From the NCBI GenBank assembly GCA_016932575.1, contig JAFGCO010000055.1, positions 248,001 to 312,000 on the forward strand: 64,000 bases of DNA. Reading direction: 5' to 3'. Of the stretch, positions 1 to 64,000 are shown piece by piece (position 1 is the first letter of the stretch; every line of letters starts with the position of its first letter). The notes beneath the pieces were generated by a model. It was given only the letters and a program-made list of their open reading frames with translations, was not told the origin of the DNA and searched no databases. The position numbers were made by a program, and so were the translations under genes. The stretch comes from a bacterium. GTDB taxonomy: Bacteria > Zhuqueibacterota > QNDG01 > JAFGCO01.

Positions 1-879
1 GGAATTGTTCTTCCCTATTTACTTCCTTTTTTAATCGGCCTGACCGTTTTAGAAGATATCGGATATCTGCCACGGGTGGCTTTTCTTATGGATGCGTTTA
101 TGCATCGAATTGGCCTCCATGGAACGGCTGTTATTCCCGCAGTGCTGGGATATGGATGCAATGTGCCGGCTGTAATGGCCACACGGATTCTGGAATCATC
201 CCGGGACCGGTTTATTGCTGCATTTATCGCAACTTTGGTTCCCTGCGCAGCGCGTATGACAATTATTTTCGGACTGGTCGGCGCGTACCTTGGCGGAGCA
301 TATGCATTTGGTATTTATCTGCTGAATTTAGTCGTGATTGTCATTTCCGGCTCAGTTTTGTCCCGATTGATGCCGGAGGATACTCCGGGGATGATGCTGG
401 AAATTCCGGTTTATCATCGGCCGCAGTTTAAAGTGGTCTGCTCAAAAACCTGGTTCCGAATCAAAGAATTTGTCATCATTGCCTGGCCGCTTTTAATACT
501 TGGGAGCGCTGTCCTGACAATGATTGAGCATTTCAACTGGCTGGATGCAATTAACCACGGGTTAAGACCAATAACCTCCCTTTTAGGATTGCCGAAGGCG
601 GTCGGTACAACCTTGATTTTTGGGGTGCTCAGGAAAGAGCTTTCTATGCTGATGCTGTTTCAGGCTGTGGGCACACGGGATTTACTCTCAGTCATGACAC
701 TTGGACAAATTTTGGTGTTCACTGTTTTTGTGGTGTTTTATGTACCGTGTCTGGGGACGATCGGTGTGCTGGGGAAACAGGTGAAAGCCAGGCGCACCTT
801 GCTGATTGTGGTGGTGACTTTTTTCATTGCCTTAATGCTGGGGATGATTACCAGGGGATTCGCTGCATTGTTTTTTTAA
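1..879 (+). CDS. feoB: Ferrous iron transport protein B, C-terminal part (5'-truncated by window edge)
   Basis: The reading frame is open from base 1 and ends with TAA at 877-879. It encodes the membrane half of FeoB, the inner-membrane Fe(II) transporter. The core FeoB gate region is clear: a GYLPRVAFLMD-type segment, then RIGLHG and GYGCNVPAVMATR, which match the conserved segment containing the membrane cysteine. Several hydrophobic helices follow, including a C-terminal FYVPCLGTIGVL segment typical of the second gate repeat. The N-terminal GTPase domain must lie upstream of the window. No FeoC follows. Family assignment is firm; the exact start cannot be seen. Confidence 0.95.
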   Translation, partial: GIVLPYLLPFLIGLTVLEDIGYLPRVAFLMDAFMHRIGLHGTAVIPAVLGYGCNVPAVMATRILESSRDRFIAAFIATLVPCAARMTIIFGLVGAYLGGAYAFGIYLLNLVVIVISGSVLSRLMPEDTPGMMLEIPVYHRPQFKVVCSKTWFRIKEFVIIAWPLLILGSAVLTMIEHFNWLDAINHGLRPITSLLGLPKAVGTTLIFGVLRKELSMLMLFQAVGTRDLLSVMTLGQILVFTVFVVFYVPCLGTIGVLGKQVKARRTLLIVVVTFFIALMLGMITRGFAALFF

Positions 880-942
880 AGCAAAGGCCATCCGAATTTC
901 CTGATACAATTTTTAAAACACCTAAATGTCAGGATACGAAAG

Positions 943-1003
943 GCTGATTTTCTATAAAATGTGTTGATATCAGGTGTCGGATTCACCGAATTTGAAAATC
1001 AGC
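943..1003. repeat. 10-base perfect inverted repeat with long loop in the feoB-amrS gap
   Basis: GCTGATTTTC at 943-952 is exactly complementary to GAAAATCAGC at 994-1003. The 41-base interior contains a shorter GGTG/CACC stem (973-976 and 984-987). There is no T-tract after the right arm, so it is not an obvious intrinsic terminator. It could be a 3'-UTR structure of feoB or a small mobile palindrome. Confidence 0.6.
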
Positions 1004-1129
1004 AGATGGTATGGATTGAAAAGTGATCAGAAAAATGTATTCATTACTTTTACAGGCTTTTATTAATAAAGCGCGATATTGATTCGTTGAAATTGCTTTG
1101 TCGTTCCACAGCGAATGTTTGGGGGAGAC

Positions 1130-2140
1130 ATGAAGGAGGCCAGACTTTATCAGTCTCTAGGGGATCAAAAGGTTCAATGCAGGACATGTGCCCATTATTG
1201 CGTGCTAAGTCCGGGAAAGTGTGGGGTTTGCGGAGTCCGGCAGAATCTTGACGGAAAATTGTACAGTTTGGTATATGGCAAGGCCATTGCTCTCCATGTG
1301 GATCCTATCGAAAAAAAACCTTTGTTTCATGTATTTCCGGGAGCACTGGCACTTTCCATTGCAACGGTCGGCTGTAATATGCGGTGTGACCATTGCCAGA
1401 ATGCGGATATTTCACAAATGCCCAGGGATAGCGGCGAAATTCAGGGAAGGGAAGTCTCTCCTGAAGAGGTTGTGAATCAGGCAGTGCAGGCACATTGTGA
1501 CATCATTGCCTATACCTATACGGAACCAACGATTTATTTGGATTATGCATTTGATATTTCGGTGCTTGCCCATGAAAAAAATATTCTGAATGTGTTTGTG
1601 ACCAATGGATATCTTTCCAAAGAGAGCCTTGCTGCTGTTGCTCCCTATCTTTCGGCAGCGAATGTCGATTTGAAAATGTATCGTGATGATATGTATAAAA
1701 AAGTGTGTGGCGCCCGGTTATCGCCGGTTCTTGAGACCATTGAGCGGATGCGCAGCCTGGATATCTGGGTGGAAGTGACCACGTTGCTTATTCCAGGATT
1801 AAATGATTCCCGTGATGAGTTGAAACAGATTGCCTCCTTTATTATCAATCTGGATCCGGGCATACCATGGCATATCAGCCGGTTTTATCCCACCTACCGA
1901 ATGATTGATCGGCCGCCCACCACGCCGGCGAGCGTACAAGAAGCACGGCAGATCGGATTGGACATGGGTTTGAAATATGTGTACACAGGCAACCTTCCAG
2001 GCGATTCAGGCGAAAGCACCTTTTGTCCGCGTTGTGGAAGCCGGTTAATTCACAGGATGGGATATCAGATTAAAAAGAACATGATTCGGGCGGGTGCCTG
2101 CCCTGATTGCGGTGAGAATGTTCCTGGATTATGGAGATAG
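1130..2140 (+). CDS. amrS: AmmeMemoRadiSam system radical SAM enzyme
   Basis: A cytosolic radical SAM protein of the AmrS family (PflA-like), usually associated with AMMECR1 and MEMO proteins; neither partner is in this window. The radical SAM 4Fe-4S motif CNMRCDHC has cysteines at residues 82, 86 and 89. Before it is a cysteine-rich N-terminus (CRTC, CGVCGV). The C-terminus carries two CxxC pairs (CPRCG, CPDCG) and ends in a PGLW motif typical of the family. An upstream in-frame ATG exists at 1115, but the GGGGGAG Shine-Dalgarno at 1118-1124 fits the ATG at 1130, which I chose. The true substrate of the family was, as far as I know, unclear for a long time. Confidence 0.92.
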   Translation: MKEARLYQSLGDQKVQCRTCAHYCVLSPGKCGVCGVRQNLDGKLYSLVYGKAIALHVDPIEKKPLFHVFPGALALSIATVGCNMRCDHCQNADISQMPRDSGEIQGREVSPEEVVNQAVQAHCDIIAYTYTEPTIYLDYAFDISVLAHEKNILNVFVTNGYLSKESLAAVAPYLSAANVDLKMYRDDMYKKVCGARLSPVLETIERMRSLDIWVEVTTLLIPGLNDSRDELKQIASFIINLDPGIPWHISRFYPTYRMIDRPPTTPASVQEARQIGLDMGLKYVYTGNLPGDSGESTFCPRCGSRLIHRMGYQIKKNMIRAGACPDCGENVPGLWR

Positions 2141-2146
2141 AATATA

Positions 2147-2162
2147 CCAATTGAAAAATTGG
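2147..2162 (+). terminator. Short GAAA-loop hairpin after amrS
   Basis: CCAATT, a GAAA tetraloop and AATTGG form a perfect 6-bp hairpin 7 bases after the amrS stop. No U-tract follows, so this is at best a weak terminator or an mRNA 3'-end stabiliser. Confidence 0.3.
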
Positions 2163-2267
2163 ATAATATCCCGAAGGCGCTACTTCTGAAGATAAATTCC
2201 AAAGGATGGGCACCGTTTTATTCAATCAATAATATTAATACTGAGATCAGGATAGGAGAAAATTTTT

Positions 2268-2681
2268 ATGAAAGCAGGTTCATCAGTGGGTTCGAGAATC
2301 GGCAATTTTATTTTAGGTTTCTTTTTCGGAATTTTATTGTCTTTAGGTGGTATTTATTTTACAGCGCGATATGCCATAAAAAATCCTCAGGTTATCACTG
2401 AAAGAGCCAGGGATCTCGGAATGGAAAAAATGGTTGAGAAAGCGGTTGAAAAATCGGTACAGAGAACAGTCGCTTCTATTCCCCGGGATGTGGTCTCGGT
2501 TCGGCAGGATGATATTAATCGCACTGTGCAAAATTTAACGCAGGCATATTCAGAGAATCGGATCACGCCGACTGACATGCAGCTTATCGCCGGTAAATTT
2601 TTCGGCATGATGGCGGATCAGAAAATTACTCCTCAGGAAATGGATGAACTGTTGAATTTCATGAATCAGATGGCCAGATAG
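2268..2681 (+). CDS. Hypothetical protein with one N-terminal membrane helix
   Basis: 137 residues. A good Shine-Dalgarno (AGGAGAA) precedes the ATG. Residues about 10-34 form one hydrophobic helix (FFFGILLSLGGIYFTARY). The rest is charged and helical, with a pseudo-repeat rich in EKMVEKAVEKSVQRTV, consistent with a short coiled coil, followed by a C-terminal DMQLIAGKFFGMMADQKITPQEMDELLNF segment resembling two helices. It is probably anchored in the inner membrane with a cytoplasmic or periplasmic helical domain. I do not recognise a family, and the neighbours (amrS, amylase) do not suggest a role. Confidence 0.75.
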   Translation: MKAGSSVGSRIGNFILGFFFGILLSLGGIYFTARYAIKNPQVITERARDLGMEKMVEKAVEKSVQRTVASIPRDVVSVRQDDINRTVQNLTQAYSENRITPTDMQLIAGKFFGMMADQKITPQEMDELLNFMNQMAR

Positions 2682-2742
2682 AATCCATATTGCGTTATTG
2701 GAATATTTCTTTATCAGAGTCTGTATGATGAGATAATAGCCG

Positions 2743-2796
2743 GCTGAAGCCTCGAGTTCAACTTAAACAGGATCTAAAAATAATCCGCTGAAGCCT
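2743..2796. repeat. Imperfect direct repeat GCTGAAGCCT(C/T)GA(G/A)TTC
   Basis: The string GCTGAAGCCTCGAGTTC at 2743 recurs as GCTGAAGCCTTGAATTC at 2787, 44 bases later, in the leader of the amylase gene. Related TGAAGCCTT strings occur at about 17555 and 17630 in another gap. This suggests a short dispersed intergenic repeat. Confidence 0.5.
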
Positions 2797-2841
2797 TGAA
2801 TTCGATTGTTTCGGGCAGGATTTACATGGAGGATAAAAGCG

Positions 2842-5130
2842 ATGAGACGCCTTGTCATTGTATTGGCATTCTGCAGTCTGTTAGGGTCACAGAGTGTGCT
2901 GAAAAAGGTGACGTTTCGATTTCAGCCGCTCATCTCCGGTGTGGAAGATGTGTTTTTGGCCGGGACGTTTAATGACTGGAGTGGTTCGAGTACCCCAATG
3001 TTGGATGAAGATGGCGATGGTGACTATGAAACCACCCTGTTGCTTCGGCCGGGGACCTATCAATACAAGTTTGTGGTGGATGGTGCCTGGATTACTGATC
3101 CTGAAGCGAATGCTTATGCAGATGAGGGGCGCGGAGAACCGAATGCATTAATCACTGTAACCAGTGATTTGCAATCTCCTGTTTTTAAGCAGGGAGACGG
3201 GGCCGTTTTTACGGATCATTTATCTCAGAAGCTGGACTATTTTCTTGTGAATCCGATGGAAACCGGCCTGGAATTCCGGACCCGGGCTTATTTGGAAGAT
3301 GTGGAGACCGTTGAATTATATTATCGTCCGTCCGGCAGGGATCTGCAGCGACGCCCTTTTCAGGCCACCGAAGACGATGGTGTATTTCAATATTACCGTA
3401 TATTTATTGATGTCGATCCGGACAGCTCGATGTATTTTACGATTTGTTTTCAGGATGGAGACACGCTTTTTTACAGCATACCTGAGGGGCTGGTGCCCGA
3501 TTTGCCGGAAGTCAAAGAGTGGTTTCATTATGGTTCAGAGATGCTTCCCGGGTTTCAGGTGCCCGAGTGGGTTCGACACGGGATATTCTATCAGATTTTT
3601 CCGGAAAGGTTCTGCAACGGAAATCCCGGCAATGATCCGGATTTCAGTGAATCCTATTATACGGGGAAAACGACACTTCCTACTGAAGGCAAACTGAACG
3701 GCGAGTTTTTTCATTTGGTCGAAGACTGGTATGACGTATCCGGGCTGAAGGAAAGTCCCTATCGTACGGACGGCCGTCCGGATCTCTATTCATTTTATGG
3801 TGGTGATATTCAGGGAGTGATGAAAAAACTGGATTATCTTAAAAATCTGGGAATTACCATTATCTATTTCAATCCCCTGAATCAGGGAAAATCCAATCAT
3901 AAATATGATCCTGTGGATTACCTTTCCATAGATCCTCATTTTGCCGATGAATCCATATTTAAAAAATTTGTCAGGAAAGCTCACGACTGCGGTATTCGGA
4001 TTATTGTGGATATGGCCTTTAATCATACGGGGGATTCCCATTTTGCATTTATTGACACAAAAGAAAAAGGACCCGATTCCAAATACTGGCACTGGTACGA
4101 ATGGCATCAATGGCCACTGCCGGAGGACGGCTGTCCGACCCCATGCTTCTATTATGAGTGCTGGTGGGATTTTCCACTCCATCCCAATCTGAATTTTGAC
4201 TTGTCGCGCCCCAATCCAGAAGAAAATGATGTCCGGGATATAAAAGAGGCTGAACCCAATATAGAAGTGGTCCGCTATATTCTGGAGGTGGCCAGATACT
4301 GGCTGGGAGAATTGGATATCGACGGATTTCGTCTGGATGTGCCCAATGAGGTTCCCTTTTGGTTTTGGGATGAATTCCGTCAGGTCGTCGAGCAAGTAAA
4401 ACCGGATGCTTTCCTGATCGGGGAAATCTGGGGAAATGCCATGCCCTGGCTGGGACCGCGCTGTTTTCACTCAACCATGAATTATAAATATTTTCGGGAT
4501 CCTGTGCTGAAATTTATTCTTAAGGGTTGGGGAACCGCCGAGGAGTTTGATCAAACCCTGACCACCGGGCGTAACCTGTATCCCATACAAGCCGGCCTGT
4601 CTATGATGAACTTGATGGGCAGCCATGATACGGAGCGAGTCATTCATCAGGCAAACGGAAATATCAAACGGGTTATGATGGCAGCCCTGTTTTCGATGAC
4701 GTATCCGGGGGTGCCTCATATTTACTATGGGGATGAAGTTGGGCTGGAAGGTGGTAAGGATCCGGATAATCGCAGGACTTTTCCCTGGAATTGGAAAGCA
4801 GATGAAAAACGCCGGCAAATCCACGGATTTTATCAGGGGATGGCACGCCTGCGGCATCGTTATCCGGCATTGCGTATCGGTGATTTTAAAACGGTTTATT
4901 CACAAAAAAAAACATTCGCTTACCTGCGGCAGGACCTTGAAAATATTTTCCTCATCGTACTTCATAACAATGAACATGCAGAGATGGTTCAGTTGACGCT
5001 TTCTGATATCGAAATTCAGGCGAATGGCAACATTGTCGATTTGTTAAGCGGGAATAAGGTAAGGATCGAGAAAGATACTATCAACATCCATTTTTCAGGT
5101 TTGGATGGTATGATATTTAAGCTTCGGTGA
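2842..5130 (+). CDS. Secreted glycoside hydrolase family 13 protein (neopullulanase/cyclomaltodextrinase-like amylase)
   Basis: Hydrolyses alpha-glucans, probably in the periplasm or outside. The start at 2842 gives a signal peptide (MRRLVIVLAFCSLLGSQS) and has GGAGG at 2828-2832; an upstream in-frame ATG at 2806 lacks these. Residues about 20-105 are an AMPK/CBM48-like starch-binding module (AGTFNDWS, GTYQYKFVVDG), followed by a second beta-domain to about 225. The GH13 barrel shows all four conserved regions: DMAFNH (D390), GFRLD with nucleophile D499, GEIWG with acid/base E528, and GSHDTER (D596). The SHDT form of region IV is typical of the neopullulanase/cyclomaltodextrinase group. The 762-residue length reflects the extra N-terminal modules. 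Confidence 0.93.
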   Translation: MRRLVIVLAFCSLLGSQSVLKKVTFRFQPLISGVEDVFLAGTFNDWSGSSTPMLDEDGDGDYETTLLLRPGTYQYKFVVDGAWITDPEANAYADEGRGEPNALITVTSDLQSPVFKQGDGAVFTDHLSQKLDYFLVNPMETGLEFRTRAYLEDVETVELYYRPSGRDLQRRPFQATEDDGVFQYYRIFIDVDPDSSMYFTICFQDGDTLFYSIPEGLVPDLPEVKEWFHYGSEMLPGFQVPEWVRHGIFYQIFPERFCNGNPGNDPDFSESYYTGKTTLPTEGKLNGEFFHLVEDWYDVSGLKESPYRTDGRPDLYSFYGGDIQGVMKKLDYLKNLGITIIYFNPLNQGKSNHKYDPVDYLSIDPHFADESIFKKFVRKAHDCGIRIIVDMAFNHTGDSHFAFIDTKEKGPDSKYWHWYEWHQWPLPEDGCPTPCFYYECWWDFPLHPNLNFDLSRPNPEENDVRDIKEAEPNIEVVRYILEVARYWLGELDIDGFRLDVPNEVPFWFWDEFRQVVEQVKPDAFLIGEIWGNAMPWLGPRCFHSTMNYKYFRDPVLKFILKGWGTAEEFDQTLTTGRNLYPIQAGLSMMNLMGSHDTERVIHQANGNIKRVMMAALFSMTYPGVPHIYYGDEVGLEGGKDPDNRRTFPWNWKADEKRRQIHGFYQGMARLRHRYPALRIGDFKTVYSQKKTFAYLRQDLENIFLIVLHNNEHAEMVQLTLSDIEIQANGNIVDLLSGNKVRIEKDTINIHFSGLDGMIFKLR

Positions 5131-5134
5131 TCAG

Positions 5135-5160
5135 GCCTGCCTTGATTTCCAGGCTTTTTA
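5135..5160 (+). terminator. Probable intrinsic terminator of the GH13 gene
   Basis: GCCTG (5135-5139) pairs with CAGGC (5150-5154) and is followed directly by TTTTTA, just after the amylase stop at 5130. The stem is short, so confidence is moderate. Confidence 0.5.
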
Positions 5161-5185
5161 ATTATTGACAGAACCGATCAAAGCC

Positions 5186-5656
5186 TTATTGAATCTGGTG
5201 AACAAAGTCTGAAATTGCCTGTTTATTTATTTTCTCAACGCTTTGCTCAATACCCGACACTTTTCTGACAATTGCTTTTTGTAAAAAATTCATTTTATTA
5301 AAATCAAACGCACCTCCGAACAGACCCTTTGCTCTGGCATGCCGGCGGAGCAGGTCAGGAAATGCATTATCAAATTGTTCCTGAGCGCGGTTTTTATCCA
5401 TACAGCAGATAAAGAGTCCCACCTTTTTTTGTAATAATATCTCCAGGTTGTTTTTACAGAAATTGATTACGGATTTTTGGATTCTGCCCGCATGAATGGA
5501 TCCTCCGATGATAACGGTATCAAATGCGTCGATAAAAACGGGTGTCTTTTCCTTTAAATTTTGAATCTTTACTTCCCCCGACAATTCCGGTTTCAATTTT
5601 TCTGCAGCCTGCTGCGTACAGCCGTGCATGCTGGCATAAATAATGAGGGTTTTCAT
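5186..5656 (-). CDS. Flavodoxin-domain protein (HemG-like)
   Basis: A 156-residue protein with a flavodoxin fold. It opens with a beta strand MKTLIIYAS and a phosphate-binding loop (MHGCTQQAA), then has the VIIGGSIHAGRIQKSV segment typical of menaquinone-dependent protoporphyrinogen oxidase (HemG/flavodoxin_5) relatives, and a KVGLFICCMDKN strand. It would carry FMN in the cytosol and act in electron transfer. The start at 5656 is set by an AAGGAG Shine-Dalgarno; a longer ORF starting at 5680 would add an arginine-rich tail with no ribosome site. It stands alone, with 290 gene-free bases upstream. No haem biosynthesis genes are nearby, so a HemG role is not demonstrated. Confidence 0.85.
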   Translation of the reverse strand: MKTLIIYASMHGCTQQAAEKLKPELSGEVKIQNLKEKTPVFIDAFDTVIIGGSIHAGRIQKSVINFCKNNLEILLQKKVGLFICCMDKNRAQEQFDNAFPDLLRRHARAKGLFGGAFDFNKMNFLQKAIVRKVSGIEQSVEKINKQAISDFVHQIQ

Positions 5657-5947
5657 CCGGCGTCTCCTTGTAATCATCAAATTTTGGAATTAAAATAATA
5701 TACGTGGCTGATAGAAGAGAAGTTACATCCGGTAAGTGTTATTGTTGTTTTTTTTTGTATTCTCATTTTTCCGGGACAATGATCAAAGGCTTTATTAAAA
5801 TTTCATTGCATGGAGATTTCACACTGAATACTTTTTTCACTCGGCACAGGACAGACATGGTTATCCTGTTATCACCGGACTTATCATCCTTTACGGAGGT
5901 TATCCCGGATTTACCCGGGGACTCCGGATGGCTTGAATAACCTCTGA

Positions 5948-6730
5948 TCATTCCCGATGTTCATTTAAAAACCGTTCAGTCTCTTTCTTGATAAATGCAT
6001 CCTCGGCAATACCGTGAACCGTTTCTTTGGTTTCCAGAATTTCTTTCATCATTTGAAGACCCCGGCTTTTTTCTCCCTGGTCATATAAAGCTTCAGCGTA
6101 ATACTGTTTTGTAAAGAGGTTTTTCGGATTGATTAAGTAGGCTTTTTCAAAATATAGGAGGGATTTTCTTTTTGAGGGCCATCCTAAAATAACCGGGATT
6201 TTCGGTGCCTTGAAATGAAGCCGGCCCAGAGTTCGATAGGCGCCGCCTTCTGCAAAGGTGTCTTCTATCGCAATCAATCTTTTAGCATGGTGACGGATGT
6301 TGTTCGCCACACCTTTTCTTCCCGCTGTAAGCAGGCCTACCTGCTCTGACCAGTATCCCCAAAGGATGCCCATCCAGAAATGAACACCCGGAGAATTCGG
6401 GTATGTTTCAAGCGCCCTGCTGCCGATTTCAATGCCTTTTTGAAAATGCTGTTTTTTTAGTGACTTTTCATTGGTTGTGTAATTGCCTTTGTAATAATAA
6501 CACTGCAGCAGTTTCCAGTATATTTTTTCTTTTCCGGTACTGTCGGACAGGTTTAACGCTTTTTGATAATAACGAATGGCCTGATTGATGTTCGAGGTAT
6601 CCACGAGCCCCGTGGCCGGCTGGTATCCTTCGGCCCTCTGGGCGTACAGGCTGTCTGCTTTATGCAAATACGGGCCGGATATGGCTGCAGATGCGGATGC
6701 AAGCAAAAATAGAAGACAAAAGAATTTCAT
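5948..6730 (-). CDS. Secreted TPR-like repeat protein
   Basis: 260 residues with a signal peptide (MKFFCLLFLLASASAAISG), so periplasmic or surface exposed. The body is alpha-helical repeats: a pair around INQAIRYYQKALNLSD and another around SLLYFEKAYLINPKNLFTKQYYAEALYDQG, which match tetratricopeptide repeats. The central GAYRTLGRLHFKAPKIPV segment resembles the conserved part of TatT-type TRAP-associated TPR proteins, although no TRAP transporter is nearby. It is the third gene of a tight minus-strand operon after the DoxX and outer-membrane barrel genes, with a 20-base gap. AGGAG precedes the ATG. It may be a periplasmic assembly factor for the neighbouring barrel (inference). Confidence 0.8.
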   Translation of the reverse strand: MKFFCLLFLLASASAAISGPYLHKADSLYAQRAEGYQPATGLVDTSNINQAIRYYQKALNLSDSTGKEKIYWKLLQCYYYKGNYTTNEKSLKKQHFQKGIEIGSRALETYPNSPGVHFWMGILWGYWSEQVGLLTAGRKGVANNIRHHAKRLIAIEDTFAEGGAYRTLGRLHFKAPKIPVILGWPSKRKSLLYFEKAYLINPKNLFTKQYYAEALYDQGEKSRGLQMMKEILETKETVHGIAEDAFIKKETERFLNEHRE

Positions 6731-6750
6731 TGCTGCTCCTTAATAGTTTG

Positions 6751-7827
6751 TTAGAATGCTTCGAAAATTTCAACATAATATCCGGAAGTATTTTTTCCAT
6801 AGGCAACATCCAGCCGTAAGTTCAGTTTTTCTTTTGGATTAATACAAAAACGAAATCCGAATCCTACTGAATATTTGAACTGGTTGATTTGAAAATGACT
6901 GAAATCATGCGCGACCTCTCCAGCGTTGCCGAAGAAAGCGGCACCCAAAAGTTCAGTAAAGAAAAAACGGTATTCCGTCTGAAGTACAAGAACGTGATTA
7001 TCCCTGTACCTGCCCTCATAATAGCCACGCATTATCTGGGTACCCCCGAATCCGGACAACGTCTGAAACGGAGCTGTGCCGAAGATCATCTGTGAATAGA
7101 ACTGCATGGCCATAACATGTCGGGTTCGAACGGGTAAATACTGTCGCAGGTTTACATTCAGGCGCTGAAATGAAAAATCGCTGCCTAAAAGCGATCCGAA
7201 GCCGGCATATTGAAGTGAATAATAGTAACCTTTGACCGGAAAATAGATATTATCCCGGGTATCTTTGCTGATCAGCGCGCCTATTCCAGCGTATTGACTT
7301 TTGTGACTGCCCGGGATGTTACCCAGGATAAGTGTTCCGTCTTCTTTTAATTCGGATAATTGCTGATGCATAAATTCGTACTGAACTCCCACATATAACC
7401 CGGATTGAATATGCCAGCGCGGGCTGAGCTGAATCACAACTCTTTCAGCTGTGTAGGATTCTTTCTGATCATCAGTTGTCTGATTGCCGATACCAAAAAA
7501 TTTATCGGGATAGTCGTAATAACCCAGCCATGCATCCAGCTGCCATTTTTCTTCCTTCCCATATAAGTTTGCCAGTAGTTTGGCGATGATTTGTTTGTTT
7601 TGGGTATACACAAACATAGGAATCCATGAAGACGGACGGGTATTTTTAGGATCCCGCGTAAAAACCGTCATGGCTGCGCCATATGCCAGACGGGTTTCCG
7701 GTGTGTAAAAAAGAATCGGGTAGGCGAAAAAACCCTTGGTTTGTGTGCTGTCTGTCTTTGCTGCCAGATATACCGGCAAAACGTTAACCGCGAGGAGAAG
7801 GCAGAATGTTTTTTTCCATGCTATCAT
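6751..7827 (-). CDS. Outer-membrane beta-barrel protein of the surface antigen D15/BamA-like family
   Basis: 358 residues with a signal peptide. There are no POTRA domains; the sequence goes almost directly into a barrel of alternating amphipathic strands. Family hallmarks include FAYPILFYTPETRLAYGAA near the N-terminus, a middle SKDTRDNIYFPVKGYYYS strand (the common RDxxxxPxxG pattern of D15 barrels), LSGFGGTQIMRGYYEGRYRD, which resembles the conserved RGY/loop-6-like motif, and a C-terminal barrel strand. It is a short Omp85-type barrel, probably an outer-membrane porin or export pore. It lies between DoxX and a secreted TPR protein. Confidence 0.82.
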   Translation of the reverse strand: MIAWKKTFCLLLAVNVLPVYLAAKTDSTQTKGFFAYPILFYTPETRLAYGAAMTVFTRDPKNTRPSSWIPMFVYTQNKQIIAKLLANLYGKEEKWQLDAWLGYYDYPDKFFGIGNQTTDDQKESYTAERVVIQLSPRWHIQSGLYVGVQYEFMHQQLSELKEDGTLILGNIPGSHKSQYAGIGALISKDTRDNIYFPVKGYYYSLQYAGFGSLLGSDFSFQRLNVNLRQYLPVRTRHVMAMQFYSQMIFGTAPFQTLSGFGGTQIMRGYYEGRYRDNHVLVLQTEYRFFFTELLGAAFFGNAGEVAHDFSHFQINQFKYSVGFGFRFCINPKEKLNLRLDVAYGKNTSGYYVEIFEAF

Positions 7828-7840
7828 GGTTTTTCCGCTT

Positions 7841-8275
7841 TTACTGAAGCAGAAATTTCTTTGGTTTGCCTGAAGTTTTTAATGACAAACCCAGTCCGTG
7901 TTGAAGTGAAAAACGACCGGGGCCTGTCAATAAAAGGGTTGTAAAGATCAGCAAATAGATCAGAGGCAGTTCTTTTCCGGCCAAAGTATCACCGCCGTGG
8001 TGAATGAACGAAGCCACAGCCATGGAGATGATAAGGGGTATGGCACTCAATCGGGTGAAAAGCCCCAGAAGAATAAAAAGCGCACAGAGGAATTCTGCCA
8101 ACACAACCAGTATAAGGCTTGGAACTGCGCCTATGCCAAGCGGATTGTAAAACCGGACGGGATCACCGGAAAACAGCCGGATTAACTTCGGCCAGCCGTG
8201 CCCGTAAATCATAAAAAAAGATCCGGATACACGGAGCAGAAAAACACCCCATGCGATTGAGTCATGTTTTATCAT
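7841..8275 (-). CDS. DoxX family membrane protein
   Basis: 144 residues with four predicted membrane helices. Conserved DoxX features are visible: LLRVSGSFFMIYGHGWPKL in helix 1, FLCALFILLGLFTRLSAIPL in helix 2, and the late LLIFTTLLLTGPGRFSLQHGLG motif. The family includes subunits of quinone-linked oxidoreductases and many proteins of unknown role in the inner membrane. It is the first gene of a three-gene minus-strand operon and is divergent from the TonB-dependent receptor; the shared upstream region contains three GTTACAAT repeats that could affect both directions. Confidence 0.88.
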   Translation of the reverse strand: MIKHDSIAWGVFLLRVSGSFFMIYGHGWPKLIRLFSGDPVRFYNPLGIGAVPSLILVVLAEFLCALFILLGLFTRLSAIPLIISMAVASFIHHGGDTLAGKELPLIYLLIFTTLLLTGPGRFSLQHGLGLSLKTSGKPKKFLLQ

Positions 8276-8313
8276 TGGAACGCCCCTTGCTCGATTATCG
8301 TCATTTCCTGCCG

Positions 8314-8353
8314 GTTACAATAAGTTACAATGCTGAAAACCTGTTGTTACAAT
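8314..8353 (+). promoter_or_regulatory. Three phased GTTACAAT direct repeats (candidate response-regulator operator)
   Basis: GTTACAAT occurs exactly at 8314-8321, 8324-8331 and 8346-8353. Start-to-start spacings are 10 and 22 bases, about one and two helical turns, so all copies face the same side of the DNA. The last copy begins 25 bases upstream of a -35 element at 8371. Tandem phased direct repeats are the usual binding sites of OmpR-family regulators, one of which is encoded at 10782-11459. Confidence 0.6.
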
Positions 8354-8370
8354 CCTTTTGTAGATTTGTA

Positions 8371-8397
8371 TTGACATGAAAAATAGGTTCCTATAAA
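8371..8397 (+). promoter_or_regulatory. Candidate promoter of the TonB-dependent receptor
   Basis: TTGACA (8371-8376) and TATAAA (8392-8397) are separated by 15 bases. Transcription would start near 8404, which leaves almost no leader for an ATG at 8414 but a 50-base leader for the ATG at 8453. It lies directly downstream of the GTTACAAT repeats. Confidence 0.55.
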
Positions 8398-8452
8398 TGA
8401 AAGGAGAAAAAACATGATTCACAAGTTGTTTTTTTATCGGAGGGGCAATTTG

Positions 8453-10696
8453 ATGAAAAATACATCTCGTTTTTGTCTAATTATAGCGGCATTGCATTCG
8501 TCAATCATGGCCGGAAACGGAATTATTGAAGGCCTTGTACAGGATTCTGAAACCAAAGCGCCGTTACCGGGGGCCAATATCATAATCAGGGGTACATCTT
8601 TGGGTTCTGCAGCGAATCAAACGGGACAGTATGTTGTCAGAAATATTCCGCCCGGTCATTATTCTGTTCAGGCAACCATGATAGGATATCAAGCGGATTT
8701 AGAATCCGATGTGGTTGTCGAAGCCAACCGGGCCACACAACTGATTTTTGTGCTGAAAGAGAAAGTAATTGAGACAGAAGCAATTACAGTCAATGGATCC
8801 TTTTTTAACGGAACCAATGACGCGGTTGTGAGTACCCATACTCTGAGTTCTCGTGAAATCCGGTCGGCACCGGGTGCGATAGAAGATGTATTTCGTGTTT
8901 TGAAAACCCTGCCCGGGGTAGGCACAACCGGTTCTTCCAGCGCCAACCTTATCGTGCGTGGGGGAGACAGAAATGAGAATCTCGTATTGCTGGATCATAT
9001 TGAAATACGCAGTCCGCTTCATTTCTCACGCGAAGGGATGTCCATGGGTGTCATTTCGATTGTCGATCCCCGCTTTATCCGGAACATTGATTTTATGACG
9101 GGTGGATTTCCGGTTGTTTACGGAGACAAGCTGTCCTCTGTTTTCAATATTCAGCTTAAGGAAGGCAACCGGACCCAGTTTAATCATGATATTAATATGA
9201 GTATGGGCGGATTTTCGGTGGGTATGGACGGCCCGGTTTCGCAAAGGGGAAACGTGCTGTTTTCCATGCGACGCGGTATTTTTGATATTTTTACCAAAAT
9301 GATGAATCGACCCGTATCGCCGCGCTATTGGGATATGATCGGCAAGTTTTCCTATGATCTGAATGACAAAAACAAATTGTCTCTCATAGGATTTTATTAC
9401 AAGGATGATGCCGAGCGATGTGAAAAAATGGAAGGCCATGGTGAATTCGCTCGTAAATATGAATATGTACAATGGGACGATGATGGTGCTGCATTGGGTT
9501 TGAACTGGAGACTCATGCTCAATGCCAGCGGATTTATACGAACGACGGCAGAATGGTCGAGTAATGGAATTCAATCGATCATGGGGACCAACAGCAAGCG
9601 CGATATGAACGGTGACGATACACGTATTCATACGCTGCATCTGAAATCCAGACTCCATTATAAATTGCATCCAAAAGTTTCAGTCGATGCTGGCGGCTAT
9701 ATAAAGCATCTGACAGCGGACTGTCACCAATGGCGGGAGGCGGATACACTGGAGGCCGGATTCATCGTTCCTGATTTTGAGACCGTGTACCGTTTTCCTG
9801 GTTCAAAAAAGGGAGGGATTTATGTGCAGAGTACAATACGGCCATTTCACCGCTTATCTGTAACACCGGGTTTGCGTTGGGAAAAATTTGCGTTCACCGG
9901 GGTATCCAGGTGGAGTCCCAGAATGAGTGCTGTTTATTATCTGTCTGAAAAAATTACACTGAATATGGCAGCCGGTTATTATTATCAGTCCCCCTCATTG
10001 TTTCAAATTTGCATAGATCCGGAGAATCATACACTCCAAAGCAGCCGGGCTTTTCATACGGTGATGGGTGTTGAATATCTGCTTCGACCGGACACACGCA
10101 TTACACTTGAATTGTACGATAAGCGTATGGACAATGGTTTTGTGAAGAATGATACGAACAATGTGATTATCAACGGAGGATCGGGATTTTCAAACGGTTT
10201 TGAAGTGACGCTGCAGCAAAAGATGAGCGGGAATCTGGTCGGCAGTCTGGCATATACCTGGTCCGTAAGTAAACGGCAGGATGCCAATGATTTACCGGAA
10301 TATAATTTTGATTACGACCGCAGACATAATTTTATCCTGACTGGCAGTTATCAGCTTTCCGACAAGTGGCGGATTGGTCTTAAGTACCAGTATGCAGCCG
10401 GCAATCCCTACACACCTGTTATTGAGTCCAAACAGCTTTATGGGGCGTGGTTTGTTGTCGAGGGTGAGCGGAATTCAAGGCGCTATCCGGATTATCATAC
10501 GCTTGATATACGGGCAGACCGTATCTTCCGCTTTAGCAGCTGGGCCCTAAAGACCTATCTGGAAATATGGAACATTTATAACCGTGATAACGTGTTGGAT
10601 TATTATTATGATATTGAACCTGACGGCAGTATTGAGCGGGTAACCGCCGCGGATTTTCCGTTAATGCCCATGCTAGGCATCAATGTCGAGTTTTAA
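8453..10696 (+). CDS. TonB-dependent outer-membrane receptor with carboxypeptidase-regulatory-like domain
   Basis: 747 residues. A signal peptide (KNTSRFCLIIAALHSSIMA) is followed by a CarboxypepD_reg-like beta-sandwich at about 20-105 (GLVQDSETKAPLPGANI, NIPPGHYSVQATMIGY). The plug domain follows at about 125-230 (LPGVGT, ANLIVRGGDRNENLVLLD), and then a 22-strand-type barrel to the C-terminus. It imports a ligand using TonB energy. Two starts are possible: 8414 (AAGGAG) and 8453 (GGAGG at 8439-8443). I chose 8453 because the signal peptide starts there and the promoter position fits. A response regulator and kinase follow in the same direction, suggesting substrate-dependent control. Confidence 0.9.
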   Translation: MKNTSRFCLIIAALHSSIMAGNGIIEGLVQDSETKAPLPGANIIIRGTSLGSAANQTGQYVVRNIPPGHYSVQATMIGYQADLESDVVVEANRATQLIFVLKEKVIETEAITVNGSFFNGTNDAVVSTHTLSSREIRSAPGAIEDVFRVLKTLPGVGTTGSSSANLIVRGGDRNENLVLLDHIEIRSPLHFSREGMSMGVISIVDPRFIRNIDFMTGGFPVVYGDKLSSVFNIQLKEGNRTQFNHDINMSMGGFSVGMDGPVSQRGNVLFSMRRGIFDIFTKMMNRPVSPRYWDMIGKFSYDLNDKNKLSLIGFYYKDDAERCEKMEGHGEFARKYEYVQWDDDGAALGLNWRLMLNASGFIRTTAEWSSNGIQSIMGTNSKRDMNGDDTRIHTLHLKSRLHYKLHPKVSVDAGGYIKHLTADCHQWREADTLEAGFIVPDFETVYRFPGSKKGGIYVQSTIRPFHRLSVTPGLRWEKFAFTGVSRWSPRMSAVYYLSEKITLNMAAGYYYQSPSLFQICIDPENHTLQSSRAFHTVMGVEYLLRPDTRITLELYDKRMDNGFVKNDTNNVIINGGSGFSNGFEVTLQQKMSGNLVGSLAYTWSVSKRQDANDLPEYNFDYDRRHNFILTGSYQLSDKWRIGLKYQYAAGNPYTPVIESKQLYGAWFVVEGERNSRRYPDYHTLDIRADRIFRFSSWALKTYLEIWNIYNRDNVLDYYYDIEPDGSIERVTAADFPLMPMLGINVEF

Positions 10697-10781
10697 TCAT
10701 TTGTGTGGTAAAATAAATTGATTATATTGAACTTAATATCAGCTTTGCAGCCTATGTTTCCCAAGTATGGGGCGGAATATC

Positions 10782-11459
10782 ATGAAAGAATACATCCTCG
10801 TGATCGACGATGATGAAAAGCTCAATATCTTACTGAAAGACTACTTGTCGGATTTCGGGTATCAGGTGAGCACGGTCACACATCCCTCTGAAGGCATCAG
10901 GATAGTAAGGGACAGGCCTCCAGATCTGGTGATCCTCGATATTATGCTGCCGGACATGGACGGATTCGAAGTCTGCCGGGAGATCCGAAAAACCTCGACC
11001 GTCCCTGTTGTTATGTTAACAGCGAGAGGAGATGTGACAGACCGGGTTGTGGGTCTCGAAATAGGCGCTGATGATTATTTGCCGAAGCCATTCGAGCCCC
11101 GCGAACTGGTCGCCCGGATACAGTCGGTATTGAGACGCCTGTCGAAACCTGGGGTATCCGTTATCCGCTTTTCCGGACTTGAGGTGGATATTGAAAAGCA
11201 GTCCGTTAAGTTATCCGACGAAAAAATTCATTTAACCACAATGGAGTTTGAGTTGCTCCGGTTGTTTATGGAGAATCCGGGCAAAGTGTTTTCGAGGGAT
11301 CAAATTATGGATGTGCTTCGAGGTATGGATTGCAGTGTGTTTGACAGATCCGTTGATATGCTTATCAGTCGGTTGCGTCAAAAATTGAACGACGATTTAA
11401 AAGATCCAAAATGGATATTAACCATTCGGGGCACAGGTTATAAATTTATTGGAGATTAA
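10782..11459 (+). CDS. OmpR/PhoB-family response regulator
   Basis: 225 residues: receiver domain (residues 1-120) with acidic pocket DDD near residue 10, phospho-acceptor D53 (VILDIMLPDMDGF), a conserved LTARG threonine and a K in LPKPF. A C-terminal winged-helix DNA-binding domain follows (LTTMEFELLRLFMENPGKVFSR, then RSVDMLISRLRQKL and RGTGYKF). Start ATG 10782 has GGGGCGG upstream; an in-frame start at 10767 is less likely. It ends 1 base before the kinase gene. It presumably binds the GTTACAAT repeats at 8314-8353 and perhaps 16081-16098 (inference). Confidence 0.95.
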   Translation: MKEYILVIDDDEKLNILLKDYLSDFGYQVSTVTHPSEGIRIVRDRPPDLVILDIMLPDMDGFEVCREIRKTSTVPVVMLTARGDVTDRVVGLEIGADDYLPKPFEPRELVARIQSVLRRLSKPGVSVIRFSGLEVDIEKQSVKLSDEKIHLTTMEFELLRLFMENPGKVFSRDQIMDVLRGMDCSVFDRSVDMLISRLRQKLNDDLKDPKWILTIRGTGYKFIGD

Positions 11460-11460
11460 T

Positions 11461-12747
11461 ATGATTTGTGGCAATCCGAATCGAGCGAAAAAAACCAGAT
11501 CCATTTTTTTGCGCCTGCTTTTCGTCCTGCTGGCAACGATGGGGCTGATCCACTTGGTGATTGGCGCTGCGTTCGGGCTCTTGTCTGTGATAGGGTCCGG
11601 TCCGGCAATTGAAGACAATATCAAACATTACGCAAATATGATTATCGACGAAATCGGAGTACCGCCGGATACTGTGCGTGCGAGGGAACTGGCGGAAACC
11701 TATCAAATATATATTCAATATGAGGGGGAAAATTTTAAATGGGTCAGTCATGAGGATGTACCGAAAATTTTCAGAGGATTCGGACCCAGCGCAAAATGGC
11801 GAAAGCCGGTTGTTATCAGCAATAAAGACGGAAGTCAGTATACACTGAAGTGGCGGTTCGGTCCGTTCAGGGGTATACAACGGCAAATGCTGCTTATCGT
11901 TCTTTTGATTGTGACTGTGATTTTTATAGGTGCGCACGGTTACCTTCGCCGAATCCTGCAGCCGATTCAGTGGCTGAAAAAAGGGGTGGATGAAATCAAG
12001 AACGGTCATTTTAATGTTGAAATCCCAAAAATCAGGAATGATGAGCTGGGCCGTTTGACCGAAGCGTTTAACAGTATGGTTCAGCAGATCAAACAAATGA
12101 TACGTTCGCGCGATCAACTGCTGCTGGATGTAAGCCATGAGATGAGGTCACCGCTCACACGGATCAAAGTGGCCCTGGAATTTATTCAGGATGGCGAAAA
12201 GAAAACCGCAATTTTGTCTGATATTACAGAAATTGAAACCATGATGACTGAAATTCTGGAGACCGAGCGGTTACAGACGGAGCATGGGAAAATGAACAAT
12301 ACGCCTACAGATCTGGCATCGCTTGTTCGTGAAACAGCGAGGCAATTCAAGACACTGCCACCCGGAATCCGTCTGGTTGATATTCCGCAGTCATTATTGA
12401 TATCTATAGACGCAGAACGGATTCATATGGTACTGAAAAATATATTTGAAAACAGCGTGAAATTTTCACAGCATGACAGCCAGCCTGTCGAAGTATCCAT
12501 GACGGTGGAAGAAGAGAAGGTTATTTTGCGGATCCGGGATGACGGGATTGGTGTTCCCGAGGATCAGGTTTCCTATGTTTTTGAGCCGTTCTTCAGGGTT
12601 GATCGTTCGCGATCCAAAAAATCAGGGGGATATGGTTTGGGTCTCCATTTATGTCAGAAAATCATGGAGGCCCACAATGGAGAGATTCGTATTGAAAATA
12701 ACAAGAAAAAAAGAGGTGTCACCCTTGTACTGATATTCTGCAGGTGA
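11461..12747 (+). CDS. Membrane sensor histidine kinase
   Basis: 428 residues. Membrane helix 1 at about 18-45 and helix 2 at about 143-162 bracket a periplasmic sensor domain of roughly 95 residues. A HAMP linker follows (RRILQPIQWLKKGVDEIKNG), then the H-box with H226 (DVSHEMRSPLTR), N-box (KNIFENSVKFS), and G-boxes (RDDGIGVP, GGYGLGLHLCQKI). The architecture is like CpxA/RstB kinases. GGAG at 11451-11454 sets the ATG at 11461; this Shine-Dalgarno lies within the end of the regulator gene, so the two are translationally coupled. It is the cognate kinase of the preceding regulator. Confidence 0.94.
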   Translation: MICGNPNRAKKTRSIFLRLLFVLLATMGLIHLVIGAAFGLLSVIGSGPAIEDNIKHYANMIIDEIGVPPDTVRARELAETYQIYIQYEGENFKWVSHEDVPKIFRGFGPSAKWRKPVVISNKDGSQYTLKWRFGPFRGIQRQMLLIVLLIVTVIFIGAHGYLRRILQPIQWLKKGVDEIKNGHFNVEIPKIRNDELGRLTEAFNSMVQQIKQMIRSRDQLLLDVSHEMRSPLTRIKVALEFIQDGEKKTAILSDITEIETMMTEILETERLQTEHGKMNNTPTDLASLVRETARQFKTLPPGIRLVDIPQSLLISIDAERIHMVLKNIFENSVKFSQHDSQPVEVSMTVEEEKVILRIRDDGIGVPEDQVSYVFEPFFRVDRSRSKKSGGYGLGLHLCQKIMEAHNGEIRIENNKKKRGVTLVLIFCR

Positions 12748-12842
12748 TAAAACTTTGATTCGCGGGGATACTCCGTCAAATACGATGACTATTTTTAAGG
12801 GCGGCCGGGAATGATGTCAGATTGATGTGATTCTGATGATCC

Positions 12843-13634
12843 CTATTCAATGAGTACTTTTTTATTTAATGAATCCAGCAGATTTTTGTTCTGATGTGCC
12901 GCACGCAGTTTATGATTCTTCAGCCGACCTGAGTCCTGCTTCACTTCATAGGCAGCGGCATTGATAAAAGATTTAAGTTTGGTTTGGTCTACCGAGCTGT
13001 GATAGTAATAGACCTTGTTTTTCAGGTTGATCCGACTCATTTCAACGGGCACCCCAAAGGCATTGAACTCCAGTCTGGGTGAAACCAGGCGCCGGGTCAC
13101 CAGATTCTTTTTGGTCATTTCATTCAGAATTTGATTTAACGTTGACATGGTCAGATTCAGCGAGCTGTCCAGACAGGAGTAGATGGTGGTATCCATGACA
13201 TCTTCTTTCAGCCACAGGGTTTTCAGAATTTCATATTCTTCATGAGTCGGCAGAATATAATCCCTGTTTTTCAGCACCTTCCTCTCCGCCACAGGTTCTT
13301 TTAATAGTTCGAAAGGAAGCTCGGGGAATATACGAATTTCTTCTGAGACCGAACCCATATTCCGGGTTGGTATTGGATCGTATCGGATATCACCTGATGG
13401 GGAAGCGTTGATATGCACACCCACACTTTTATTTCGCCTGGGCGCCGAACGATAGGCCTGCATGGTAATTTCAGGAAGTTTTCCGGCTGTATCCTGTTTT
13501 GTAATTGAAATGATGGAATCCTTTTTCTTCAGAAGAGATGTTTTACTGGTATCCGGGGTTTGTGACAGGGCGGGGATGATGACAAGGAGAGAAGCTGACA
13601 TCACTTCGCGATAACGGGTTTTATTTATCCGCAT
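12843..13634 (-). CDS. Predicted exported protein with BlaI/MecI-like winged-helix segment
   Basis: 263 residues of unknown function. The N-terminus (RINKTRYREVMSASLLVIIPALSQ) looks like a signal peptide or a short membrane anchor. Residues about 30-125 are polar and low in recognisable motifs. Residues about 129-195 resemble the winged helix of BlaI/MecI repressors: THEEYEILKTLWL opens helix 1, LTMSTLNQILNEMTKKNLV matches the recognition helix pattern, and TRRLVSPRLEFNAFG looks like the wing. The C-terminal 40 residues are basic. A DNA-binding fold behind an export signal is odd: either the signal is a tether and the domain faces the cytosol, or the fold is used for protein binding. It lies between a kinase and the DUF5916 gene. 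Confidence 0.7.
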   Translation of the reverse strand: MRINKTRYREVMSASLLVIIPALSQTPDTSKTSLLKKKDSIISITKQDTAGKLPEITMQAYRSAPRRNKSVGVHINASPSGDIRYDPIPTRNMGSVSEEIRIFPELPFELLKEPVAERKVLKNRDYILPTHEEYEILKTLWLKEDVMDTTIYSCLDSSLNLTMSTLNQILNEMTKKNLVTRRLVSPRLEFNAFGVPVEMSRINLKNKVYYYHSSVDQTKLKSFINAAAYEVKQDSGRLKNHKLRAAHQNKNLLDSLNKKVLIE

Positions 13635-13731
13635 GAAAAGATCCGATATAATACAGTCATTATGTCACGTGTTGATGATGAGCAATATCCATTTAGACGA
13701 GGAAGGGATAATAAAGTTTCAGGAAAACAGA

Positions 13732-13755
13732 ATTGTAATCCTTTTAAGTTACAAC
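13732..13755. promoter_or_regulatory. Inverted TTGTAA / TTACAA pair upstream of the winged-helix gene
   Basis: ATTGTAAT (13732-13739) and GTTACAAC (13748-13755) form an inverted pair of the same motif that is repeated directly upstream of the TonB receptor. The site is about 100 bases upstream of the minus-strand start at 13634 and overlaps the last codons of the DUF5916 gene. Confidence 0.4.
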
Positions 13756-15998
13756 ATATATGCATATCCAATTTTGGCAAAAACGGTACGATTGGTCTGA
13801 ATCATATGGATCAGATTGAGGGGTCGAATCTCATGATCTGCATAATAACTGTCCGAATAGCCAAGGAAAAAAACCGTTTGCGGATTGATTTTATAAGAAA
13901 AGAGAATCTGTGTGAAGATGCCTTTTGAGACAGGATCTGTGTCTTCGTCCTGGTAAAGCGCAATATTGCGTTTGTAATGCCAGTACTGAACAATGGACCT
14001 CAGGAATATATGTCTGTTAAATTGGTACACCAGTTTCAGCCGTTCGATGTTGGCTGTATACAGTCTGCCGGATTTGACATCCAGCCGGTCAGCAGTATGA
14101 TTGATTTCAGCACGGATATGCAGGCCCAGGCGCAGTTCCAGATAACTGCCTATGCAAAGCTGGTTACCCGCCCGGTTGTTGTCGTAATCGATACGATCGC
14201 CGTAACGCGTCCAGATTTCACCGGCTATCCATCCTGAAGGACGCATGTAGGCCCAGGCGTTCAGCCAGTTGGCCCTGTATGATTGTCCCTCATATCGATC
14301 ATGTCCCCATTCGCCATATATGCCTGCGTTACTCTGCAAAGGTCCTTCATAATTGATCCGGCTGGTCAATGCCCGATGAAGAGGGTCGCCTAACAGGTCG
14401 TAACGCTGATCATAACTTCCATACAAACTGAGCCAGTGAAACCAGCTGCCCGGGTCGCGCTGCCATTTGTAACTGCCTCCGGTTTCCGAGTAAGTAAATC
14501 CGGCCATTGTCATAAATCCCATATCGGCGCGAAATCCCGGCCGGACATGCCTGAAAAATTGATAGATATCCCAATTACGGGTATTATGATTAATATAGAA
14601 GTGATAGGCCTGGCCATCAAATTCTTTTTGATGCTGATTATAATCAAGGGCCAGAGTATCCGGATATTGGGTCCATGAATTTGTGACCTGAAATAAAATC
14701 CGATTTTTTTTCGTAAATTTAACATCACCATCAATACCAATGACGCGATTGTGATATTCGTCTCCCTCCCGATCCGTAAGGACGACACCCAGATTCGATG
14801 ACTCGCCCGCATCGTGTTTATAACGCAGGACAGTACCCTGTGAATGTTTTCGAAGGGATTCATCATCGGATCCTTCGGCTCCCGGAAAGATGAAATTTGT
14901 CAGACGGTCCTGGACCGTATAAAATCCAACCGCATGATCGCCTTCTTTTCCGGTCAGCTTCACCCCATATTCCGGTTCTGCCAGGGTTCGTGTGTGTACC
15001 AGTTGAAAGGGGGTTGAAAAAAAGTCTTCGCCTTCCAGGAAGAACGGGCGTTTTTCCGGATAGTACAGCGCAAACTGGGTGTTGATATCCAATTGCATAA
15101 TATCCGCTTCGATATTTGAGAAATCAGGATTCAGCGTGGCACTCATTGTCAGATTGGGCGTGAAGCCCCATTTGGCCGTCAATCCTGGATCATAGGCTTT
15201 GGATTTTTCACGGAACGGTCCGCTGGTTTCATTTTTGCGTTCCTGGGAATAAATAGCTGAAAATGTGGGATCGAATTCAATGTTATTGCCCGGAGAGGCG
15301 CCGGCGAATCCGATCATTTTCAAAGACTGGCACATATAGCAGTTATTGTTGCGGTCCCTCGGGAATGCACCGATATGGTGCCGTACATTTCGGGGATAGC
15401 TTCGAACCACATCGAATCCCCAGATCTGATCCTCCTGAGACCGGGGGAATCCTAGAGCACGGAAGGGAATGGCCATTTCCACCACATATCCCTTATCGGT
15501 GATCCGACCATGCGATTTCCAGATGGCATCCCAAGAACCGCCGCCGCCGGTCGGAGTCTCAATGATATCCGCCTGAATGCCAAAGGGATTGCAGGCAAAA
15601 TCATATGTACGGCGCTGATCATTGAATGTATCGAACAGAATCAGGATCCAGTCATCGTCCCAGGTTTGATCCCGGTCGCAAAAATGGGCGCGGATTTCGG
15701 ATGGATTGTGATCATAGCATTTAAATCCGACATAGATGTATTCGGAGTTGTAAACCAGATAAGCCTCGGTTTTTACGGGTGCCTTGATATTTTCACCGGG
15801 ACGAACTTCAATGTTGGCGGGCACAACCAGGGCATGCGACCAGAATGACTCGTCCATTTTTCCGTCCACATGAATAGGTGCATCCACATGGGGAATTTGC
15901 AGAGGGAGTTCCTCTTGTATTGATTCCGCGATTGAGGATGACAGTAGAATGGGGCAGAATATCAAACACCCCGTAATTAAACATATCAGGGGTTTCAT
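13749..15998 (-). CDS. DUF5916 protein with N-terminal CBM9-like domain
   Basis: 749 residues with a signal peptide (ITGCLIFCPILLSSSIA). Residues about 35-225 form a CBM9-like carbohydrate-binding fold (VDGKMDESFWSHA, YIYVGFKCYD, DDDWILILFDTFNDQRRTY). The rest is the DUF5916 region: EADIMQLDINTQFALYYPEKRPFFLEG is a highly conserved family signature, and the C-terminal 400 residues alternate like outer-membrane barrel strands. It is probably an outer-membrane protein acting on or binding polymers; no enzymatic activity can be read from the sequence. Two TTACAAT-type repeats lie 83-100 bases upstream, so it may share control with the receptor at 8453. Confidence 0.88.
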   Translation of the reverse strand: MKPLICLITGCLIFCPILLSSSIAESIQEELPLQIPHVDAPIHVDGKMDESFWSHALVVPANIEVRPGENIKAPVKTEAYLVYNSEYIYVGFKCYDHNPSEIRAHFCDRDQTWDDDWILILFDTFNDQRRTYDFACNPFGIQADIIETPTGGGGSWDAIWKSHGRITDKGYVVEMAIPFRALGFPRSQEDQIWGFDVVRSYPRNVRHHIGAFPRDRNNNCYMCQSLKMIGFAGASPGNNIEFDPTFSAIYSQERKNETSGPFREKSKAYDPGLTAKWGFTPNLTMSATLNPDFSNIEADIMQLDINTQFALYYPEKRPFFLEGEDFFSTPFQLVHTRTLAEPEYGVKLTGKEGDHAVGFYTVQDRLTNFIFPGAEGSDDESLRKHSQGTVLRYKHDAGESSNLGVVLTDREGDEYHNRVIGIDGDVKFTKKNRILFQVTNSWTQYPDTLALDYNQHQKEFDGQAYHFYINHNTRNWDIYQFFRHVRPGFRADMGFMTMAGFTYSETGGSYKWQRDPGSWFHWLSLYGSYDQRYDLLGDPLHRALTSRINYEGPLQSNAGIYGEWGHDRYEGQSYRANWLNAWAYMRPSGWIAGEIWTRYGDRIDYDNNRAGNQLCIGSYLELRLGLHIRAEINHTADRLDVKSGRLYTANIERLKLVYQFNRHIFLRSIVQYWHYKRNIALYQDEDTDPVSKGIFTQILFSYKINPQTVFFLGYSDSYYADHEIRPLNLIHMIQTNRTVFAKIGYAYML

Positions 15999-16080
15999 CT
16001 CTCCCGCTCTCAGTTTGTTTAACGGGCGTTCTTTTAATTAGACGGAATAATCAGCAGAAAAGTTTGTCTGTTTCATCGTT

Positions 16081-16098
16081 TTGACAATTTTTTACAAT
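16081..16098. promoter_or_regulatory. Two TTACAAT-type repeats 10 bases apart upstream of the DUF5916 gene
   Basis: TTGACAAT (16081-16088) and TTTACAAT (16091-16098) have the same 10-base spacing as the first two GTTACAAT copies at 8314-8331. They read on the plus strand, opposite to the DUF5916 gene they precede. Local AT-richness means chance is possible. Confidence 0.4.
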
Positions 16099-16181
16099 TT
16101 TCAGATTCATAAAATTAAGAAAGCCGGATGGAATGTCTGTCGGCAGGTCTTATAAATGAATCGGTGCATTCTGAGGTGATG

Positions 16182-17519
16182 TCAGGAGTCGTGTCCGGAA
16201 AAATATGTTTTTTGCTGAGTCAATCCCAGCACAGCGTTCCATAGATCCCCATTCAGATTGACCTTTTTACGAGCCAGAGTGGCCAGATGAATGGGTACAT
16301 GCGTATAGGTATTGCTCCAGAATCCGACCACCATATTGGTTTTTCCGGCCATAGCTGCATGTACCGCATGCTCGGCAAGCAGATGACAAAAGATAGAATC
16401 TGTCCCCTGTGCAGGCACACTGCGGATATAATAGCTGGGATCGAAATATTTGATGTTCACTTCTTTTCCGCGGGATTCGAAATATTCAATGATTTCTGTT
16501 TTTAACAGCAGCCCGATATCGTTCTTGATCCGGTTGCCTGATTTATCCCGTCTTTCCGGCTGCTGCCGAAACAGGTCTTGTCCCGTGCCTTCGGCTACGA
16601 CAATCACTGCGTGGTCTTTCCCCTGTTCGAATCGGCGCTCCAGTGCGCGAAGCAGGCCGTTCTCTCCTTCGAGGATCAGGGGCTCCTCCGGGATGAGGCA
16701 GATGTTCACCACGGAATTGGCAATCGATGCATAGCTGGCGATGAATCCTGAATCGCGGCCCATGAGTTTCACAAGGCCGATACCATTGTACGCACCCTTG
16801 GCTTCATTATGCGCTGCGGTGATAATATCTGCAGATACATAAATTGCGGTTTCGAAACCAAATGTTTTTTCCATAAAACTCAGATCATTGTCAATGGTTT
16901 TGGGTAGTCCGATCACACTGATTTTTAATTGTCGTTTTATGATTTCCTCGGCAATCGCCCGTGCCCCCTGCAAGGTGCCGTCCCCTCCAATTGTAAAAAG
17001 CAGGTTGATTCTCTTTTCCTCCAGCGTGTTCACCATGTCGCCGATATCCTGATGACCCCGTGAGGACCCTAAAATTGTGCCGCCGTCTTCGTGAATTGTA
17101 TCCACATTTTCCGGATTGAGCGGAATTGACGGCAGAGTGTTGGATTTGGATAAACCGCGATATCCGAAGCGTAATCCTTCAATGTGCCTTACTCCATAAC
17201 CCTGCCACAGCACATTGGTGATATTTTTAATCACATCATTCAGCCCGGGGCAGAGTCCGCCGCAGGTAATTATGGCGGCTTTTGTTTTGGCAGGATCGTG
17301 AAAAATCCGGGATCTGGGCCCGGCCCTCTCAAAAGCGGGCAGTTCTTTTCCGGACCGGAAAAGCGGTTTAAGTTCGTGCATTTTGACTGCAAATGAGACA
17401 TGTTCATGCGGTTCAATATACCGTCGTCCGCGAAATGGGGAATCGATTTCAGGCTCTCCCAGTGTCTGAATTTGAAAATCGTAATTTTCAGGATGTGCGA
17501 TCACATCTTTGTAATCCAT
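16182..17519 (-). CDS. 6-phosphofructokinase, long group III type
   Basis: 445 residues, cytosolic glycolytic enzyme phosphorylating fructose 6-phosphate. Key motifs: TCGGLCPGLN at 85-94, GGDGT at 178-182 and PKTIDND at 206-212. GGDG (rather than GGDD) points to ATP as phosphoryl donor, while the Lys in PKTIDND is found in both PPi-dependent and group III ATP-dependent enzymes such as those of plants and trypanosomes. The N-terminal 80-residue extension is also typical of that group. ATP use is likely but not certain. The gene is 134 bases downstream of the symporter gene on the same strand; other glycolytic genes (aldolase 34375, GpmI 47241) are scattered. Confidence 0.92.
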   Translation of the reverse strand: MDYKDVIAHPENYDFQIQTLGEPEIDSPFRGRRYIEPHEHVSFAVKMHELKPLFRSGKELPAFERAGPRSRIFHDPAKTKAAIITCGGLCPGLNDVIKNITNVLWQGYGVRHIEGLRFGYRGLSKSNTLPSIPLNPENVDTIHEDGGTILGSSRGHQDIGDMVNTLEEKRINLLFTIGGDGTLQGARAIAEEIIKRQLKISVIGLPKTIDNDLSFMEKTFGFETAIYVSADIITAAHNEAKGAYNGIGLVKLMGRDSGFIASYASIANSVVNICLIPEEPLILEGENGLLRALERRFEQGKDHAVIVVAEGTGQDLFRQQPERRDKSGNRIKNDIGLLLKTEIIEYFESRGKEVNIKYFDPSYYIRSVPAQGTDSIFCHLLAEHAVHAAMAGKTNMVVGFWSNTYTHVPIHLATLARKKVNLNGDLWNAVLGLTQQKTYFSGHDS

Positions 17520-17653
17520 TGTTTCCTCGGTAATTTTTTATTTGATAAAAGACTGAAGCCTTAAAATCCGGTGCTATTTGATGCGGCGTTTGCCCTTTTG
17601 AATTTGATTCTTCATTTTTAATTAACAGTTGAAGCCTTCACTCCCGGATTCGG

Positions 17654-19117
17654 TCAGCTTTGGAGTTCATCCCTCCGGATTTTATTCTGTATGCAGCTTA
17701 CCATTATTATCATACCAAAAGCACCGAAAAAGGCCGGGATGAGTTCATAAATCCCGGTTGATGTTTTCAGAAACAGTTTCCAGAAGATTGTGATTAATGA
17801 GCCGGCAATCATGCCAGAAGCAATGCCCTCTTTTGTTGTTTTTTCCCAGTACAAAGACAGGATCAATGCGGGGCCAAATGCAGCACCAAGACCGCCCCAG
17901 GCAAACAGAACCAGCCAGAAAATGATGTCTTTTGCCAGACAGGCCAGAATGAGCGCGATGAGACCCGAGCCGATGACAATCCATCGGCTTAAAGCAAGTT
18001 TGTTCGATTCAGACAGGATTATGCCCCGCCGGAGGATTTTTTCATAAATATCACGAACAAAGGTTGAAGCGACTACCAGAAGCTGAGAATCTGCCGTCGA
18101 TAGAATCGCGGCAAAGATACCGCCGACCAACAGACCGTACAGTACCGGACCAAAGTATCGGTCGGAGAGTACCAGATAAACCATTTCCGGATTTTGATCG
18201 GGCAGATTTTGGATTTTCGGAATAATTGCCCGGCCGAGCAAGCCGATCATAACCGCTCCCCATCCCATGAGGACGTTCCAGAATGTGCCGATAACAGCGG
18301 ATTTACGAAGCTGATCAGCGTTGTCAATCGCCATATAGCGTACAATAATATGCGGCTGGCCGGGTGAGCCGAGCCCAATGCCAAGAAAACCGATCAGTGC
18401 GCCGAATCCTATTGACAGCGGATTGATATTTGACGGATCCAGGGCCCTTAGTATATTGAGCAGTGAGGACAATCCCCCAAGCCGGATCAGACCGACGGCG
18501 GGAAATATGACCAGGCCGAATAGCATGATTATGGCGCGAACTACATCATTGTAGGCCACAGCAATAAATCCGCCCAGCGCCATGTAAATCAGAATCATCA
18601 GACATGCTATCACCAGTGTTGCGATGACTGGCAAACCGGTGGCTGTGCAGAGAGAATCTGCGCCGGCTTTTAGCTGGGCAGCCACGTATGCGGTGATAAA
18701 AATGCCGATGATCAGGGCTCCGGTTATCCGGATAAGATGATGGTGATCTTGAAACCTGGATTCAAAGTAATCCAAAAGTGTAATCGATTGATAGGATTCT
18801 GTCTGTGTGCGCAGTTTGCGCCCGATATATATAAATTGAAACAGTTCGGCCAGAATATATCCGGTTACGGCCCAGATAGCGCTCACCCCCAATTTATAGG
18901 CCATGCCCGACACACCCAGCACCAGCCAGGAAGATCGTCCGGATGAAACAGCCGAGAGTGCTACAACCAGCTTATTCATGTTGCGTCCGCCGATAAAAAA
19001 ATCGGACTGATTTTTGGTTCGGTGCAATGTTAAAAAACCCACTATTACAGGAAAAAGCAGCGTAAGAACAAATATCGACAGCGCGATTGGATTGCGGAGC
19101 TGTTCATAGACATCCAT
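17654..19117 (-). CDS. Sodium:solute symporter (SSS family, PutP-like)
   Basis: 487 residues with about 13 membrane helices. The first helix and loop (FLTLHRTKNQSDFFIGGRNMNK) and the next helix (ALSAVSSGRSSWLVLGVSGMAY) match the SSS Na+-site region, and LGIGLGSPGQPHIIVRYMAI and ILSTADSQLLVVASTFVRDI are the family signatures near helices 6-8, close to those of proline symporters. It imports an organic solute with Na+; the substrate is not certain. A 31-codon ORF ends 3 bases before its ATG, so translation is coupled. The XRE-cupin regulator just upstream probably controls the unit. Confidence 0.93.
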   Translation of the reverse strand: MDVYEQLRNPIALSIFVLTLLFPVIVGFLTLHRTKNQSDFFIGGRNMNKLVVALSAVSSGRSSWLVLGVSGMAYKLGVSAIWAVTGYILAELFQFIYIGRKLRTQTESYQSITLLDYFESRFQDHHHLIRITGALIIGIFITAYVAAQLKAGADSLCTATGLPVIATLVIACLMILIYMALGGFIAVAYNDVVRAIIMLFGLVIFPAVGLIRLGGLSSLLNILRALDPSNINPLSIGFGALIGFLGIGLGSPGQPHIIVRYMAIDNADQLRKSAVIGTFWNVLMGWGAVMIGLLGRAIIPKIQNLPDQNPEMVYLVLSDRYFGPVLYGLLVGGIFAAILSTADSQLLVVASTFVRDIYEKILRRGIILSESNKLALSRWIVIGSGLIALILACLAKDIIFWLVLFAWGGLGAAFGPALILSLYWEKTTKEGIASGMIAGSLITIFWKLFLKTSTGIYELIPAFFGAFGMIIMVSCIQNKIRRDELQS

Positions 19118-19120
19118 GGA

Positions 19121-19216
19121 TCACGATCCCTCTTTTTCTGACAGGCGATAAAGCAGCCCTGCCAGTCCTATGATCATTATAGGCAAGATGATGAGTACAG
19201 TATAAGCCGCCAGCAT
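19121..19216 (-). CDS. 31-residue single-helix membrane protein preceding the symporter
   Basis: ATG at 19216 (reverse strand), TGA at 19121-19123. A GAGGTG Shine-Dalgarno lies 5 bases upstream of the ATG. The product has one hydrophobic helix (AYTVLIILPIMIIGLAGLLY) followed by a short charged tail RLSEKEGS. Its stop codon is 3 bases from the ATG of the symporter. Small accessory proteins next to SSS symporters are known in several anaerobes, so a stabilising subunit is plausible. Too short for many gene finders. Confidence 0.65.
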   Translation of the reverse strand: MLAAYTVLIILPIMIIGLAGLLYRLSEKEGS

Positions 19217-19277
19217 GAAACACCTCAATTCAATAATGAAATCATTTATTTTTAATCCTTTTAATATAAATCGGGTT

Positions 19278-19907
19278 TTAATCCCCCCCGCACACCACAC
19301 TCAGCGCCACAGATACATCTTTATTCTCATCCGCATTGAAATAACAATGCGGCTCTGTGCCCCAGAAAAAAATGGCATCTCCCTTTTTCAGGACTGCAGT
19401 CACGTCGCTGATTTCAATACCAATGGTTCCGGTCAGGCAAAAAAGAAGTTCTTCTCCGGGATGGGTTTTCTTTTCTTTGATTTCCCGGCTGAAAATTTCC
19501 ATCACTTTGGCGCCAAGCTGCCCTTCTGGAAGCCGATAGTTCAAGTCCCCTATAGTCATACCGTGACACATATCAAGCTGAACACGGTCGGTCCGCGGAA
19601 TCCGTTTTGTTCCCGATTTTTGAGTGTCGGTTTCATGCTTTCGGATATCATAATCCCGCCCCTTGATCAGTCTGCCTTCCATCAGATGCAGCGGTGAGAC
19701 CTCAAGAACAGAACAGATTTTATAGATGGTCTCCATCCGGGTGGAAATTCCCTTTTCAAAACGGACGACGGTGTTCTTATTAACACCGGCCGCTTTTGCC
19801 AGGCTTTCGATACTGAGTTCTTTTTCGATTCGGATACGCTGGGCGCGTTTTCCCAGGGTCAAGGGATCGAACATCACAGGCTTTGTATGATTCAAGGCGG
19901 TCTCCAT
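19278..19907 (-). CDS. XRE-family transcriptional regulator with C-terminal cupin domain
   Basis: 209 residues. Helix-turn-helix at about 17-72 (RAQRIRIEKELSIESLAKAAGVNKNTVVRFEKG in segments), with the typical hydrophobic and Gly pattern; cupin beta-barrel at about 110-205 (HPGEELLFCLTGTIGIEI, GDAIFFWGTEPHCYFN), which senses a small molecule in relatives controlling amino acid or polyamine genes. The first ATG has only a weak ribosome site; M12 is an alternative. The gene lies upstream of the symporter on the same strand and is divergent from the methyltransferase cluster. A TTAGTA palindrome in the divergent promoter is a likely operator. Confidence 0.9.
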   Translation of the reverse strand: METALNHTKPVMFDPLTLGKRAQRIRIEKELSIESLAKAAGVNKNTVVRFEKGISTRMETIYKICSVLEVSPLHLMEGRLIKGRDYDIRKHETDTQKSGTKRIPRTDRVQLDMCHGMTIGDLNYRLPEGQLGAKVMEIFSREIKEKKTHPGEELLFCLTGTIGIEISDVTAVLKKGDAIFFWGTEPHCYFNADENKDVSVALSVVCGGD

Positions 19908-19993
19908 GGTGAATTAAATCCTAAACAAAATATAATAAAATTCATCTATCATGACAAAAGAAAAAAACGATATTGTTCAGTATAATTTTATTT

Positions 19994-20027
19994 ATTAGTA
20001 TTTTATTCTTGACTTAGTAAATACTAA
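19994..20027. promoter_or_regulatory. TTAGTA-AA-TACTAA palindrome plus extra half-site (candidate XRE-cupin operator)
   Basis: A perfect palindrome TTAGTA-AA-TACTAA at 20014-20027 sits inside the spacer of the promoter at 20009-20037; another ATTAGTA half-site lies at 19994-20000. Occupation would block RNA polymerase. The nearest DNA-binding protein is the divergently encoded XRE-cupin regulator. Confidence 0.55.
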
Positions 20028-20037
20028 TTTGTATATT
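20009..20037 (+). promoter_or_regulatory. Promoter of the methyltransferase-led gene cluster
   Basis: TTGACT (20009-20014) and TATATT (20032-20037) with exactly 17 bases between them, followed by GGGAG and ATG 20091. This is a good sigma-70-type promoter in an AT-rich divergent region. Confidence 0.6.
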
Positions 20038-20090
20038 AATTCCTAATTTAATAGCGAACAATTTGTTTTCATTACTGGGAGAAGACAGTT

Positions 20091-20897
20091 ATGATTCATA
20101 CAAATGAAATCAAAGCGCCGGACTGCCGGCAGAATGCGAGCCTGAGTGACAATCGTTTTCAGACCATGGCGAAAGATTACGATACACTGGCACCGGTGAT
20201 GGTTCCGTATTACGGTTTCATGCAAAGCATGATGATGGATTATTTGAGAATTGAAGATGCTGATAATCCAGTGATCGTGGATCTCGGGGCAGGCAGCGGT
20301 ACTTTTCTGGAACGGATTTTACTGCGCAATCCGTCTGCCCGTTGTTATTATGTCGATCTGTCACAGCCTTTCATGAATGTAGCCAGACAAAAATTACAAC
20401 GATATCATGATCGTGTTAAGTATATTCTCGCAGATTTGGAAGACGGGTGGACCGACCTGCTGCCGGTCAATGCCGATTATATATTTTCCATGTCGGCGAT
20501 TCATCATCTGGAAAATCATGAAAAGCAGCGTCTTTACCATCGCTGTTTCGATATACTCAATCCGGGTGGATGGCTGGTCAATATTGATGAAATGAAAACG
20601 ATTTATCCGGATGCCTATTTCAACAGCCTGTATTATTGGGACAGGTACGGGCAGGCGCAGGGAAAGCGGCTTCATGGCGAATATTTAAAGGCTTACTGGA
20701 AGTGGCAGGACCATTTCAGGCAATGGAAAACCCGCAATATCCGGAACGTTAATCAGCCGAAAAGAAAGGGGGATGACATTCACGAGTCATTCCTGCTTCA
20801 AATGGCCTGGCTGAAGGAAATAGGATTTCAACAGGTCGATCTTTTCGGAAAAATTCATTTATGGTGTATCATCGGTGGCAAAAAGCCGAAACAGTGA
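20091..20897 (+). CDS. Class I SAM-dependent methyltransferase
   Basis: 268 residues. The Rossmann motif I VIVDLGAGSGTFLE at about residues 63-76 and motif II YYVDLS identify a class I methyltransferase; AIHHLENHEKQRLYHRCFDILNPGGWL is the usual late motif. The N-terminal NRFQTMAKDYDTLAPVMVP fits a small-molecule methyltransferase of the UbiE/Methyltransf_25 type. A GGGAG ribosome site precedes the ATG. It is the first gene of a plus-strand cluster with two more methyltransferases. The substrate is unknown. Confidence 0.9.
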   Translation: MIHTNEIKAPDCRQNASLSDNRFQTMAKDYDTLAPVMVPYYGFMQSMMMDYLRIEDADNPVIVDLGAGSGTFLERILLRNPSARCYYVDLSQPFMNVARQKLQRYHDRVKYILADLEDGWTDLLPVNADYIFSMSAIHHLENHEKQRLYHRCFDILNPGGWLVNIDEMKTIYPDAYFNSLYYWDRYGQAQGKRLHGEYLKAYWKWQDHFRQWKTRNIRNVNQPKRKGDDIHESFLLQMAWLKEIGFQQVDLFGKIHLWCIIGGKKPKQ

Positions 20898-20989
20898 TTC
20901 AATGAAAGCGTAATTGATTTACGACGTTCCTGTGGTGCTTCGGGGAACTGCATCCGGATTTTATTAAAATAGATATTTAAGGGAGATTT

Positions 20990-22015
20990 TTGAAAGTGAA
21001 AAAATACAGTGTGGGTGTCGTCGGTATCGGTGTTGTCGGCTCTGAAATGGTCAGTATTCTTCGTGAACGGCTGTTTCCTGTCGGTGAGATCCGCATTTTT
21101 GCCCGTACGGAACGTGATGAAACCATTGCCGGTGTAACTTTCCATATTGAAACAGCAAGTCCCGAGGCGTTTGACGGTTTGGATTTTGCGTTTTTTGCAG
21201 GCACCGAGGGTGCCAGGGGCGCTTCGCAGCGTTTTGGGTGGGAAGCAGTAAAACGAGGAGTGGTTGTCATCGATAACGGGGATGATTTTCGTATGGATTC
21301 CCGTGTGCCGCTTGTGATTCCGGAAATCAATCCGGAAGCCCTCGGGAGGCATTGCGGATTCATTGCAAATCCGAACTGCAGTACTATCATTGCACTGATG
21401 GCCCTGGCGCCGCTTCACCGGGCGGCCAGGATTCGACGTTTTATTGCGTCTACCTATCAATCCGTCTCAGGTTCCGGAAATGCGGCAGTTCAGGAACTGG
21501 AACAGCAGCTAAGGAATTATGTTTATGGAAACAAGATAATATTGAGTACGTATCCTCATCAAATCGCACTGAATGTTATCCCTCAGATCGGCAATTCGAG
21601 ACCCGAGCTGGAGGGCTACACCAGCGAGGAGGCCAAGTTGCTTTTTGAGACCCGAAAGATCCTTGGAGATGACAGCATCCGGGTATCGGCCACCTGTGTA
21701 CGGGTTCCGGTGTTTGTCGGACATGGGATCGTTCTTAATATCGAGTTTGACAGATCCATCACACCGGATGAAGCCCGGGAGATTTTTTCAAACGCGCCCG
21801 GAATCACAGTTGAAGATGATCTGAAAAATCACCGATATCCGCTGGTGCTTGATACGGCCGGCCGGGACCGATGCCGCGTGGGCCGTATACGCCGGGATCC
21901 GAGTGTGGAACATGGTTTGGTTCTCTATGTTACCGGAGACAATCTGCGCAAAGGCGCGGCGCTGAACGCGATACAGATCGCTGAAACGATTATCAGTCAA
22001 ACGGGTCACGCATGA
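20990..22015 (+). CDS. asd: Aspartate-semialdehyde dehydrogenase
   Basis: 341 residues. N-terminal NADP-binding Rossmann loop (VVGIGVVGSEMVSIL), catalytic Cys130 in NPNCST, the STYQSVSGSG segment, and the active-site His245 (RVPVFVGHG) support Asd, which reduces aspartyl phosphate to aspartate semialdehyde for lysine, threonine and methionine synthesis. The start is TTG at 20990 or GTG at 20996; GGGAG at 20981-20985 gives spacings of 4 or 10. No other lysine or threonine genes are here; among methyltransferases and PhzF it may feed a special pathway instead, so a paralogous role is possible. Confidence 0.88.
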   Translation: MKVKKYSVGVVGIGVVGSEMVSILRERLFPVGEIRIFARTERDETIAGVTFHIETASPEAFDGLDFAFFAGTEGARGASQRFGWEAVKRGVVVIDNGDDFRMDSRVPLVIPEINPEALGRHCGFIANPNCSTIIALMALAPLHRAARIRRFIASTYQSVSGSGNAAVQELEQQLRNYVYGNKIILSTYPHQIALNVIPQIGNSRPELEGYTSEEAKLLFETRKILGDDSIRVSATCVRVPVFVGHGIVLNIEFDRSITPDEAREIFSNAPGITVEDDLKNHRYPLVLDTAGRDRCRVGRIRRDPSVEHGLVLYVTGDNLRKGAALNAIQIAETIISQTGHA

Positions 22016-22075
22016 ATCAAACAGCGGTATTTATATAAATCAACCGAAATAAAAAATAGGATGGCAGGGTAGAGA

Positions 22076-22579
22076 ATGCAAAAATCGAATACGCATATTA
22101 TTCTGGCGAATCTGAATTTGCCAGCTCACCAGCGAGCCGTGCTTGCTCTTGTGGATGCATATGCCAGAGATCCCATGGGCAATGGCAGGCCCTTAACAGA
22201 TCGGGTCAAAAAGTCCCTGATTCCGGCCTTGCAGAAACATCCGACCACATTGATTTTTCTTGCTTACAATGAAGACCTGCCTGTCGGCATTGCGGTTTGT
22301 TTTTATGGTTTCTCTACATTTCAGGCCAGGCCTTTGATCAATATTCACGATCTTGCAGTACAGTCCGCATATCGGGGGCGGGGCATCAGCAGGCAATTGC
22401 TGCAAGCGGTTGAACAGAAAGCCGGAGAAACCGGCTGCTGTAAAATCACGCTTGAGGTGCAGGAAAAAAATCACAGGGCCAGGCATGTGTATAAGGCGGC
22501 CGGCTTTGATCAGGCTGAATACGAACCGGCGGCCGGGGCGGCTTTGTTTTATTCCAAATGGATTGAGGATGACACGTGA
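22076..22579 (+). CDS. GNAT family N-acetyltransferase
   Basis: 167 residues. The acetyl-CoA loop is IHDLAVQSAYRGRGISRQLL (motif A, RGRG), followed by the beta-strand ITLEVQEKNHRARHVYKAAGF, which is the standard motif B. A typical single-domain GNAT, cytosolic, with an unknown amine acceptor. The stop overlaps the GTG start of the next methyltransferase, so they are translationally coupled. Confidence 0.9.
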   Translation: MQKSNTHIILANLNLPAHQRAVLALVDAYARDPMGNGRPLTDRVKKSLIPALQKHPTTLIFLAYNEDLPVGIAVCFYGFSTFQARPLINIHDLAVQSAYRGRGISRQLLQAVEQKAGETGCCKITLEVQEKNHRARHVYKAAGFDQAEYEPAAGAALFYSKWIEDDT

Positions 22580-23301
22580 ATTTTCAGAATGCTTATGAAG
22601 ACAGCATCCGGGCAGAGGCATATGCCGGGCTCGAGTTTTCCGGGTGTTATTATCTGGCTTACCGGGACCTGCCGGACATTATACGTCGTCATGTCCACGG
22701 GAGCAGGGCACTTGATTTCGGATGCGGAACCGGCCGGCCGTCACGTTTTTTGAAGCATCTGGGTTTTGAGGTCGCTGGTGTGGATATTGCCAAGAATATG
22801 GTTTCGATTGCAAAGAAAGCGGATCCGAAAGGGGATTATTATGTAATCAGGGATGGGCAATTGGCCGGGCTGGAAAAGGAGTCGTTCGATCTGGTACAGG
22901 CGATCTTTACATTCGATAATATCCCTCATGTGGATAGACGGATGAATCTGATGAATCAATTAAAATCCATGTTGAAACCCGACGGAGTGATTCTGCTTCT
23001 GGATGCGACGCCGGAGATTTATTTTCACGAATGGACGTTTTTTTCCACCCGCGACTTTCCGGAAAACCGTGAGAAAATGAGCGGCGAAAAAGTGAAGATC
23101 ATCATTACAGATACGGACGATCCCCGGCCGGTTGAAGATATTATCTGGTGCGATTCGGATTATCAGGATCTGTTTCGGAGGACAGGGCTCAGGCTAATTG
23201 CTTCGTACGAGCCGCTGGGCAGAAGGGACGAGCCGATTGACTGGGTGAATGAGACTGAAATCGCCCCCTGGATCATTTATGTACTGAGGAATTCCGAATG
23301 A
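22576..23301 (+). CDS. Class I SAM-dependent methyltransferase
   Basis: 241 residues starting at GTG 22576, which overlaps the previous stop (GTGA), with GAGGAT upstream. Motif I is ALDFGCGTGRPSRFL, then VAGVDIAKNMVSIA (motif II) and FDLVQAIFTFDNIPH, LKPDGVILLLDATPE (later motifs). The C-terminal half differs from the first methyltransferase, so it is not a recent duplicate. Its stop overlaps the next ATG by four bases. Confidence 0.9.
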   Translation: MNFQNAYEDSIRAEAYAGLEFSGCYYLAYRDLPDIIRRHVHGSRALDFGCGTGRPSRFLKHLGFEVAGVDIAKNMVSIAKKADPKGDYYVIRDGQLAGLEKESFDLVQAIFTFDNIPHVDRRMNLMNQLKSMLKPDGVILLLDATPEIYFHEWTFFSTRDFPENREKMSGEKVKIIITDTDDPRPVEDIIWCDSDYQDLFRRTGLRLIASYEPLGRRDEPIDWVNETEIAPWIIYVLRNSE

Positions 23302-23627
23302 AAAAGTTATGGTTCTATCAGGTCGATGCGTTTACTCATAAAAAATTTCGGGCTAATCATGCAGGTGTGGTACCGGAGGCGGATGGATTATCCGAAGATC
23401 AGATGCAGCAAATCATCCGGGAAAGGAACAATTCCGAAATTGCATTCCTCCTTTCTCAGGATGCTTCGGATCATGATGTGCGTGTGGGTTTTTTCATACC
23501 GCAAACTGCATTTCGAGATAAACAGGGAGAAGCCATGGTGATTGATTACCTGAGGCATTTCAAATTTCACCCGGATGAAATTGATACGCTGATTTATCAG
23601 GAACAGATCGATTCTGAATTGTATTAA
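23298..23627 (+). CDS. Truncated PhzF-family protein
   Basis: 109 residues that match only the first part of PhzF isomerases: WFYQVDAFTHKKFRANHAGVV, then NNSEIAFL with E47 at the catalytic glutamate position, then VRVGFFIP. The usual next segment with the GHAT motif is missing; the remaining 40 residues do not resemble PhzF, and full-length members have about 260-300 residues. It overlaps the preceding gene (ATGA), so it is still in the operon. It is either a decaying paralogue of the complete PhzF at 25295 or a shortened domain with a new role. Confidence 0.7.
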   Translation: MKKLWFYQVDAFTHKKFRANHAGVVPEADGLSEDQMQQIIRERNNSEIAFLLSQDASDHDVRVGFFIPQTAFRDKQGEAMVIDYLRHFKFHPDEIDTLIYQEQIDSELY

Positions 23628-23654
23628 AATAGTTATCGAAACAGGAAGATTAGA

Positions 23655-24659
23655 ATGATTAAGAACATCGGAATTATCGGTGTCGGAGGTGTCGGGGGCT
23701 ATTTTGGCGGAAGACTTGTCACAGGCTTGTCTCACAATCCGGCGATTAAAATTTATTTTATTGCCCGCGGCGCTCATCTGGAAGCGATTCAAAATCACGG
23801 ATTGATTTTGTCTACAGCCAAGCGGGGAGAAATGATTTGTGAGCCTGAACTGGCTACAGATCAAATCGAAAAGCTCCCAATTCTGGATATCTGTATGGTA
23901 TGCGTGAAATCCTATGATCTTAAAAATACGATGGTCCGTCTGAAATCAGTCATTCATGCGAATACGCTGGTCATTCCGCTTTTAAACGGCGTGGATATTT
24001 ACGAAAGAATACGATCTGTCCTGAATGAGGGAATTGTCTTTCCGGGCTGTGTCTATGTCGGCACGCATATCGAACAGCCCGGAAAGGTGGTTCAGCAGGG
24101 CGGTGCCTGTAAAATCCTGTTTGGAAAAGATCCAGAGCATCCGAATCTTGTTCCCCGTGAAATATTCCGTCTTCTGGATCAAAGCGGTATCCAGTATCAA
24201 TGGCTGGACGATCCTTACCCGGAAATCTGGAAGAAATTTCTATTTATTGCCGCATTCGGCATGGTGGGTGCCTGTTATGATCGAACGCTTGGACAAATCA
24301 TGCAGGATGAATCATTTACCAGAGATGTTCAATCCATCATGTATGAGATTGTCAATGTGGCTCAGCAAAAGGGTGTTTGTCTGAGGGATGCGGAGGTTAA
24401 AGAGGCGCTTCAAAAGGCGGAGCAGTTTCCTCCTGATGCCAAGTGTTCCTTTCACAGGGATTTCGAGCAGGCAGACAAACCGGATGAGCGGGATCTGTTC
24501 GGAAACACCATTATCCGCATGGCTGAAACCCTGAATGTCCATGTGTCTGTGACATGCCGGATCAGCGATCGTCTCGGGTCTTTAAAACAGGAATCAGGAT
24601 TGAAAAAGGAAAAACAAGAGGCAAGAAACAAGAATCAAGGAAGACAGTGGGGTAATTGA
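23655..24659 (+). CDS. Ketopantoate reductase family oxidoreductase (PanE/ApbA-like)
   Basis: 334 residues. Glycine-rich NADP loop IGVGGVGGYFGGRL at the N-terminus; a central VCVKSYDL and VIPLLNGVDI segment typical of 2-dehydropantoate 2-reductases; PEIWKKFLFIAAFG contains the catalytic lysine. It may make pantoate for coenzyme A or reduce another 2-keto acid. The last about 24 residues are a lysine/glutamine-rich tail that coincides with a purine-rich repeat (24615 onward), suggesting that the original stop was lost. A good AGGAAG ribosome site precedes the ATG. Confidence 0.87.
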   Translation: MIKNIGIIGVGGVGGYFGGRLVTGLSHNPAIKIYFIARGAHLEAIQNHGLILSTAKRGEMICEPELATDQIEKLPILDICMVCVKSYDLKNTMVRLKSVIHANTLVIPLLNGVDIYERIRSVLNEGIVFPGCVYVGTHIEQPGKVVQQGGACKILFGKDPEHPNLVPREIFRLLDQSGIQYQWLDDPYPEIWKKFLFIAAFGMVGACYDRTLGQIMQDESFTRDVQSIMYEIVNVAQQKGVCLRDAEVKEALQKAEQFPPDAKCSFHRDFEQADKPDERDLFGNTIIRMAETLNVHVSVTCRISDRLGSLKQESGLKKEKQEARNKNQGRQWGN

Positions 24660-24745
24660 ATGATTGAGTTGATGGTATAAAGGTCTGAAACGTAAAGAAA
24701 TTCATGAATCAAGAGGTAAGAAGAAAGACAATCAAGACAAAGAAA
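24615..24745. repeat. Degenerate purine-rich direct repeat (CAAGAGGYAAGAA type)
   Basis: CAAGAGGCAAGAA near 24615 and CAAGAGGTAAGAA near 24710, each followed by AATCAAG, form two diverged copies about 95 bases apart. The first copy lies inside the 3' end of the PanE-like gene, the second in the gap before the C_GCAxxG_C_C gene. Confidence 0.5.
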
Positions 24746-24855
24746 TAAAACAGAGCAAAAAAAGAAAAAAATTTCCTTCCCTTTTTTAAATGGCGGGATG
24801 AGAAATGAGATGGATTTATGGCGAAAAGACGTGCAGACAACCAGGAGAAGATCAA

Positions 24856-25326
24856 ATGAAATCTGAAGTAACTGAAAAGGCATATGCATATTTTGAATCA
24901 GGTTTAAACTGTGCGGAATCCGTGCTCCGGTCGATTATTGAATCTGTGGACGGTGACCAGACACGAGCCTTCTATCGGCTGGCCACACCTTTTGGCGGTG
25001 GGATCGGAGGCTGCCATGAAGAACTGTGCGGTGCCTTGTCCGGCGGCGTGATGGCCATTGGCTATCTTGCAGTTCGGAACCATCCTGAGGAAGATGAAAT
25101 CCTTTCGAGAAAGATCGCCGTTTGTCTGCGCAGACGGTTTCAGGAGTACATCAGTTGCACACAATGCCTGTCGGTACTGGACAGGCTGGGGCCCCAGGAA
25201 AATTCTCATCAATGCGCCTATCTTGTAGCGCACACGGTCGGGTGGGTGATTGACCTGCTGAAACAATATGAACTGATTTCTATGGAGGAAGAACATGATG
25301 AATCAGAAACTCAAGTTTGTTATTAG
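24856..25326 (+). CDS. C_GCAxxG_C_C family protein
   Basis: 156 residues. The family motif is clear: GLNCAESVL, then GGGIGGCHEELCGALSGGVM and later CTQC, so four conserved cysteines of the family named after this pattern, believed to bind a metal or redox centre in anaerobes. The ATG at 24856 has AGGAGA at 24843-24848; the longer ORF to 24805 lacks a ribosome site. The last 32 bases overlap the start of the next gene and appear as an acidic tail. Confidence 0.87.
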   Translation: MKSEVTEKAYAYFESGLNCAESVLRSIIESVDGDQTRAFYRLATPFGGGIGGCHEELCGALSGGVMAIGYLAVRNHPEEDEILSRKIAVCLRRRFQEYISCTQCLSVLDRLGPQENSHQCAYLVAHTVGWVIDLLKQYELISMEEEHDESETQVCY

Positions 25327-26188
25327 CGATGTATTTGCCGAGTCCAGATACTCCGGCAACCAGCTGGCCACATTTTTAGATGCTTCGTCTCTGACTGATG
25401 AAGAAATGCAGCATATTACCCGGGAGATCAATTTTTCGGAGACTACATTTATTCTTCCAGGCTCTCGAAAAAACGGCGGATACCGCGTGCGCATATTCAC
25501 ACCCGGATGTGAGGTGGATTTTGCGGGGCATCCGACTTTGGGTACGGCATCTGTTATTCGAAACCATCTTTTAGGGGAGCCTGTAGATCAGGTTCTGCTC
25601 AATCTCAATGTCGGGCCGGTGCCGGTGACATGGCAAAATCCAAAAAACGCAGGAGGACTGCTGTGGATGAAACAGGTCGAGCCTGTATTCGGGGGTCAAA
25701 TGGATGCGGTCAGGATGGCTGAAGTGCTGGGGATCGATCCTGACGATCTGGATGAAAAATGGCCGGTGGAATCGGTGTCCACGGGTCTGGCGCATCACAT
25801 TGTGCCCTTGAAAAACAAGCAGGCCCTTAAAAAGGCGAAAATTCAGCCTGCATTCTATGAGCCGCTGATAAACCAGACGAAGACCAAAAGCATCCTGATA
25901 TTCTGCCCGGAGGGATACGAAGATGAACAGACACTGGGTGTCCGTGTGTTCGATGATTATTACGGTATTCCCGAAGATCCGGCCACAGGAAGCGGCAACG
26001 GATGCCTGGCCGCCTATCTGGTCAAGCACCGTTATTTCGGATCACATGCCATCGATATAAAAGTCGGTCAGGGGTATGAGATCGGACGCCCCTCCACCCT
26101 GGCGCTCAAGGCATCTGATAGTCAGAACAGGATTCAGGTTCAAGTAGGCGGCAAGGTTGTGCAGATTGCAGAAGGATTTTGGGATTGA
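25295..26188 (+). CDS. PhzF family isomerase
   Basis: 297 residues, the full length for the family. N-terminal VISDVFAESRYSGNQLATF, catalytic Glu49 in NFSETTF, the RVRIFTPGCEVDFAGHPTLGTA motif, and the C-terminal DPATGSGNGCLAAYL motif are all present. Members catalyse hydrogen shifts or isomerisation of small acids such as in phenazine synthesis; the substrate here is unknown. GGAGGAAGAAC precedes the ATG within the previous gene. It lies in the cluster with three methyltransferases. Confidence 0.93.
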   Translation: MMNQKLKFVISDVFAESRYSGNQLATFLDASSLTDEEMQHITREINFSETTFILPGSRKNGGYRVRIFTPGCEVDFAGHPTLGTASVIRNHLLGEPVDQVLLNLNVGPVPVTWQNPKNAGGLLWMKQVEPVFGGQMDAVRMAEVLGIDPDDLDEKWPVESVSTGLAHHIVPLKNKQALKKAKIQPAFYEPLINQTKTKSILIFCPEGYEDEQTLGVRVFDDYYGIPEDPATGSGNGCLAAYLVKHRYFGSHAIDIKVGQGYEIGRPSTLALKASDSQNRIQVQVGGKVVQIAEGFWD

Positions 26189-26217
26189 TCGAACCTCTGA
26201 AGAAAGGATAATGAGAA

Positions 26218-27012
26218 TTGAGTCATGCAGTTATAACAAAATGGGATGCCGAAGCGTACACCAGGCATTCGTCCGCTCAGACAACATGGGCTTATGAATT
26301 GTTGTCTAAACTCAAATTGAAAGGTCATGAATCCGTGATTGATATCGGATGCGGCAACGGCCGGAACAGCCATGAAATCGCCTGCCGGCTTCCTTCGGGT
26401 TCAGTTGTCGGTATTGATTCATCTTTAAGTATGATCTCTTTGGCGAGGCGCTCCTGGCAGAGAGACAATTTGTCATTTCAGACCATGGATGCGGCGTACA
26501 TCAATCTGGACCGAAGATTTGATGTGGCATTTTCAAATGCGGTTCTGCACTGGGTTGAAGATCATCAGGCCGTTTTAACGGGCTTGAGACGGCATCTGAA
26601 TCCAAATGCGGGACTTTTGTTTCAGATGGGCGGCAATGGAAATGCCCGCGACATTGTTGAAGCAGCCGAGTCTGTCATGGCGTTAGACGCATGGTCCGGA
26701 TATTTTCATGAATTTAGATTTCCCTATTATTTTTACACGCCTGGAGATTATGAAAAGTGGCTGCCGGAGTGCGGTTATCAGACTTTGCGTATCGAACTTA
26801 TTCACAAGGATATGATTCATGAATCCATTGCCGGTCTCAAAGGCTGGCTGATGACCACCTGGTTTCCTTATACTGACCGGGTTCCCGAAGATCACAGGGA
26901 TGCATTTCTGGATCAGATGGTTCAGATGTATCTGGCCGGATATCCTCTGGATCAATACGGGCGGACACATGTCAATATGGTGCGGCTCGAAGTGGAGGCG
27001 AAGGTTTTATAA
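26218..27012 (+). CDS. SAM-dependent methyltransferase (trans-aconitate methyltransferase-like)
   Basis: 264 residues starting at TTG 26218 with AAAGGA about 10 bases upstream. Motif I is VIDIGCGNGRNSHEI, motif II VVGIDSSLSMISLAR, and FDVAFSNAVLHWVEDHQAVL is strongly like the Tam family. The C-terminal FPYTDRVPEDHRDAF is also Tam-like. Homologues methylate carboxylates of small acids; here the substrate may be a product of the adjacent enzymes. Confidence 0.9.
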   Translation: MSHAVITKWDAEAYTRHSSAQTTWAYELLSKLKLKGHESVIDIGCGNGRNSHEIACRLPSGSVVGIDSSLSMISLARRSWQRDNLSFQTMDAAYINLDRRFDVAFSNAVLHWVEDHQAVLTGLRRHLNPNAGLLFQMGGNGNARDIVEAAESVMALDAWSGYFHEFRFPYYFYTPGDYEKWLPECGYQTLRIELIHKDMIHESIAGLKGWLMTTWFPYTDRVPEDHRDAFLDQMVQMYLAGYPLDQYGRTHVNMVRLEVEAKVL

Positions 27013-27023
27013 TAAAAGATTAA

Positions 27024-28289
27024 ATGAGTTATGCTGTAAATAAGAAAATAAAAATAATGAAACGTATTCTGAAAAAGTACAGGGAAAGTTATGAAGGATT
27101 GCCCAAAGAGGCCTGGTGGCTGGCTTTGGTGGTTCTGGTCAACCGAAGCGGGATGATGGTCGTTTTTTTCATGACGCTTTACCTGACCCGAAAACTGGGA
27201 TTTTCAGTAGGGCGGGCCGGGCAAATCATGAGTGTATGGGGCATCGGCTCCCTGTTCGGGTCGTATCTCGGCGGATGGCTGAGCGATCGCTGGGGAACCT
27301 TCCATGTTCAGCTTTACAGCCTGATCTGGAATGGTATTGGATTTATTGCGTTAAAACAGATGCAGACGTTTGAATCTATTGCTGTTACTATTTTTATCAC
27401 GGCGATTGTTGGGGAAGCGTTCCGGCCGGCGAATATTACGGCCTTTACAGAGATCTGCCCGCCCAAAATCCGGGCGAAAGGCATTGTGCTCAACCGGCTG
27501 GCCTCGAATCTGGGAATCGCATTCGGCCCGGCAATCGGCGGTTTCCTGGCACGTATTAATTACAGCTTGATCTTCTGGGTGGACGGCATTACCTGCCTGG
27601 CTGCGGCCGTTCTGTTTTTTGTGCTGTTCCGGTCGGTTCCGGAAAAACGTCTGAATCATGAAGAAGATATTCAGACCACAAGGTCGCCGTTGAAAGACGG
27701 CGTGTTTCTGAGTGTGATGGGGCTTCTCTTGATCATGGGGCTGGTATTTCACCAGATTTTTAATACATGGCCGATTTACATGCGCGAGATTAACGGGTTT
27801 CTGGAGGATCAGATCGGTCTTCTTCTGACCATTAATTGCGTCCTTCTGGTCCTGTTTGAAATGCCTGTGATTCACCGTCTTGAAAAATTCCATCCGCTGC
27901 GCAGCGTTCTGGCGGGCATTGTCTTTCTTTTCAGTGGTTTTTTCCTGATCCCTTTCGGCCGCAGCTATGGTTACACGGCCTTGACCGTGGTGTTCTGGAC
28001 CATCGGAGAAATGCTGGTTTTTCCGCTGACTGCCACATTTATTGCCAACCGTTCATGCGATTCGAACCGCGGACGGTACATGGGTCTTTTCACATTGACC
28101 TTTTCTATCTGTTTTGTGCTGAGTCCGGTCGCCGGGTCTTTCGCTTATACGGTTTTCGGACCCCGAATGATGTGGCAGGGCGCCGGCCTGATCGGCATCG
28201 GGGTGTGGCTGGGATTCTTCTTTGTGTACCGGCATCTTAAGCATGTCAACAAAAGACGGTGCAGGGACGTCATAATCGTGACAGAATAA
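27024..28289 (+). CDS. MFS transporter (drug/metabolite efflux type)
   Basis: 421 residues with 12 predicted helices. Motif A is in the loop between helices 2 and 3 (GSYLGGWLSDRWGT). It has N- and C-terminal six-helix halves joined by a loop around residue 210. The start is unclear: ATG at 27024 has a weak ribosome site and M12 is an alternative. Its position at the end of the methyltransferase/PhzF gene run makes it a plausible exporter of the cluster's product. A terminator follows at 28351. Confidence 0.9.
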   Translation: MSYAVNKKIKIMKRILKKYRESYEGLPKEAWWLALVVLVNRSGMMVVFFMTLYLTRKLGFSVGRAGQIMSVWGIGSLFGSYLGGWLSDRWGTFHVQLYSLIWNGIGFIALKQMQTFESIAVTIFITAIVGEAFRPANITAFTEICPPKIRAKGIVLNRLASNLGIAFGPAIGGFLARINYSLIFWVDGITCLAAAVLFFVLFRSVPEKRLNHEEDIQTTRSPLKDGVFLSVMGLLLIMGLVFHQIFNTWPIYMREINGFLEDQIGLLLTINCVLLVLFEMPVIHRLEKFHPLRSVLAGIVFLFSGFFLIPFGRSYGYTALTVVFWTIGEMLVFPLTATFIANRSCDSNRGRYMGLFTLTFSICFVLSPVAGSFAYTVFGPRMMWQGAGLIGIGVWLGFFFVYRHLKHVNKRRCRDVIIVTE

Positions 28290-28350
28290 AATATCACATC
28301 GTGGGTATCGACACAATTCAGTGCAGAGAGCACCTGTTTTTTCTCTCCCC

Positions 28351-28386
28351 AAAAGCCTCTCGGATTTCGGTCCGGGGGGCTTTTTA
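28351..28386 (+). terminator. Intrinsic terminator after the MFS gene
   Basis: AAAAGCC-TCTCGGA, loop TTTCGG, TCCGGGG-GGCTTTTT: a 14-bp stem with two G-T pairs, ending in a T-tract. It closes the cluster that ends with the MFS gene. Confidence 0.8.
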
Positions 28387-28726
28387 ATCCCTCTGCCATT
28401 TCATGGATCTCCCTTTGATAAAGGGAGAAAAGAGCATAGTCCTTCTATAAAAAAGGGGAGAAAGGATGTGTCTGCTTGCCTTTGATTCAGGTTTTCATTT
28501 TAACCGGGGAGTTTTGAAGAATTTTATGATATTTTCAAGGGTGCTGTGCAACAAATTCCCTAAATCCTTCCCTGCTGATGACAGGCCTTATCCGTGAGCA
28601 AACCCCTTCCTCGATCCAGGGAGCGGATCGAGATCCCCCTTGACAGGGGGAGCAAAAAATTTTCCGTTGTTAGTTGGTGCATCCGGTTTGATATTCAATC
28701 AAAACAAGTATCTATGACAAGGTCTG

Positions 28727-28745
28727 TTCCGGACCTGATCCGGAA
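28727..28745. repeat. TTCCGGA-CCTGA-TCCGGAA hairpin (common REP-like intergenic repeat)
   Basis: A perfect 7-bp inverted repeat with a 5-base loop. It resembles the TTCCGGACTTGATCCGGAA hairpin that I recall from intergenic regions of many unrelated bacteria. Confidence 0.55.
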
Positions 28746-28889
28746 GGGAACCATGAAATAAAAGGAGTTTTTAGTCATTGCATTCATTCACCATTTCTGT
28801 TATCTTTCAATCCATGATGAAACAGAAACGCAAATTTATTCTCCATTCAAAGGGAGATAAAGTCCCTCTGTGAGCTGTATTAAAAAAAT

Positions 28890-29010
28890 AAAAGATTACT
28901 ACAAAGAACATGAAGGATGCAGAGAGGTCACAGAGATCGATTTAATATTATTCATTTATTGCGCTCTCTGTGTTCGCACTTCATTCTCTGTGGTTATATT
29001 TATTTTTCAT
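28890..29010. repeat. Imperfect inverted repeat built on CACAGAGA/CTCTGTG
   Basis: The left arm (about 28890-28940, with GCAGAGAGGTCACAGAGA) and right arm (about 28960-29000, with CTCTCTGTGTTC and TTCTCTGTGGTTA) are partly complementary. Similar CACAGAGA palindromes occur in many environmental bacterial genomes. Confidence 0.5.
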
Positions 29011-29096
29011 AATTTGTCCCATCTCCACTTAAAGTGAGATGTATGGGTTTCCCTTTGAGAAATGGGGAGCCACTTTTTTTCATCAGGAGAATAATC

Positions 29097-29771
29097 ATGA
29101 CCGCATTTCAAGGGTTTCAGCGCGGAGCCATACGATTTCTGATCGAAAATCAGGAGCGAAACAGCAAGCCGTGGTTTGAATCTCACCGAAGTATGTACGA
29201 TAGCCTGCTGCTTGATCCATTTCGTCAGCTTATCCGGGAAATGACGCCCGCTATGATGGCCATTGATCCGGAGTTCGACATGAAACCGGCGATCAGCCGC
29301 ACAATTTCCAGAATATATCGGGACACCCGGTTTACAAAAGAAAAATCTCTGTTTCGCGATACCATGTGGCTGGTGATTCGGCGCCTGGGCCAGGATTGGA
29401 AAACATCCGTCCCGGCATTTTATTTTGAAATCATGCCTAAAGGGTACCGGTACGGGATGGGATTTTATCAGGCTTCACGGGAAGTCATGGACCGGTTCCG
29501 GGAAGGCATCGATGCGAAACCGCAACAATTTAAAAAGGCAGTCCAGTTTCTCGAAGAATCGGACCGCTTTACACTCAACGGCGATTTATATAAACGCCGT
29601 TTGCCCTGTGAACATGCTGGGGGGATACAAAACTGGTACCAGCGTAAATCCTTCTATCTCTCCTGCGAAAGGGATCATGATGATATTCTGTATTCTCCCA
29701 GGCTGGTCGAAGATTTGATTGATGGATTTGAAATACTGGGCCCGTTATACAGGTTCATTGTTACGGTGTGA
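29097..29771 (+). CDS. DUF2461 (TIGR02453) family protein
   Basis: 224 residues. The family signatures are FLIENQERNSKPWFESHR near the N-terminus, then ISRIYRDTRFTKEKSLFRD, the very conserved YRDTRF.KDK-like motif, and the PKGYRYGMGFY segment. A conserved uncharacterised family found across bacteria. AGGAG at 29085-29089 marks ATG 29097; the ORF extends 21 codons further upstream without a ribosome site. It is followed by two hairpins. Confidence 0.88.
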   Translation: MTAFQGFQRGAIRFLIENQERNSKPWFESHRSMYDSLLLDPFRQLIREMTPAMMAIDPEFDMKPAISRTISRIYRDTRFTKEKSLFRDTMWLVIRRLGQDWKTSVPAFYFEIMPKGYRYGMGFYQASREVMDRFREGIDAKPQQFKKAVQFLEESDRFTLNGDLYKRRLPCEHAGGIQNWYQRKSFYLSCERDHDDILYSPRLVEDLIDGFEILGPLYRFIVTV

Positions 29772-29847
29772 ATAGTGCAAAATTGACCGACTGCCAAGGA
29801 GTTTCATAGGCCCCTTGGGATTATTCTATGACTTCGCAAGGGACCGG

Positions 29848-29872
29848 ACACGATACACCGGGTGTCTTTTTC
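29848..29872 (+). terminator. Possible terminator after the DUF2461 gene
   Basis: GACAC (29848-29852) pairs with GTGTC (29863-29867) and is followed by TTTTTC. The stem is short, so support is limited. Confidence 0.4.
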
Positions 29873-29910
29873 ATTGGATTCTTTCATTTCATGTGATACA
29901 TTTTTTAGAA

Positions 29911-29937
29911 ACAGGTTTAACCCAACCTGTCGTTTTT
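29911..29937 (+). terminator. Hairpin with T-tract directly before the GT39 gene
   Basis: ACAGGTT, loop TAACCC, AACCTGT forms a perfect 7-bp stem, followed after CG by TTTTT. It ends about 20 bases before the ATG of the next gene, so it could terminate upstream transcription or act as an attenuator in the leader. Confidence 0.55.
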
Positions 29938-29955
29938 ATCCGGATTGGAGCCGTT

Positions 29956-31512
29956 ATGCTTTTAAAAAAAAATCAGAGAGAAACGCCTGACTGGCTTGTA
30001 CTCATTCCTGCTGTTTTCATCACGCTGACATTTCACCTCCTGGCCGTCAAAGGATACGGGATTTTTCGGGATGAGCTTTATTATCTGGCGTGCAGCGACC
30101 ATCCGGCATTCGGATATGTGGACCATCCGCCGCTTTCCATCTGGATTTTAAAATTGATACGCATTCTGTTGGGAGATTCATTGATCGCCATTCGGTTATT
30201 GCCCATTCTGGCAAGCGCAGCCTGGGTGTTCCTCACCGGACTGCTTGCGCGGGAACTGGGGGGCACAAAGCCGGCCATGCTGCTCGCCTCTTTTGCCGGT
30301 ATGGCGGTGTTGGGCAATCTGGTCATATTTAACTATTATTCCATGAATTTTTTCGATCTTGTTTTCTGGCAGATTCTGTTTCTTATTCTGATCCGCTGGA
30401 TCAAAACCGAAGATCCAAGATACTGGATCGGATTTGGCATAACGGCGGGGTTTGGATTGCTGAACAAAACATCTATTCTCTTTTTTGGATTCGGCCTGCT
30501 CACCGGTCTTTTGCTGACCCGTCATCGAAAGGCGCTGAAATTAAAATTCTTATGGATTGGTACAGCCATCGCTGCCGGTCTTTTTCTGCCTTATATACTC
30601 TGGAACGCTGCACACGACTGGGCATTTCTGGAATTTGTGCATCATGCGAAAACCTATAAAATGTTCCGGGTCTCCCCGATCCAGTTTTTTATGGATCAGT
30701 GGCTGTACAACAATCCTGTGAATCTTCTCATCTGGCTTCCGGGTCTGGTTTACTTTCTGTTCGCAAAATCTATCAGCAGGTTTCGTTTGTTCGGCTGGCT
30801 CTTTTTTTCCATTTGGGTGCTGTTTACAATCCAGAGCGCCAAAGATTATTATCTGGCCGCTGCCTATCCTATATTGTTCGCTGGCGGTTCAGTGGCCTGG
30901 GCCAGCTGGTTTAAAAACAAATCGGGATCGATCATACGGTCAGCACTCATATTTTTTCTGTTCGCTTCTACGGTTTTTTTATCTCCGGCGGTATTGCCTG
31001 TTTTAAGTGTGGAAAAGACCATTACTCATATTAACCGGCTGGGAATTCAAGGCAATTCCGGAGAAAATCACGAAATGGGCGTGCTGTCCCAGCATTTTGC
31101 CGATTTGCACGGCTGGCCGGAGATGGTGAAACTGTTTGCTGATGTTCACGAAAAATTCGCTCCGGAAGAAAAATCCGACTGTCTGATTTATGTTCGAAAT
31201 TACGGGGAAGCGGGTGCAATTGATCTGTTCGGCGAACAATATGGACTGCCGAAGGCCACATGTCCGCACAATAATTACTGGATTTGGGGTCCGCCGGAAT
31301 GGAATGGCGAAACGGCTATTATCTATGGATGGGGTCATGATATCGAAGCCAATATCAAAGATTTAAACCGACGTTTTGAATCCGTAGAGCACGCGGCCAC
31401 ATTTACCCATCCCTATTGCATGCCGTATCAAAACAACCGGCATGTCTTTATCTGCAGGCGTGCCACCTTTGATTTGAACATGATATGGAAGGAAGAAAAA
31501 AATTACAATTAA
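29956..31512 (+). CDS. Glycosyltransferase family 39-like membrane protein (PMT_2/ArnT type)
   Basis: 518 residues. The N-terminal FRDELYYLACSDHPAFGYVDHPPL is the conserved first periplasmic loop of the PMT_2 family, containing the acidic residues (DE) that take part in catalysis in relatives. About 10 membrane helices follow, and a soluble C-terminal domain of about 160 residues. It transfers a sugar from a polyprenyl-phosphate donor to lipid or protein in the inner membrane, facing the periplasm. ATG 29956 has TTGGAG 5 bases upstream; a longer ORF from 29815 would run through the hairpin at 29911. Acceptor unknown. Confidence 0.88.
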   Translation: MLLKKNQRETPDWLVLIPAVFITLTFHLLAVKGYGIFRDELYYLACSDHPAFGYVDHPPLSIWILKLIRILLGDSLIAIRLLPILASAAWVFLTGLLARELGGTKPAMLLASFAGMAVLGNLVIFNYYSMNFFDLVFWQILFLILIRWIKTEDPRYWIGFGITAGFGLLNKTSILFFGFGLLTGLLLTRHRKALKLKFLWIGTAIAAGLFLPYILWNAAHDWAFLEFVHHAKTYKMFRVSPIQFFMDQWLYNNPVNLLIWLPGLVYFLFAKSISRFRLFGWLFFSIWVLFTIQSAKDYYLAAAYPILFAGGSVAWASWFKNKSGSIIRSALIFFLFASTVFLSPAVLPVLSVEKTITHINRLGIQGNSGENHEMGVLSQHFADLHGWPEMVKLFADVHEKFAPEEKSDCLIYVRNYGEAGAIDLFGEQYGLPKATCPHNNYWIWGPPEWNGETAIIYGWGHDIEANIKDLNRRFESVEHAATFTHPYCMPYQNNRHVFICRRATFDLNMIWKEEKNYN

Positions 31513-31744
31513 TGGCCGTGCTCCCGCAGCCATTGTGGGGTGTTCTGCAATAGCTGCATTTTGGCGCTTTTATCAAAAATCGGTTATTATATTCATCAAT
31601 CATATTGTTACGTATGGTGTGTGCAAATGAAATTCAAATCGGCAGCGAATCGGAGGATATCCGGCTGAATGTAACATTTTTTGTGGAACAATATAAAATC
31701 AATGCGAATGCAGTTGTCTTGAATTCAAGTTAAGGGCAGAAATC

Positions 31745-33355
31745 ATGAGAAAAACAATATATATACTTAGTCTTCCCCTGCTTCTTTTTATTGAATTGCA
31801 TATCAATGCCCATCCCGGAAAAGTAGTCAGGGGGTTTCCGGCGCCGGGCAAGTTTTGCACAGGGATGTGCTTTGATGGAAAAGCACTTTGGATATCTGAT
31901 TATCAAACAGATATGATTTATCGGATCAATCCGGAATCCGGCGCGATTATCAGTCAAATTTCCTCTCCTGGTTTCTGGCCGATGGATCTTGCATGGGACG
32001 GTGAATATTTGTGGAATGTAGATAAGAAGCAAAAGCTGATTTTCAAGATCGATCCGGAAGATGGAACCATACTGAGGACGCTTGAGGCGCTCTGCGGCAA
32101 TCCTGAAGGGCTGGCCTGGGATGGGAAGAGTTTGTGGGTGAGCGAGGCCAAGAAGAATGGCATTATGAAAATCGACATGAATGACGGGACCGCAGTGCAT
32201 AAGTTAGACGGCGCAGCCAAATCGGTCAACGGGCTGACATTTGACGGATCGTATATTTGGAGCAGTGATCGTAAGCAGGATGAAATTTACATGATCGATC
32301 CGAAGACGGGCGAAGTGATTATCATTTTGGACGCGCCGGGATCCTATTCCCGCGGCCTGGCCTGGGATGGCCGATATTTGTGGAATGTGGATTCTCAGAG
32401 CGATTCGGTGTATCAGATGATCCGCCAGGACAGAGAAATCTATCGGCTGTCCCACAGCAGAAAAGCCCGAGTGACGCTGACCCATCAGGTGAAAGTGTAT
32501 GGTCAGGGAATTTTGAAACAGATGAATGCGTTTATCGCCATCCCCTGGGAAATGCCCCAGCAGAGAATATTACATGTCCATTTTTCGCCCGATGAACATT
32601 CAGAGAAAATGGACCGCTGGCATCAGTCTATGGCTGTATTTCAGTATCAGAATATTCCATCCAATACAACCGTTCAATCGGTCATGATCGTGAACGCTGA
32701 AATCTTCGCGATTCGATATTACATTTTTCCGGATGAGGTGGGTTCTCTGAAATCCATACCCAAAGATATCCGACAATTGTATACGTCCAACGGAAGTAAA
32801 TACCTGATTGATGATCCGTATATTCAAAATCTGGCCAAAGACATAGTGGGGGATGAACAGAATCCCTATTGGATGGCCCGGAAGATTTTCGATTATGTGC
32901 GCAATCATATGGAATATGAGCTGGAAGGAGGATGGAACGTGGCGCCTGTTGTGCTGAAGCGGGGCACAGGCTCCTGTTCCGAATACACGATCAGTTTTAT
33001 CGCACTGGCGAGGGCTGCGGGTCTGCCGTCCCGGTATGTTGGCTCCATCGTGGTGCGGGGAGATGACGCCAGTCTGGATGACCTGTTTCATCGATGGCCC
33101 GAAGTCTATTTGCCCAATTACGGCTGGGTGCCAATAGATCCTCAGGGTGGAGACAAATCCTTGGCCAGGGATCGCGCCAATTCTATAGGCAACCTGTCCA
33201 ACCGGTTTTTGATCACAACCCAGGGCGGCGGTGATTCGGAGTATCTGGGCTGGTACTATAATTATAATACGATTTACGAAACCGAGCCTCAAGTTATGGT
33301 GAACATTGAAACGTTTGGAGAATGGGAGCCGGTGAAGGAGGAGGGCGACGGATGA
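31745..33355 (+). CDS. Secreted beta-propeller plus transglutaminase-like protein
   Basis: 536 residues with a signal peptide (KTIYILSLPLLLFIELHINA). Residues about 30-230 contain five blades of about 42 residues with the pattern GLAWDGKxLWxSD...IxKIDPExG, an NHL/SMP-30-like beta-propeller. The C-terminal transglutaminase-like domain (about 355-500) has the triad C411 (GTGSCSEYT), H449 (DLFHRWPEV) and D465 (VPIDP). Such domains act as proteases or peptide cross-linkers; here it is presumably periplasmic or surface-bound. An AAGGGCAG site precedes the ATG. It stands alone, without a clear operon. Confidence 0.88.
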   Translation: MRKTIYILSLPLLLFIELHINAHPGKVVRGFPAPGKFCTGMCFDGKALWISDYQTDMIYRINPESGAIISQISSPGFWPMDLAWDGEYLWNVDKKQKLIFKIDPEDGTILRTLEALCGNPEGLAWDGKSLWVSEAKKNGIMKIDMNDGTAVHKLDGAAKSVNGLTFDGSYIWSSDRKQDEIYMIDPKTGEVIIILDAPGSYSRGLAWDGRYLWNVDSQSDSVYQMIRQDREIYRLSHSRKARVTLTHQVKVYGQGILKQMNAFIAIPWEMPQQRILHVHFSPDEHSEKMDRWHQSMAVFQYQNIPSNTTVQSVMIVNAEIFAIRYYIFPDEVGSLKSIPKDIRQLYTSNGSKYLIDDPYIQNLAKDIVGDEQNPYWMARKIFDYVRNHMEYELEGGWNVAPVVLKRGTGSCSEYTISFIALARAAGLPSRYVGSIVVRGDDASLDDLFHRWPEVYLPNYGWVPIDPQGGDKSLARDRANSIGNLSNRFLITTQGGGDSEYLGWYYNYNTIYETEPQVMVNIETFGEWEPVKEEGDG

Positions 33356-33585
33356 TATTTATTAATCAAATGGAATTATGCGTATTGAAGATAAGCGTTA
33401 TATAGTAAAAAGACCAGAGTGAAAACGTAAGTGTTTTCGACAGACGTATTTAAATTTTAAAAATCAGAATCCGCTCAAGCTGACCCAAAGCCAGTGTGAA
33501 AATTGCAACTTAGGTGAAGTGAAGGCATGTTAAATATTCTGAATGTGATCCTGGAAAAAATGATGTTGTTTGAACAATCCCTGAA

Positions 33586-34272
33586 TCAGCTTTTTCTGAA
33601 ATACTGAGCCACCTCCTCCACATCCTGAAAACTTTCGAACACAATATCCGGATTTTCCTGTTGGATACTTTCCTTGTTGTGGTAGCCGGTGGCCACGCCG
33701 ACAGTTCTTGCTTTATGCGGACGGGCGGCAATGATGTCCAGCGGTGTGTCGCCGATGACATACACATGATGAGATGGGATGGATTGTCCGTAAAGCATTT
33801 CAAATCTTTTCAAAGCGACAGGAACCAGATCGACGCGTTCGGCTGCATCATCGGCATAAGCCCCAAGTTTGAAGTAATGCTCAATTTGAAAATGCCGGAG
33901 TTTCAAATAAGCGCCTCGCTCCCAATTTCCTGTGAGGATGCCGAGCACAATCTTTTTATCAGCAGACAGTTTTTTTAATAAACCCGTAATGCCCGGACAG
34001 AGTGATTTTGCAGGTTCCGGTGCAGCCAGTTCCTGTTCCAAAAATTGATAATAAACCTGTTGAAATGTCCGGATTCGATTTTCCTCCCAGGGAATTCTAT
34101 GCTTTTTGAGGACCTCTTTCACTATTAACGGATCCGTTCGGCCCATCATAGATACATTCTGAAAACCATTATCAAAACCATACACATGAGTAAAGGCCCG
34201 GTTCAGAGCTGATCGCCCGGCGCCGCCGGACATAAGCAGTGTGCCGTCGATATCAAAGAGTAGTAATTTCAA
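33586..34272 (-). CDS. HAD-superfamily hydrolase (phosphatase)
   Basis: 228 residues. The aspartate motif is LLFDIDGTL (D7, D9), motif II lies in ILTGNW, and motif III/IV in HVYVIGDTPLDIIAARPH. A helical cap domain follows motif I. Cytosolic phosphatase of the phosphoglycolate phosphatase-like group; the substrate is unknown. The start codon is TTG at 34272, with GGAG nine bases upstream. It is downstream of the aldolase gene on the same strand but a terminator lies between. Confidence 0.9.
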   Translation of the reverse strand: MKLLLFDIDGTLLMSGGAGRSALNRAFTHVYGFDNGFQNVSMMGRTDPLIVKEVLKKHRIPWEENRIRTFQQVYYQFLEQELAAPEPAKSLCPGITGLLKKLSADKKIVLGILTGNWERGAYLKLRHFQIEHYFKLGAYADDAAERVDLVPVALKRFEMLYGQSIPSHHVYVIGDTPLDIIAARPHKARTVGVATGYHNKESIQQENPDIVFESFQDVEEVAQYFRKS

Positions 34273-34318
34273 AAAACAAACTCCGTTTTGTTGAATTCAT
34301 CATGGAGTTCCGGATTAT

Positions 34319-34357
34319 AAAAAAATCCCGGATAATCGTCAGACCGGGACCTTTTTT
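34319..34357 (-). terminator. Terminator after the fructose-bisphosphate aldolase gene (symmetrical)
   Basis: TCCCGG (34326-34331) and CCGGGA (34344-34349) form a stem flanked by A-tract and T-tract. On the minus strand the stem is followed by TTTTTTTAT, right for the aldolase mRNA; it could also work on the plus strand. Confidence 0.75.
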
Positions 34358-34374
34358 ATAGCCATTCATCTTTT

Positions 34375-35529
34375 TTACGAAGCGTAGATTTTTGCCATCT
34401 CATTCAAAGAGATGCATTCTACTTTGCCGGCCAGACCGGCACAGCCGAATTTGTTGACAAGCGATTCCACATGAGAGGCAATCCGTTCTTGAACCAGGGA
34501 CATCACTTCTTCAAGAACAGATCCAGCGGGATCGTTTCTCAGCAATTCTATGTCGATCACCTTCAGGTAATCCCTCGGATCTATCGCGTCCAGTTTTTCA
34601 TCCAGAACCTTTTTAATGGGAGCAAGGACATCGGTCGAGGTTGTTTCAATACCAGGATTGTTGTTAAACCACTTACGGAATGTTGCGGTAATGCCCAGAC
34701 GCAGATCTGTATCAATGTTGATTTTTCGAATACCAGCCACAACAGCTTCCTGAATTTTGTGCATGGGAATTCCCGCAGCTCCCTGCACATTGCCACCCTG
34801 GGCGTTGATCTCATCCACAATGTCCTTTGGTACGGTCGATGATCCATGACTGACCAGGAAGTGATCCTGATTTTGACCGTAAGCAACCATGCCTTTGTAA
34901 CTTAAATCAACGACATGGATTGCCAGCTTTTCCAATCCGCCCGAACTGCCCTTGTTTGGCCCGTGAGACGTCCCGTATGCCACAGCCAGAGCATCTGCAT
35001 TGGATTCATTAAAGAAATAAGGCACAAGATAGGGATCCGCATATGTAGTAGTATCATGGATAACATCTTCTTCGACACCAGCCAGCTTGCCATATTCACC
35101 TTCCACGCTTAATCCTTTGGCATGTGCATATTTCACTATATTCTGGGTGAGTTGTATATTATCTTCGAATTCCAGAGTAGAAGCATCAATCATAACAGAA
35201 CTGAATCCTTTATCCGTACAAATTTTGGCTTGCTCTTCATCGCCGTGATCCAAATGCAATGCAACCGGCAATGAATGGTCAGAGTCTTTCATGGCCTGCA
35301 ATACCATGCTTTGAACTTTTTCCGGACCGCCCTGGAATTTATTGGCACCCCGGCTGGCTTGAATAATACCGGGAGCATCTGCCCGGCGCAGACCTTCAAG
35401 AATGCCCATGGCCTGGGAGTAAAAGTTCACATTAAATGCGCCTATAGCCGCGGGTTTTCCGGTCTGAGAGGACTGTTCAGCTGCGCGCAGTATCGGTACC
35501 ATGGAATACAGTTGTAATTGATCTTGCAT
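34375..35529 (-). CDS. fbaA: Class II fructose-bisphosphate aldolase
   Basis: 384 residues. Zn-dependent aldolase of glycolysis and gluconeogenesis, cytosolic. Signatures: AIGAFNVNF near the N-terminus, ALHLDHGD (Zn-binding His), SVMIDAS, VEGEYGKLAG, VAYGTSHG, LVSHGSST and KINIDTDLR. These match class II enzymes of the FbaA/Fba group. AAGGAG precedes the ATG, and a candidate promoter lies 55-85 bases upstream. Divergent from porU. Confidence 0.95.
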   Translation of the reverse strand: MQDQLQLYSMVPILRAAEQSSQTGKPAAIGAFNVNFYSQAMGILEGLRRADAPGIIQASRGANKFQGGPEKVQSMVLQAMKDSDHSLPVALHLDHGDEEQAKICTDKGFSSVMIDASTLEFEDNIQLTQNIVKYAHAKGLSVEGEYGKLAGVEEDVIHDTTTYADPYLVPYFFNESNADALAVAYGTSHGPNKGSSGGLEKLAIHVVDLSYKGMVAYGQNQDHFLVSHGSSTVPKDIVDEINAQGGNVQGAAGIPMHKIQEAVVAGIRKINIDTDLRLGITATFRKWFNNNPGIETTSTDVLAPIKKVLDEKLDAIDPRDYLKVIDIELLRNDPAGSVLEEVMSLVQERIASHVESLVNKFGCAGLAGKVECISLNEMAKIYAS

Positions 35530-35582
35530 GAAATGATCTCCTTACATTATATATCAACAAAAATACTTATTTTATAATCCCG

Positions 35583-35613
35583 ATAATATGGGAACATTTC
35601 ATTAAAAAGTCAA
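35583..35613 (-). promoter_or_regulatory. Candidate aldolase promoter
   Basis: On the minus strand TTGACT (complement of 35608-35613) is followed after 19 bases by TATTAT (complement of 35583-35588). The spacing is longer than ideal; CATATT at spacing 17 is an alternative -10. Confidence 0.4.
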
Positions 35614-35707
35614 GCGGAAAGGAACGGCTACACCGCAGATCATCTTGCATTTTATTAATAAAAACTTTACCTTTATATTACTATTTTACAGAAGCGGGGT
35701 ATTGTGA

Positions 35708-38700
35708 ATGAAGCATTTTATTCTTCTATATATTTTGGCAGCATCGACATCAATGCAAGCAAACCATGCAATACTTCATCAGGCTGATGATAACGGTTGT
35801 CAATTTGAGATTAATTTCAAAGACATGAAATGGGATACATTGACGATGGAATCCCAGACATATCACCGACTTTGTTTTTCAGAGGCACAATATTGTTTAA
35901 ATCCCGGAGATCCAATGCTGCCGGGACGGTCAGTCATTATTGCTGTTCCTCCAGAGGCTTCCCTTGAGGTCAATGCTTCATTATCTGCCCATCAAATATA
36001 TAATAATATAAATATGCTTCCCTGTCCGGAAATGGAAAAAACGAATGGATTTTATGAAGAAAAATATGTGCAAGGCAAAGTGTATCAAAAAGCCGGATAT
36101 CAGCCCCAAACTTTCATTCAGAAATCAGCGCCGTCGTATATGGGTGATTTACGCGTGGTTTATCTTCGGATTGTTCCTGTTCAATACGATCCTGTCACTC
36201 AGACAGCACGATTGTATTCGAGAATTTCAGTACATGTTCAATTTTTAGGCGGGGCGATTCCTCAAGGTCGGCCCGGGCAGACTGAAAATGTGGCATGGAT
36301 CGACCGATTGATTTTAAACGCAGATCAAGCAAAACAATGGTTGAGGCGTCCGCAGATCTTGAAAAAATATCAACAGACCTTTGGCAGCGGATCCTGGTAT
36401 AAAATACCTGTCAGTGAAGATAATATCTACAGAATCAGCGGAAAGAAGCTTCAGGAAGAAGGAGTGGAACTGTCGAGTGTGGACGTATCCAAGATTAAAA
36501 TATACAATAACAGCGGCAGGATGTTACCGAGGGGGCTTCATGAAGATCGACCGGATGCTTTGATTGAAATACCGATTTTCATTCAGGGTGGAGAAGATGA
36601 CCGGCTGGATGAGAATGACGCGATTCTTTTTTTTGGTGAAGATGTGCAAGGTTGGTCTTATGACAGTACGACGGGATTCTATTCACATTATGTCCATCTT
36701 TATGATACTCAAAATATTTATTGGCTGAGGATGAATGGAGAAAACGTCGGAAAACGGGTGACACAAAAGGCATCCATTGATGGAACCGCTTCCCAGACTG
36801 TCACTCAAACCCCGGCTTTTTATTTTTACGAAAAAGATAAAATAAATCCCATTCATGCGGGTATTCAATGGTATGCTGAGGAATTTACGGAAGCAATACA
36901 GGAAATTGGTTATCAGGTGGATTTGAACAATCCTGTGGCACCGGATGTCCTGTCTTTGGCAGTACAGGTAAAGGGCGGCAGCACAGCTTCTCACAAATTC
37001 AGTTTTGATCTGAATGGTATGATACTGCCCACGATTTCATTGAATGGGAGGACGTCAAAAAGTCAACGGATGACATTGTCCGTTGAAGATATGAATGTAA
37101 GCAATACGTTCAAGGTGAAATATAAGGGGGGTAAGAACAGTGCAATCGCTTACCTGGACTGGTTTGAAATCATTTATCACAGGACACTTAAAGCCAGTTC
37201 GGACCGTCTCTTGTTTGTCTCTCCGGATCAGGCCGGTGTATATACTTATCAGCTTGGCAGCTTCAGCGGTCGACCTCAGGTGTGGGATGTCACAGATCCT
37301 GAAAAAGTTCAGTCATTCACTGTAGAACAGGATGGCTCAGTTTGGCAGTTTGTGGATCAGGTTGATCTTCGATCCCCGAAAAGATATATTGCTTTTCATC
37401 CGGAATCTGCCGTATCGGTTGCGGATATTATTGAGGACAATTATGTTTCAGACTTACGAAATCCGTCCAACCGTGCAGATATGATCATTATCACACCGCA
37501 AGTATTTATCGAACAGGCAGATCGGTTGAAACAGATGCGTGAAAAGTATGACGCATTGAGTGTGAAAGTTGTGGATATCCAGGATGTGTATGATGAATTT
37601 GGCTGGGGTCTGACTGATCCCACAGCCATTCGGGATTTCATGATTTGTGCATGGGCATGGGAAAAGCGGCCGCAATATTTGCTTTTATTCGGCGATGGCA
37701 CTTATATTTACAAAGATAGCAACGAGAATGATCTAAAAAACTGGATTCCACCCTATGAGCTGGATGAAGACGATGAAGAAATGGCGAGTGCGGTGGATGA
37801 CTGGTATGTTCGGGTCTCCGGTGATGATTCGGAACCGGATTTGGCCATAGGCAGACTTCCAGTACAAACCGAAGAGGAAGCCCGTCTCATTGTCAACAAG
37901 ATTATTCAATATGAAACAGAAAACCATTTTGGATTGTGGCGTACGGTGATCACTTTACTGTCGGATGATGTCAGAAAAGGGAGCGAGCAGAATCTTTCCA
38001 GTGAAAAAACCCATACAGAAGCGTCTGAATCACTGGCGGCTTATACAATTCCCCCGCATATGAATATTCGTAAAATTTATTTAACAGAATATGAAGAGGT
38101 GATTCAGACGGATGGGCGCCGCAAGCCGGGAGCAAAAGCCGATTTATTTGAACAGATTAATCTGGGAACCGTCATGGTGAATTATATCGGCCATGGCAAT
38201 GAAAATGTCTGGGCACATGAACAGGCACTGTTACAACCTGGCGATCTGGAGCTGTTTGTCAATCCTGAAAAATTGCCCCTGATGTATGGCGCCACCTGCA
38301 CATTTGCGCGATTCGATTTTGAGGATCAGCAAAGTCTGGCCGAAAATGTATTGCTCATCGAAGGCGGTGGAAGTATTGCCAGCATTGGGGCAACCCGGTC
38401 ATGCTTTGCTGATCAGAACGAAGCATTGAATAAATCATTTATCGACGAAATTCTGAATTCGCAATCCGTACCTAGATTGGGTGAGGCATTGCGCCTTGCC
38501 AAAATAATAAATTCAAGCGGGGGCACCATTTCCAACAATCAAAAATATGTGCTGCTGGGAGATCCGGCGCTCCGGCTGGCTTTGCCCGAAAAACGAATTA
38601 TGCTGACAGAGATGGAACCGGATACATTTAAGGCATTGTCAATTGTCAAAGTGCAGGCCGGTTTTGATACCACAGAATCCGACTTTCAAGGAACAGCGCT

Positions 38701-39625
38701 TCTGACGGCCTATGATTCTAAAAAACAGAAAACCTTTACATTCAATACAAGTCAACAGGAGTACCAGCTGTTTTATCAAATCCCGGGCAATGTCCTCTTC
38801 CGTGGCCAGGCCACAGTAACCCAGGGAAAATTGAATACGTCTTTTGTGGTGCCTAAAGATATCAGTTACGGACAGCATCATGGCAGAATCAGCCTTTATG
38901 CCTATAATGATGAGTTAGATGCAGCGGGATACCGGGATGATATTCCCGTGGGAGGCAGCGCCTCGATTTCAGACGCAGAGGGTCCGGAGATTTTTTTGTC
39001 ATTCACGGAAAATCCTCACTTTATCACCGGGGGGATTGTTCCTTCGGATCCGGAACTGGTAGCGGAAATCGAAGATCGAAAAACCGGTGTGAATATTGCA
39101 GGAGAAATCGGGCATAAACTGACATTGACTTTGGATGATCAGGATCAGCAGGATGTATCCGCCTATTTTCAGTATGATCAGGACAGCTATTTAAAAGGCA
39201 GACTGAGTTATCGGCTGAGCAACCTTGAGGAAGGATTACATAGGCTGTCTCTGAAAGCTTGGGACAATGCCAACAATTCATCCACTGCAGATCTTATTTT
39301 TCAGATTATCCCTCGGGGGGAGATGTGTTTACAGGAGGTGTTGAATTATCCCAATCCCTTCAGTACATATACGCATTTCACATTTCAGGTGAGCCATGCT
39401 GCAGATATTGAGATCAAGGTATATACTGTGGATGGCCGGATGATTCGCAGAATTGAAGGAATCTGGGCAGAGCCGGGATTTAACATGATTGAGTGGAACG
39501 GAAGGGATGATGTGGGAGATTCTTTGTCGAATGGCGTCTATTTATATAAAGTGGATGCCAGTGCGAATATAGACGGTAAAAGAGTAAAAGTGTCGAAAAT
39601 GAACAAGCTGATGGTATATCGATAA
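35708..39625 (+). CDS. porU: Type IX secretion system sortase PorU-like C25 peptidase
   Basis: 1305 residues with a signal peptide. PorU cleaves the C-terminal sorting domains of T9SS cargo at the cell surface and attaches them. The gingipain-type C25 domain spans about 600-960; the catalytic dyad is H829 (NYIGHGNENVWAHE) and C864 (MYGATCTFARFDFEDQ), with the TCxFxRFD pattern typical of PorU. The C-terminus (about 1210-1305) is itself a T9SS/FlgD-like domain: VLNYPNPFS, then VDGRMIRRI, and SNGVYLYKVDA. No other T9SS gene is adjacent, but cargo-like proteins lie at 61687-64000. Length fits PorU. Confidence 0.92.
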   Translation: MKHFILLYILAASTSMQANHAILHQADDNGCQFEINFKDMKWDTLTMESQTYHRLCFSEAQYCLNPGDPMLPGRSVIIAVPPEASLEVNASLSAHQIYNNINMLPCPEMEKTNGFYEEKYVQGKVYQKAGYQPQTFIQKSAPSYMGDLRVVYLRIVPVQYDPVTQTARLYSRISVHVQFLGGAIPQGRPGQTENVAWIDRLILNADQAKQWLRRPQILKKYQQTFGSGSWYKIPVSEDNIYRISGKKLQEEGVELSSVDVSKIKIYNNSGRMLPRGLHEDRPDALIEIPIFIQGGEDDRLDENDAILFFGEDVQGWSYDSTTGFYSHYVHLYDTQNIYWLRMNGENVGKRVTQKASIDGTASQTVTQTPAFYFYEKDKINPIHAGIQWYAEEFTEAIQEIGYQVDLNNPVAPDVLSLAVQVKGGSTASHKFSFDLNGMILPTISLNGRTSKSQRMTLSVEDMNVSNTFKVKYKGGKNSAIAYLDWFEIIYHRTLKASSDRLLFVSPDQAGVYTYQLGSFSGRPQVWDVTDPEKVQSFTVEQDGSVWQFVDQVDLRSPKRYIAFHPESAVSVADIIEDNYVSDLRNPSNRADMIIITPQVFIEQADRLKQMREKYDALSVKVVDIQDVYDEFGWGLTDPTAIRDFMICAWAWEKRPQYLLLFGDGTYIYKDSNENDLKNWIPPYELDEDDEEMASAVDDWYVRVSGDDSEPDLAIGRLPVQTEEEARLIVNKIIQYETENHFGLWRTVITLLSDDVRKGSEQNLSSEKTHTEASESLAAYTIPPHMNIRKIYLTEYEEVIQTDGRRKPGAKADLFEQINLGTVMVNYIGHGNENVWAHEQALLQPGDLELFVNPEKLPLMYGATCTFARFDFEDQQSLAENVLLIEGGGSIASIGATRSCFADQNEALNKSFIDEILNSQSVPRLGEALRLAKIINSSGGTISNNQKYVLLGDPALRLALPEKRIMLTEMEPDTFKALSIVKVQAGFDTTESDFQGTALLTAYDSKKQKTFTFNTSQQEYQLFYQIPGNVLFRGQATVTQGKLNTSFVVPKDISYGQHHGRISLYAYNDELDAAGYRDDIPVGGSASISDAEGPEIFLSFTENPHFITGGIVPSDPELVAEIEDRKTGVNIAGEIGHKLTLTLDDQDQQDVSAYFQYDQDSYLKGRLSYRLSNLEEGLHRLSLKAWDNANNSSTADLIFQIIPRGEMCLQEVLNYPNPFSTYTHFTFQVSHAADIEIKVYTVDGRMIRRIEGIWAEPGFNMIEWNGRDDVGDSLSNGVYLYKVDASANIDGKRVKVSKMNKLMVYR

Positions 39626-39663
39626 CTTGATATTTGAATGAAGCGAATGACTTTGGTAAATAA

Positions 39664-40014
39664 TTGTATAGTCAAACCGTAAAAGACCATTTTACGAATC
39701 CGAGAAATGTCGGAGAAATTGAGCATCCGGATGCAGTGGGTACTGCCAAAAATGAGGCGGATGGCGATCAGGTGCAGTTGCATCTGTCCATCCGGAGCCA
39801 TAAAATTCAAGATGTGCGAATTAAGGTTATGGGATGTGTGGCGGCGATTGCGGCAACCAGTTGTTTTTCGGAGATGATTCGGGGAAAGTCTATTAATAAT
39901 GCAATGACCATTTCAAAAGAAAAGTTGGTCGAGGCCCTGGGGGGATTGCCGGAGAATAAGGTGCGTTGTTCGTTAACGTGTATCGATGCGCTTAAAAATG
40001 CTTTTTCTGAATAA
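39664..40014 (+). CDS. IscU/NifU-like Fe-S scaffold protein lacking the first ligand cysteine
   Basis: 116 residues starting at TTG 39664 (YSQTVKDHFTNPRNVG is the family start). IscU-type scaffolds use three cysteines. Here the first (normally in a PVCGD motif) is replaced: EADGD, with D33 at the Cys position and D35 conserved. C58 (VMGCVAAIAA) and C102 (KVRCS) remain. C67 and C106 are extra. It may hold a modified cluster, or have become a non-scaffold protein. It lies 38 bases after porU and its stop directly abuts the next ATG. Confidence 0.82.
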   Translation: MYSQTVKDHFTNPRNVGEIEHPDAVGTAKNEADGDQVQLHLSIRSHKIQDVRIKVMGCVAAIAATSCFSEMIRGKSINNAMTISKEKLVEALGGLPENKVRCSLTCIDALKNAFSE

Positions 40015-40635
40015 ATGAAAGATGCCTATTTGACCATAAAGCAGCCGGTTTCACATAGTTTAAAAGTGAAAGACTCAAGGTTTATCGGGTTGGCTGCACC
40101 GGTTCAAGATCGTGACGATGCTGAGTCATGGATCGGAAACATACAAAAAAAATATTATGATGCGACCCATCATTGTTATGCTTATCGAATCGGCTCGGGT
40201 GACCAATCCGAATTTCGATACAATGACGATGGCGAACCCTCGGGAACTGCAGGCAAACCGATTTTAGATGTATTGGATGGACGAAAGCTGACCAACTGTA
40301 TCTGTTTGGTGACCCGATATTTTGGCGGTACCAAACTGGGGACAGGTGGTCTGGCGCGCGCTTATGGCAGATGCGCCGGAGAAACCGTCAATCATGGTCG
40401 GATTATTCAACAGTATGTTTTCGTTTCTCTATCACTTGTTTTTGATTATGATTTTACCGGAACCGTGATGCCGCTTCTTGCCAAATATCAGTGTCAGATT
40501 GTCAATACACAGTATGGAGTACAAACAATAATGACATTGAGAATTCGTCGGTCACAAAGCGTGGAATTTCAAAGGGACGTCATCAATAAAAGTCACGGCA
40601 AAGTACAATTTATCACGCAGGAAGAGGAGGAATAA
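40015..40635 (+). CDS. YigZ/IMPACT family protein
   Basis: 206 residues. The UPF0029 N-terminal domain has the motifs VKDSRFIGLAAPV, THHCYAYRIG, NDDGEPSGTAGKPIL and VTRYFGGTKLGTGGLARAY, which are the family signatures. A ferredoxin-like C-terminal domain follows. Function in bacteria is not settled; the IMPACT homologue affects translation control in eukaryotes. The ATG immediately follows the TAA of the IscU-like gene, so the two are coupled. Confidence 0.92.
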   Translation: MKDAYLTIKQPVSHSLKVKDSRFIGLAAPVQDRDDAESWIGNIQKKYYDATHHCYAYRIGSGDQSEFRYNDDGEPSGTAGKPILDVLDGRKLTNCICLVTRYFGGTKLGTGGLARAYGRCAGETVNHGRIIQQYVFVSLSLVFDYDFTGTVMPLLAKYQCQIVNTQYGVQTIMTLRIRRSQSVEFQRDVINKSHGKVQFITQEEEE

Positions 40636-40636
40636 G

Positions 40637-41881
40637 ATTCAACCTTTTTTTTTAGGCATTGCTGTTTTGTTTTCAGCCTTTTTTTCTGGGACGGAAACCG
40701 CATTTATTTCTGCAAGTCATGTCAAAATTGAAATCTGGGTGCGTCAGCGAATGCAGGGTGCACGTCTGGCCGCGTCCTTTTTGGAACAGCCGGAACACTA
40801 TTTGATCACAACGCTGATCGGAAATAATATTGCAATGGTCGCGGCTTCTTGTCTGATGGTTTACTATATGGAAAAGTTCATTCCGGTTTCTATGGAGAGC
40901 CATTGGCGCGGCCTGATAATCACCGGGATGAGCGCATTTTTATTGCTGACACTTGGAGAAATTATTCCAAAAGCGATTTGCGGGGATCAACCGACGGCTG
41001 TGGCCATTCGGGTTTCATATTTGCTTCGCTTTGTCTATTATCTTCTTTATCCTGTGATCATTTTTATACGTGGAATAATACGATGGATGATGAAGGTGCT
41101 TCATATTAATCAGGAACAAAGCCGATATATTTTTAGCCGCGGGGAAATCGATCGATTATTGCGGGAAGGCCAACGGGCAGGAGTCGTGGAAACAGCCGAA
41201 CAGGATATGATTTCACGATTCCTTTTAAGGGGGAATTTTAAAGTGAAAGATGTGATGGTGCCGAGAACTGAAATGGTGGCAGTACAAAAGAATGAACGGA
41301 TTGGCCAGGTAAAAAAGATTCTTGAAGACACCGGATATTCACGTTTGCCTGTGTTTGGCAAGAATATTGACGATGTTTTAGGGGTGATCACAGCAAGAGA
41401 TGTGATATTGAAGCGACCTCAGAGGATCGGCCAGATTATGCGGGAGATTCTCTTTGTTCCGGAAAGCCGGAATATGGGCAGTTATCTGCGCGAAATTCAG
41501 AAATCCTCCCCGGATATGGCAATTGTTGTAGATGAGTACGGCGGAACTGCCGGTCTGGTGACACTGGAAGATATGGTTGAGGAATTTTTTGGAGATATTC
41601 AGGATGAACATGATGAAGGCACCAATCTTTATCGTAAAGTGAGCCCCAGACAGATTGATGTAAAAGCCCGGGCAGAAATTCATGATCTGAACGTTCAGCA
41701 TAATCTTGTGATTCCTGAAGGGCCGTATAATACATTGGCTGGTTTTCTGATGGATAAAATGGGGCATATCCCCGGGCGTGGTGAAAGATTGGATCTGCCT
41801 GAATATACGTTTACCATATTATCTGCCACTCGCCGAAAGATACATTGGGTACGGATTCACAGAAAAAATGCAGGGTCTTAG
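40637..41881 (+). CDS. CNNM/CBS-domain transporter (CorC/HlyC-like), probable ATT start
   Basis: 414 residues from ATT. N-terminal CNNM domain: helix LGIAVLFSAFFSGTETAFIS begins the family's hallmark, with further helices to about 170. Two CBS repeats follow (VMVPRTEMVAV, and SRLPVFGKNIDDVLGVITARDV), then the C-terminal CorC_HlyC domain (IVVDEYGGTAGLVTLEDMVEE). It handles divalent cations, perhaps Mg2+ export. The first canonical start is TTG at 40667, which would cut off the first helix and has no ribosome site; ATT at 40637 has GGAGG 6 bases upstream and follows the previous stop by one base. Confidence 0.85.
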   Translation: MQPFFLGIAVLFSAFFSGTETAFISASHVKIEIWVRQRMQGARLAASFLEQPEHYLITTLIGNNIAMVAASCLMVYYMEKFIPVSMESHWRGLIITGMSAFLLLTLGEIIPKAICGDQPTAVAIRVSYLLRFVYYLLYPVIIFIRGIIRWMMKVLHINQEQSRYIFSRGEIDRLLREGQRAGVVETAEQDMISRFLLRGNFKVKDVMVPRTEMVAVQKNERIGQVKKILEDTGYSRLPVFGKNIDDVLGVITARDVILKRPQRIGQIMREILFVPESRNMGSYLREIQKSSPDMAIVVDEYGGTAGLVTLEDMVEEFFGDIQDEHDEGTNLYRKVSPRQIDVKARAEIHDLNVQHNLVIPEGPYNTLAGFLMDKMGHIPGRGERLDLPEYTFTILSATRRKIHWVRIHRKNAGS

Positions 41882-41934
41882 GCCAATTCATTTTGTTTTT
41901 TTTGTATTTTATCATTAATTTACAAAAAGAGTGC

Positions 41935-41963
41935 TTGAACAAATCGAAAACGGTTCCTATTTT
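41935..41963 (+). promoter_or_regulatory. Candidate promoter before the DUF6485 gene
   Basis: TTGAAC (41935-41940), a 17-base spacer and TATTTT (41958-41963). The bases before the -10 (GGTTCC) are shared with the candidate promoter at 8371-8397. Confidence 0.45.
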
Positions 41964-41997
41964 TATGTAGGGCAATGATTTTAATGGGAGGAAATAA

Positions 41998-42195
41998 ATG
42001 GCGGATTGCATAAACAAACAGGCAAATCTCGCGCGTTGTAATTGTACTTACGAACCCTGCTCGAGAAAGGGTGTTTGTTGCGACTGCATTCAGTATCATA
42101 AACGCATGGGCGAGTTACCGGCCTGTTTTTTCCCGGATGATGTTGAACGTACATATGACAGGTCCATTCAGCGTTTCATTGATTTGCATCGTTAG
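41998..42195 (+). CDS. DUF6485 family small cysteine-rich protein
   Basis: 65 residues with seven cysteines arranged as C-x(9)-CxC-x(4)-C, then CCDC and a late C ([17 protein letters not shown]). This small cytosolic family is found in many anaerobes and probably binds a metal. GGAGG precedes the ATG. It begins a plus-strand run continuing with the SDR gene 32 bases later. Confidence 0.82.
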
Positions 42196-42227
42196 TTATT
42201 TTTTCACCATCAGGTGAGGGAGATTTC

Positions 42228-43019
42228 ATGGAGCTTGGACTTAAAAATAAAGTGGCATTGGTGGCAGCATCAAGCCGCGGTTTAGGAAAAGCCGTAGCCT
42301 GGTCACTGGCCAGAGAGGGTGCAAAGCTGGTGATTTGCGCAAGAAATAAAAAGGTGCTGGAAGAGACAGCAGACGAAATTTTAATGGAAACCGGAGTCAC
42401 CGTTTTTCCATTGGCCATTGATCTTACAGACGCGGAACGAATTGACTGGCTGATCCGGGAAACTCTGGATCTTTTTGGCAAGGTGGATATTCTTGTAACG
42501 AATGCCGGAGGTCCGCCTCCTGGCGATTTTATTGAGCTGAATGAGAATGACTGGAAAAAATCGATTGAATTGACATTGATGAGCGTGGTTCGATTAACCC
42601 GTGCCGTTATTCCGGCCATGAAAGAACAGAAATGGGGCCGGATAATTCATATGGCCTCTGCATCAGTCAAACAACCGATTCAGGGTCTTTTTCTTTCAAA
42701 TGCCATTCGGCCGGCAGTAATCGGTTTGACGAAAAGTTTATCACAGGAACTGGCTCCCGATCAAATCACTGTGAATGCCGTTTGTCCCGGATATTTTTCT
42801 ACGAACCGCGTTAAAGAACTGCTCCGGAACAAAGCCAAGCAATCGAAAAAATCTGTTGAGCAGATCGAGAAGGATCTGATTTCCCAAATACCCTTGGGGC
42901 GCATGGGAAACCCTGAAGAATTCGGATATTTCGTGGCCTTTCTTGCTTCTGAACGGGCGGGTTATGTTACAGGAACATCATTTCAAATTGATGGAGGTTT
43001 TGTGAAAGGATTGATGTAG
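42228..43019 (+). CDS. Short-chain dehydrogenase/reductase family protein, atypical active site
   Basis: 263 residues. The Rossmann start is VALVAASSRGLGKAVAWSL (GxxxGxG variant), NAGG at about 88-91 and IHMASASV with the catalytic Ser are present. The usual YxxxK is replaced: FLSNAIRPAVIGLTKSL, so Asn and Arg take the places of Tyr and Lys. This occurs in a subgroup of FabG-like SDRs. The C-terminal GYVTGTSFQIDGG is standard. NAD(P)-dependent, substrate unknown. Its stop is one base before the uvsE start. Confidence 0.9.
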   Translation: MELGLKNKVALVAASSRGLGKAVAWSLAREGAKLVICARNKKVLEETADEILMETGVTVFPLAIDLTDAERIDWLIRETLDLFGKVDILVTNAGGPPPGDFIELNENDWKKSIELTLMSVVRLTRAVIPAMKEQKWGRIIHMASASVKQPIQGLFLSNAIRPAVIGLTKSLSQELAPDQITVNAVCPGYFSTNRVKELLRNKAKQSKKSVEQIEKDLISQIPLGRMGNPEEFGYFVAFLASERAGYVTGTSFQIDGGFVKGLM

Positions 43020-43020
43020 C

Positions 43021-43965
43021 ATGCGTATCGGATATCCTTGCATCAATTATACCGTTGGATGCCGGGGGAACCGGACATTCCGATTAAAATCCTATTCCGA
43101 CCGTTATTTAAAAGCAACCGTAGAATCCAATCTCACCTGTTTGCTTCAGATATTAAAATACAATGTCAGGCACCAACTGACATTTTTTCGGATCACTTCT
43201 GATCTGGTTCCTTTTGCATCCCACCCCATTTGCACATTTGACTGGCAAACGCATTTTGCTTCCATTTTTTTGGAAATTGGTGCGTTTATTCGTAAGTATA
43301 ATATTCGTATTTCAATGCATCCCGATCAATTTACATTGATTAATGCGGAAAAGGAGTCTATTTTTAAGCGCAGTCAGGCAGAGTTGCTCTATCATGTACA
43401 AGTGATGGAAGCTTTAGGGGCGGATAAAACAGCAAAGATCCAGATTCATGTAGGCGGCTTGTACAGTAACCGTACTGCCAGCGTCCGTCGGTTTGTGCGC
43501 CGGTATCATCAATTGGATGAGCGGTTGCGAGAGCATTTGGTGATTGAAAATGATGATTATAATTTTCCAATAAATGATTGTATGCAAATTTACCAGGAAA
43601 CCGGTGTCCCTGTGGTTCCGGACATCTTTCACCATGCGATTTTAAACAAACGTGAATCATTAACCGATATTCTGGGTGTTGTTGAACGTACCTGGAAGAA
43701 AGGACATCATGGTCCTATGATTGTGGATTACAGCTCACAACAACCGAATGCACGCAAGGGTACTCATGCAAAAAGTCTGGATTCTGCAGATTTCCGGCAA
43801 TTTATTGAAGACAGCTGTCCTTATGATTTTGATTTGATGCTGGAGATTAAAGATAAAGAATGCAGTGCCATTAAAGCGGTCAGAATTGTTAAGAAAGATC
43901 CGCGGTTTATCCGGTCGATTTCAGCAATCGATAATCCTTTACCGAGGCAGCTTGCTTATTTGTGA
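43021..43965 (+). CDS. uvsE: UV DNA damage endonuclease
   Basis: 314 residues. UvsE/UVDE nicks DNA 5' of UV photoproducts. MRIGYPCINYTVGC is the family start, followed by SDLVPFASHP, RISMHPDQFT, HVGGLYSNR, LVIENDDYNF and VVPDIFHHAI, which contain the His, Asp and Glu metal ligands of the TIM barrel. Full length. The GTG-TGA overlap at 43962 with the next ORF is probably incidental (see that entry). Confidence 0.95.
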   Translation: MRIGYPCINYTVGCRGNRTFRLKSYSDRYLKATVESNLTCLLQILKYNVRHQLTFFRITSDLVPFASHPICTFDWQTHFASIFLEIGAFIRKYNIRISMHPDQFTLINAEKESIFKRSQAELLYHVQVMEALGADKTAKIQIHVGGLYSNRTASVRRFVRRYHQLDERLREHLVIENDDYNFPINDCMQIYQETGVPVVPDIFHHAILNKRESLTDILGVVERTWKKGHHGPMIVDYSSQQPNARKGTHAKSLDSADFRQFIEDSCPYDFDLMLEIKDKECSAIKAVRIVKKDPRFIRSISAIDNPLPRQLAYL

Positions 43966-44048
43966 TATACATTTTTAAAGAGTGGGAGCGAATAGTTATT
44001 TTTCAATGCACTATCATAAGTCTGGTAAACAATAAGGAGTTTATTCAA

Positions 44049-44348
44049 ATTTATTGCCATCAATGCGGACATCAGATCGATACAGATCACAGAATCGGTC
44101 GGGAAGAAATGTGCCCTGAATGCGCCAGCCCTTTACGCTGCTGTCTGAACTGCCGTTTTTATAATGCATTTGCGCATTGGCAATGCCGAGAAACAGAAAT
44201 CGAGTATGTTCAAGACAAAGCATCCGGGAATTTTTGTGGTTATTTCAAACCGTCAGACAAGTTTCATCCGCCGAGTACCAGACGGGAGGCAGCGAAGAAG
44301 AAGCTGAATGATTTATTTAAAAATAATGGTATGACAAAGGAGGATTGA
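44049..44348 (+). CDS. Zinc-ribbon protein, probable ATT start
   Basis: 99 residues from ATT 44049. Two zinc knuckles at the start: CHQCGHQI and CPECASPL, then CCLNCRFYN and CRETEIEYV, NFCGYF; similar small proteins begin just before the first CxxC. The reading frame could extend to GTG 43962, overlapping uvsE, but that start has no ribosome site, while AAGGAG at 44034-44039 is 9 bases before ATT 44049. Function unknown; C-terminal tail is basic. Confidence 0.7.
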   Translation: MYCHQCGHQIDTDHRIGREEMCPECASPLRCCLNCRFYNAFAHWQCRETEIEYVQDKASGNFCGYFKPSDKFHPPSTRREAAKKKLNDLFKNNGMTKED

Positions 44349-44391
44349 CATTTAATATATTTCTTGAAGTGGACATCTTAGGGAATTAATC

Positions 44392-45339
44392 ATGGATCAT
44401 TTTTCCCGACCCAGGATTGTGATCAGTAAATGTCTCGGATTTGAAGCCTGCCGCTACAATGGTGACATCCTGCCGGATCGGTTTGTAGACAAATTGAAAC
44501 TGTTTGTTGAATTTTTACCGGTATGCCCGGAAGAGGCCTGTCAGTTCGGCGTTCCCAGGGATCCGATTTGGATTGTGATGCAGTCCGGGAAGCGCTGTTT
44601 GTATCAGCCTGCGACAGGTCGGGATGTCACCTCGGTCATGTTAAGTTTCATTGATGAATATTTGGGGGCTTTACATGATATTGATGGTTTCATTTTAAAA
44701 AGCCGGTCGCCTTCATGCGGTTTATATGATGTGAAAATCTTTCTGAATAAAAGCGGCACATCCCAATCTTCGCAAGGAACCGGATTTTTCGCTCAGGGCG
44801 TTTTAAATGCCTTTCCTGATTATCCGGCCGAAGATGAGGAACGCCTGCAAAATTGCAAACTGCGGGACGATTTTTTAACGGCGTTATTTACGCTGGCTCG
44901 TTTCAGGAACATACAAGCAGGGCAGAATATGGGAGCACTGATCAAGTTCCATGCCCGGCACAAGTATTTGCTGATGGCTTATAACGAAAAACAAACCCGT
45001 ATTTTGGGAAAGATTACAGCCAATAGCAAGAAAAAGAAGGCCGGAGAGGTTTTAAAGGCATATCAGGGGCATTTAGGCAAAGTTTTCAGTAGGCCAGTGC
45101 AGGCGGGTGCAATGATCAACGCGCTGATGCATGGTTTTGGCGGGATTTCCAATCAGCTTTCTTCAGAAGAAAGACAATATTTTTTAATGAAAATTGAAGA
45201 ATATCGAAACGAGAGGATTCCCAGATCTGTATTGCTCAATCTCCTTCAGTCATGGAGCATGCGGTTTCAGAATCACTATTTGCTCAATCAAAGGCTGTTT
45301 CATCCATATCCCCTTGAATTAATCGAATTCACGATTTGA
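44392..45339 (+). CDS. DUF523 and DUF1722 domain protein
   Basis: 315 residues. N-terminal DUF523: ISKCLGFEACRYNGD, VCPEEACQFGVPR and GFILKSRSPSCGLYDV hold the conserved cysteines likely to bind a metal cluster. The C-terminal half is DUF1722/YbgA-like (FHARHKYLLMAYNEKQTRILG). The fusion is common in bacteria, often near photolyase genes; here uvsE is two genes upstream. Probably a thiouracil desulfurase-like activity, but I cannot show this from the sequence. Confidence 0.88.
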   Translation: MDHFSRPRIVISKCLGFEACRYNGDILPDRFVDKLKLFVEFLPVCPEEACQFGVPRDPIWIVMQSGKRCLYQPATGRDVTSVMLSFIDEYLGALHDIDGFILKSRSPSCGLYDVKIFLNKSGTSQSSQGTGFFAQGVLNAFPDYPAEDEERLQNCKLRDDFLTALFTLARFRNIQAGQNMGALIKFHARHKYLLMAYNEKQTRILGKITANSKKKKAGEVLKAYQGHLGKVFSRPVQAGAMINALMHGFGGISNQLSSEERQYFLMKIEEYRNERIPRSVLLNLLQSWSMRFQNHYLLNQRLFHPYPLELIEFTI

Positions 45340-45363
45340 AAAAGCATACAAACATTTTATCGG

Positions 45364-45669
45364 ATGAATTCTATGAAATATTATGAAAGAATTACAAATG
45401 CACGACAAGTTCTCGGAATTCCGGAATATGCCACCTTGGCTGATATCAAACACCGATATCATACACTGATGAAATCAATTCATCCTGATGTGTCAGGCAA
45501 AGATATGCATGTCAGCCAGGAAGAAAGCATCCGTATCAATGATTCCTATGAAATTATCATGCAGTATTGTGAAAAGTATCGGTTGTCCTTTACTGAAGAC
45601 GAAGTGAATAAATACCGACCAGCCGAAGAATTATGGTTTGAAAAATTCGGTGATGATCCGACCTGTTAG
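45364..45669 (+). CDS. Small DnaJ-domain protein
   Basis: 101 residues. J-domain only: ARQVLGIPEYATLADIKHRYHTLMKSIHPDVSG, in pieces, with HPD at 40-42, followed by the helix INDSYEIIMQYCEKY. It would stimulate an Hsp70 partner that is not in the window. Two in-frame ATGs (45364, 45373) are possible; there is no strong ribosome site. Confidence 0.85.
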   Translation: MNSMKYYERITNARQVLGIPEYATLADIKHRYHTLMKSIHPDVSGKDMHVSQEESIRINDSYEIIMQYCEKYRLSFTEDEVNKYRPAEELWFEKFGDDPTC

Positions 45670-45826
45670 AATCCCTGCTCGCCTTTTCTTCATTCCCCTT
45701 TCAGACTTTCCGAATATCTTGCATGAATTTCATTTTTTATTTTCTATTTTGCAACCTTTTTTTTACATTATTAAACTTTGGAGAAATGTTCGATAAAAAT
45801 AAATTAAAGGTGATTTTCTTAGAAAG

Positions 45827-46894
45827 ATGAAAGCAAAGGTTTATTATATTACAATGTCTGGTATTGAGCGTGCTGGTGGCGTAGCCAAAGCCATTCCCGG
45901 ACTGTTGAAATCTGCAGGATTTCAGAGTAAGTTTCAGCAAAGGGATCTGGTCGCTGTAAAACTTCATTTTGGTGAAAAGGGCAATAAGCCGCCGATTGCG
46001 CCCGGTTGGATCCGGCCGGTTTCTGACATGATCAAATCCCAGGGAGCCAGCCCTTTTCTCACAGATACCTGTGTGCTGTATCGAAGCCAGCGGGACAATG
46101 CAGTCAAATATCTTCAGCTTATACAGAATTTTGGATTTACCCCGGGAAAAACCGGTGCGCCGGTGATCATTGCTGATGGTCTTGCAGGCAATGATGAAAC
46201 AGAGGTTGATATTTCTGGACAGCTGTTTAATAAAGTAGCCATTGCCAGCGTGGCTGCCCAGGCCTCAGGATTGATGGTTCTTTCTCATGTCACCGGGCAC
46301 TTGGCAGCAGGCATGGGGGCGGCGATCAAGAATTTAGGTATGGGGTTTGCCAGCCGGAAAGGCAAGCTGCGGCAGCATGCGAATATGAAACCTCATATCT
46401 CTGAAGCGCTCTGTACAGGCTGCGGGGTCTGTTTGCGCTGGTGTCCTGTGGATGCGATTTCAATGCATGGCAATGTCGCGAAAATAGATTCCCTGAAATG
46501 TATCGGATGTGGTGAATGCGTTACTGTCTGCCGCTACTATGCGGTGAAACATGACTGGCAGACTGCAGGACCGGATTTGCAAAAGCGTATGGCCGAGCAT
46601 GCACTGGGTGTGGTGATCCCAAAAAAGGGAAAAACAGGATTTCTCAATTTCTTAACATCTATTACCAAAGACTGCGACTGTATCGGCAGAAATCAGACTC
46701 CTATCATGCCTGATATCGGTATTCTGGCCAGTGATAATCCAGTGGCTATTGATGCGGCCAGTCTCGATTTGATCCATCAGAATGCAGGAACTGGCTTAAA
46801 CAATATAGCGTATCCCATTGATCCCTGGGTACAGATCAGGCATGGTGAGGCCATTGGCCTTGGGACATGCCGGTATGATTTGATTGAAGTTTGA
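45827..46894 (+). CDS. DUF362 protein with 4Fe-4S ferredoxin domain
   Basis: 355 residues. The DUF362 domain comprises most of the protein (VAVKLHFGEKGNKPPI, SHVTGHLAAGMGAAIKNLGMG, ASDNPVAIDAASLDLI). Two 4Fe-4S motifs lie inside at about 195-245: CTGCGVCLRWCPVDAI and CIGCGECVTVC. It is a cytosolic iron-sulfur protein common in anaerobes, with unknown partner. Confidence 0.92.
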   Translation: MKAKVYYITMSGIERAGGVAKAIPGLLKSAGFQSKFQQRDLVAVKLHFGEKGNKPPIAPGWIRPVSDMIKSQGASPFLTDTCVLYRSQRDNAVKYLQLIQNFGFTPGKTGAPVIIADGLAGNDETEVDISGQLFNKVAIASVAAQASGLMVLSHVTGHLAAGMGAAIKNLGMGFASRKGKLRQHANMKPHISEALCTGCGVCLRWCPVDAISMHGNVAKIDSLKCIGCGECVTVCRYYAVKHDWQTAGPDLQKRMAEHALGVVIPKKGKTGFLNFLTSITKDCDCIGRNQTPIMPDIGILASDNPVAIDAASLDLIHQNAGTGLNNIAYPIDPWVQIRHGEAIGLGTCRYDLIEV

Positions 46895-46922
46895 GAAATG
46901 ACCAATACAGGCACACTGAACC

Positions 46923-47192
46923 GTGAGATCAAAACACAATAATGACAATCGATGGCGGACATGGCGATGGGTAACGTATTTCCGTCTGCTGATCTGGTGG
47001 GGTGCGGAACGTATGCAGAATATGCAGATGCGGTTTTCTCGGCAGGAAATTGCGAAACAGAGGAACAGCCGAGAACAAATTTTTCCAAAAACCGAATGGG
47101 TTTGTGACGGTCATCATGCGTATTGTCTGGTAGGATCCTGTAAACACTGGGATTATCAAATTATTGAACTGTATGATTGGTCTGAAAACTGA
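46923..47192 (+). CDS. Hypothetical small protein
   Basis: 89 residues from GTG 46923. There is no clear ribosome site. The middle is basic (MRFSRQEIAKQRNSR), and the end has a Cys/His pattern VCDGHHAYCLVGSCKHW that could bind a metal. It fills the gap between the DUF362 gene and gpmI. I do not recognise it, and it may not be real. Confidence 0.4.
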   Translation: MRSKHNNDNRWRTWRWVTYFRLLIWWGAERMQNMQMRFSRQEIAKQRNSREQIFPKTEWVCDGHHAYCLVGSCKHWDYQIIELYDWSEN

Positions 47193-47240
47193 ATTTATCC
47201 TGATCAGACGAATGATTGATAAAGATTGGAGTAAAATTCT

Positions 47241-48887
47241 ATGGAAATACTTGACAGGTTTAAAAAATTTCAAGGCCGTCCCGGACCGCTGCTTCTGATT
47301 ATTATGGACGGTGTCGGATTAAGTGAGCAGACCGCGGGCAATGCCGTAGCTGCTGCCAATACACCGGTGCTGGACCGGCTTATGAATACTTGTCTGAAGT
47401 GTCAGCTGAAGGCACATGGCACAGCTGTTGGACTGCCGACAGACGCAGATATGGGCAATTCCGAAGTGGGACATAATGCCATTGGTGCAGGACGGATTTT
47501 TGACCAGGGGGCGCGGCTGGTGAACAGTGCCATTGAATCCGGACATTTATGGGAAGGTGAAATTTGGAAAAAGTTAATCAAAAATGTCAAAAGCAATTCC
47601 GGTGTGCTCCATTTTATTGGTCTGTTTTCCGATGGCAATGTGCACAGCCATATTGATCACCTAAAGGCCATGATTTTACGAGCAAAGAAGGAAGGCATTG
47701 TGAAAGTACGGATGCATATTCTTTTGGACGGCAGAGATGTGGGTGAGACATCTGCGCTGGATTATGTCATTCCTTTTGAGCACTTCCTGGCGGAAATTAA
47801 CCAGTCCGGCGTAGATTATGCCATTGCCAGCGGTGGCGGACGTATGGTGGTGACCATGGATCGTTATGAAGCGGACTGGGATATTGTCAAACGGGGCTGG
47901 AATGCACACGTGCACGGAGAGGCAGAGCGTTTTTCCTCAGCGCAAAAAGCAATTGAAACAATTCGTGGCCGTGAATCGGGAATTACGGATCAATTTTTGC
48001 CCGCTTTTGTGATAGAACGGAATGGTCAGCCGATAGGCTCTGTTCGGGACGGAGATTCCGTTATTTTTTATAATTTCCGCGGTGACCGAGCGATTGAGAT
48101 CAGCAGGGCTTTCGAGGAAGATAATTTTGATAAATTTGACCGGGTACGAATACCGAAAATTGAATATGCGGGTATGATGGAGTATGATGGTGATCAGCAT
48201 ATCCCTAAACAGTATCTTGTTTCACCGCCGGCCATCAGACGGACGATGGGGCAGCTATTGTCCAACAGCGGCGTTCCCCAGCTGGCCATTAGTGAGACAC
48301 AGAAATTCGGACATGTGACCTATTTTTTTAATGGTAACTGGAGCGGCAAATTCAACGATAAACTGGAAACATATATTGAAATCCCTTCGGACCGGATTCC
48401 TTTTGAACAACGCCCATGGATGAAGAGTGCTGAGATTACGGATCAGCTCATGGATGAACTAAAATCAGGCAGGCATCGCTTTATCCGGGTAAATTATGCC
48501 AATGGTGATATGGTGGGCCATACAGGTGTTTTCCAGGCAGCACAAGTTGGTGTTGAATGTGTGGATATTGCCATCGGCAGGCTGCTGAAGATGGTCGATG
48601 CATTACAGGGCATGGCCATTATCACGGCCGATCACGGAAATTCCGATGAAATGTTTGAGCTGGACAAACAAGGACATCCCAAGCTTGGTGAAAACGGGCT
48701 GCCAAAGCCGAAAACAGCACATACTTTGAATCCGGTACCATTTATTATTTACGATCCGCAATATGACGATGAATATCAATTGGCAGAGGCAGTCGATCCC
48801 GGATTAAGCAATATCGCAGCCACCTGCATGCAGCTTTTGGGATTTAATCCCCCGGAAGATTATGATGCGAGTTTGATTAAATTCTAA
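47241..48887 (+). CDS. gpmI: 2,3-bisphosphoglycerate-independent phosphoglycerate mutase
   Basis: 548 residues. Interconverts 3- and 2-phosphoglycerate in glycolysis with two Mn2+ ions. The Asp of IIMDGVG (D23) and the phospho-Ser S74 in MGNSEVGHNAIGAG are present, as are HIDHLKAM, DGRDV and the late ITADHGNSDEM metal site. A TTGGAG ribosome site precedes the ATG. It leads a run with the Mla genes; mlaE begins only 8 bases after the stop. Confidence 0.95.
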   Translation: MEILDRFKKFQGRPGPLLLIIMDGVGLSEQTAGNAVAAANTPVLDRLMNTCLKCQLKAHGTAVGLPTDADMGNSEVGHNAIGAGRIFDQGARLVNSAIESGHLWEGEIWKKLIKNVKSNSGVLHFIGLFSDGNVHSHIDHLKAMILRAKKEGIVKVRMHILLDGRDVGETSALDYVIPFEHFLAEINQSGVDYAIASGGGRMVVTMDRYEADWDIVKRGWNAHVHGEAERFSSAQKAIETIRGRESGITDQFLPAFVIERNGQPIGSVRDGDSVIFYNFRGDRAIEISRAFEEDNFDKFDRVRIPKIEYAGMMEYDGDQHIPKQYLVSPPAIRRTMGQLLSNSGVPQLAISETQKFGHVTYFFNGNWSGKFNDKLETYIEIPSDRIPFEQRPWMKSAEITDQLMDELKSGRHRFIRVNYANGDMVGHTGVFQAAQVGVECVDIAIGRLLKMVDALQGMAIITADHGNSDEMFELDKQGHPKLGENGLPKPKTAHTLNPVPFIIYDPQYDDEYQLAEAVDPGLSNIAATCMQLLGFNPPEDYDASLIKF

Positions 48888-48894
48888 CCGACTC

Positions 48895-49662
48895 ATGAAA
48901 AATCGATTGACAAAGATTATCAAGGATATGCTTCGCAGTGTGGGTGAGCTGTTCTACTTATGGAAAGACACGCTGCGCTATGGTTTCAAGCGGCCCTATG
49001 AGTTAAGATCGCTGCTTGCCCAGATGGAAGAGCTTGGTGTAAATTCGCTGTCTATTGTGATTATTTCCTGTTTTTTTGTGGGGATGGTTATGGCAGTACA
49101 GGTGGCATATTCCGAAGCCAATTTTGCCGGGCGGGTCATGGTAGGCATCGGCGTGGGAGTGGCCATTACCAAAGAATTCGGTCCTCTGCTTACGGCGCTT
49201 CTTGCGGGAGGTCGTGTCAGTGCGGGCATTACTTCAGTGCTGGGTTCGATGACGGTTACTGAACAGGTGGATGCGATCCGGCTCCTTGGAGCCAGCCCTG
49301 CCAAGAAACTGGTTTTTCCCAGAGTTTTTGCAGCGGTTCTCATGTTTCCTTTGCTAACCGCAGTTGCGGATTTTATGGGTATTCTCGGCGGATTGGTCGT
49401 GAGCCTTGTGGACATTAAGATGGGATTTACCACATATGTTTCTCAAGTTGAGCGCGCCGTCAGTCTGTCGGACTTTTTCGGAGGCATTATGAAGTCCGTA
49501 TTTTTTGCCTTTTTTGCCTCTCTGATCGGATGTTATTACGGATTGAAAGTTGAAGGTGGGGCAGAGGGGGTTGGAGATGCGACAACCCGTTCTGTTGTGG
49601 CCACCTCAGTATGTGTCATGGTGGTGGATTACTTTCTGACCAAGCTTTTGGTGATATTTTAG
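48895..49662 (+). CDS. mlaE: MlaE-family ABC transporter permease
   Basis: 255 residues with about five membrane helices. Signatures: VVIISCFFVGMVMAVQVAY-like helix (SIVIISCFFVGMVMAVQ), TKEFGPLLTALLAGGRVSAGI and TVTEQVDAIRLLGASPAKKLVFPR are the central MlaE motifs. It is the inner-membrane permease of the phospholipid transport system that keeps outer-membrane asymmetry. Confidence 0.94.
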   Translation: MKNRLTKIIKDMLRSVGELFYLWKDTLRYGFKRPYELRSLLAQMEELGVNSLSIVIISCFFVGMVMAVQVAYSEANFAGRVMVGIGVGVAITKEFGPLLTALLAGGRVSAGITSVLGSMTVTEQVDAIRLLGASPAKKLVFPRVFAAVLMFPLLTAVADFMGILGGLVVSLVDIKMGFTTYVSQVERAVSLSDFFGGIMKSVFFAFFASLIGCYYGLKVEGGAEGVGDATTRSVVATSVCVMVVDYFLTKLLVIF

Positions 49663-49818
49663 GTTTGATACATGGGGAAGAACATCAAATTATAAAAGTA
49701 AACAAGCTTATGATGTTTAATTGAGGATGATTATTCTGGTGTATATTTGATTTTATAACAGCCAGGGCATTTAAATGTATTCAAGTAACCATTTAAAATA
49801 TAAATAAGTCGGTTATTT

Positions 49819-50547
49819 ATGGCACCGTTTGTTTTTTTTGATGAAGTATATAAGTCTTTTGATTCCAAAGAAGTTCTGCGTGGTCTCACCCTGGTGATAC
49901 GACAGGGAGAAGTCCTGGTGATTCTGGGGGGAAGCGGTACAGGAAAAACAGTCATTTTAAAACATATCGTTGGATTGATTCCGCCCGATACGGGCCGTGT
50001 GTTTGTTCAGGGTAAAGATATTACAGATTTCAGTGAGAATATGTTAATCCCTGTTCGCAGAAAGGTCGGATTTCTTTTCCAGGGAGGTGCTCTTTTCGAT
50101 TCCATGAATGTATTTGACAATATCGCATTTCCGTTACGGGAGCATACTGATTTTTCAGAAACAGTCATTTCCGAGAAAGTCAAAGAAAAACTCAAGATGG
50201 TCGGTCTCGAGAATATCGAGCGGATGATGCCTTCAAAGCTTAGCGGGGGAATGCGAAAACGTGTGGCCTTGGCCCGTGCCATTATTCTTGAGCCGGAAGC
50301 GCTGCTTTATGATGAACCAACCACGGGTCTGGATCCCATAACAACAAAATGGGTCAGCAAATTGATGAGGCAGGTTCACGAAAACTTGAAAATCACTTCT
50401 GTTATTGTAACGCATAATATTCAAAGTGCAATGTCAGTGGCCGACCGAATCGCGTTTCTGTATCGGGGCCGAATCAAGTTAGTCGGTACACCGGATGAAA
50501 TTATGGAATGTGACGATCCCATTGTCCATGAATTTTTAAGAAGTTGA
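49819..50547 (+). CDS. mlaF: MlaF-family ABC transporter ATP-binding protein
   Basis: 242 residues. Walker A GGSGTGKT at 37-44, Q-loop (VGFLFQGGALFDS), signature LSGGMRKRV, and Walker B (LLYDEPTTGLD), followed by the H-loop in VTHNIQSA. The residue order and the FQ.GALFDS motif are typical of MlaF. A 156-base gap separates it from mlaE. Confidence 0.95.
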   Translation: MAPFVFFDEVYKSFDSKEVLRGLTLVIRQGEVLVILGGSGTGKTVILKHIVGLIPPDTGRVFVQGKDITDFSENMLIPVRRKVGFLFQGGALFDSMNVFDNIAFPLREHTDFSETVISEKVKEKLKMVGLENIERMMPSKLSGGMRKRVALARAIILEPEALLYDEPTTGLDPITTKWVSKLMRQVHENLKITSVIVTHNIQSAMSVADRIAFLYRGRIKLVGTPDEIMECDDPIVHEFLRS

Positions 50548-50557
50548 GGGAATATCT

Positions 50558-51553
50558 ATGAAATATAAATATACACGTGAAATCAGGGTAGGGGCAGTCA
50601 TTGTTGTGGCTCTTGCCATTATCATTGGCTTTGTCTTTACTTTAGGCGGCAACGGGGAATTTTTTAGCAGCAAACTGAATTACAAAATCTTATTTAAATC
50701 AACCGCAGGCCTTTATGAAGGCGATCCGGTATTACTCACTGGCGTGGAAGTGGGAAACGTAACCAAGATTGGATTTCCGGAAGATTTGAAACAGAAGAAA
50801 ATTTTGGTGGAAATTACAGTAGACAGGTCCGTCGGCGATCGTATCCGGGAGGATACGCGGGCCTGTGTGGGATCGGCCAGTATTGTATACGGTAAAGTGG
50901 TCGAATTAAGCATTGGAAGCCTGGATCAGCACGTGATTCCTGATGGCGGATGGATTAAAACCATGGAAAAATCAAGCTTTAATTCTGTTGTGGACAGTAC
51001 CCAGCAGGTCATGGGTAGCATTCAGAACGTGATTGCCAAAATCAATCAAGGAGAGGGCATGCTGGGCATGCTGTTGAATGAGCCTATGGAGTTGAAAAAA
51101 ACGCTTCATCATTTGTCGGTTTCTACTGAAAAGCTGTCCTCTATTCTTGATAAGCTGGATCGGGGGAAGGGGCCAATGGGCAGTGTGCTTTCGGATTCTG
51201 TAGAGTTCAGCAATACGTTGCATGAACTGAAGATGACCGTGACTGACCTGAAAAATGTCAGCCAGTCTCTAAGAAGTGATAAAACGGTACTCGGACGCCT
51301 GATCAGTGATGAAACATATGGTAAAACAGTGACTCAGGATTTGCAGAAAACCCTTCATGCACTGGCAAATATCACTACAAAAATCGATACAGGTGAAGGA
51401 TCCGCGGGAATGCTGATCAACGATCCTGAACTTTATATCGGTTTGCAGGATGTGGTTCTGGGCGTGCAAAAAAGCAAGCTGACCCGATGGCTTGTTCAGA
51501 ACCGTCGGAAAGCAGGTGAAAAGGCGCGGGAAGAACAGGCAAACGGGGAATGA
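50558..51553 (+). CDS. mlaD: MlaD/MCE-family lipid-binding protein
   Basis: 331 residues. One N-terminal membrane helix (about 10-28), then an MCE domain at about 38-115 (YKILFKSTAGLYEGDPVLLTGVEVG). The rest is a helical tail with repeating EGMLGMLLNEP and TVLGRLISDE, GSAGMLINDP segments, usual in MCE proteins. It binds lipids in the periplasm and contacts the permease. The last codons lie just before an MscS remnant. Confidence 0.93.
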   Translation: MKYKYTREIRVGAVIVVALAIIIGFVFTLGGNGEFFSSKLNYKILFKSTAGLYEGDPVLLTGVEVGNVTKIGFPEDLKQKKILVEITVDRSVGDRIREDTRACVGSASIVYGKVVELSIGSLDQHVIPDGGWIKTMEKSSFNSVVDSTQQVMGSIQNVIAKINQGEGMLGMLLNEPMELKKTLHHLSVSTEKLSSILDKLDRGKGPMGSVLSDSVEFSNTLHELKMTVTDLKNVSQSLRSDKTVLGRLISDETYGKTVTQDLQKTLHALANITTKIDTGEGSAGMLINDPELYIGLQDVVLGVQKSKLTRWLVQNRRKAGEKAREEQANGE

Positions 51554-51586
51554 TCTCTTGATTCTAAAAAATTTCAATCAGGATAT

Positions 51587-51991
51587 GGGCTCAAATTTTG
51601 TGCCAGTGGGAATGGAATCAATGGCCTTTGCTTTGGCTGCCATAGACACCATGACCAATATGATTGCCGGATTTAGGATTATGATGGATCAACCCTTTTG
51701 GCGGGGAGACCGCATCCTGCTTGAATCCGGAGAAAAAGGCGAAATTTTTGATATCAGGCTTCGCGGACTAAGATTCTTATTTTTGAAAATATACTGATCG
51801 TTGTTCCAAATCAGCAGATCATCAATGAAAAATAAACCAACATCAGCTGTCAGGATCCCCAGATCCGGGCTGCAGTTGAAGCGGGTGTGGCGTATGGTTC
51901 TGATCTGGATCGTATCAAGTTGATTCTCGAGACGATCTGCAGGGAGCATCCGATGTTCCGGATGATCCGCCCCCGCAATCGTATTTTTTAA
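51587..51991 (+). pseudogene. MscS mechanosensitive channel remnant
   Basis: Frame-broken piece of a small-conductance mechanosensitive channel. Frame 1 (to 51797) carries ALAAIDTMTNMIAG, MMDQPFWRGDRILL and GEIFDIRLRGL, equivalent to the pore helix and the upper beta domain. A shift in the next frame gives NILIVVPNQQIIN and a stop, and later VEAGVAYGSDLDRIKLIL with a C-terminal REHP segment, ending at TAA 51989-51991. The first half of the channel gene is absent. Its right end overlaps a minus-strand gene. Confidence 0.8.
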
Positions 51992-52586
51992 ATGTCGGAA
52001 AATATTTTCCGACATTTCTGCAGTATTCAAGCCAATCATTACCAAATCTTCTGTATAAATCTCGGGCTTCTGTATCCACCTTGAAATTATAACCATAAAT
52101 TAAAATGATCATAGTAAATAATCCCAATACATTTGGGATAAATAAAAATATGCCCAGACTGTACAAAAACATCCCCAGAACAACCGGATTACGAATAAAA
52201 TGATATATTCCTTTTGTCATCAGTTTTGTTTCTTCATATGGAGAGTGTATTCTCATTGAGTCTCCCAGTGATGTGCCCGCAATGATTTCAATCGTTGTTG
52301 CTCCATAAATAATAACCAAAGCGGCCCATTTGATAAATACAGTATTATTCAGTATTTTTACAGGAAACAGACAATTTGAGATATTACTGTCAATGATATA
52401 ATAAATCCATAATAGCAATAACAGTAAGGTTGATAATATTATTGAAATGCTGCCAAACATATTTTGTGATGTTTCTCTCCTGCCTATCGGATTAACCCCT
52501 TTCATTTTTATTGTAATTACTCCGCTTATGAAGCATAAAAATAAAATGATAAGATTGATGAGCAATGATAATTGAAAAATGTTCAT
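51915..52586 (-). CDS. Isoprenylcysteine carboxyl methyltransferase family protein
   Basis: 223 residues with about five membrane helices. The PEMT/ICMT signature is GIYHFIRNPVVLGMFLYSLGI, followed by DTEARDLYRRFGNDWLEYCRNVGKYFP, which is the conserved C-terminal SAM-binding part. The natural family end is near VGKYFP; the last about 20 residues (CGGGSSGTS and onward) are read from the antisense of the MscS remnant. A perfect palindrome at 51990-52017 lies at this join. Membrane methyltransferase, substrate unknown. Confidence 0.83.
   Translation of the reverse strand: MNIFQLSLLINLIILFLCFISGVITIKMKGVNPIGRRETSQNMFGSISIILSTLLLLLLWIYYIIDSNISNCLFPVKILNNTVFIKWAALVIIYGATTIEIIAGTSLGDSMRIHSPYEETKLMTKGIYHFIRNPVVLGMFLYSLGIFLFIPNVLGLFTMIILIYGYNFKVDTEARDLYRRFGNDWLEYCRNVGKYFPTFKKYDCGGGSSGTSDAPCRSSREST
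51990..52017. repeat. Perfect 28-base palindrome at the MscS/ICMT junction
   Basis: AAATGTCGGAAAAT (51990-52003) is exactly complementary to ATTTTCCGACATTT (52004-52017), with no loop. It codes the NVGKYFPTF part of the ICMT-like protein and abuts the MscS remnant stop. No T-tract follows in the right direction for a terminator. Confidence 0.75.
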
Positions 52587-52776
52587 CTAAAATCCTGGTT
52601 ATCGTTTTTTAAAATTTTCAGTTTTTATGTGAAAAAAAGAAATGATTCGATTTTAAGGATTTTGGTGTTTTTACAAAGTTTTCCTGTTTTGAAATCCGGG
52701 AGTAAATTGACTGTTATTAATTTGGCTGTTGGTCTTATTTTCGCTTCATAAGATTGCATCTAATTTTTAATATCGA

Positions 52777-53190
52777 TTAATCAGGCAATTCGCTCAAGGT
52801 CCAATAAAGATTAATTGTTCTGACAGTTTCAATAAATTCGGTATACGTCACCGGTTTTAACATATATCCAGCCACGCCAAGTTTGTAACTTTCGATAATA
52901 TCCTGATCATCTTTTGATGTCGTTAAAATCACAACCGGTATACGGTCTAAAAGGGATTGTTTTCTGGCCACCTTTAAAAATTCGATGCCGTTCATTCTTG
53001 GTAAATTGATATCAAGCAAGATGATACAGGGATTTTCCTCACGGTCATTCTGAAGGTAACCAATCGCTTCTTCCCCATTTTTTACAACATCGAGTCTGTT
53101 AATCACATGAATGTCTTTCAGAGCGCGTTTAACTGTCATCGCATCAACACGGTCGTCCTCGACCAGTAAAATCGGCTTGTTTTTATTCAT
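52777..53190 (-). CDS. Single-domain response regulator (Rcp1-like)
   Basis: 137 residues, receiver only. Acid pocket VEDDRVDA, phospho-acceptor D60 (IILLDINLPRMNG), threonine in LTTSKDD and lysine in LKPVTY. The insert-style layout (NGEEAIGYLQ) is typical of Rcp1, the partner of phytochrome-type kinases. No output domain, so it probably signals by phosphotransfer or protein contact. It is the last gene of the operon, 3 bases after the preceding kinase. Confidence 0.93.
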   Translation of the reverse strand: MNKNKPILLVEDDRVDAMTVKRALKDIHVINRLDVVKNGEEAIGYLQNDREENPCIILLDINLPRMNGIEFLKVARKQSLLDRIPVVILTTSKDDQDIIESYKLGVAGYMLKPVTYTEFIETVRTINLYWTLSELPD

Positions 53191-53193
53191 AGG

Positions 53194-53889
53194 TCACCCT
53201 TTTTCTTTATTTCGCGGCAGAGTAAAGAAAAATGTACTGCCCTTGTTTTCTTTGGATTCGAGCCAGAGATGCCCTCCTGCCAGTTCAATCATTCGTTTAC
53301 TCAGAGTCAGTCCGATTCCTTTGCTGTTGGTGTCATCCTTGGAGTGTAATGTTTGAAAAATTTGGAATATTTGTTTATGATACTTTTCCGGAATTCCAGG
53401 GCCGTTATCTGAAACGCTGAACCGCCAAAATTTATTTTCTTTGGAAAAATCAATCTCTATTTTGCCTTCAGACTTATCCATATATTGTACTGCGTTTCCG
53501 ATGAGATGTCTGAATATCTGTTCCACATGCGTTTTTTGGCAATTTATAACGGGCATGTTTTTCATTTTTGTACATGTGATGTGCTTTGGAATTTTCATCA
53601 CAGTGATCACATAGTCGACCAGTTGATTTAGATCAACAGATTTAGGTTCAATGTTTTCGCGACCGATACGTGAATACAACGAAATACTGTCAATGATATC
53701 ATCCATGCGTTTCACACGGTCCAGAATCAGCATTAGATGTTCCTGTCCCGATTCAGTAAGACGATCCCCGTTCTCCTGAGTGATCCATTTTGTCAGTATT
53801 TGTATGGCTCTTAAGGGTGCTTTCAGGTCATGAGAAATAATATAGGCAAAATATCCAAACTCATCGTTTTGTATTTCCTGCGAATTCAT
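53194..53889 (-). CDS. Sensorless histidine kinase
   Basis: 231 residues: only the HisKA and HATPase domains. H20 is in AYIISHDLKAPLRAI; N-box HLIGNAVQYM; G-boxes SDNGPGIP and NSKGIGLTLSKRMI. It is clearly a paralogue of the C-terminal half of the adjacent kinase (shared FQTL, EKYHKQIFQIF). The lack of sensor or membrane helix suggests that it works as a phosphotransfer partner or gets its input from the neighbouring proteins. Confidence 0.93.
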   Translation of the reverse strand: MNSQEIQNDEFGYFAYIISHDLKAPLRAIQILTKWITQENGDRLTESGQEHLMLILDRVKRMDDIIDSISLYSRIGRENIEPKSVDLNQLVDYVITVMKIPKHITCTKMKNMPVINCQKTHVEQIFRHLIGNAVQYMDKSEGKIEIDFSKENKFWRFSVSDNGPGIPEKYHKQIFQIFQTLHSKDDTNSKGIGLTLSKRMIELAGGHLWLESKENKGSTFFFTLPRNKEKG

Positions 53890-53903
53890 TGTTCTTGCCT
53901 TGT

Positions 53904-55502
53904 TTACGTCTTTACAATTGACGGTTTATTAATGGAATCCTTTGTCTTTCGGGGAATTGTAAAAGCAAATGTGCTCCCTTTCCCCAGTGCCGATTTAACC
54001 CAGATTTTACCGCCGCTGTTTTCAATGATTCTTTTGACAATGGTGAGTCCTATTCCCGTGCTTTCGATTTCATCTCTTGGTTTGAGTGTTTGGAAAATTT
54101 GAAATATTTTTTCGTGATATTTTGATTCTATTCCAGGACCGTTATCTGTTATACTGAATTTCCAGAAGCCATTATTTTTCCGGCAATTAATAGAAATGAT
54201 GCCCTGATCTTTATCCATATATTTGATTGCATTCCCGACCAGATTCTGGAATACTTGTTCGATGTATATTTTTTCATATTCGACGACAGGAAGCCTGGTT
54301 TTTTTTTGTATGCTGATATTTTTTGGAATTTCTAACAGGTCTGCCAGGTTATCAATCATTTGATTCATATCCACTTTTTGCTTTTCTTCTTTTATTCTTC
54401 CGACTTTTGTGTATTGTAATATCCCTTCAATGAACCTGTGCATGCGTTCAGTGCGATTTACCAGTAAATCCAATTGTTCTTTTCCGTCCTCATCAAACAA
54501 ACTGCGATAATCCAAAGCTATCCATTGAACGAGAGATCCAATGGCACGGAGTGGCGCTTTCAGATCATGGGACACAATATATGCGAAACTTCGCAGATCT
54601 TCATTTGCCGATTTCAGTTTGATCAGCAAGTCCTGCTGTCTGGATTCGATCTGTTTGCGGACGTCTATTTCGTTGGTTAACTGGGCATTGGATTTTGCTA
54701 ATTCCCGTGTTCTTTCTGCAACCCGTAATTCCAGTTCATTATGTATTTTATTAATATTATCAATCATATAATTAAATGAGTCTGCCAGGTTCTCGAATTC
54801 ATCTCCTGTATGGATATCCACCCTGACATCCTTTTTGCCCGATGTATATTGATTGGTGACTTTGTTCAATGTGTGAATCGGGTGGATAAGAGATCGGGTG
54901 AAAGCGATTGAGATCAGTAATCCATAAATAGAAAAAATGATAAACAGGATAAGCGATCGTTTATACAGATGCTTTACTGCTGCATTGATGGGATCTGTCG
55001 AAAGCCCGATATGGATCCAACCCCAGTCAATACCCGAATAGCTGAAAAAGTGAGAATAGTGAAAACATTCATGATTTTTCAATTCTGAAAATGTGATATA
55101 TGCTTTTTTCCTCAGTCTGGAATCAGGCACCCAGTCTCCTGCCAGCGTATCGATGGACCATGTATTGATCGTATGAATTAAGGAAAAACCATCATTCTTT
55201 GTGATCACAATATACTCTAACGATTTGCTGTCTTCTATTACATTGAGACAATGGTCGACAATGAAACTGTAATCCTCTAATATAATAGCATTGAAAGTTA
55301 CCTGACTGATTGAGGTTGCTATTCCCCTGGCTTCTGTTTCCATTCTGTCTATGATGATTTTTTTCTGAAATGGAATGATCGACCAGATATAAAGTCCCAG
55401 TACAAAAATAATAACCAGCCAGATGAAAAAGGCAAATTTAAAATTAATGCTTTTCAGATTAATTTTACTTTTGAGCCCGTCTATATTCTTAGATATATCC
55501 AT
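53904..55502 (-). CDS. Membrane histidine kinase with periplasmic sensor and HAMP
   Basis: 532 residues. Membrane helices at about 22-44 and 182-202 enclose a periplasmic sensor of about 135 residues (no recognised fold). HAMP at about 200-252, a coiled coil (to about 300), HisKA with H312 (YIVSHDLKAPLRAI), and HATPase (NLVGNAIKYM, TDNGPGIE, STGIGLTIVKRII). The kinase core is of the bacteriophytochrome type. It sits between two periplasmic binding proteins and a second kinase, so the sensor probably reads one of those proteins. Confidence 0.94.
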   Translation of the reverse strand: MDISKNIDGLKSKINLKSINFKFAFFIWLVIIFVLGLYIWSIIPFQKKIIIDRMETEARGIATSISQVTFNAIILEDYSFIVDHCLNVIEDSKSLEYIVITKNDGFSLIHTINTWSIDTLAGDWVPDSRLRKKAYITFSELKNHECFHYSHFFSYSGIDWGWIHIGLSTDPINAAVKHLYKRSLILFIIFSIYGLLISIAFTRSLIHPIHTLNKVTNQYTSGKKDVRVDIHTGDEFENLADSFNYMIDNINKIHNELELRVAERTRELAKSNAQLTNEIDVRKQIESRQQDLLIKLKSANEDLRSFAYIVSHDLKAPLRAIGSLVQWIALDYRSLFDEDGKEQLDLLVNRTERMHRFIEGILQYTKVGRIKEEKQKVDMNQMIDNLADLLEIPKNISIQKKTRLPVVEYEKIYIEQVFQNLVGNAIKYMDKDQGIISINCRKNNGFWKFSITDNGPGIESKYHEKIFQIFQTLKPRDEIESTGIGLTIVKRIIENSGGKIWVKSALGKGSTFAFTIPRKTKDSINKPSIVKT

Positions 55503-55525
55503 AATCTTTCATTGCATTCTTTTAT

Positions 55526-56437
55526 TTATTCATCTTTTAAAAAACGGTTATATCTTTTCAGTAATGTTCGGATGTTCTCCAGGTATTTTTCTCTATATGG
55601 AATCAATTCATTGAAACGGAACAATATTTGAAGTTGATCCGAGGTTTTATTTGCTGCCCATTTAAGAGCCAAAGATGTTAAATAATCTCTGGCTTCTTCA
55701 CTTAACTGTTCTGTATAGGTAAGAATGGTGGATATCATGAGTGAATCGGATGTAACAATTGGCATCAATTGAGTGTTGAGTTGCGGATTCAGTTCACTCA
55801 TCGTGTTAAATGCACCTTCCGTGATAATGCAGCAGTCCGTTTGTTTCATCAAAAGAGGAAAAATGACTTGGAATTCCCGTTCTTTTTTAATGACCTCGCT
55901 GAAGAACCGGTTGGATGGCGGTAGATCCGCCTCATACAGCATGACTTCAAGCCAGGTATCTATTAAGGACGGTGACGATTCCTGTTTTAGCACCAGTGAT
56001 TTGTCTGCCAGATCCTGAATTCCGACGAAATGACTGTCTTTTCGAGCAAGTAATACAAAACGGTCTGAAACAGATTCTTTAATTTTTGCACAAACAGCAG
56101 GATAAAGTTTTAGGGTTTGATTCAATTGGATATAATCAATGGGGGGTAGAGGTGCAATATTAATCCGGCCGTCAATCATCGCCTGAATCAATTTGTCCAA
56201 ATCATCATAGACATAAAACTCGGTTTTATAATACTCTTTATCAAGGAAATCCTCTGCCCATACTTTAATTGCGGCTTTAACATCCTGTTCGTTCACCTCC
56301 GGAAGTACCGATATTGGAAAACCAAAATTCAGTTGCACCGGGGAGGATGTGGTTTCACTTTGAGCAAGCCCCCTGATTGAAAGCGCCAGGACAAAAACAA
56401 AGAGAGCAATGATTTGAATGTATTGTTTTATAGACAT
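55526..56437 (-). CDS. PhnD-like periplasmic substrate-binding protein (paralogue A)
   Basis: 303 residues with a signal peptide (IALFVFVLALSIRGLAQ). The fold is PhnD/phosphate-phosphonate type: LNFGFPISVLPEVN, DDLDKLIQAMIDGRINIAPL (the usual RGEVDIA-type strand), ARKDSHFVGIQDLADKSLVL and TDCCIITEGAFNTM. The C-terminus (FRFNELIPYREKYLENIRTLL) is like the partner gene. There is no ABC permease or ATPase nearby, so it is likely a sensor component. Confidence 0.85.
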   Translation of the reverse strand: MSIKQYIQIIALFVFVLALSIRGLAQSETTSSPVQLNFGFPISVLPEVNEQDVKAAIKVWAEDFLDKEYYKTEFYVYDDLDKLIQAMIDGRINIAPLPPIDYIQLNQTLKLYPAVCAKIKESVSDRFVLLARKDSHFVGIQDLADKSLVLKQESSPSLIDTWLEVMLYEADLPPSNRFFSEVIKKEREFQVIFPLLMKQTDCCIITEGAFNTMSELNPQLNTQLMPIVTSDSLMISTILTYTEQLSEEARDYLTSLALKWAANKTSDQLQILFRFNELIPYREKYLENIRTLLKRYNRFLKDE

Positions 56438-56456
56438 GTTTACGATTATCCGCTAT

Positions 56457-57410
56457 TTAGTAATTCAGAGTCTGATATTGCTTAATGACCTCGAATGTGT
56501 CGTGCAAATAGGCATCTTCATAGGGTAAAAAATCATCGATATCAAATAACTCCATTAACTGTTCCCCTCCGGTCGTTTGTTTCATATTCAATAATGTCTC
56601 TTCTATCAAACTGCGGTTGTCATGTTCATCTGTTAATGATCTGTTTAGACAGAGCACACCGTTAACGAAGCCCGGGGATTCTTCGATGATTGTTATGTCC
56701 TTTGCAATCTGTGGATTCATTTCCTTGAGGACCTCAAAAGTCTGTTTCTGTACCAGGCAGACATCTGATTTGCAGAAAAAAACCCGCATGACCGCTTGTT
56801 CAGGTCGTTGGATCATGTCGATTTGCGAGAAAAAGGAGCTGACAGATGGAAGATGGTTTTCATTGAGCAGCGAATTCAGCCAGTAGGTGGGCAAATCTGA
56901 TTCAACCCAGACACTGAGAATTAAAGTTTTATTTGCAAGGGCCTTCAATCCGGATCCCGGCATATCCCTCCTCGCACAGAGGACATAATGTTCATATATT
57001 TCATCCTTCTCGATTTCGATCAGAAAAGGATCCACAATATTTTGTTCAATCAGTTCCGGCAAATCCTCGGACAACACAGTGATGAGATCCAGCTTTTTCG
57101 CTTTTAAATCAGCTATGATTTCATCATTATTTTCATAAATGATGGTTGTTAATTGGACGTTTTTTTTCATTTCCTGTACGGTTTTAAGGGTGATCAGATG
57201 CGCTGCCGCTGCTGCATCCCGAATATCCACATTATAAAATACTTTTTTTGAAAATCCGATCTCAAGATTTAAGATATTATCGGTCGCTTCTTCTGAGCAG
57301 TTGATTGATGAAATAAACTTTACTTCTGATCTCTTGGTCGTCATATTCTGGGCAGAAGCGATGACACCTGTTATCATCAGTAGAAAGCAGCTTATTCTAA
57401 TTTGTATCAA
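56457..57410 (-). CDS. PhnD-like periplasmic substrate-binding protein (paralogue B)
   Basis: 317 residues with a signal peptide (ISCFLLMITGVIASAQ). Same fold as the neighbouring gene: KKLDLITVLSEDLPELIEQN, LIIEIEKDEIYE-like strand, MPGSGLKALANKTLIL and SDVCLVQKQTFEVLKEMNPQ. The end, FDIDDFLPYEDAYLHDTFEVIKQY, parallels paralogue A. It starts at TTG 57410 with GAGGAA upstream and overlaps the TolC gene by 14 bases. Confidence 0.82.
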   Translation of the reverse strand: MIQIRISCFLLMITGVIASAQNMTTKRSEVKFISSINCSEEATDNILNLEIGFSKKVFYNVDIRDAAAAAHLITLKTVQEMKKNVQLTTIIYENNDEIIADLKAKKLDLITVLSEDLPELIEQNIVDPFLIEIEKDEIYEHYVLCARRDMPGSGLKALANKTLILSVWVESDLPTYWLNSLLNENHLPSVSSFFSQIDMIQRPEQAVMRVFFCKSDVCLVQKQTFEVLKEMNPQIAKDITIIEESPGFVNGVLCLNRSLTDEHDNRSLIEETLLNMKQTTGGEQLMELFDIDDFLPYEDAYLHDTFEVIKQYQTLNY

Positions 57411-58830
57411 GCGTATTCCTCTTTATGAAATCGGTTACTTGTTCGGCCAGCAAATATTCAAGGTCTGTCCTGATCCGATAATGATCATAAAGCGATTTCT
57501 CTAATTTTGCCTTCATCAGTGCTTCAATGATCTGTGCTTCGATTAAATCCTTTTCGGTTAAGATTTCTATCCGGTAGGCGCGCTTTACCAGTTCGAGATT
57601 TTCCGATGCAGTCGCATACACCTCCTTCGAAATCTCAACGCCCTCCTGGGCTGCCATGAGTTGGAAAAAATGACTCTGCACCATCAGTGTCAGCCCCTGC
57701 TTAAAAAGCGTATATTGATGGCGCAACTGCGTGGCCCGGCTTCGAACTTCCTGAACTTTATTTTTATAGCGGAATCCATTGAAAAAAGAATAATTGAGTC
57801 CCAGACCAATCAGCCAGAGCTGTTTATTTTCAGGGGTCATCATGCCATAATTATATTTATTAAAAAGCCGTGTATGCTGACCCACAAGACCTATATGAGG
57901 ATACAGATACCCCTTGCTCTCCTTCAATTTTTGATCAAAGACACTACTTGCAAGTTGAATTGTCTTTAACTCCAGATTCTCTGACAGCATCCGGTGAACA
58001 TATGAATCAAGATCCTGACTCAACGCCTGGTGGGGAATCACATTCTCAGCCAGTTTAATGGGCTCATTCCAGGGAAGGCCGATGCTGAATTTCAGGGCCG
58101 CCTCAGCGAGTTTATTGCTCTTCTGAAGTTCAACAATCAGCATCTTCACATTATCCACAATCAGTTTGTTTTTCAGATAATCCGTTTTCTTTACCCGGCC
58201 TGAACCGTTTTTGTATAAGGACTCCGTTAAATCCAGGGTTGCGTTCAGACGGTCGAAGGCCTCCTGGCCGATGTCAGTCAGATGATTCGTCAGTACGACT
58301 GCGTAATAATATTTTTTCACATCGCGAGTGATTTCATTCCGGGTTTTCTGTATGTCATTTTGAGCGATTTGAACCCCCAGGGCTGCCTGATTTTTCAAAG
58401 CAGATACAATGCCGCCGGTATACAGCGGCATTGTCAGTTTTAAAGAAGCAGTCAGATTCTGATTATCCATTAATTTGATATGTTGTTCCGCAACAGTAAA
58501 ATCCATATCAGGCAGGTTGATACTGGATTTGGGGAAGATAAAGGTGGGTTCTTCATCTGTGACCGAGTAATAAGCAGAAGCGCTTAATTGAGGCCAATAG
58601 GCAGAAAGGGCTTGTTTTTTCTGTGCCTCGGCGATATTTAAGGATTCCAGGGCGATCCGTTGTTTCACATGATGCTCAAGTGCCATCTCAATACAGTCAT
58701 CAAGAGTATAATAATGCAAAGTCTCTCCGGGGATTTTCTCAATCATTTGTGCATTGAGCATGACGATCCGGACTGACAATAAAATCGTTGAGGTTAACAA
58801 AACAACATTATCGCGAATACCTGAGCACAT
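57397..58830 (-). CDS. TolC family outer-membrane protein
   Basis: 477 residues with a signal peptide-like N-terminus. OEP repeat features: YTLDDCIEMALEHHVKQRIALESLNIAEAQKKQALSAYWPQLSA, in pieces, the common TolC start, and a second repeat around ELKTIQLASSVFDQKLKESKGYLYPHIGLVG. The rest is long helices. Such proteins form the outer-membrane channel for tripartite efflux or type I secretion, but no membrane-fusion or pump gene is adjacent. GGAGA precedes the ATG. First gene of the operon with two binding proteins and two kinases. Confidence 0.9.
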   Translation of the reverse strand: MCSGIRDNVVLLTSTILLSVRIVMLNAQMIEKIPGETLHYYTLDDCIEMALEHHVKQRIALESLNIAEAQKKQALSAYWPQLSASAYYSVTDEEPTFIFPKSSINLPDMDFTVAEQHIKLMDNQNLTASLKLTMPLYTGGIVSALKNQAALGVQIAQNDIQKTRNEITRDVKKYYYAVVLTNHLTDIGQEAFDRLNATLDLTESLYKNGSGRVKKTDYLKNKLIVDNVKMLIVELQKSNKLAEAALKFSIGLPWNEPIKLAENVIPHQALSQDLDSYVHRMLSENLELKTIQLASSVFDQKLKESKGYLYPHIGLVGQHTRLFNKYNYGMMTPENKQLWLIGLGLNYSFFNGFRYKNKVQEVRSRATQLRHQYTLFKQGLTLMVQSHFFQLMAAQEGVEISKEVYATASENLELVKRAYRIEILTEKDLIEAQIIEALMKAKLEKSLYDHYRIRTDLEYLLAEQVTDFIKRNTLDTN

Positions 58831-59470
58831 CCTTTTTTCTCCGATTGATACACACCAGATCCCTGTGTCTTACATACAACATCGATGATGATTGTGAAAT
58901 TCGATTTTTATTCATTACCCATAGCGTTAAGCATCATTTCAACATATTGGCATACTTCAATGAATCGGATATTCACAACAATTATGCCATTGTAACATCA
59001 GTTATATTCATATGACGAAAATGTCTTTTTTTTGACTTTTATATGATGAATTACAAGACCGGCAGTTATAGTGTTAAGTATAATATGAATATCATATTAG
59101 GCGGGCATTTCTGATAACTAAATTTTGCTGTGATTCAATCAAAAAATACATGATGCTTGTCCAAATCTGAATGAAAAAATTTATCATATTTCGATATGAA
59201 ATGAAAGATCACAGTGTCGTTACATGCATAAATTCATATATTTATACAATCGTTCAGATGGTGCTTGAAGAGATACTTTACAACATATTAAATGCTTGTT
59301 GAAAAACATCTCAGAAGGGATCGTATGATGAATACATACCCTCTTCATTGAAGATGCATTGTCAATTTTCAGTAATTATCCTTTTAATAATAAAATTGTC
59401 TTACTCCGTATTAAGGTCCTATTTCCGCATCATTCATATATCTGATTCTCACGTTTTCATGGATCTTGGC
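58831..59470. other. 640-base gene-free region upstream of the TolC operon
   Basis: AT-rich with no supported coding region. It contains repeated TCATAT/ATATGA strings: a perfect TAATATGA-ATA-TCATATTA at 59081-59099, CATAT-TTCG-ATATG at 59185-59198, and further single copies near 59010 and 59041. These may be operator sites. A single ATTGTAAC lies at 58989-58996. The left end carries the TolC ribosome site (GGAGA). Confidence 0.5.
59081..59099. promoter_or_regulatory. TAATATGA-N3-TCATATTA palindrome upstream of the TolC operon
   Basis: A perfect 8-bp inverted repeat with 3 central bases, about 250 bases upstream of the TolC start. Dyad symmetry of this size suits a dimeric regulator. The AT-rich context means chance is possible. 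Confidence 0.4.
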
Positions 59471-61672
59471 CTATTCATCTTCCATTTTAACCTCAGTTGA
59501 CAAATGCCGGAACCAGTTCAGGTAAAGTCCCACAGAAAGAACCGCAAGGATGCCCAGTAGAACAAAAAGGGTATTCCACGCTTTCATGATCAGCATCATC
59601 ATGGTGAGAAAAAGCACGACCTGCCAGGGTACGGCGAAAAATGTGCTGATAATATCCCTGCGGTTCTCTTTGTTGATATGTTCACGAATCGTTGGAGAGA
59701 TCTGATTTCGTATAGGATTCCAGAATCCGAAAGGCCGTGTGGTTTTGTAAAACTGATCGAGCACTTTTTTTTCTGTCGGTCTGGTCAGATATGTTCCCAG
59801 AATCGTGCCCACCAGAGAAAATCCGCTGGCAAAGCTGAATGACACATACTCGGGTACCCCGGGAAATACCAGACGCTGCACCACGGCCGCAATCATGCCG
59901 GCGGCCATGCCCAGGGCATAGCCATATCCGTTCATGCGCCACCAGTACCAGCGGAGCAGCGTGGGGATAATCATACCCGCGCCGATGCTCATGGTGATCC
60001 ATCCCCAGATTTCATTGATATTTCGGATGGTCAGGCTGAACAAGAGGCCAAGAATAACAATCAGAACCGAGGCCCAGCGGCTGTGTTTCATTAAGGTCTT
60101 TTGAGATGCCCGTGGATTAATATAGGCCTGATAAATATCCTTTACCCAGTATGCGGCACCGGCATTCACTGTGGAGTCGAAGGTGGACATGGCTGCGGCC
60201 ATCAGACCAGCCACCAGAAATCCCTTGATCCCGATGGGGACCAGCTTGTTGACGACTACCGGCAGCACTTTTTCCGGATCGCTGATTACGCCCTGCTGCG
60301 ATCCCAGGGCAATGCCCATGATGGCAATGGCTGTAATAAAGGGCCACCGAAAACTCAGCAGAAAGGTCCAGAACAGAGACAGAAGTCCGGCTTCCCGGTC
60401 ACTTCTGGATGCGTAAAATCGTTGAATCATGTATTGGGATGTGCCGCCGCATCCCTCAATGGTCACCTTGACCAGATAGAAGAAAATGGCGATACCGAAC
60501 AGATTGTACACGGAATACATTGAATCTTTCGGAAACGCCAGCTTCCAGGGAGGCAGGGGATGGGACCAGGCTTCCCGCGTGGTCTGGATGGCCTGAAACG
60601 TGCCGTCTTTCATGGGTACGGAAATAAAAAAGGTATCCGGCAATCCGAATTTTGTTAATGCGGTAATGCATATAAATATCAGGGTTCCGAAAATCAGCAC
60701 CCCCTGAAACACATCCGTCCAGACCACTCCGTACAAACCACTTGCCACCGTATACAGCATGGCCAGGAAGATCATCAGCAGGGCTGCCAGAAACTGGGCT
60801 TTGAGTATGATCCGGTAAGACACGGATTTAAAATAAAACCCATCCAGTTCCTGATAAACGTTTGTCAGCCGGGTTAAATCACCGTCCAGCATGCCTTGCC
60901 CAAGTTCCGGTTTTTCGTATGTAATCGAGGACATCAATGACCGGAGGGCTGTTCCGAATTCCCGAATTTCCCTGTCCAGTTTTGAAAGTCCGGTGACATT
61001 CCCGGGCTGGTTCCTGACCTGTTCCCAGGCTTCCCGGAGTTCGCGGCCTGCGGTGGAAAGCATTTTTTGTTCCGGTAATTGGATGATTTGTGTCTGAATT
61101 TCATAATCCACAACCATGCTGTGATATGTCATGTCGTTTATAAATGTATCCATACGGACAGATTCGGATACGTCCAGGGGATTTTCGATACGCCCGAGAT
61201 CGGGGATGTGCAGAAAAGTACTGACAAATTTTCCGGAACCGACCGCCATATAGGTGATCATGGCGCAGGTGACTACAATCACGGCGACGGCAGTAACAAT
61301 ACGGGCCGTGTTCCCCTCCTTTCCGGAGCCGAATCGGAACCGCATCCATTCGGCCATGGTCATGACCTGGGCGCGTCTGTTCCATTTGCCCATGAAAATC
61401 ATCAGAAAGGCCATGATCAGGGTGACGCCGCCTCGTATTTCCAGAAACAGACCGGCTGCACCCAGGGCGAACACCCAGGCCGTATTGATCATGGTGCCGG
61501 CTACGTCCATGTTGGATGCCATGCCCGATGCGCCCAGCGCCCACCATGGTAATCCCCGGTTTCCAAGGAAATAGGAATCGATACCCGCGGATGCCTTCTT
61601 TTGCAGTATCATGCCCACAAAAACGATCAGGCCAAGATAAATGATGATTATGATATAATCAAGCGCAGCCAT
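59471..61672 (-). CDS. Large sodium:solute symporter (SSS family)
   Basis: 733 residues, longer than typical SSS transporters (about 500-600). The N-terminus (SAGIDSYFLGNRGLPWWALGASGMASNMDVAGT) has the Na+ site pattern, and AMSTFDSTVNAGAAYWVKDIY and LYGVVWTDVFQGVLIF are family motifs. A hydrophilic insert of about 110-130 residues (about 145-270) lies between helices 4 and 5. It is on the same strand as, and 14 bases after, the TIM-barrel gene, so it likely imports sugars released by that protein. Confidence 0.9.
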   Translation of the reverse strand: MAALDYIIIIIYLGLIVFVGMILQKKASAGIDSYFLGNRGLPWWALGASGMASNMDVAGTMINTAWVFALGAAGLFLEIRGGVTLIMAFLMIFMGKWNRRAQVMTMAEWMRFRFGSGKEGNTARIVTAVAVIVVTCAMITYMAVGSGKFVSTFLHIPDLGRIENPLDVSESVRMDTFINDMTYHSMVVDYEIQTQIIQLPEQKMLSTAGRELREAWEQVRNQPGNVTGLSKLDREIREFGTALRSLMSSITYEKPELGQGMLDGDLTRLTNVYQELDGFYFKSVSYRIILKAQFLAALLMIFLAMLYTVASGLYGVVWTDVFQGVLIFGTLIFICITALTKFGLPDTFFISVPMKDGTFQAIQTTREAWSHPLPPWKLAFPKDSMYSVYNLFGIAIFFYLVKVTIEGCGGTSQYMIQRFYASRSDREAGLLSLFWTFLLSFRWPFITAIAIMGIALGSQQGVISDPEKVLPVVVNKLVPIGIKGFLVAGLMAAAMSTFDSTVNAGAAYWVKDIYQAYINPRASQKTLMKHSRWASVLIVILGLLFSLTIRNINEIWGWITMSIGAGMIIPTLLRWYWWRMNGYGYALGMAAGMIAAVVQRLVFPGVPEYVSFSFASGFSLVGTILGTYLTRPTEKKVLDQFYKTTRPFGFWNPIRNQISPTIREHINKENRRDIISTFFAVPWQVVLFLTMMMLIMKAWNTLFVLLGILAVLSVGLYLNWFRHLSTEVKMEDE

Positions 61673-61686
61673 GTTACCTCCCTGTT

Positions 61687-63657
61687 TTATTGTATCAGGA
61701 TCATTTTATGATGCAATATCCGGTTTTTCAGGTTAAACTGCAGAATATAAATTCCGCTGGATAATTTTTGGTCCCGGTCACACCTGCCCTGCCATTGAAT
61801 ATGGTGCGCTCCCGGTTCCTGAATGCCCAGGTCCATATGCCATACCCGTTGCCCCCGGCTGTTCCGGATATTCAGCATAACCTGAGATGCCTCCGAGAGC
61901 TCATACCTGATTGTTGTTGCAGGATTGAAGGGATTGGGGGTTACGGACACAGGCATGAACCTTTTCAGGAACGGATTCATTTTCAAAGATTGTATGGATG
62001 AAGGAGAGATGGGTTCCAGGAAAACTGGAGAATAGCCGAGTTGAATATTTAATGAATTTTGAGAAACCGGGAGAACATCTGTTTCAGGAATCAAGTGATC
62101 CAGATTGGAAATGATTTGTGTCTGTAAAACTTGATCAGCCTGTACAGGCAGGGAAATAAATTCACCATTGGGTATCGTATAATCCAGATCGGGTGGACCA
62201 GCTCCTGTTTCACTCCATCCGACATAAATTTCTCCGCGGGGACGCTGAAAAAGATAGACCCGCGTTTTTGGATCAGAACTTAAGATTAATTCTTGGACTT
62301 CCGTAAAATCGTACAGAAGATCCACCATCAGACGATAGGTATAGTAACCCGGTTTCTTTTTAAATTCCAAAGCCATCGTGCTCATTAAATTCAGTTTGTC
62401 TTCCCAAATATCGGCAATGCCTGAAATACATGCCCGTTCGGCTCCGTATCCAAATACCGATACAAATGCCTTAACCAGAGTCCGTGCATGTCGGGCATAA
62501 TACCAGGCCACTACCTCGGGATCGTCCTGCATTAAGCCCTGTTTTAATGCTGCATATGAGGATACCAGCGCATTTGGAAAATCACCTTCTTTTTGCAGGG
62601 CTTTTTTTGTGAACAATGCGTTTCCAGGTGCATCCTCATGATCGATTGGGAAAATATTACACCACATGTCATCCACATAAATGGGTTTGTCACCGGCATA
62701 TTTTCTTATAAATCGAAAAGTCTGATCAATCTCTCTCCAGGGCATATGCGGATGCCAGCCAATGTAATCGCATTCGACACCGTCCGTGTCGTCTCCGAAA
62801 CTGGTAAGTATTTGTTTAAGACGATTAAAGCTTTCTGTGTATGACACTGAATGATTATTATTTCCGAGCAGACGAGACTGAACAGTCGGTCCTTCGATTT
62901 CAGGATAATCAGGAAAGTCCGAGTAGAGATCCCACAACACGCCACCACTGCTGATCAATCGGCTGTTGCCCGTGGGATCTGCATCATGGATGGCCTGATA
63001 TACAATTCTGTGGGTTTTTAAAAGCTGATCCATTGAATCCGTCCAAAAATGAAGGGTGGATTCATCTCCATATTTTCCGTTTGGCGGAGGGGGAGATGGC
63101 CCCATAAATTCGATTTCACCTGTCATCAAGTAAAACTGAATGGGAAGGATGAGATCATCTGAGGAATCGGATGGTGTCTCGTATCCCATATCCAGAATCC
63201 CATCGCCATCATACCTTTCAATCAATGCTGAAATAAAATCGTACAGATCCTTTACATGATTGTCGTCCGGGGCGCAGTCCCCCGATCCATAACAGGAAGG
63301 ATTACCAGCGGAAGCCCATGGCGCATTAATCCTTAAATTCCACATCATGCGAAAGCCATATTTCTGCAGAAGGCAGACGGCCTGATCGCTGTTTTTAAAG
63401 TCAATTGCATCCCCCTGATTGGGCTGCATTCCTTTCCAGCCCCCGTTTAATGCCGGAAAATTGATATCACAGTGACCGGGCTGAGATTCAACGAGATACG
63501 TCAGCTTTTCTAACAGCGTTTGTTTTTGTGCGGTTGTCATCAGCGCGGTTAAATGAGACCATGTATCTTCAAATCCAAAGCGCCATTCCGGTTGTCCCAG
63601 TACCTGAATCCAGAAGAACAATCCAATATACCAAGTCATTGATATGGGTTTCATCAA
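61687..63657 (-). CDS. Secreted TIM-barrel-like protein with T9SS sorting domain
   Basis: 656 residues. A signal peptide (TWYIGLFFWIQVLGQ) is followed by a barrel-like catalytic region (about 25-450) with the pattern of clan GH-A glycosidases: FRMMWNLRINAPW, QFYLMTGEIEFMG (E181/E183 candidate acid/base), DYIGWHPHMPW and KPIYVDDMW near the nucleophile position. The C-terminal about 85 residues are a T9SS/FlgD-like domain (VTPNPFNPATTIRYEL, SSGIYILQF). The protein is exported across the outer membrane. Activity is inferred only from the fold and the symporter downstream. Confidence 0.8.
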   Translation of the reverse strand: MMKPISMTWYIGLFFWIQVLGQPEWRFGFEDTWSHLTALMTTAQKQTLLEKLTYLVESQPGHCDINFPALNGGWKGMQPNQGDAIDFKNSDQAVCLLQKYGFRMMWNLRINAPWASAGNPSCYGSGDCAPDDNHVKDLYDFISALIERYDGDGILDMGYETPSDSSDDLILPIQFYLMTGEIEFMGPSPPPPNGKYGDESTLHFWTDSMDQLLKTHRIVYQAIHDADPTGNSRLISSGGVLWDLYSDFPDYPEIEGPTVQSRLLGNNNHSVSYTESFNRLKQILTSFGDDTDGVECDYIGWHPHMPWREIDQTFRFIRKYAGDKPIYVDDMWCNIFPIDHEDAPGNALFTKKALQKEGDFPNALVSSYAALKQGLMQDDPEVVAWYYARHARTLVKAFVSVFGYGAERACISGIADIWEDKLNLMSTMALEFKKKPGYYTYRLMVDLLYDFTEVQELILSSDPKTRVYLFQRPRGEIYVGWSETGAGPPDLDYTIPNGEFISLPVQADQVLQTQIISNLDHLIPETDVLPVSQNSLNIQLGYSPVFLEPISPSSIQSLKMNPFLKRFMPVSVTPNPFNPATTIRYELSEASQVMLNIRNSRGQRVWHMDLGIQEPGAHHIQWQGRCDRDQKLSSGIYILQFNLKNRILHHKMILIQ

Positions 63658-63663
63658 TTCAAT

Positions 63664-64000
63664 TTACCTGATTAAAATGATTTTCTGGTTGATTACGCGC
63701 TCAGAAGTTGCCAGGCGCAGCAGGTAAATTCCTGAAGGTGCCGGCTGATATTGATCGGTCATAGCGTGCCATTGCACACGGTGTATACCGGGCATTTGAA
63801 CACCTGATGCCAATATTTTCACCCGCTGTCCCTGGATATTCAATACCTCCAGCATGATTTTCGAGGATTTTTCAAGGTAATACATAATTATGGTTGCCTG
63901 ATTAAATGGATTGGGAAAATTCGGATAAAGCTGGCATTGGTCAGGTAATGAGGAGGTAAAGTCCGATATGACGTTTACCGATAAAGCAGGTAAATTTACT
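63664..64000 (-). CDS. C-terminus of a T9SS-exported protein (5'-truncated by window edge)
   Basis: The frame is open from base 64000 to the stop at 63664. The visible about 110 residues end in a sorting domain: YPNFPNPFNQATIIMYYL, KIMLEVLNIQGQRV, HRVQWHAMTDQYQPAPSGIY and INQKIILIR. This type of C-terminal domain directs proteins to the T9SS, with PorU (35708) as processing enzyme. The rest of the protein, including any enzyme domain, lies beyond the window. Six bases separate it from the next gene. Confidence 0.85.
   Translation of the reverse strand, partial: VNLPALSVNVISDFTSSLPDQCQLYPNFPNPFNQATIIMYYLEKSSKIMLEVLNIQGQRVKILASGVQMPGIHRVQWHAMTDQYQPAPSGIYLLRLATSERVINQKIILIR

Follow-up and report, generated by a model that had tools for sequence, protein, structure and literature searches.

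The window, a stretch of 64,000 nucleotides, encodes a predicted exported protein in which a BlaI-derived winged helix has apparently been repurposed as a periplasmic binding domain that was ancestrally carried on a Ton/Tol-like force transducer, a reading that is given a probability of roughly 60% from sequences and structural models. The folded domain would descend from a winged helix of the BlaI/MecI type with the loss of DNA binding, and its long conserved wing would bind another component of the envelope, most likely a protein. The parts of the ORF are listed in Table 1. The earlier note placed the gene at 12843-13634; these coordinates stand, and the ORF runs along the minus strand (13634 to 12843).

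Table 1. Parts of the window ORF (positions in the window, residues in the protein).
Feature	Position	Strand	Basis
Whole ORF, exported (predicted) BlaI-like winged-helix protein, 263 aa	12843..13634	minus	ORF call and homologues in 74/82 KSB1 genomes
Signal-peptide-like N-terminus, residues 1-24, putative cleavage between ALS and Q	13563..13634	minus	Sequence; AF2 helix 3-22; hydrophobic segment at the start of homologues whose N-terminus is complete
Linker, low-confidence, probably disordered, residues 25-120	13275..13562	minus	pLDDT <50 over residues 29-97
BlaI/MecI-like winged-helix core, residues 127-183	13086..13256	minus	Pfam, AlphaFold2, PDB profile search, structural alignment
Former DNA recognition helix, residues 161-176 (LTMSTLNQILNEMTKK), without the AYTTxxTMMDRM pattern	13107..13154	minus	Comparison with cytosolic BlaI
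Extended wing, residues 184-213, with the family's most conserved residues S185, P186, E198, N203, N206 and Y211	12996..13085	minus	Conservation
C-terminal helices, residues 217-263	12846..12986	minus	AlphaFold2 model

The family is nearly confined to one candidate phylum, KSB1, to which the window belongs. When the protein was first searched by itself, 54 of 59 relatives had a match, and a profile of 48 members gave strong matches, mostly single copy, in 74 of 82 KSB1 genomes, some of which are incomplete (75 at a looser threshold, the additional one having a weak match of a size seen with cytosolic BlaI). Outside KSB1 the same profile matched 2 of 306 genomes and left 304 without a match; both matches belong to one small other phylum, in which the gene is present in 5 of 6 genomes. 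Single-protein scans of genome contigs and viral contigs for close relatives found nothing, and the family is seen only by profile and whole-genome searches. Two records titled Actinomycetota (L100 = G062) and Bacteroidetes (L110 = G079) are KSB1 genomes, and their names are probably wrong. The near-universal, mostly single-copy presence of the gene in KSB1 suggests a core function in the envelope of this uncultured phylum.

The winged helix is recognizable in both sequence and structure. Pfam Penicillinase_R matches residues 130-182 of the window protein (E value of 3.5e-4, 21.3 bits versus a cut-off of 22.6), with a score of 23 bits when its neighbours in the frame are included, and the same model (PF03965) is matched by 32 of 48 homologues scanned singly at E values up to 1 (best, 4e-8). 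NCBIfam returned only CopY/BlaI matches, all below cut-off, and a profile search of PDB sequences retrieved CopR, BlaI and MecI. AlphaFold2 modelled residues 121-230 with pLDDT of about 90 or more and residues 29-97 as disordered. Foldseek alone found no match to the window model with an E value below 0.001; the structural aligner gave MecI (1sd7) as the top match (Z 10.8, rmsd 1.7 A over 87 residues), and the model of an anchored relative (L022) likewise aligns with MecI (Z 11.5, 1.8 A, 87 residues). No TonB_C match was found in the window protein or in the family members scanned, of which the C-terminal domain is the winged helix. The earlier note had proposed a BlaI/MecI-like winged helix at about residues 129-195 and structure prediction as a check: the proposed fold holds up and is modelled confidently.

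The surface by which BlaI proteins read DNA differs in the exported family. The recognition helix is of the AYTTTKTMMDRM type in the cytosolic BlaI-like proteins of KSB1 (n = 22), whereas the exported family has patterns such as ITAEDLNRLLEEM, from which AYTTxxTMMDRM is gone; its net charge is -0.39 in the exported family versus +2.09 in these 22 proteins, and its information content is 2.0 versus 3.3 bits per position. Conservation in the exported family peaks mainly in the extended wing, at the residues given in Table 1. The wing region comprises about 40 residues, compared with 18 in cytosolic BlaI, and is basic (mean net charge +3.6), with an NRRNRVYxY motif. Loss of the recognition-helix pattern together with conservation in the wing thus fits a fold that has been retained to bind something besides an operator, and a repurposed fold, one of the alternatives raised beforehand, is the best of them (DNA-contact pattern lost, charge -0.4 versus +2.1). 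The charge and motif of the wing could also point to continued binding of nucleic acid or some other polyanion in the periplasm (in DNA uptake, or LPS or another phosphate), as could the LptF/LptG genes that adjoin the homologue in 9 of 76 loci; however, the charge of the recognition helix ranges from neutral to acidic, its conservation is poor, and adjacency to LptF/G is confined to two families, which makes such binding rather unlikely.

Both the window protein and its homologues have N-termini that look like export signals. That of the window protein, MRINKTRYREVMSASLLVIIPALS followed by QTPD, reads as an n-region of net charge +3, a hydrophobic core, and A-L-S at positions -3 to -1 of the putative cleavage site, and the same look is common among homologues. 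The resemblance to a signal peptide that had been remarked upon in the window protein is therefore upheld by its own features and by those of its relatives, and a periplasmic location is predicted for the fold. Where the N-terminus of a member is complete, it starts with a hydrophobic segment, usually with positive charge before it, start codons having been picked with a preference for those that precede a hydrophobic segment. In about half of the family this segment looks like a cleavable signal peptide, in many cases one ending in FAQ, SAQ, AHAQ or similar; the rest resemble the anchors of TonB and TolA.

In TonB and TolA, a Ser-His pair contacts ExbB or TolQ and is required for function (PMC12215075), and the D-box strand is captured by ExbD (PMC10907165). 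Within the membrane helix of the present family, SxxxH, a short motif that 42 of 75 members lack, was found in 29 of 75 proteins versus 3.5 expected from shuffled residues, and L006 and L147 appear to gain it if the start is moved further upstream. In the other phylum, an anchor with SxxxH is present in 5 of 5 proteins. A D-box-like alternation of hydrophobic and polar residues directly follows the anchor in 20 of 34 anchored members versus 3.7 expected, but is at background in the signal-peptide members (2 of 41 versus 4.5 expected); PLEITYVSP of L166 fits the published D-box pattern (PMC10907165), including its flanking prolines. The two motifs therefore travel together.

These N-termini bear on whether the window protein might be a cytoplasmic regulator with its true start downstream of the hydrophobic segment, at Met57 or later. 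The in-frame ATG at residue 57 would retain part of the linker and the entire winged helix, and no clear ribosome-binding site was seen upstream of the first ATG in the window. A downstream start nevertheless seems most improbable: the members with a complete N-terminus have the hydrophobic segment, the 22 cytosolic BlaI relatives do not (maximum 17-residue hydropathy of 0.85), and the conserved SxxxH and D-box-like motifs upstream would be purposeless.

A family tree rooted on the other phylum, made by a quick search and often weakly supported in its deep and inner branches, makes the anchored form ancestral in KSB1 and has the form changing at least three times. The window protein falls within a supported clade of 12 signal-peptide members. 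SxxxH and the D-box are both absent from it, and no motor genes (TonB/ExbB/ExbD) are found near its gene. The window copy is probably a free, soluble periplasmic protein with no anchor, because its clade has cleavable-looking signal peptides and no motor motifs. Its gene has among its neighbours a CBM9/DUF5916 protein, a TonB-dependent receptor, and a sensor kinase/response regulator pair; comparison of neighbourhoods revealed no conserved link between the gene and these neighbours, and no partner conserved across the window clade.

Across the family, TonB/TolA-like, ExbB or ExbD genes are present in 26 of 76 loci (fetched stretches, median 14 kb), compared with a chance expectation of about 2.5% (about 7 TonB_C matches per 4 Mb genome). 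Such neighbourhoods are found in 19 of 30 anchored versus 7 of 39 signal-peptide loci (Fisher p 1.6e-4, with relatedness ignored). The Ton-type cluster is usually divergent from the homologue and upstream of it, with CutA and a gene of the metallo-beta-lactamase fold in between, and Pfam confirms TonB_C, MotA_ExbB, ExbD and CutA1 among the neighbouring genes. In L158, L070, L071, L069 and others, the order is CutA, metallo-beta-lactamase-fold gene, divergent TonB/TolA-like gene, ExbB and ExbD, divergent beside the homologue. Low TonB_C scores suggest that the transducer encoded in the CutA-ExbBD cluster is TolA-like.

The divergent layout, which is frequent for regulators, together with the fact that BlaI family members are repressors, would suit a membrane-tethered transcription regulator with a cytoplasmic winged helix, on the principle of CadC or ToxR in reversed order and perhaps freed by proteolysis. 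The positive charges before the hydrophobic segment, however, imply that the remainder should face out, the signal peptides of half of the family look cleavable, and the DNA-contact helix is degraded although it is kept by the cytosolic BlaI proteins of the same phylum. Such tethering, another alternative of the earlier note, is a poor fit and improbable: the anchored relatives have an anchor of the TonB/TolA type, and full export is to be expected of the signal-peptide relatives.

Equally doubtful is a structural or scaffolding role in the periplasm without any tie to a motor, in which the likeness to SxxxH and the D-box would be accidental or a relic. Neither motif is present in the window copy or in over half of the family as a whole, as this explanation would have it, but where the motifs occur they are together and far above shuffled expectation, and the half of the family in which they occur is also the half with the link to TonB/ExbBD genes.

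Other gene arrangements were observed in smaller sets of loci. In L083, L084, L086, L095, L059, L147 and L160, two LptF/LptG-type genes come next after the homologue, and after them SprA of the type IX secretion system (T9SS); a tie of the family to SprA or to LptF/G was rejected, these being confined to 7 of 76 and 9 of 76 loci, respectively. In one KSB1 family (L080, L149, L150, L155 and L081), the genes flanking the homologue encode an OsmC-like protein and a HAD-type hydrolase, joined in three of these loci by ABC-permease (MacB-like) genes; all are named by the appearance of their sequences.

For a BlaI-derived domain repurposed in the periplasm, the ancestral form would consist of an inner-membrane SxxxH helix, a D-box-like strand, a periplasmic linker, and a winged helix in place of the C-terminal domain of TonB or TolA. 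In anchored members, a motor of the ExbBD/TolQR type would grip the Ser-His helix and the D-box, the linker would cross the periplasm, and the winged helix would hold a component of the outer membrane or cell wall as its partner. In the case of the window copy, signal peptidase would release the protein as a soluble periplasmic binding protein, which would no longer be tied to the motor, or only indirectly. Operons that pair BlaI with TonB_C parts could, by conjecture, have been the birthplace of the fusion.

A broader proposal, which falls slightly short of an even chance, is that the family constitutes an undescribed class of envelope transducers driven by the proton-motive force, found almost throughout KSB1 and also in a second phylum. 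Their end domain would be a winged helix of the BlaI type instead of that of TonB or TolA, pulling on a component of the outer membrane or cell wall; some lineages, including that of the window, would have dispensed with the anchor, leaving the winged helix to act freely in the periplasm. If so, the fold of a gene repressor was exported and became the working end of an envelope machine, and another swapped end domain can be counted among Ton/Tol-type transducers after the vWA class of 2025. Annotation pipelines may label such exported proteins as transcriptional regulators.

Comparison with known systems sets the family apart from each of them. With BlaI/MecI/CopY (PF03965) it shares the winged-helix fold, with detectable sequence similarity and MecI/BlaI as the best structural match, but it is predicted to be exported, has a long N-terminal linker, lacks AYTTxxTMMDRM in its recognition helix, and has a wing of about 40 rather than 18 residues. 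With TonB and TolA its anchored half shares the SxxxH helix, the D-box-like strand, the periplasmic linker and a C-terminal globular domain, and often adjoins TonB/ExbB/ExbD genes; in contrast, the C-terminal domain of the family is a BlaI-like winged helix instead of TonB_C, and the window copy has neither SxxxH nor D-box. The fusions of BlaR1/M56 to TonB_C that are encoded beside BlaI likewise combine BlaI and TonB parts within a single operon, and occur in the same genomes (L199, L200), but there the M56 protein carries TonB_C, while BlaI stands apart as a cytosolic protein. In the genome of the window (L199:949-3251, contig C7 near 112466), a BlaI-like repressor gene shares 4 bases with an ORF that has M56/BlaR1-like, CarboxypepD_reg-like and TonB_C parts; another genome (L200) has the same BlaI-M56 arrangement, with an ORF of 1126 aa containing three TonB_C domains.

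No description of the family was found in the literature on periplasmic winged helices, on TonB with winged helices, on BlaI with signal peptides, or on KSB1 with TonB. The principle is shared with the vWA transducers (Williams-Jones et al. 2025, PMC12204202), which have an SHLS helix, a motor box, a disordered linker and a vWA end domain; further kinds of transducer were anticipated in that paper, which mentions neither winged helices nor KSB1. Both combine an anchor of the motor type and a linker with an end domain unrelated to those of TonB and TolA, which has the vWA fold there and is modelled as a winged helix in the present family. The anchored family would be another kind of Ton/Tol-type transducer alongside the vWA kind, a member of neither TonB/TolA nor BlaI.

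Follow-up and report, generated by a model that had tools for sequence, protein, structure and literature searches.

The operon examined here contains a real and conserved gene module that is unnamed within the open-licence literature. As judged from comparisons among genomes, its core combines a TolC-family outer-membrane channel with between one and five periplasmic binding proteins and a histidine kinase that has a Cache-like sensor. These comparisons reveal a conserved gene order, co-occurrence of the parts, correlated divergence, family-specific motifs, and no recurring pump. Because the core recurs and no pump recurs with it, the gene set looks like an unnamed signaling module. The best reading is that it would work like a three-component system of the AioXSR/ArrXSR design, plus a dedicated outer-membrane channel.

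Gene content of the operon

The operon comprises six minus-strand genes at positions 52777 to 58830 of the window (the whole stretch of 64,000 nucleotides that was analyzed). Every open reading frame was confirmed at the coordinates given below. The TolC and SBP1 genes overlap by 14 bases, and the subsequent gaps are 19 bases (SBP1 to SBP2), 23 bases (SBP2 to HK1), 14 bases (HK1 to HK2), and 3 bases (HK2 to the receiver, RR). The open reading frame coordinates and Pfam domains therefore bear out the original prediction of a six-gene operon with tight gaps and one overlap. The features are as follows.

57397..58830, minus strand: TolC-family outer-membrane channel of a module-specific subfamily (Pfam OEP, E 1.2e-42)
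58165..58206, minus strand: codons for GSGRVKKTDYLKNK, the helix-turn tip of TolC repeat 1 (alignment A5)
56457..57410, minus strand: SBP1, the TolC-proximal PF12974 periplasmic binding protein (Phosphonate-bd PF12974, E 8e-18)
56709..56717, minus strand: NPQ motif of SBP1 (comparison of module binding proteins with unrelated PF12974 proteins)
55526..56437, minus strand: SBP2, the kinase-proximal PF12974 periplasmic binding protein (PF12974, E 1e-19)
55781..55789, minus strand: NPQ motif of SBP2, residues 217-219 (comparison of module binding proteins)
53904..55502, minus strand: HK1, a membrane histidine kinase (TM, Cache-like periplasmic sensor, TM, HAMP, HisKA, HATPase_c)
54942..55457, minus strand: HK1 sensor region, a single Cache/PDC-like fold (profile A7)
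53194..53889, minus strand: HK2, a sensorless kinase (HisKA and HATPase_c) that is a paralogue of the HK1 catalytic half
52777..53190, minus strand: lone receiver (RR), Rcp1-like (Response_reg, E 9e-21)

Judged by eye, the phospho-acceptor, N-box, and Asp/Thr/Lys residues are present in the set formed by HK1, HK2, and the receiver. No transporter genes were detected within the operon by Pfam. The earlier statement that no ABC permease or ATPase is adjacent holds for the operon itself, but an Mla-type ABC system (MlaE permease, ATPase, and MlaD; 48895-51553, plus strand) lies about 1.2 kb past its 3' end in convergent orientation. Two other genes occupy the same region. A gene resembling PEMT and isoprenylcysteine methyltransferases (51915-52586, minus strand) begins 190 bases downstream of the receiver and is possibly co-transcribed with it. 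A short open reading frame (51492-51850, plus strand) that resembles a fragment of an MscS-type channel, apparently from a disrupted gene, adjoins the 3' end of this methyltransferase reading frame.

Recurrence of the core order

Relatives of SBP2 in the phylum of the window pointed to four genomes. Three of these (G039, G042, and G015) have a cluster of TolC, one or two binding proteins, and a kinase that shares the N-terminal sensor of HK1. The fourth, G001, is the nearest relative, and its contig stops inside the first binding protein, before TolC. A TolC alignment search of named genome records, seeded with the tip motif SGRVKKTD, yielded 26 loci labeled Calditrichota, Geobacteraceae, Desulfuromonadaceae, Desulfobacteraceae, Desulfobulbaceae, Syntrophaceae, Nitrospiraceae, Riflebacteria, Verrucomicrobia, Acidobacteria, and others. 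A binding protein or sensor kinase adjoins TolC in all of them except L043, which has a distant TolC. A scan of named genomes with the single protein SBP2 gave no match, and a plasmid search with the module TolC returned only distant generic TolCs.

Since the search had been seeded with the TolC tip motif, the motif and the gene order were retested with a sensor-only profile (A7). HAMP was cut from this profile because its predecessor (A4, sensor plus HAMP) matched every HAMP kinase. Most module genomes give a single A7 match. In the window's phylum, scores of at least 332 bits occur in 6 of 82 genomes, and the next score is 98. A profile of the TolC subfamily (A5) reaches at least 581 bits in 5 of the 82 genomes, with the next score at 171, and all five are among the six sensor genomes; in the remaining one, G001, the contig stops short of TolC. 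Strong A7 matches were also found in three other phyla, where they are rare, in 2/345, 5/194, and 1/199 sampled genomes (centre genomes counted). Six new strong copies (L050-L055) were found by A7 alone, all with TolC and one to four binding proteins; in a seventh (L056), the kinase comes after a remnant of TolC.

In all 28 loci compared, the order is TolC, zero to five binding proteins, and the sensor kinase, on one strand. The locus with no binding protein between TolC and the kinase (L026) belongs to a genome that encodes module-type binding proteins with NPQ elsewhere. Labels on the 28 loci place them in Calditrichota, Desulfobacterota/Deltaproteobacteria, Nitrospirae, Verrucomicrobia, Acidobacteria, and Riflebacteria, although these are metagenome labels and are fallible (L018, labeled Actinomycetota, is a contig of G062 from the window's phylum). 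Most loci come from metagenome-assembled genomes, in which binning errors are possible. TolC distances correlate with sensor distances (r = 0.62; Mantel, 0/9999 permutations), to which shared species history may contribute. On this comparative evidence, the recurrence of the core order exceeds what chance would give.

The proteins that flank these loci share little. Among 87 flanking proteins near the 26 other loci, each family is represented twice at most, and adaptor, RND, and ABC families are absent from the 25 most frequent flanking families. By eye, branched-chain amino acid ABC-like genes are seen about 5 kb upstream in L025. Two Geobacter-type genomes carry a rubrerythrin gene downstream of the module (L021:18228-18803 and L035:16709-17344).

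The original prediction had proposed a genome search for its six-gene order, and this search found the core order in 28 loci from several phyla. TolC, the binding proteins, and the kinase proved to be the conserved part, whereas HK2 and the lone receiver fall outside the core. The order extends beyond one genome and homologous gene sets lack a transporter, which are the two points on which the prediction had been staked beforehand. Its view that transport in the usual sense is unsupported also holds, given that no ABC or RND pump recurs near the copies.

Binding proteins, sensor, channel, and outputs

SBP1 and SBP2 are only 23% identical to each other, and the SBP1 orthologue in G001 is 61% identical. 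The module binding proteins are nearest to ArrX in both sequence and fold, then to PtxB, PhnD, and AioX; an AF2 model of SBP2 (pLDDT 92) has the same four as its nearest folds. The pocket residues of AioX and ArrX have been reported, and those of AioX are Cys106, Tyr131, Ser161, Ser163, His192, and Asp210 (PMC5908839). Across 54 module binding proteins, the corresponding columns hold, in order, P/T/S, mixed residues, mixed residues, L, P/A/E, and T/S, so that these residues are not kept. We rejected phosphonate or arsenic sensing by SBP1 and SBP2 because the oxyanion pocket residues are not conserved. Likewise, the label “PhnD-like”, read against these alignments, carries no implication of a phosphonate ligand.

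An NPQ motif outside the pocket is present in 70 of 72 module binding proteins (the others have NPR and NPA) but in none of the 20 unrelated PF12974 proteins compared from the phylum. The variable pocket and the constant NPQ therefore suggest that the module binding proteins have different ligands and one shared partner. Their position in the gene order clusters on the tree, with 11 changes versus 15.7 in shuffles, but does not define a single clade; fixed roles for a “first” and a “last” binding protein are only weakly supported. At one locus (L108; G097:C161), an in-frame TAA splits a module-type binding protein. In the window's phylum, a histidine kinase adjoins most PF12974 binding proteins (L061-L089), which probably makes the annotation “phosphonate ABC transporter” misleading there.

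The N-terminus of HK1 is a single Cache/PDC-like domain flanked by transmembrane segments, and its fold resembles Cache domains. When compared with sCache_3 (PF17203), the window's sensor scores 14 bits, under the Pfam gathering cut-off of 28.4, and 14 of 24 members match weakly. Pfam finds no PF12974 domain in HK1. The HK1 sensor shows distant kinship, by profile comparison, with those of kinases in the phylum that adjoin PhnD-type binding proteins (probability 94-96%). Kinases that neighbor a family-5 binding protein contain weaker relatives (41-54 bits). Because its relatives sit in kinases beside binding proteins, we consider kinases that listen to binding proteins to be the natural setting of this domain. 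AioS does not match the sensor profile (-0.5 bits), and a match between the sensor and an alpha-hemolysin PDB sequence (E 0.04) was dismissed as chance. In L057-L060 (for example, L060:6646-10283), where the weakly related sensor kinase adjoins an SBP_bac_5 protein, a CheY-like receiver is encoded nearby.

Both OEP repeats are present in the module TolC, which can be aligned with TolC and CusC. At the turn that forms the tip of repeat 1, the window has GSGRVKKTDYLKNK and independent copies have G[SGA][GT]xVxK[TA]D[YFW]L; adaptors dock at this position in known pumps. The tips of the four other TolCs in the same genome differ and do not carry the module motif. By eye, adaptor-like genes adjoin at least three of these four, and an RND-like gene follows in one. 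Given that its tip is unlike those of TolCs with adaptor-like neighbors, we treat the module TolC as a separate subfamily. TolC proteins normally require an adaptor, which, like a pump, may be encoded at an unlinked site in these genomes, and this subfamily may dock something else.

Outputs differ from one lineage to another. HK2 is 49% identical to the HK1 catalytic half over 219 amino acids. The description of the receiver as Rcp1-like was accurate, as Rcp1 (E 7e-21), RcpA, and RcpB are within its ten best solved relatives (E 7e-21 to 1e-19). Besides the window, HK2 and the lone receiver accompany the core only in G001, where the receiver is 84% identical. A related receiver (39% identical) is found upstream of TolC in one other genus (L019/L018). 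Kinase cores across the loci are HisKA, HisKA_2, or hybrid; in Geobacteraceae-type loci, an HPt gene sits immediately upstream of TolC; and the L030 kinase itself carries REC-REC-HPt, with a GGDEF-EAL regulator adjoining in L030 and L039. This variation among kinase cores and outputs indicates that HK2 and the lone receiver are the output of one lineage and not part of the core. Directly upstream of the TolC module in L019 (4418-9802) is a TonB receptor, a YfiR/HmsC-like gene, a kinase, and an Rcp1-like receiver. Such TonB receptor, YfiR-like, and kinase clusters have similar outer-membrane, periplasmic, and kinase parts, but the protein families differ and the likeness is only an analogy.

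Proposed mechanism and related systems

Separate periplasmic binding proteins are known to act through the periplasmic domain of a kinase in LuxP-LuxQ and TorT-TorS. However, these binding proteins belong to other families, and their operons do not include an outer-membrane channel. The module shares a TolC-family channel with tripartite efflux and type 1 secretion systems (TolC, OprM, and CusC), but its operon has no adaptor or inner-membrane pump. TtrSR and ThsSR have kinases with a PhnD-like periplasmic domain (PMC5408782). A PhnD-fold unit informs a kinase there too, although it is fused to the kinase, whereas in the window it is encoded separately from a kinase that carries a Cache-like domain of its own.

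The closest comparison is with AioXSR and ArrXSR, in which a PhnD-type arsenite or arsenate sensor is joined by a histidine kinase and a response regulator (PMC5908839). As in the window, a separate PF12974 binding protein is encoded beside a membrane histidine kinase. The module binding protein fold is nearest to ArrX. By profile comparison, the sensors of XSR-like kinases of the phylum are probably distant homologues of that of HK1, but AioS itself is not matched. The module differs by adding a TolC channel and up to five binding proteins, and by its lack of arsenic pocket residues and arsenic enzyme genes. Furthermore, the window has no DNA-binding response regulator, and the output is a sensorless kinase with a single receiver domain. 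We do not assign the module to AioXSR because both the pocket and this regulator are missing. A search of the open-licence literature (PMC) found no named system for the module, in agreement with the earlier statement that no named system adding a TolC channel and a kinase-to-receiver relay was known.

We judge it moderately probable that the module is an envelope-spanning sensory system that combines binding protein-dependent signaling with a dedicated outer-membrane channel. The channel would form the outer-membrane part and would most likely serve as an entry port or docking point rather than as an efflux pump component, and it would bring ligand to the binding proteins and the sensor. It may otherwise release a ligand or act as a scaffold. 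SBP1 and SBP2, with their PhnD fold, would bind small ligands and contact HK1 at its Cache-like periplasmic domain, with a conserved face that contains NPQ as the probable contact surface. HK1 would then signal through HAMP to its kinase core. In the window's lineage, the output would be HK2 and the single-domain Rcp1-like receiver, with phosphotransfer from HK1 and HK2 to the receiver. Among these steps, sensing by the binding proteins appears well supported by the comparison, whereas we infer the contact with the kinase, the role of the channel in ligand entry or docking, and the phosphotransfer.

It is possible, if doubtful, that the module elaborates an AioXSR/ArrXSR-type system, with ligand sensing left to the binding proteins and the channel no more than a co-transcribed porin outside the signaling path. 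The resemblance of the binding proteins to ArrX and of the HK1 sensor to those of PhnD-paired kinases fits this reading, as does the fact that binding protein-kinase pairs without TolC are common in the window's phylum. Against it, TolC is present in 28/28 loci and diverges in step with the sensor, and its tip is conserved, which a passive porin would not need.

We find it rather unlikely that this TolC belongs to a conventional tripartite pump whose other genes lie elsewhere, with the binding proteins and kinase sensing the pump substrate and controlling the pump or a stress response. TolC proteins are known to be common to several pumps, and the genome has four other TolC genes, at least three with adaptor-like neighbors and one also with an RND-like gene. 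Regardless, no pump or adaptor family recurs near the 26 loci, and this TolC subfamily is distinct, is always accompanied by the sensor kinase where it occurs, and is unusual at its tip.

More speculative, and in our estimate improbable, is a variant in which the TolC trimer docks without an adaptor on the assembly of binding proteins and kinase. Several binding proteins with different pockets would feed one kinase through a shared NPQ face, and the channel would be part of the receptor, its opening or occupancy being signaled inward. Finally, a PhnCDE-type uptake system that was disassembled by loss of its permease and ATPase is very improbable. The match of the binding proteins to PF12974 speaks for it. 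Against it, conservation is missing at the oxyanion pocket residues, the operon has no permease or ATPase genes and neither family recurs around the other copies, and open, motif-bearing binding proteins across phyla speak against decay.

TolC channels are understood as the exit ducts of pumps. A TolC subfamily whose only companions are binding proteins and a sensor kinase, as envisioned in the envelope-spanning sensory system that we favor, would extend this channel family to sensing. The module would also offer a natural case in which several binding proteins with unlike pockets converge on one kinase, and its short invariant motifs make the proposed contacts directly testable.
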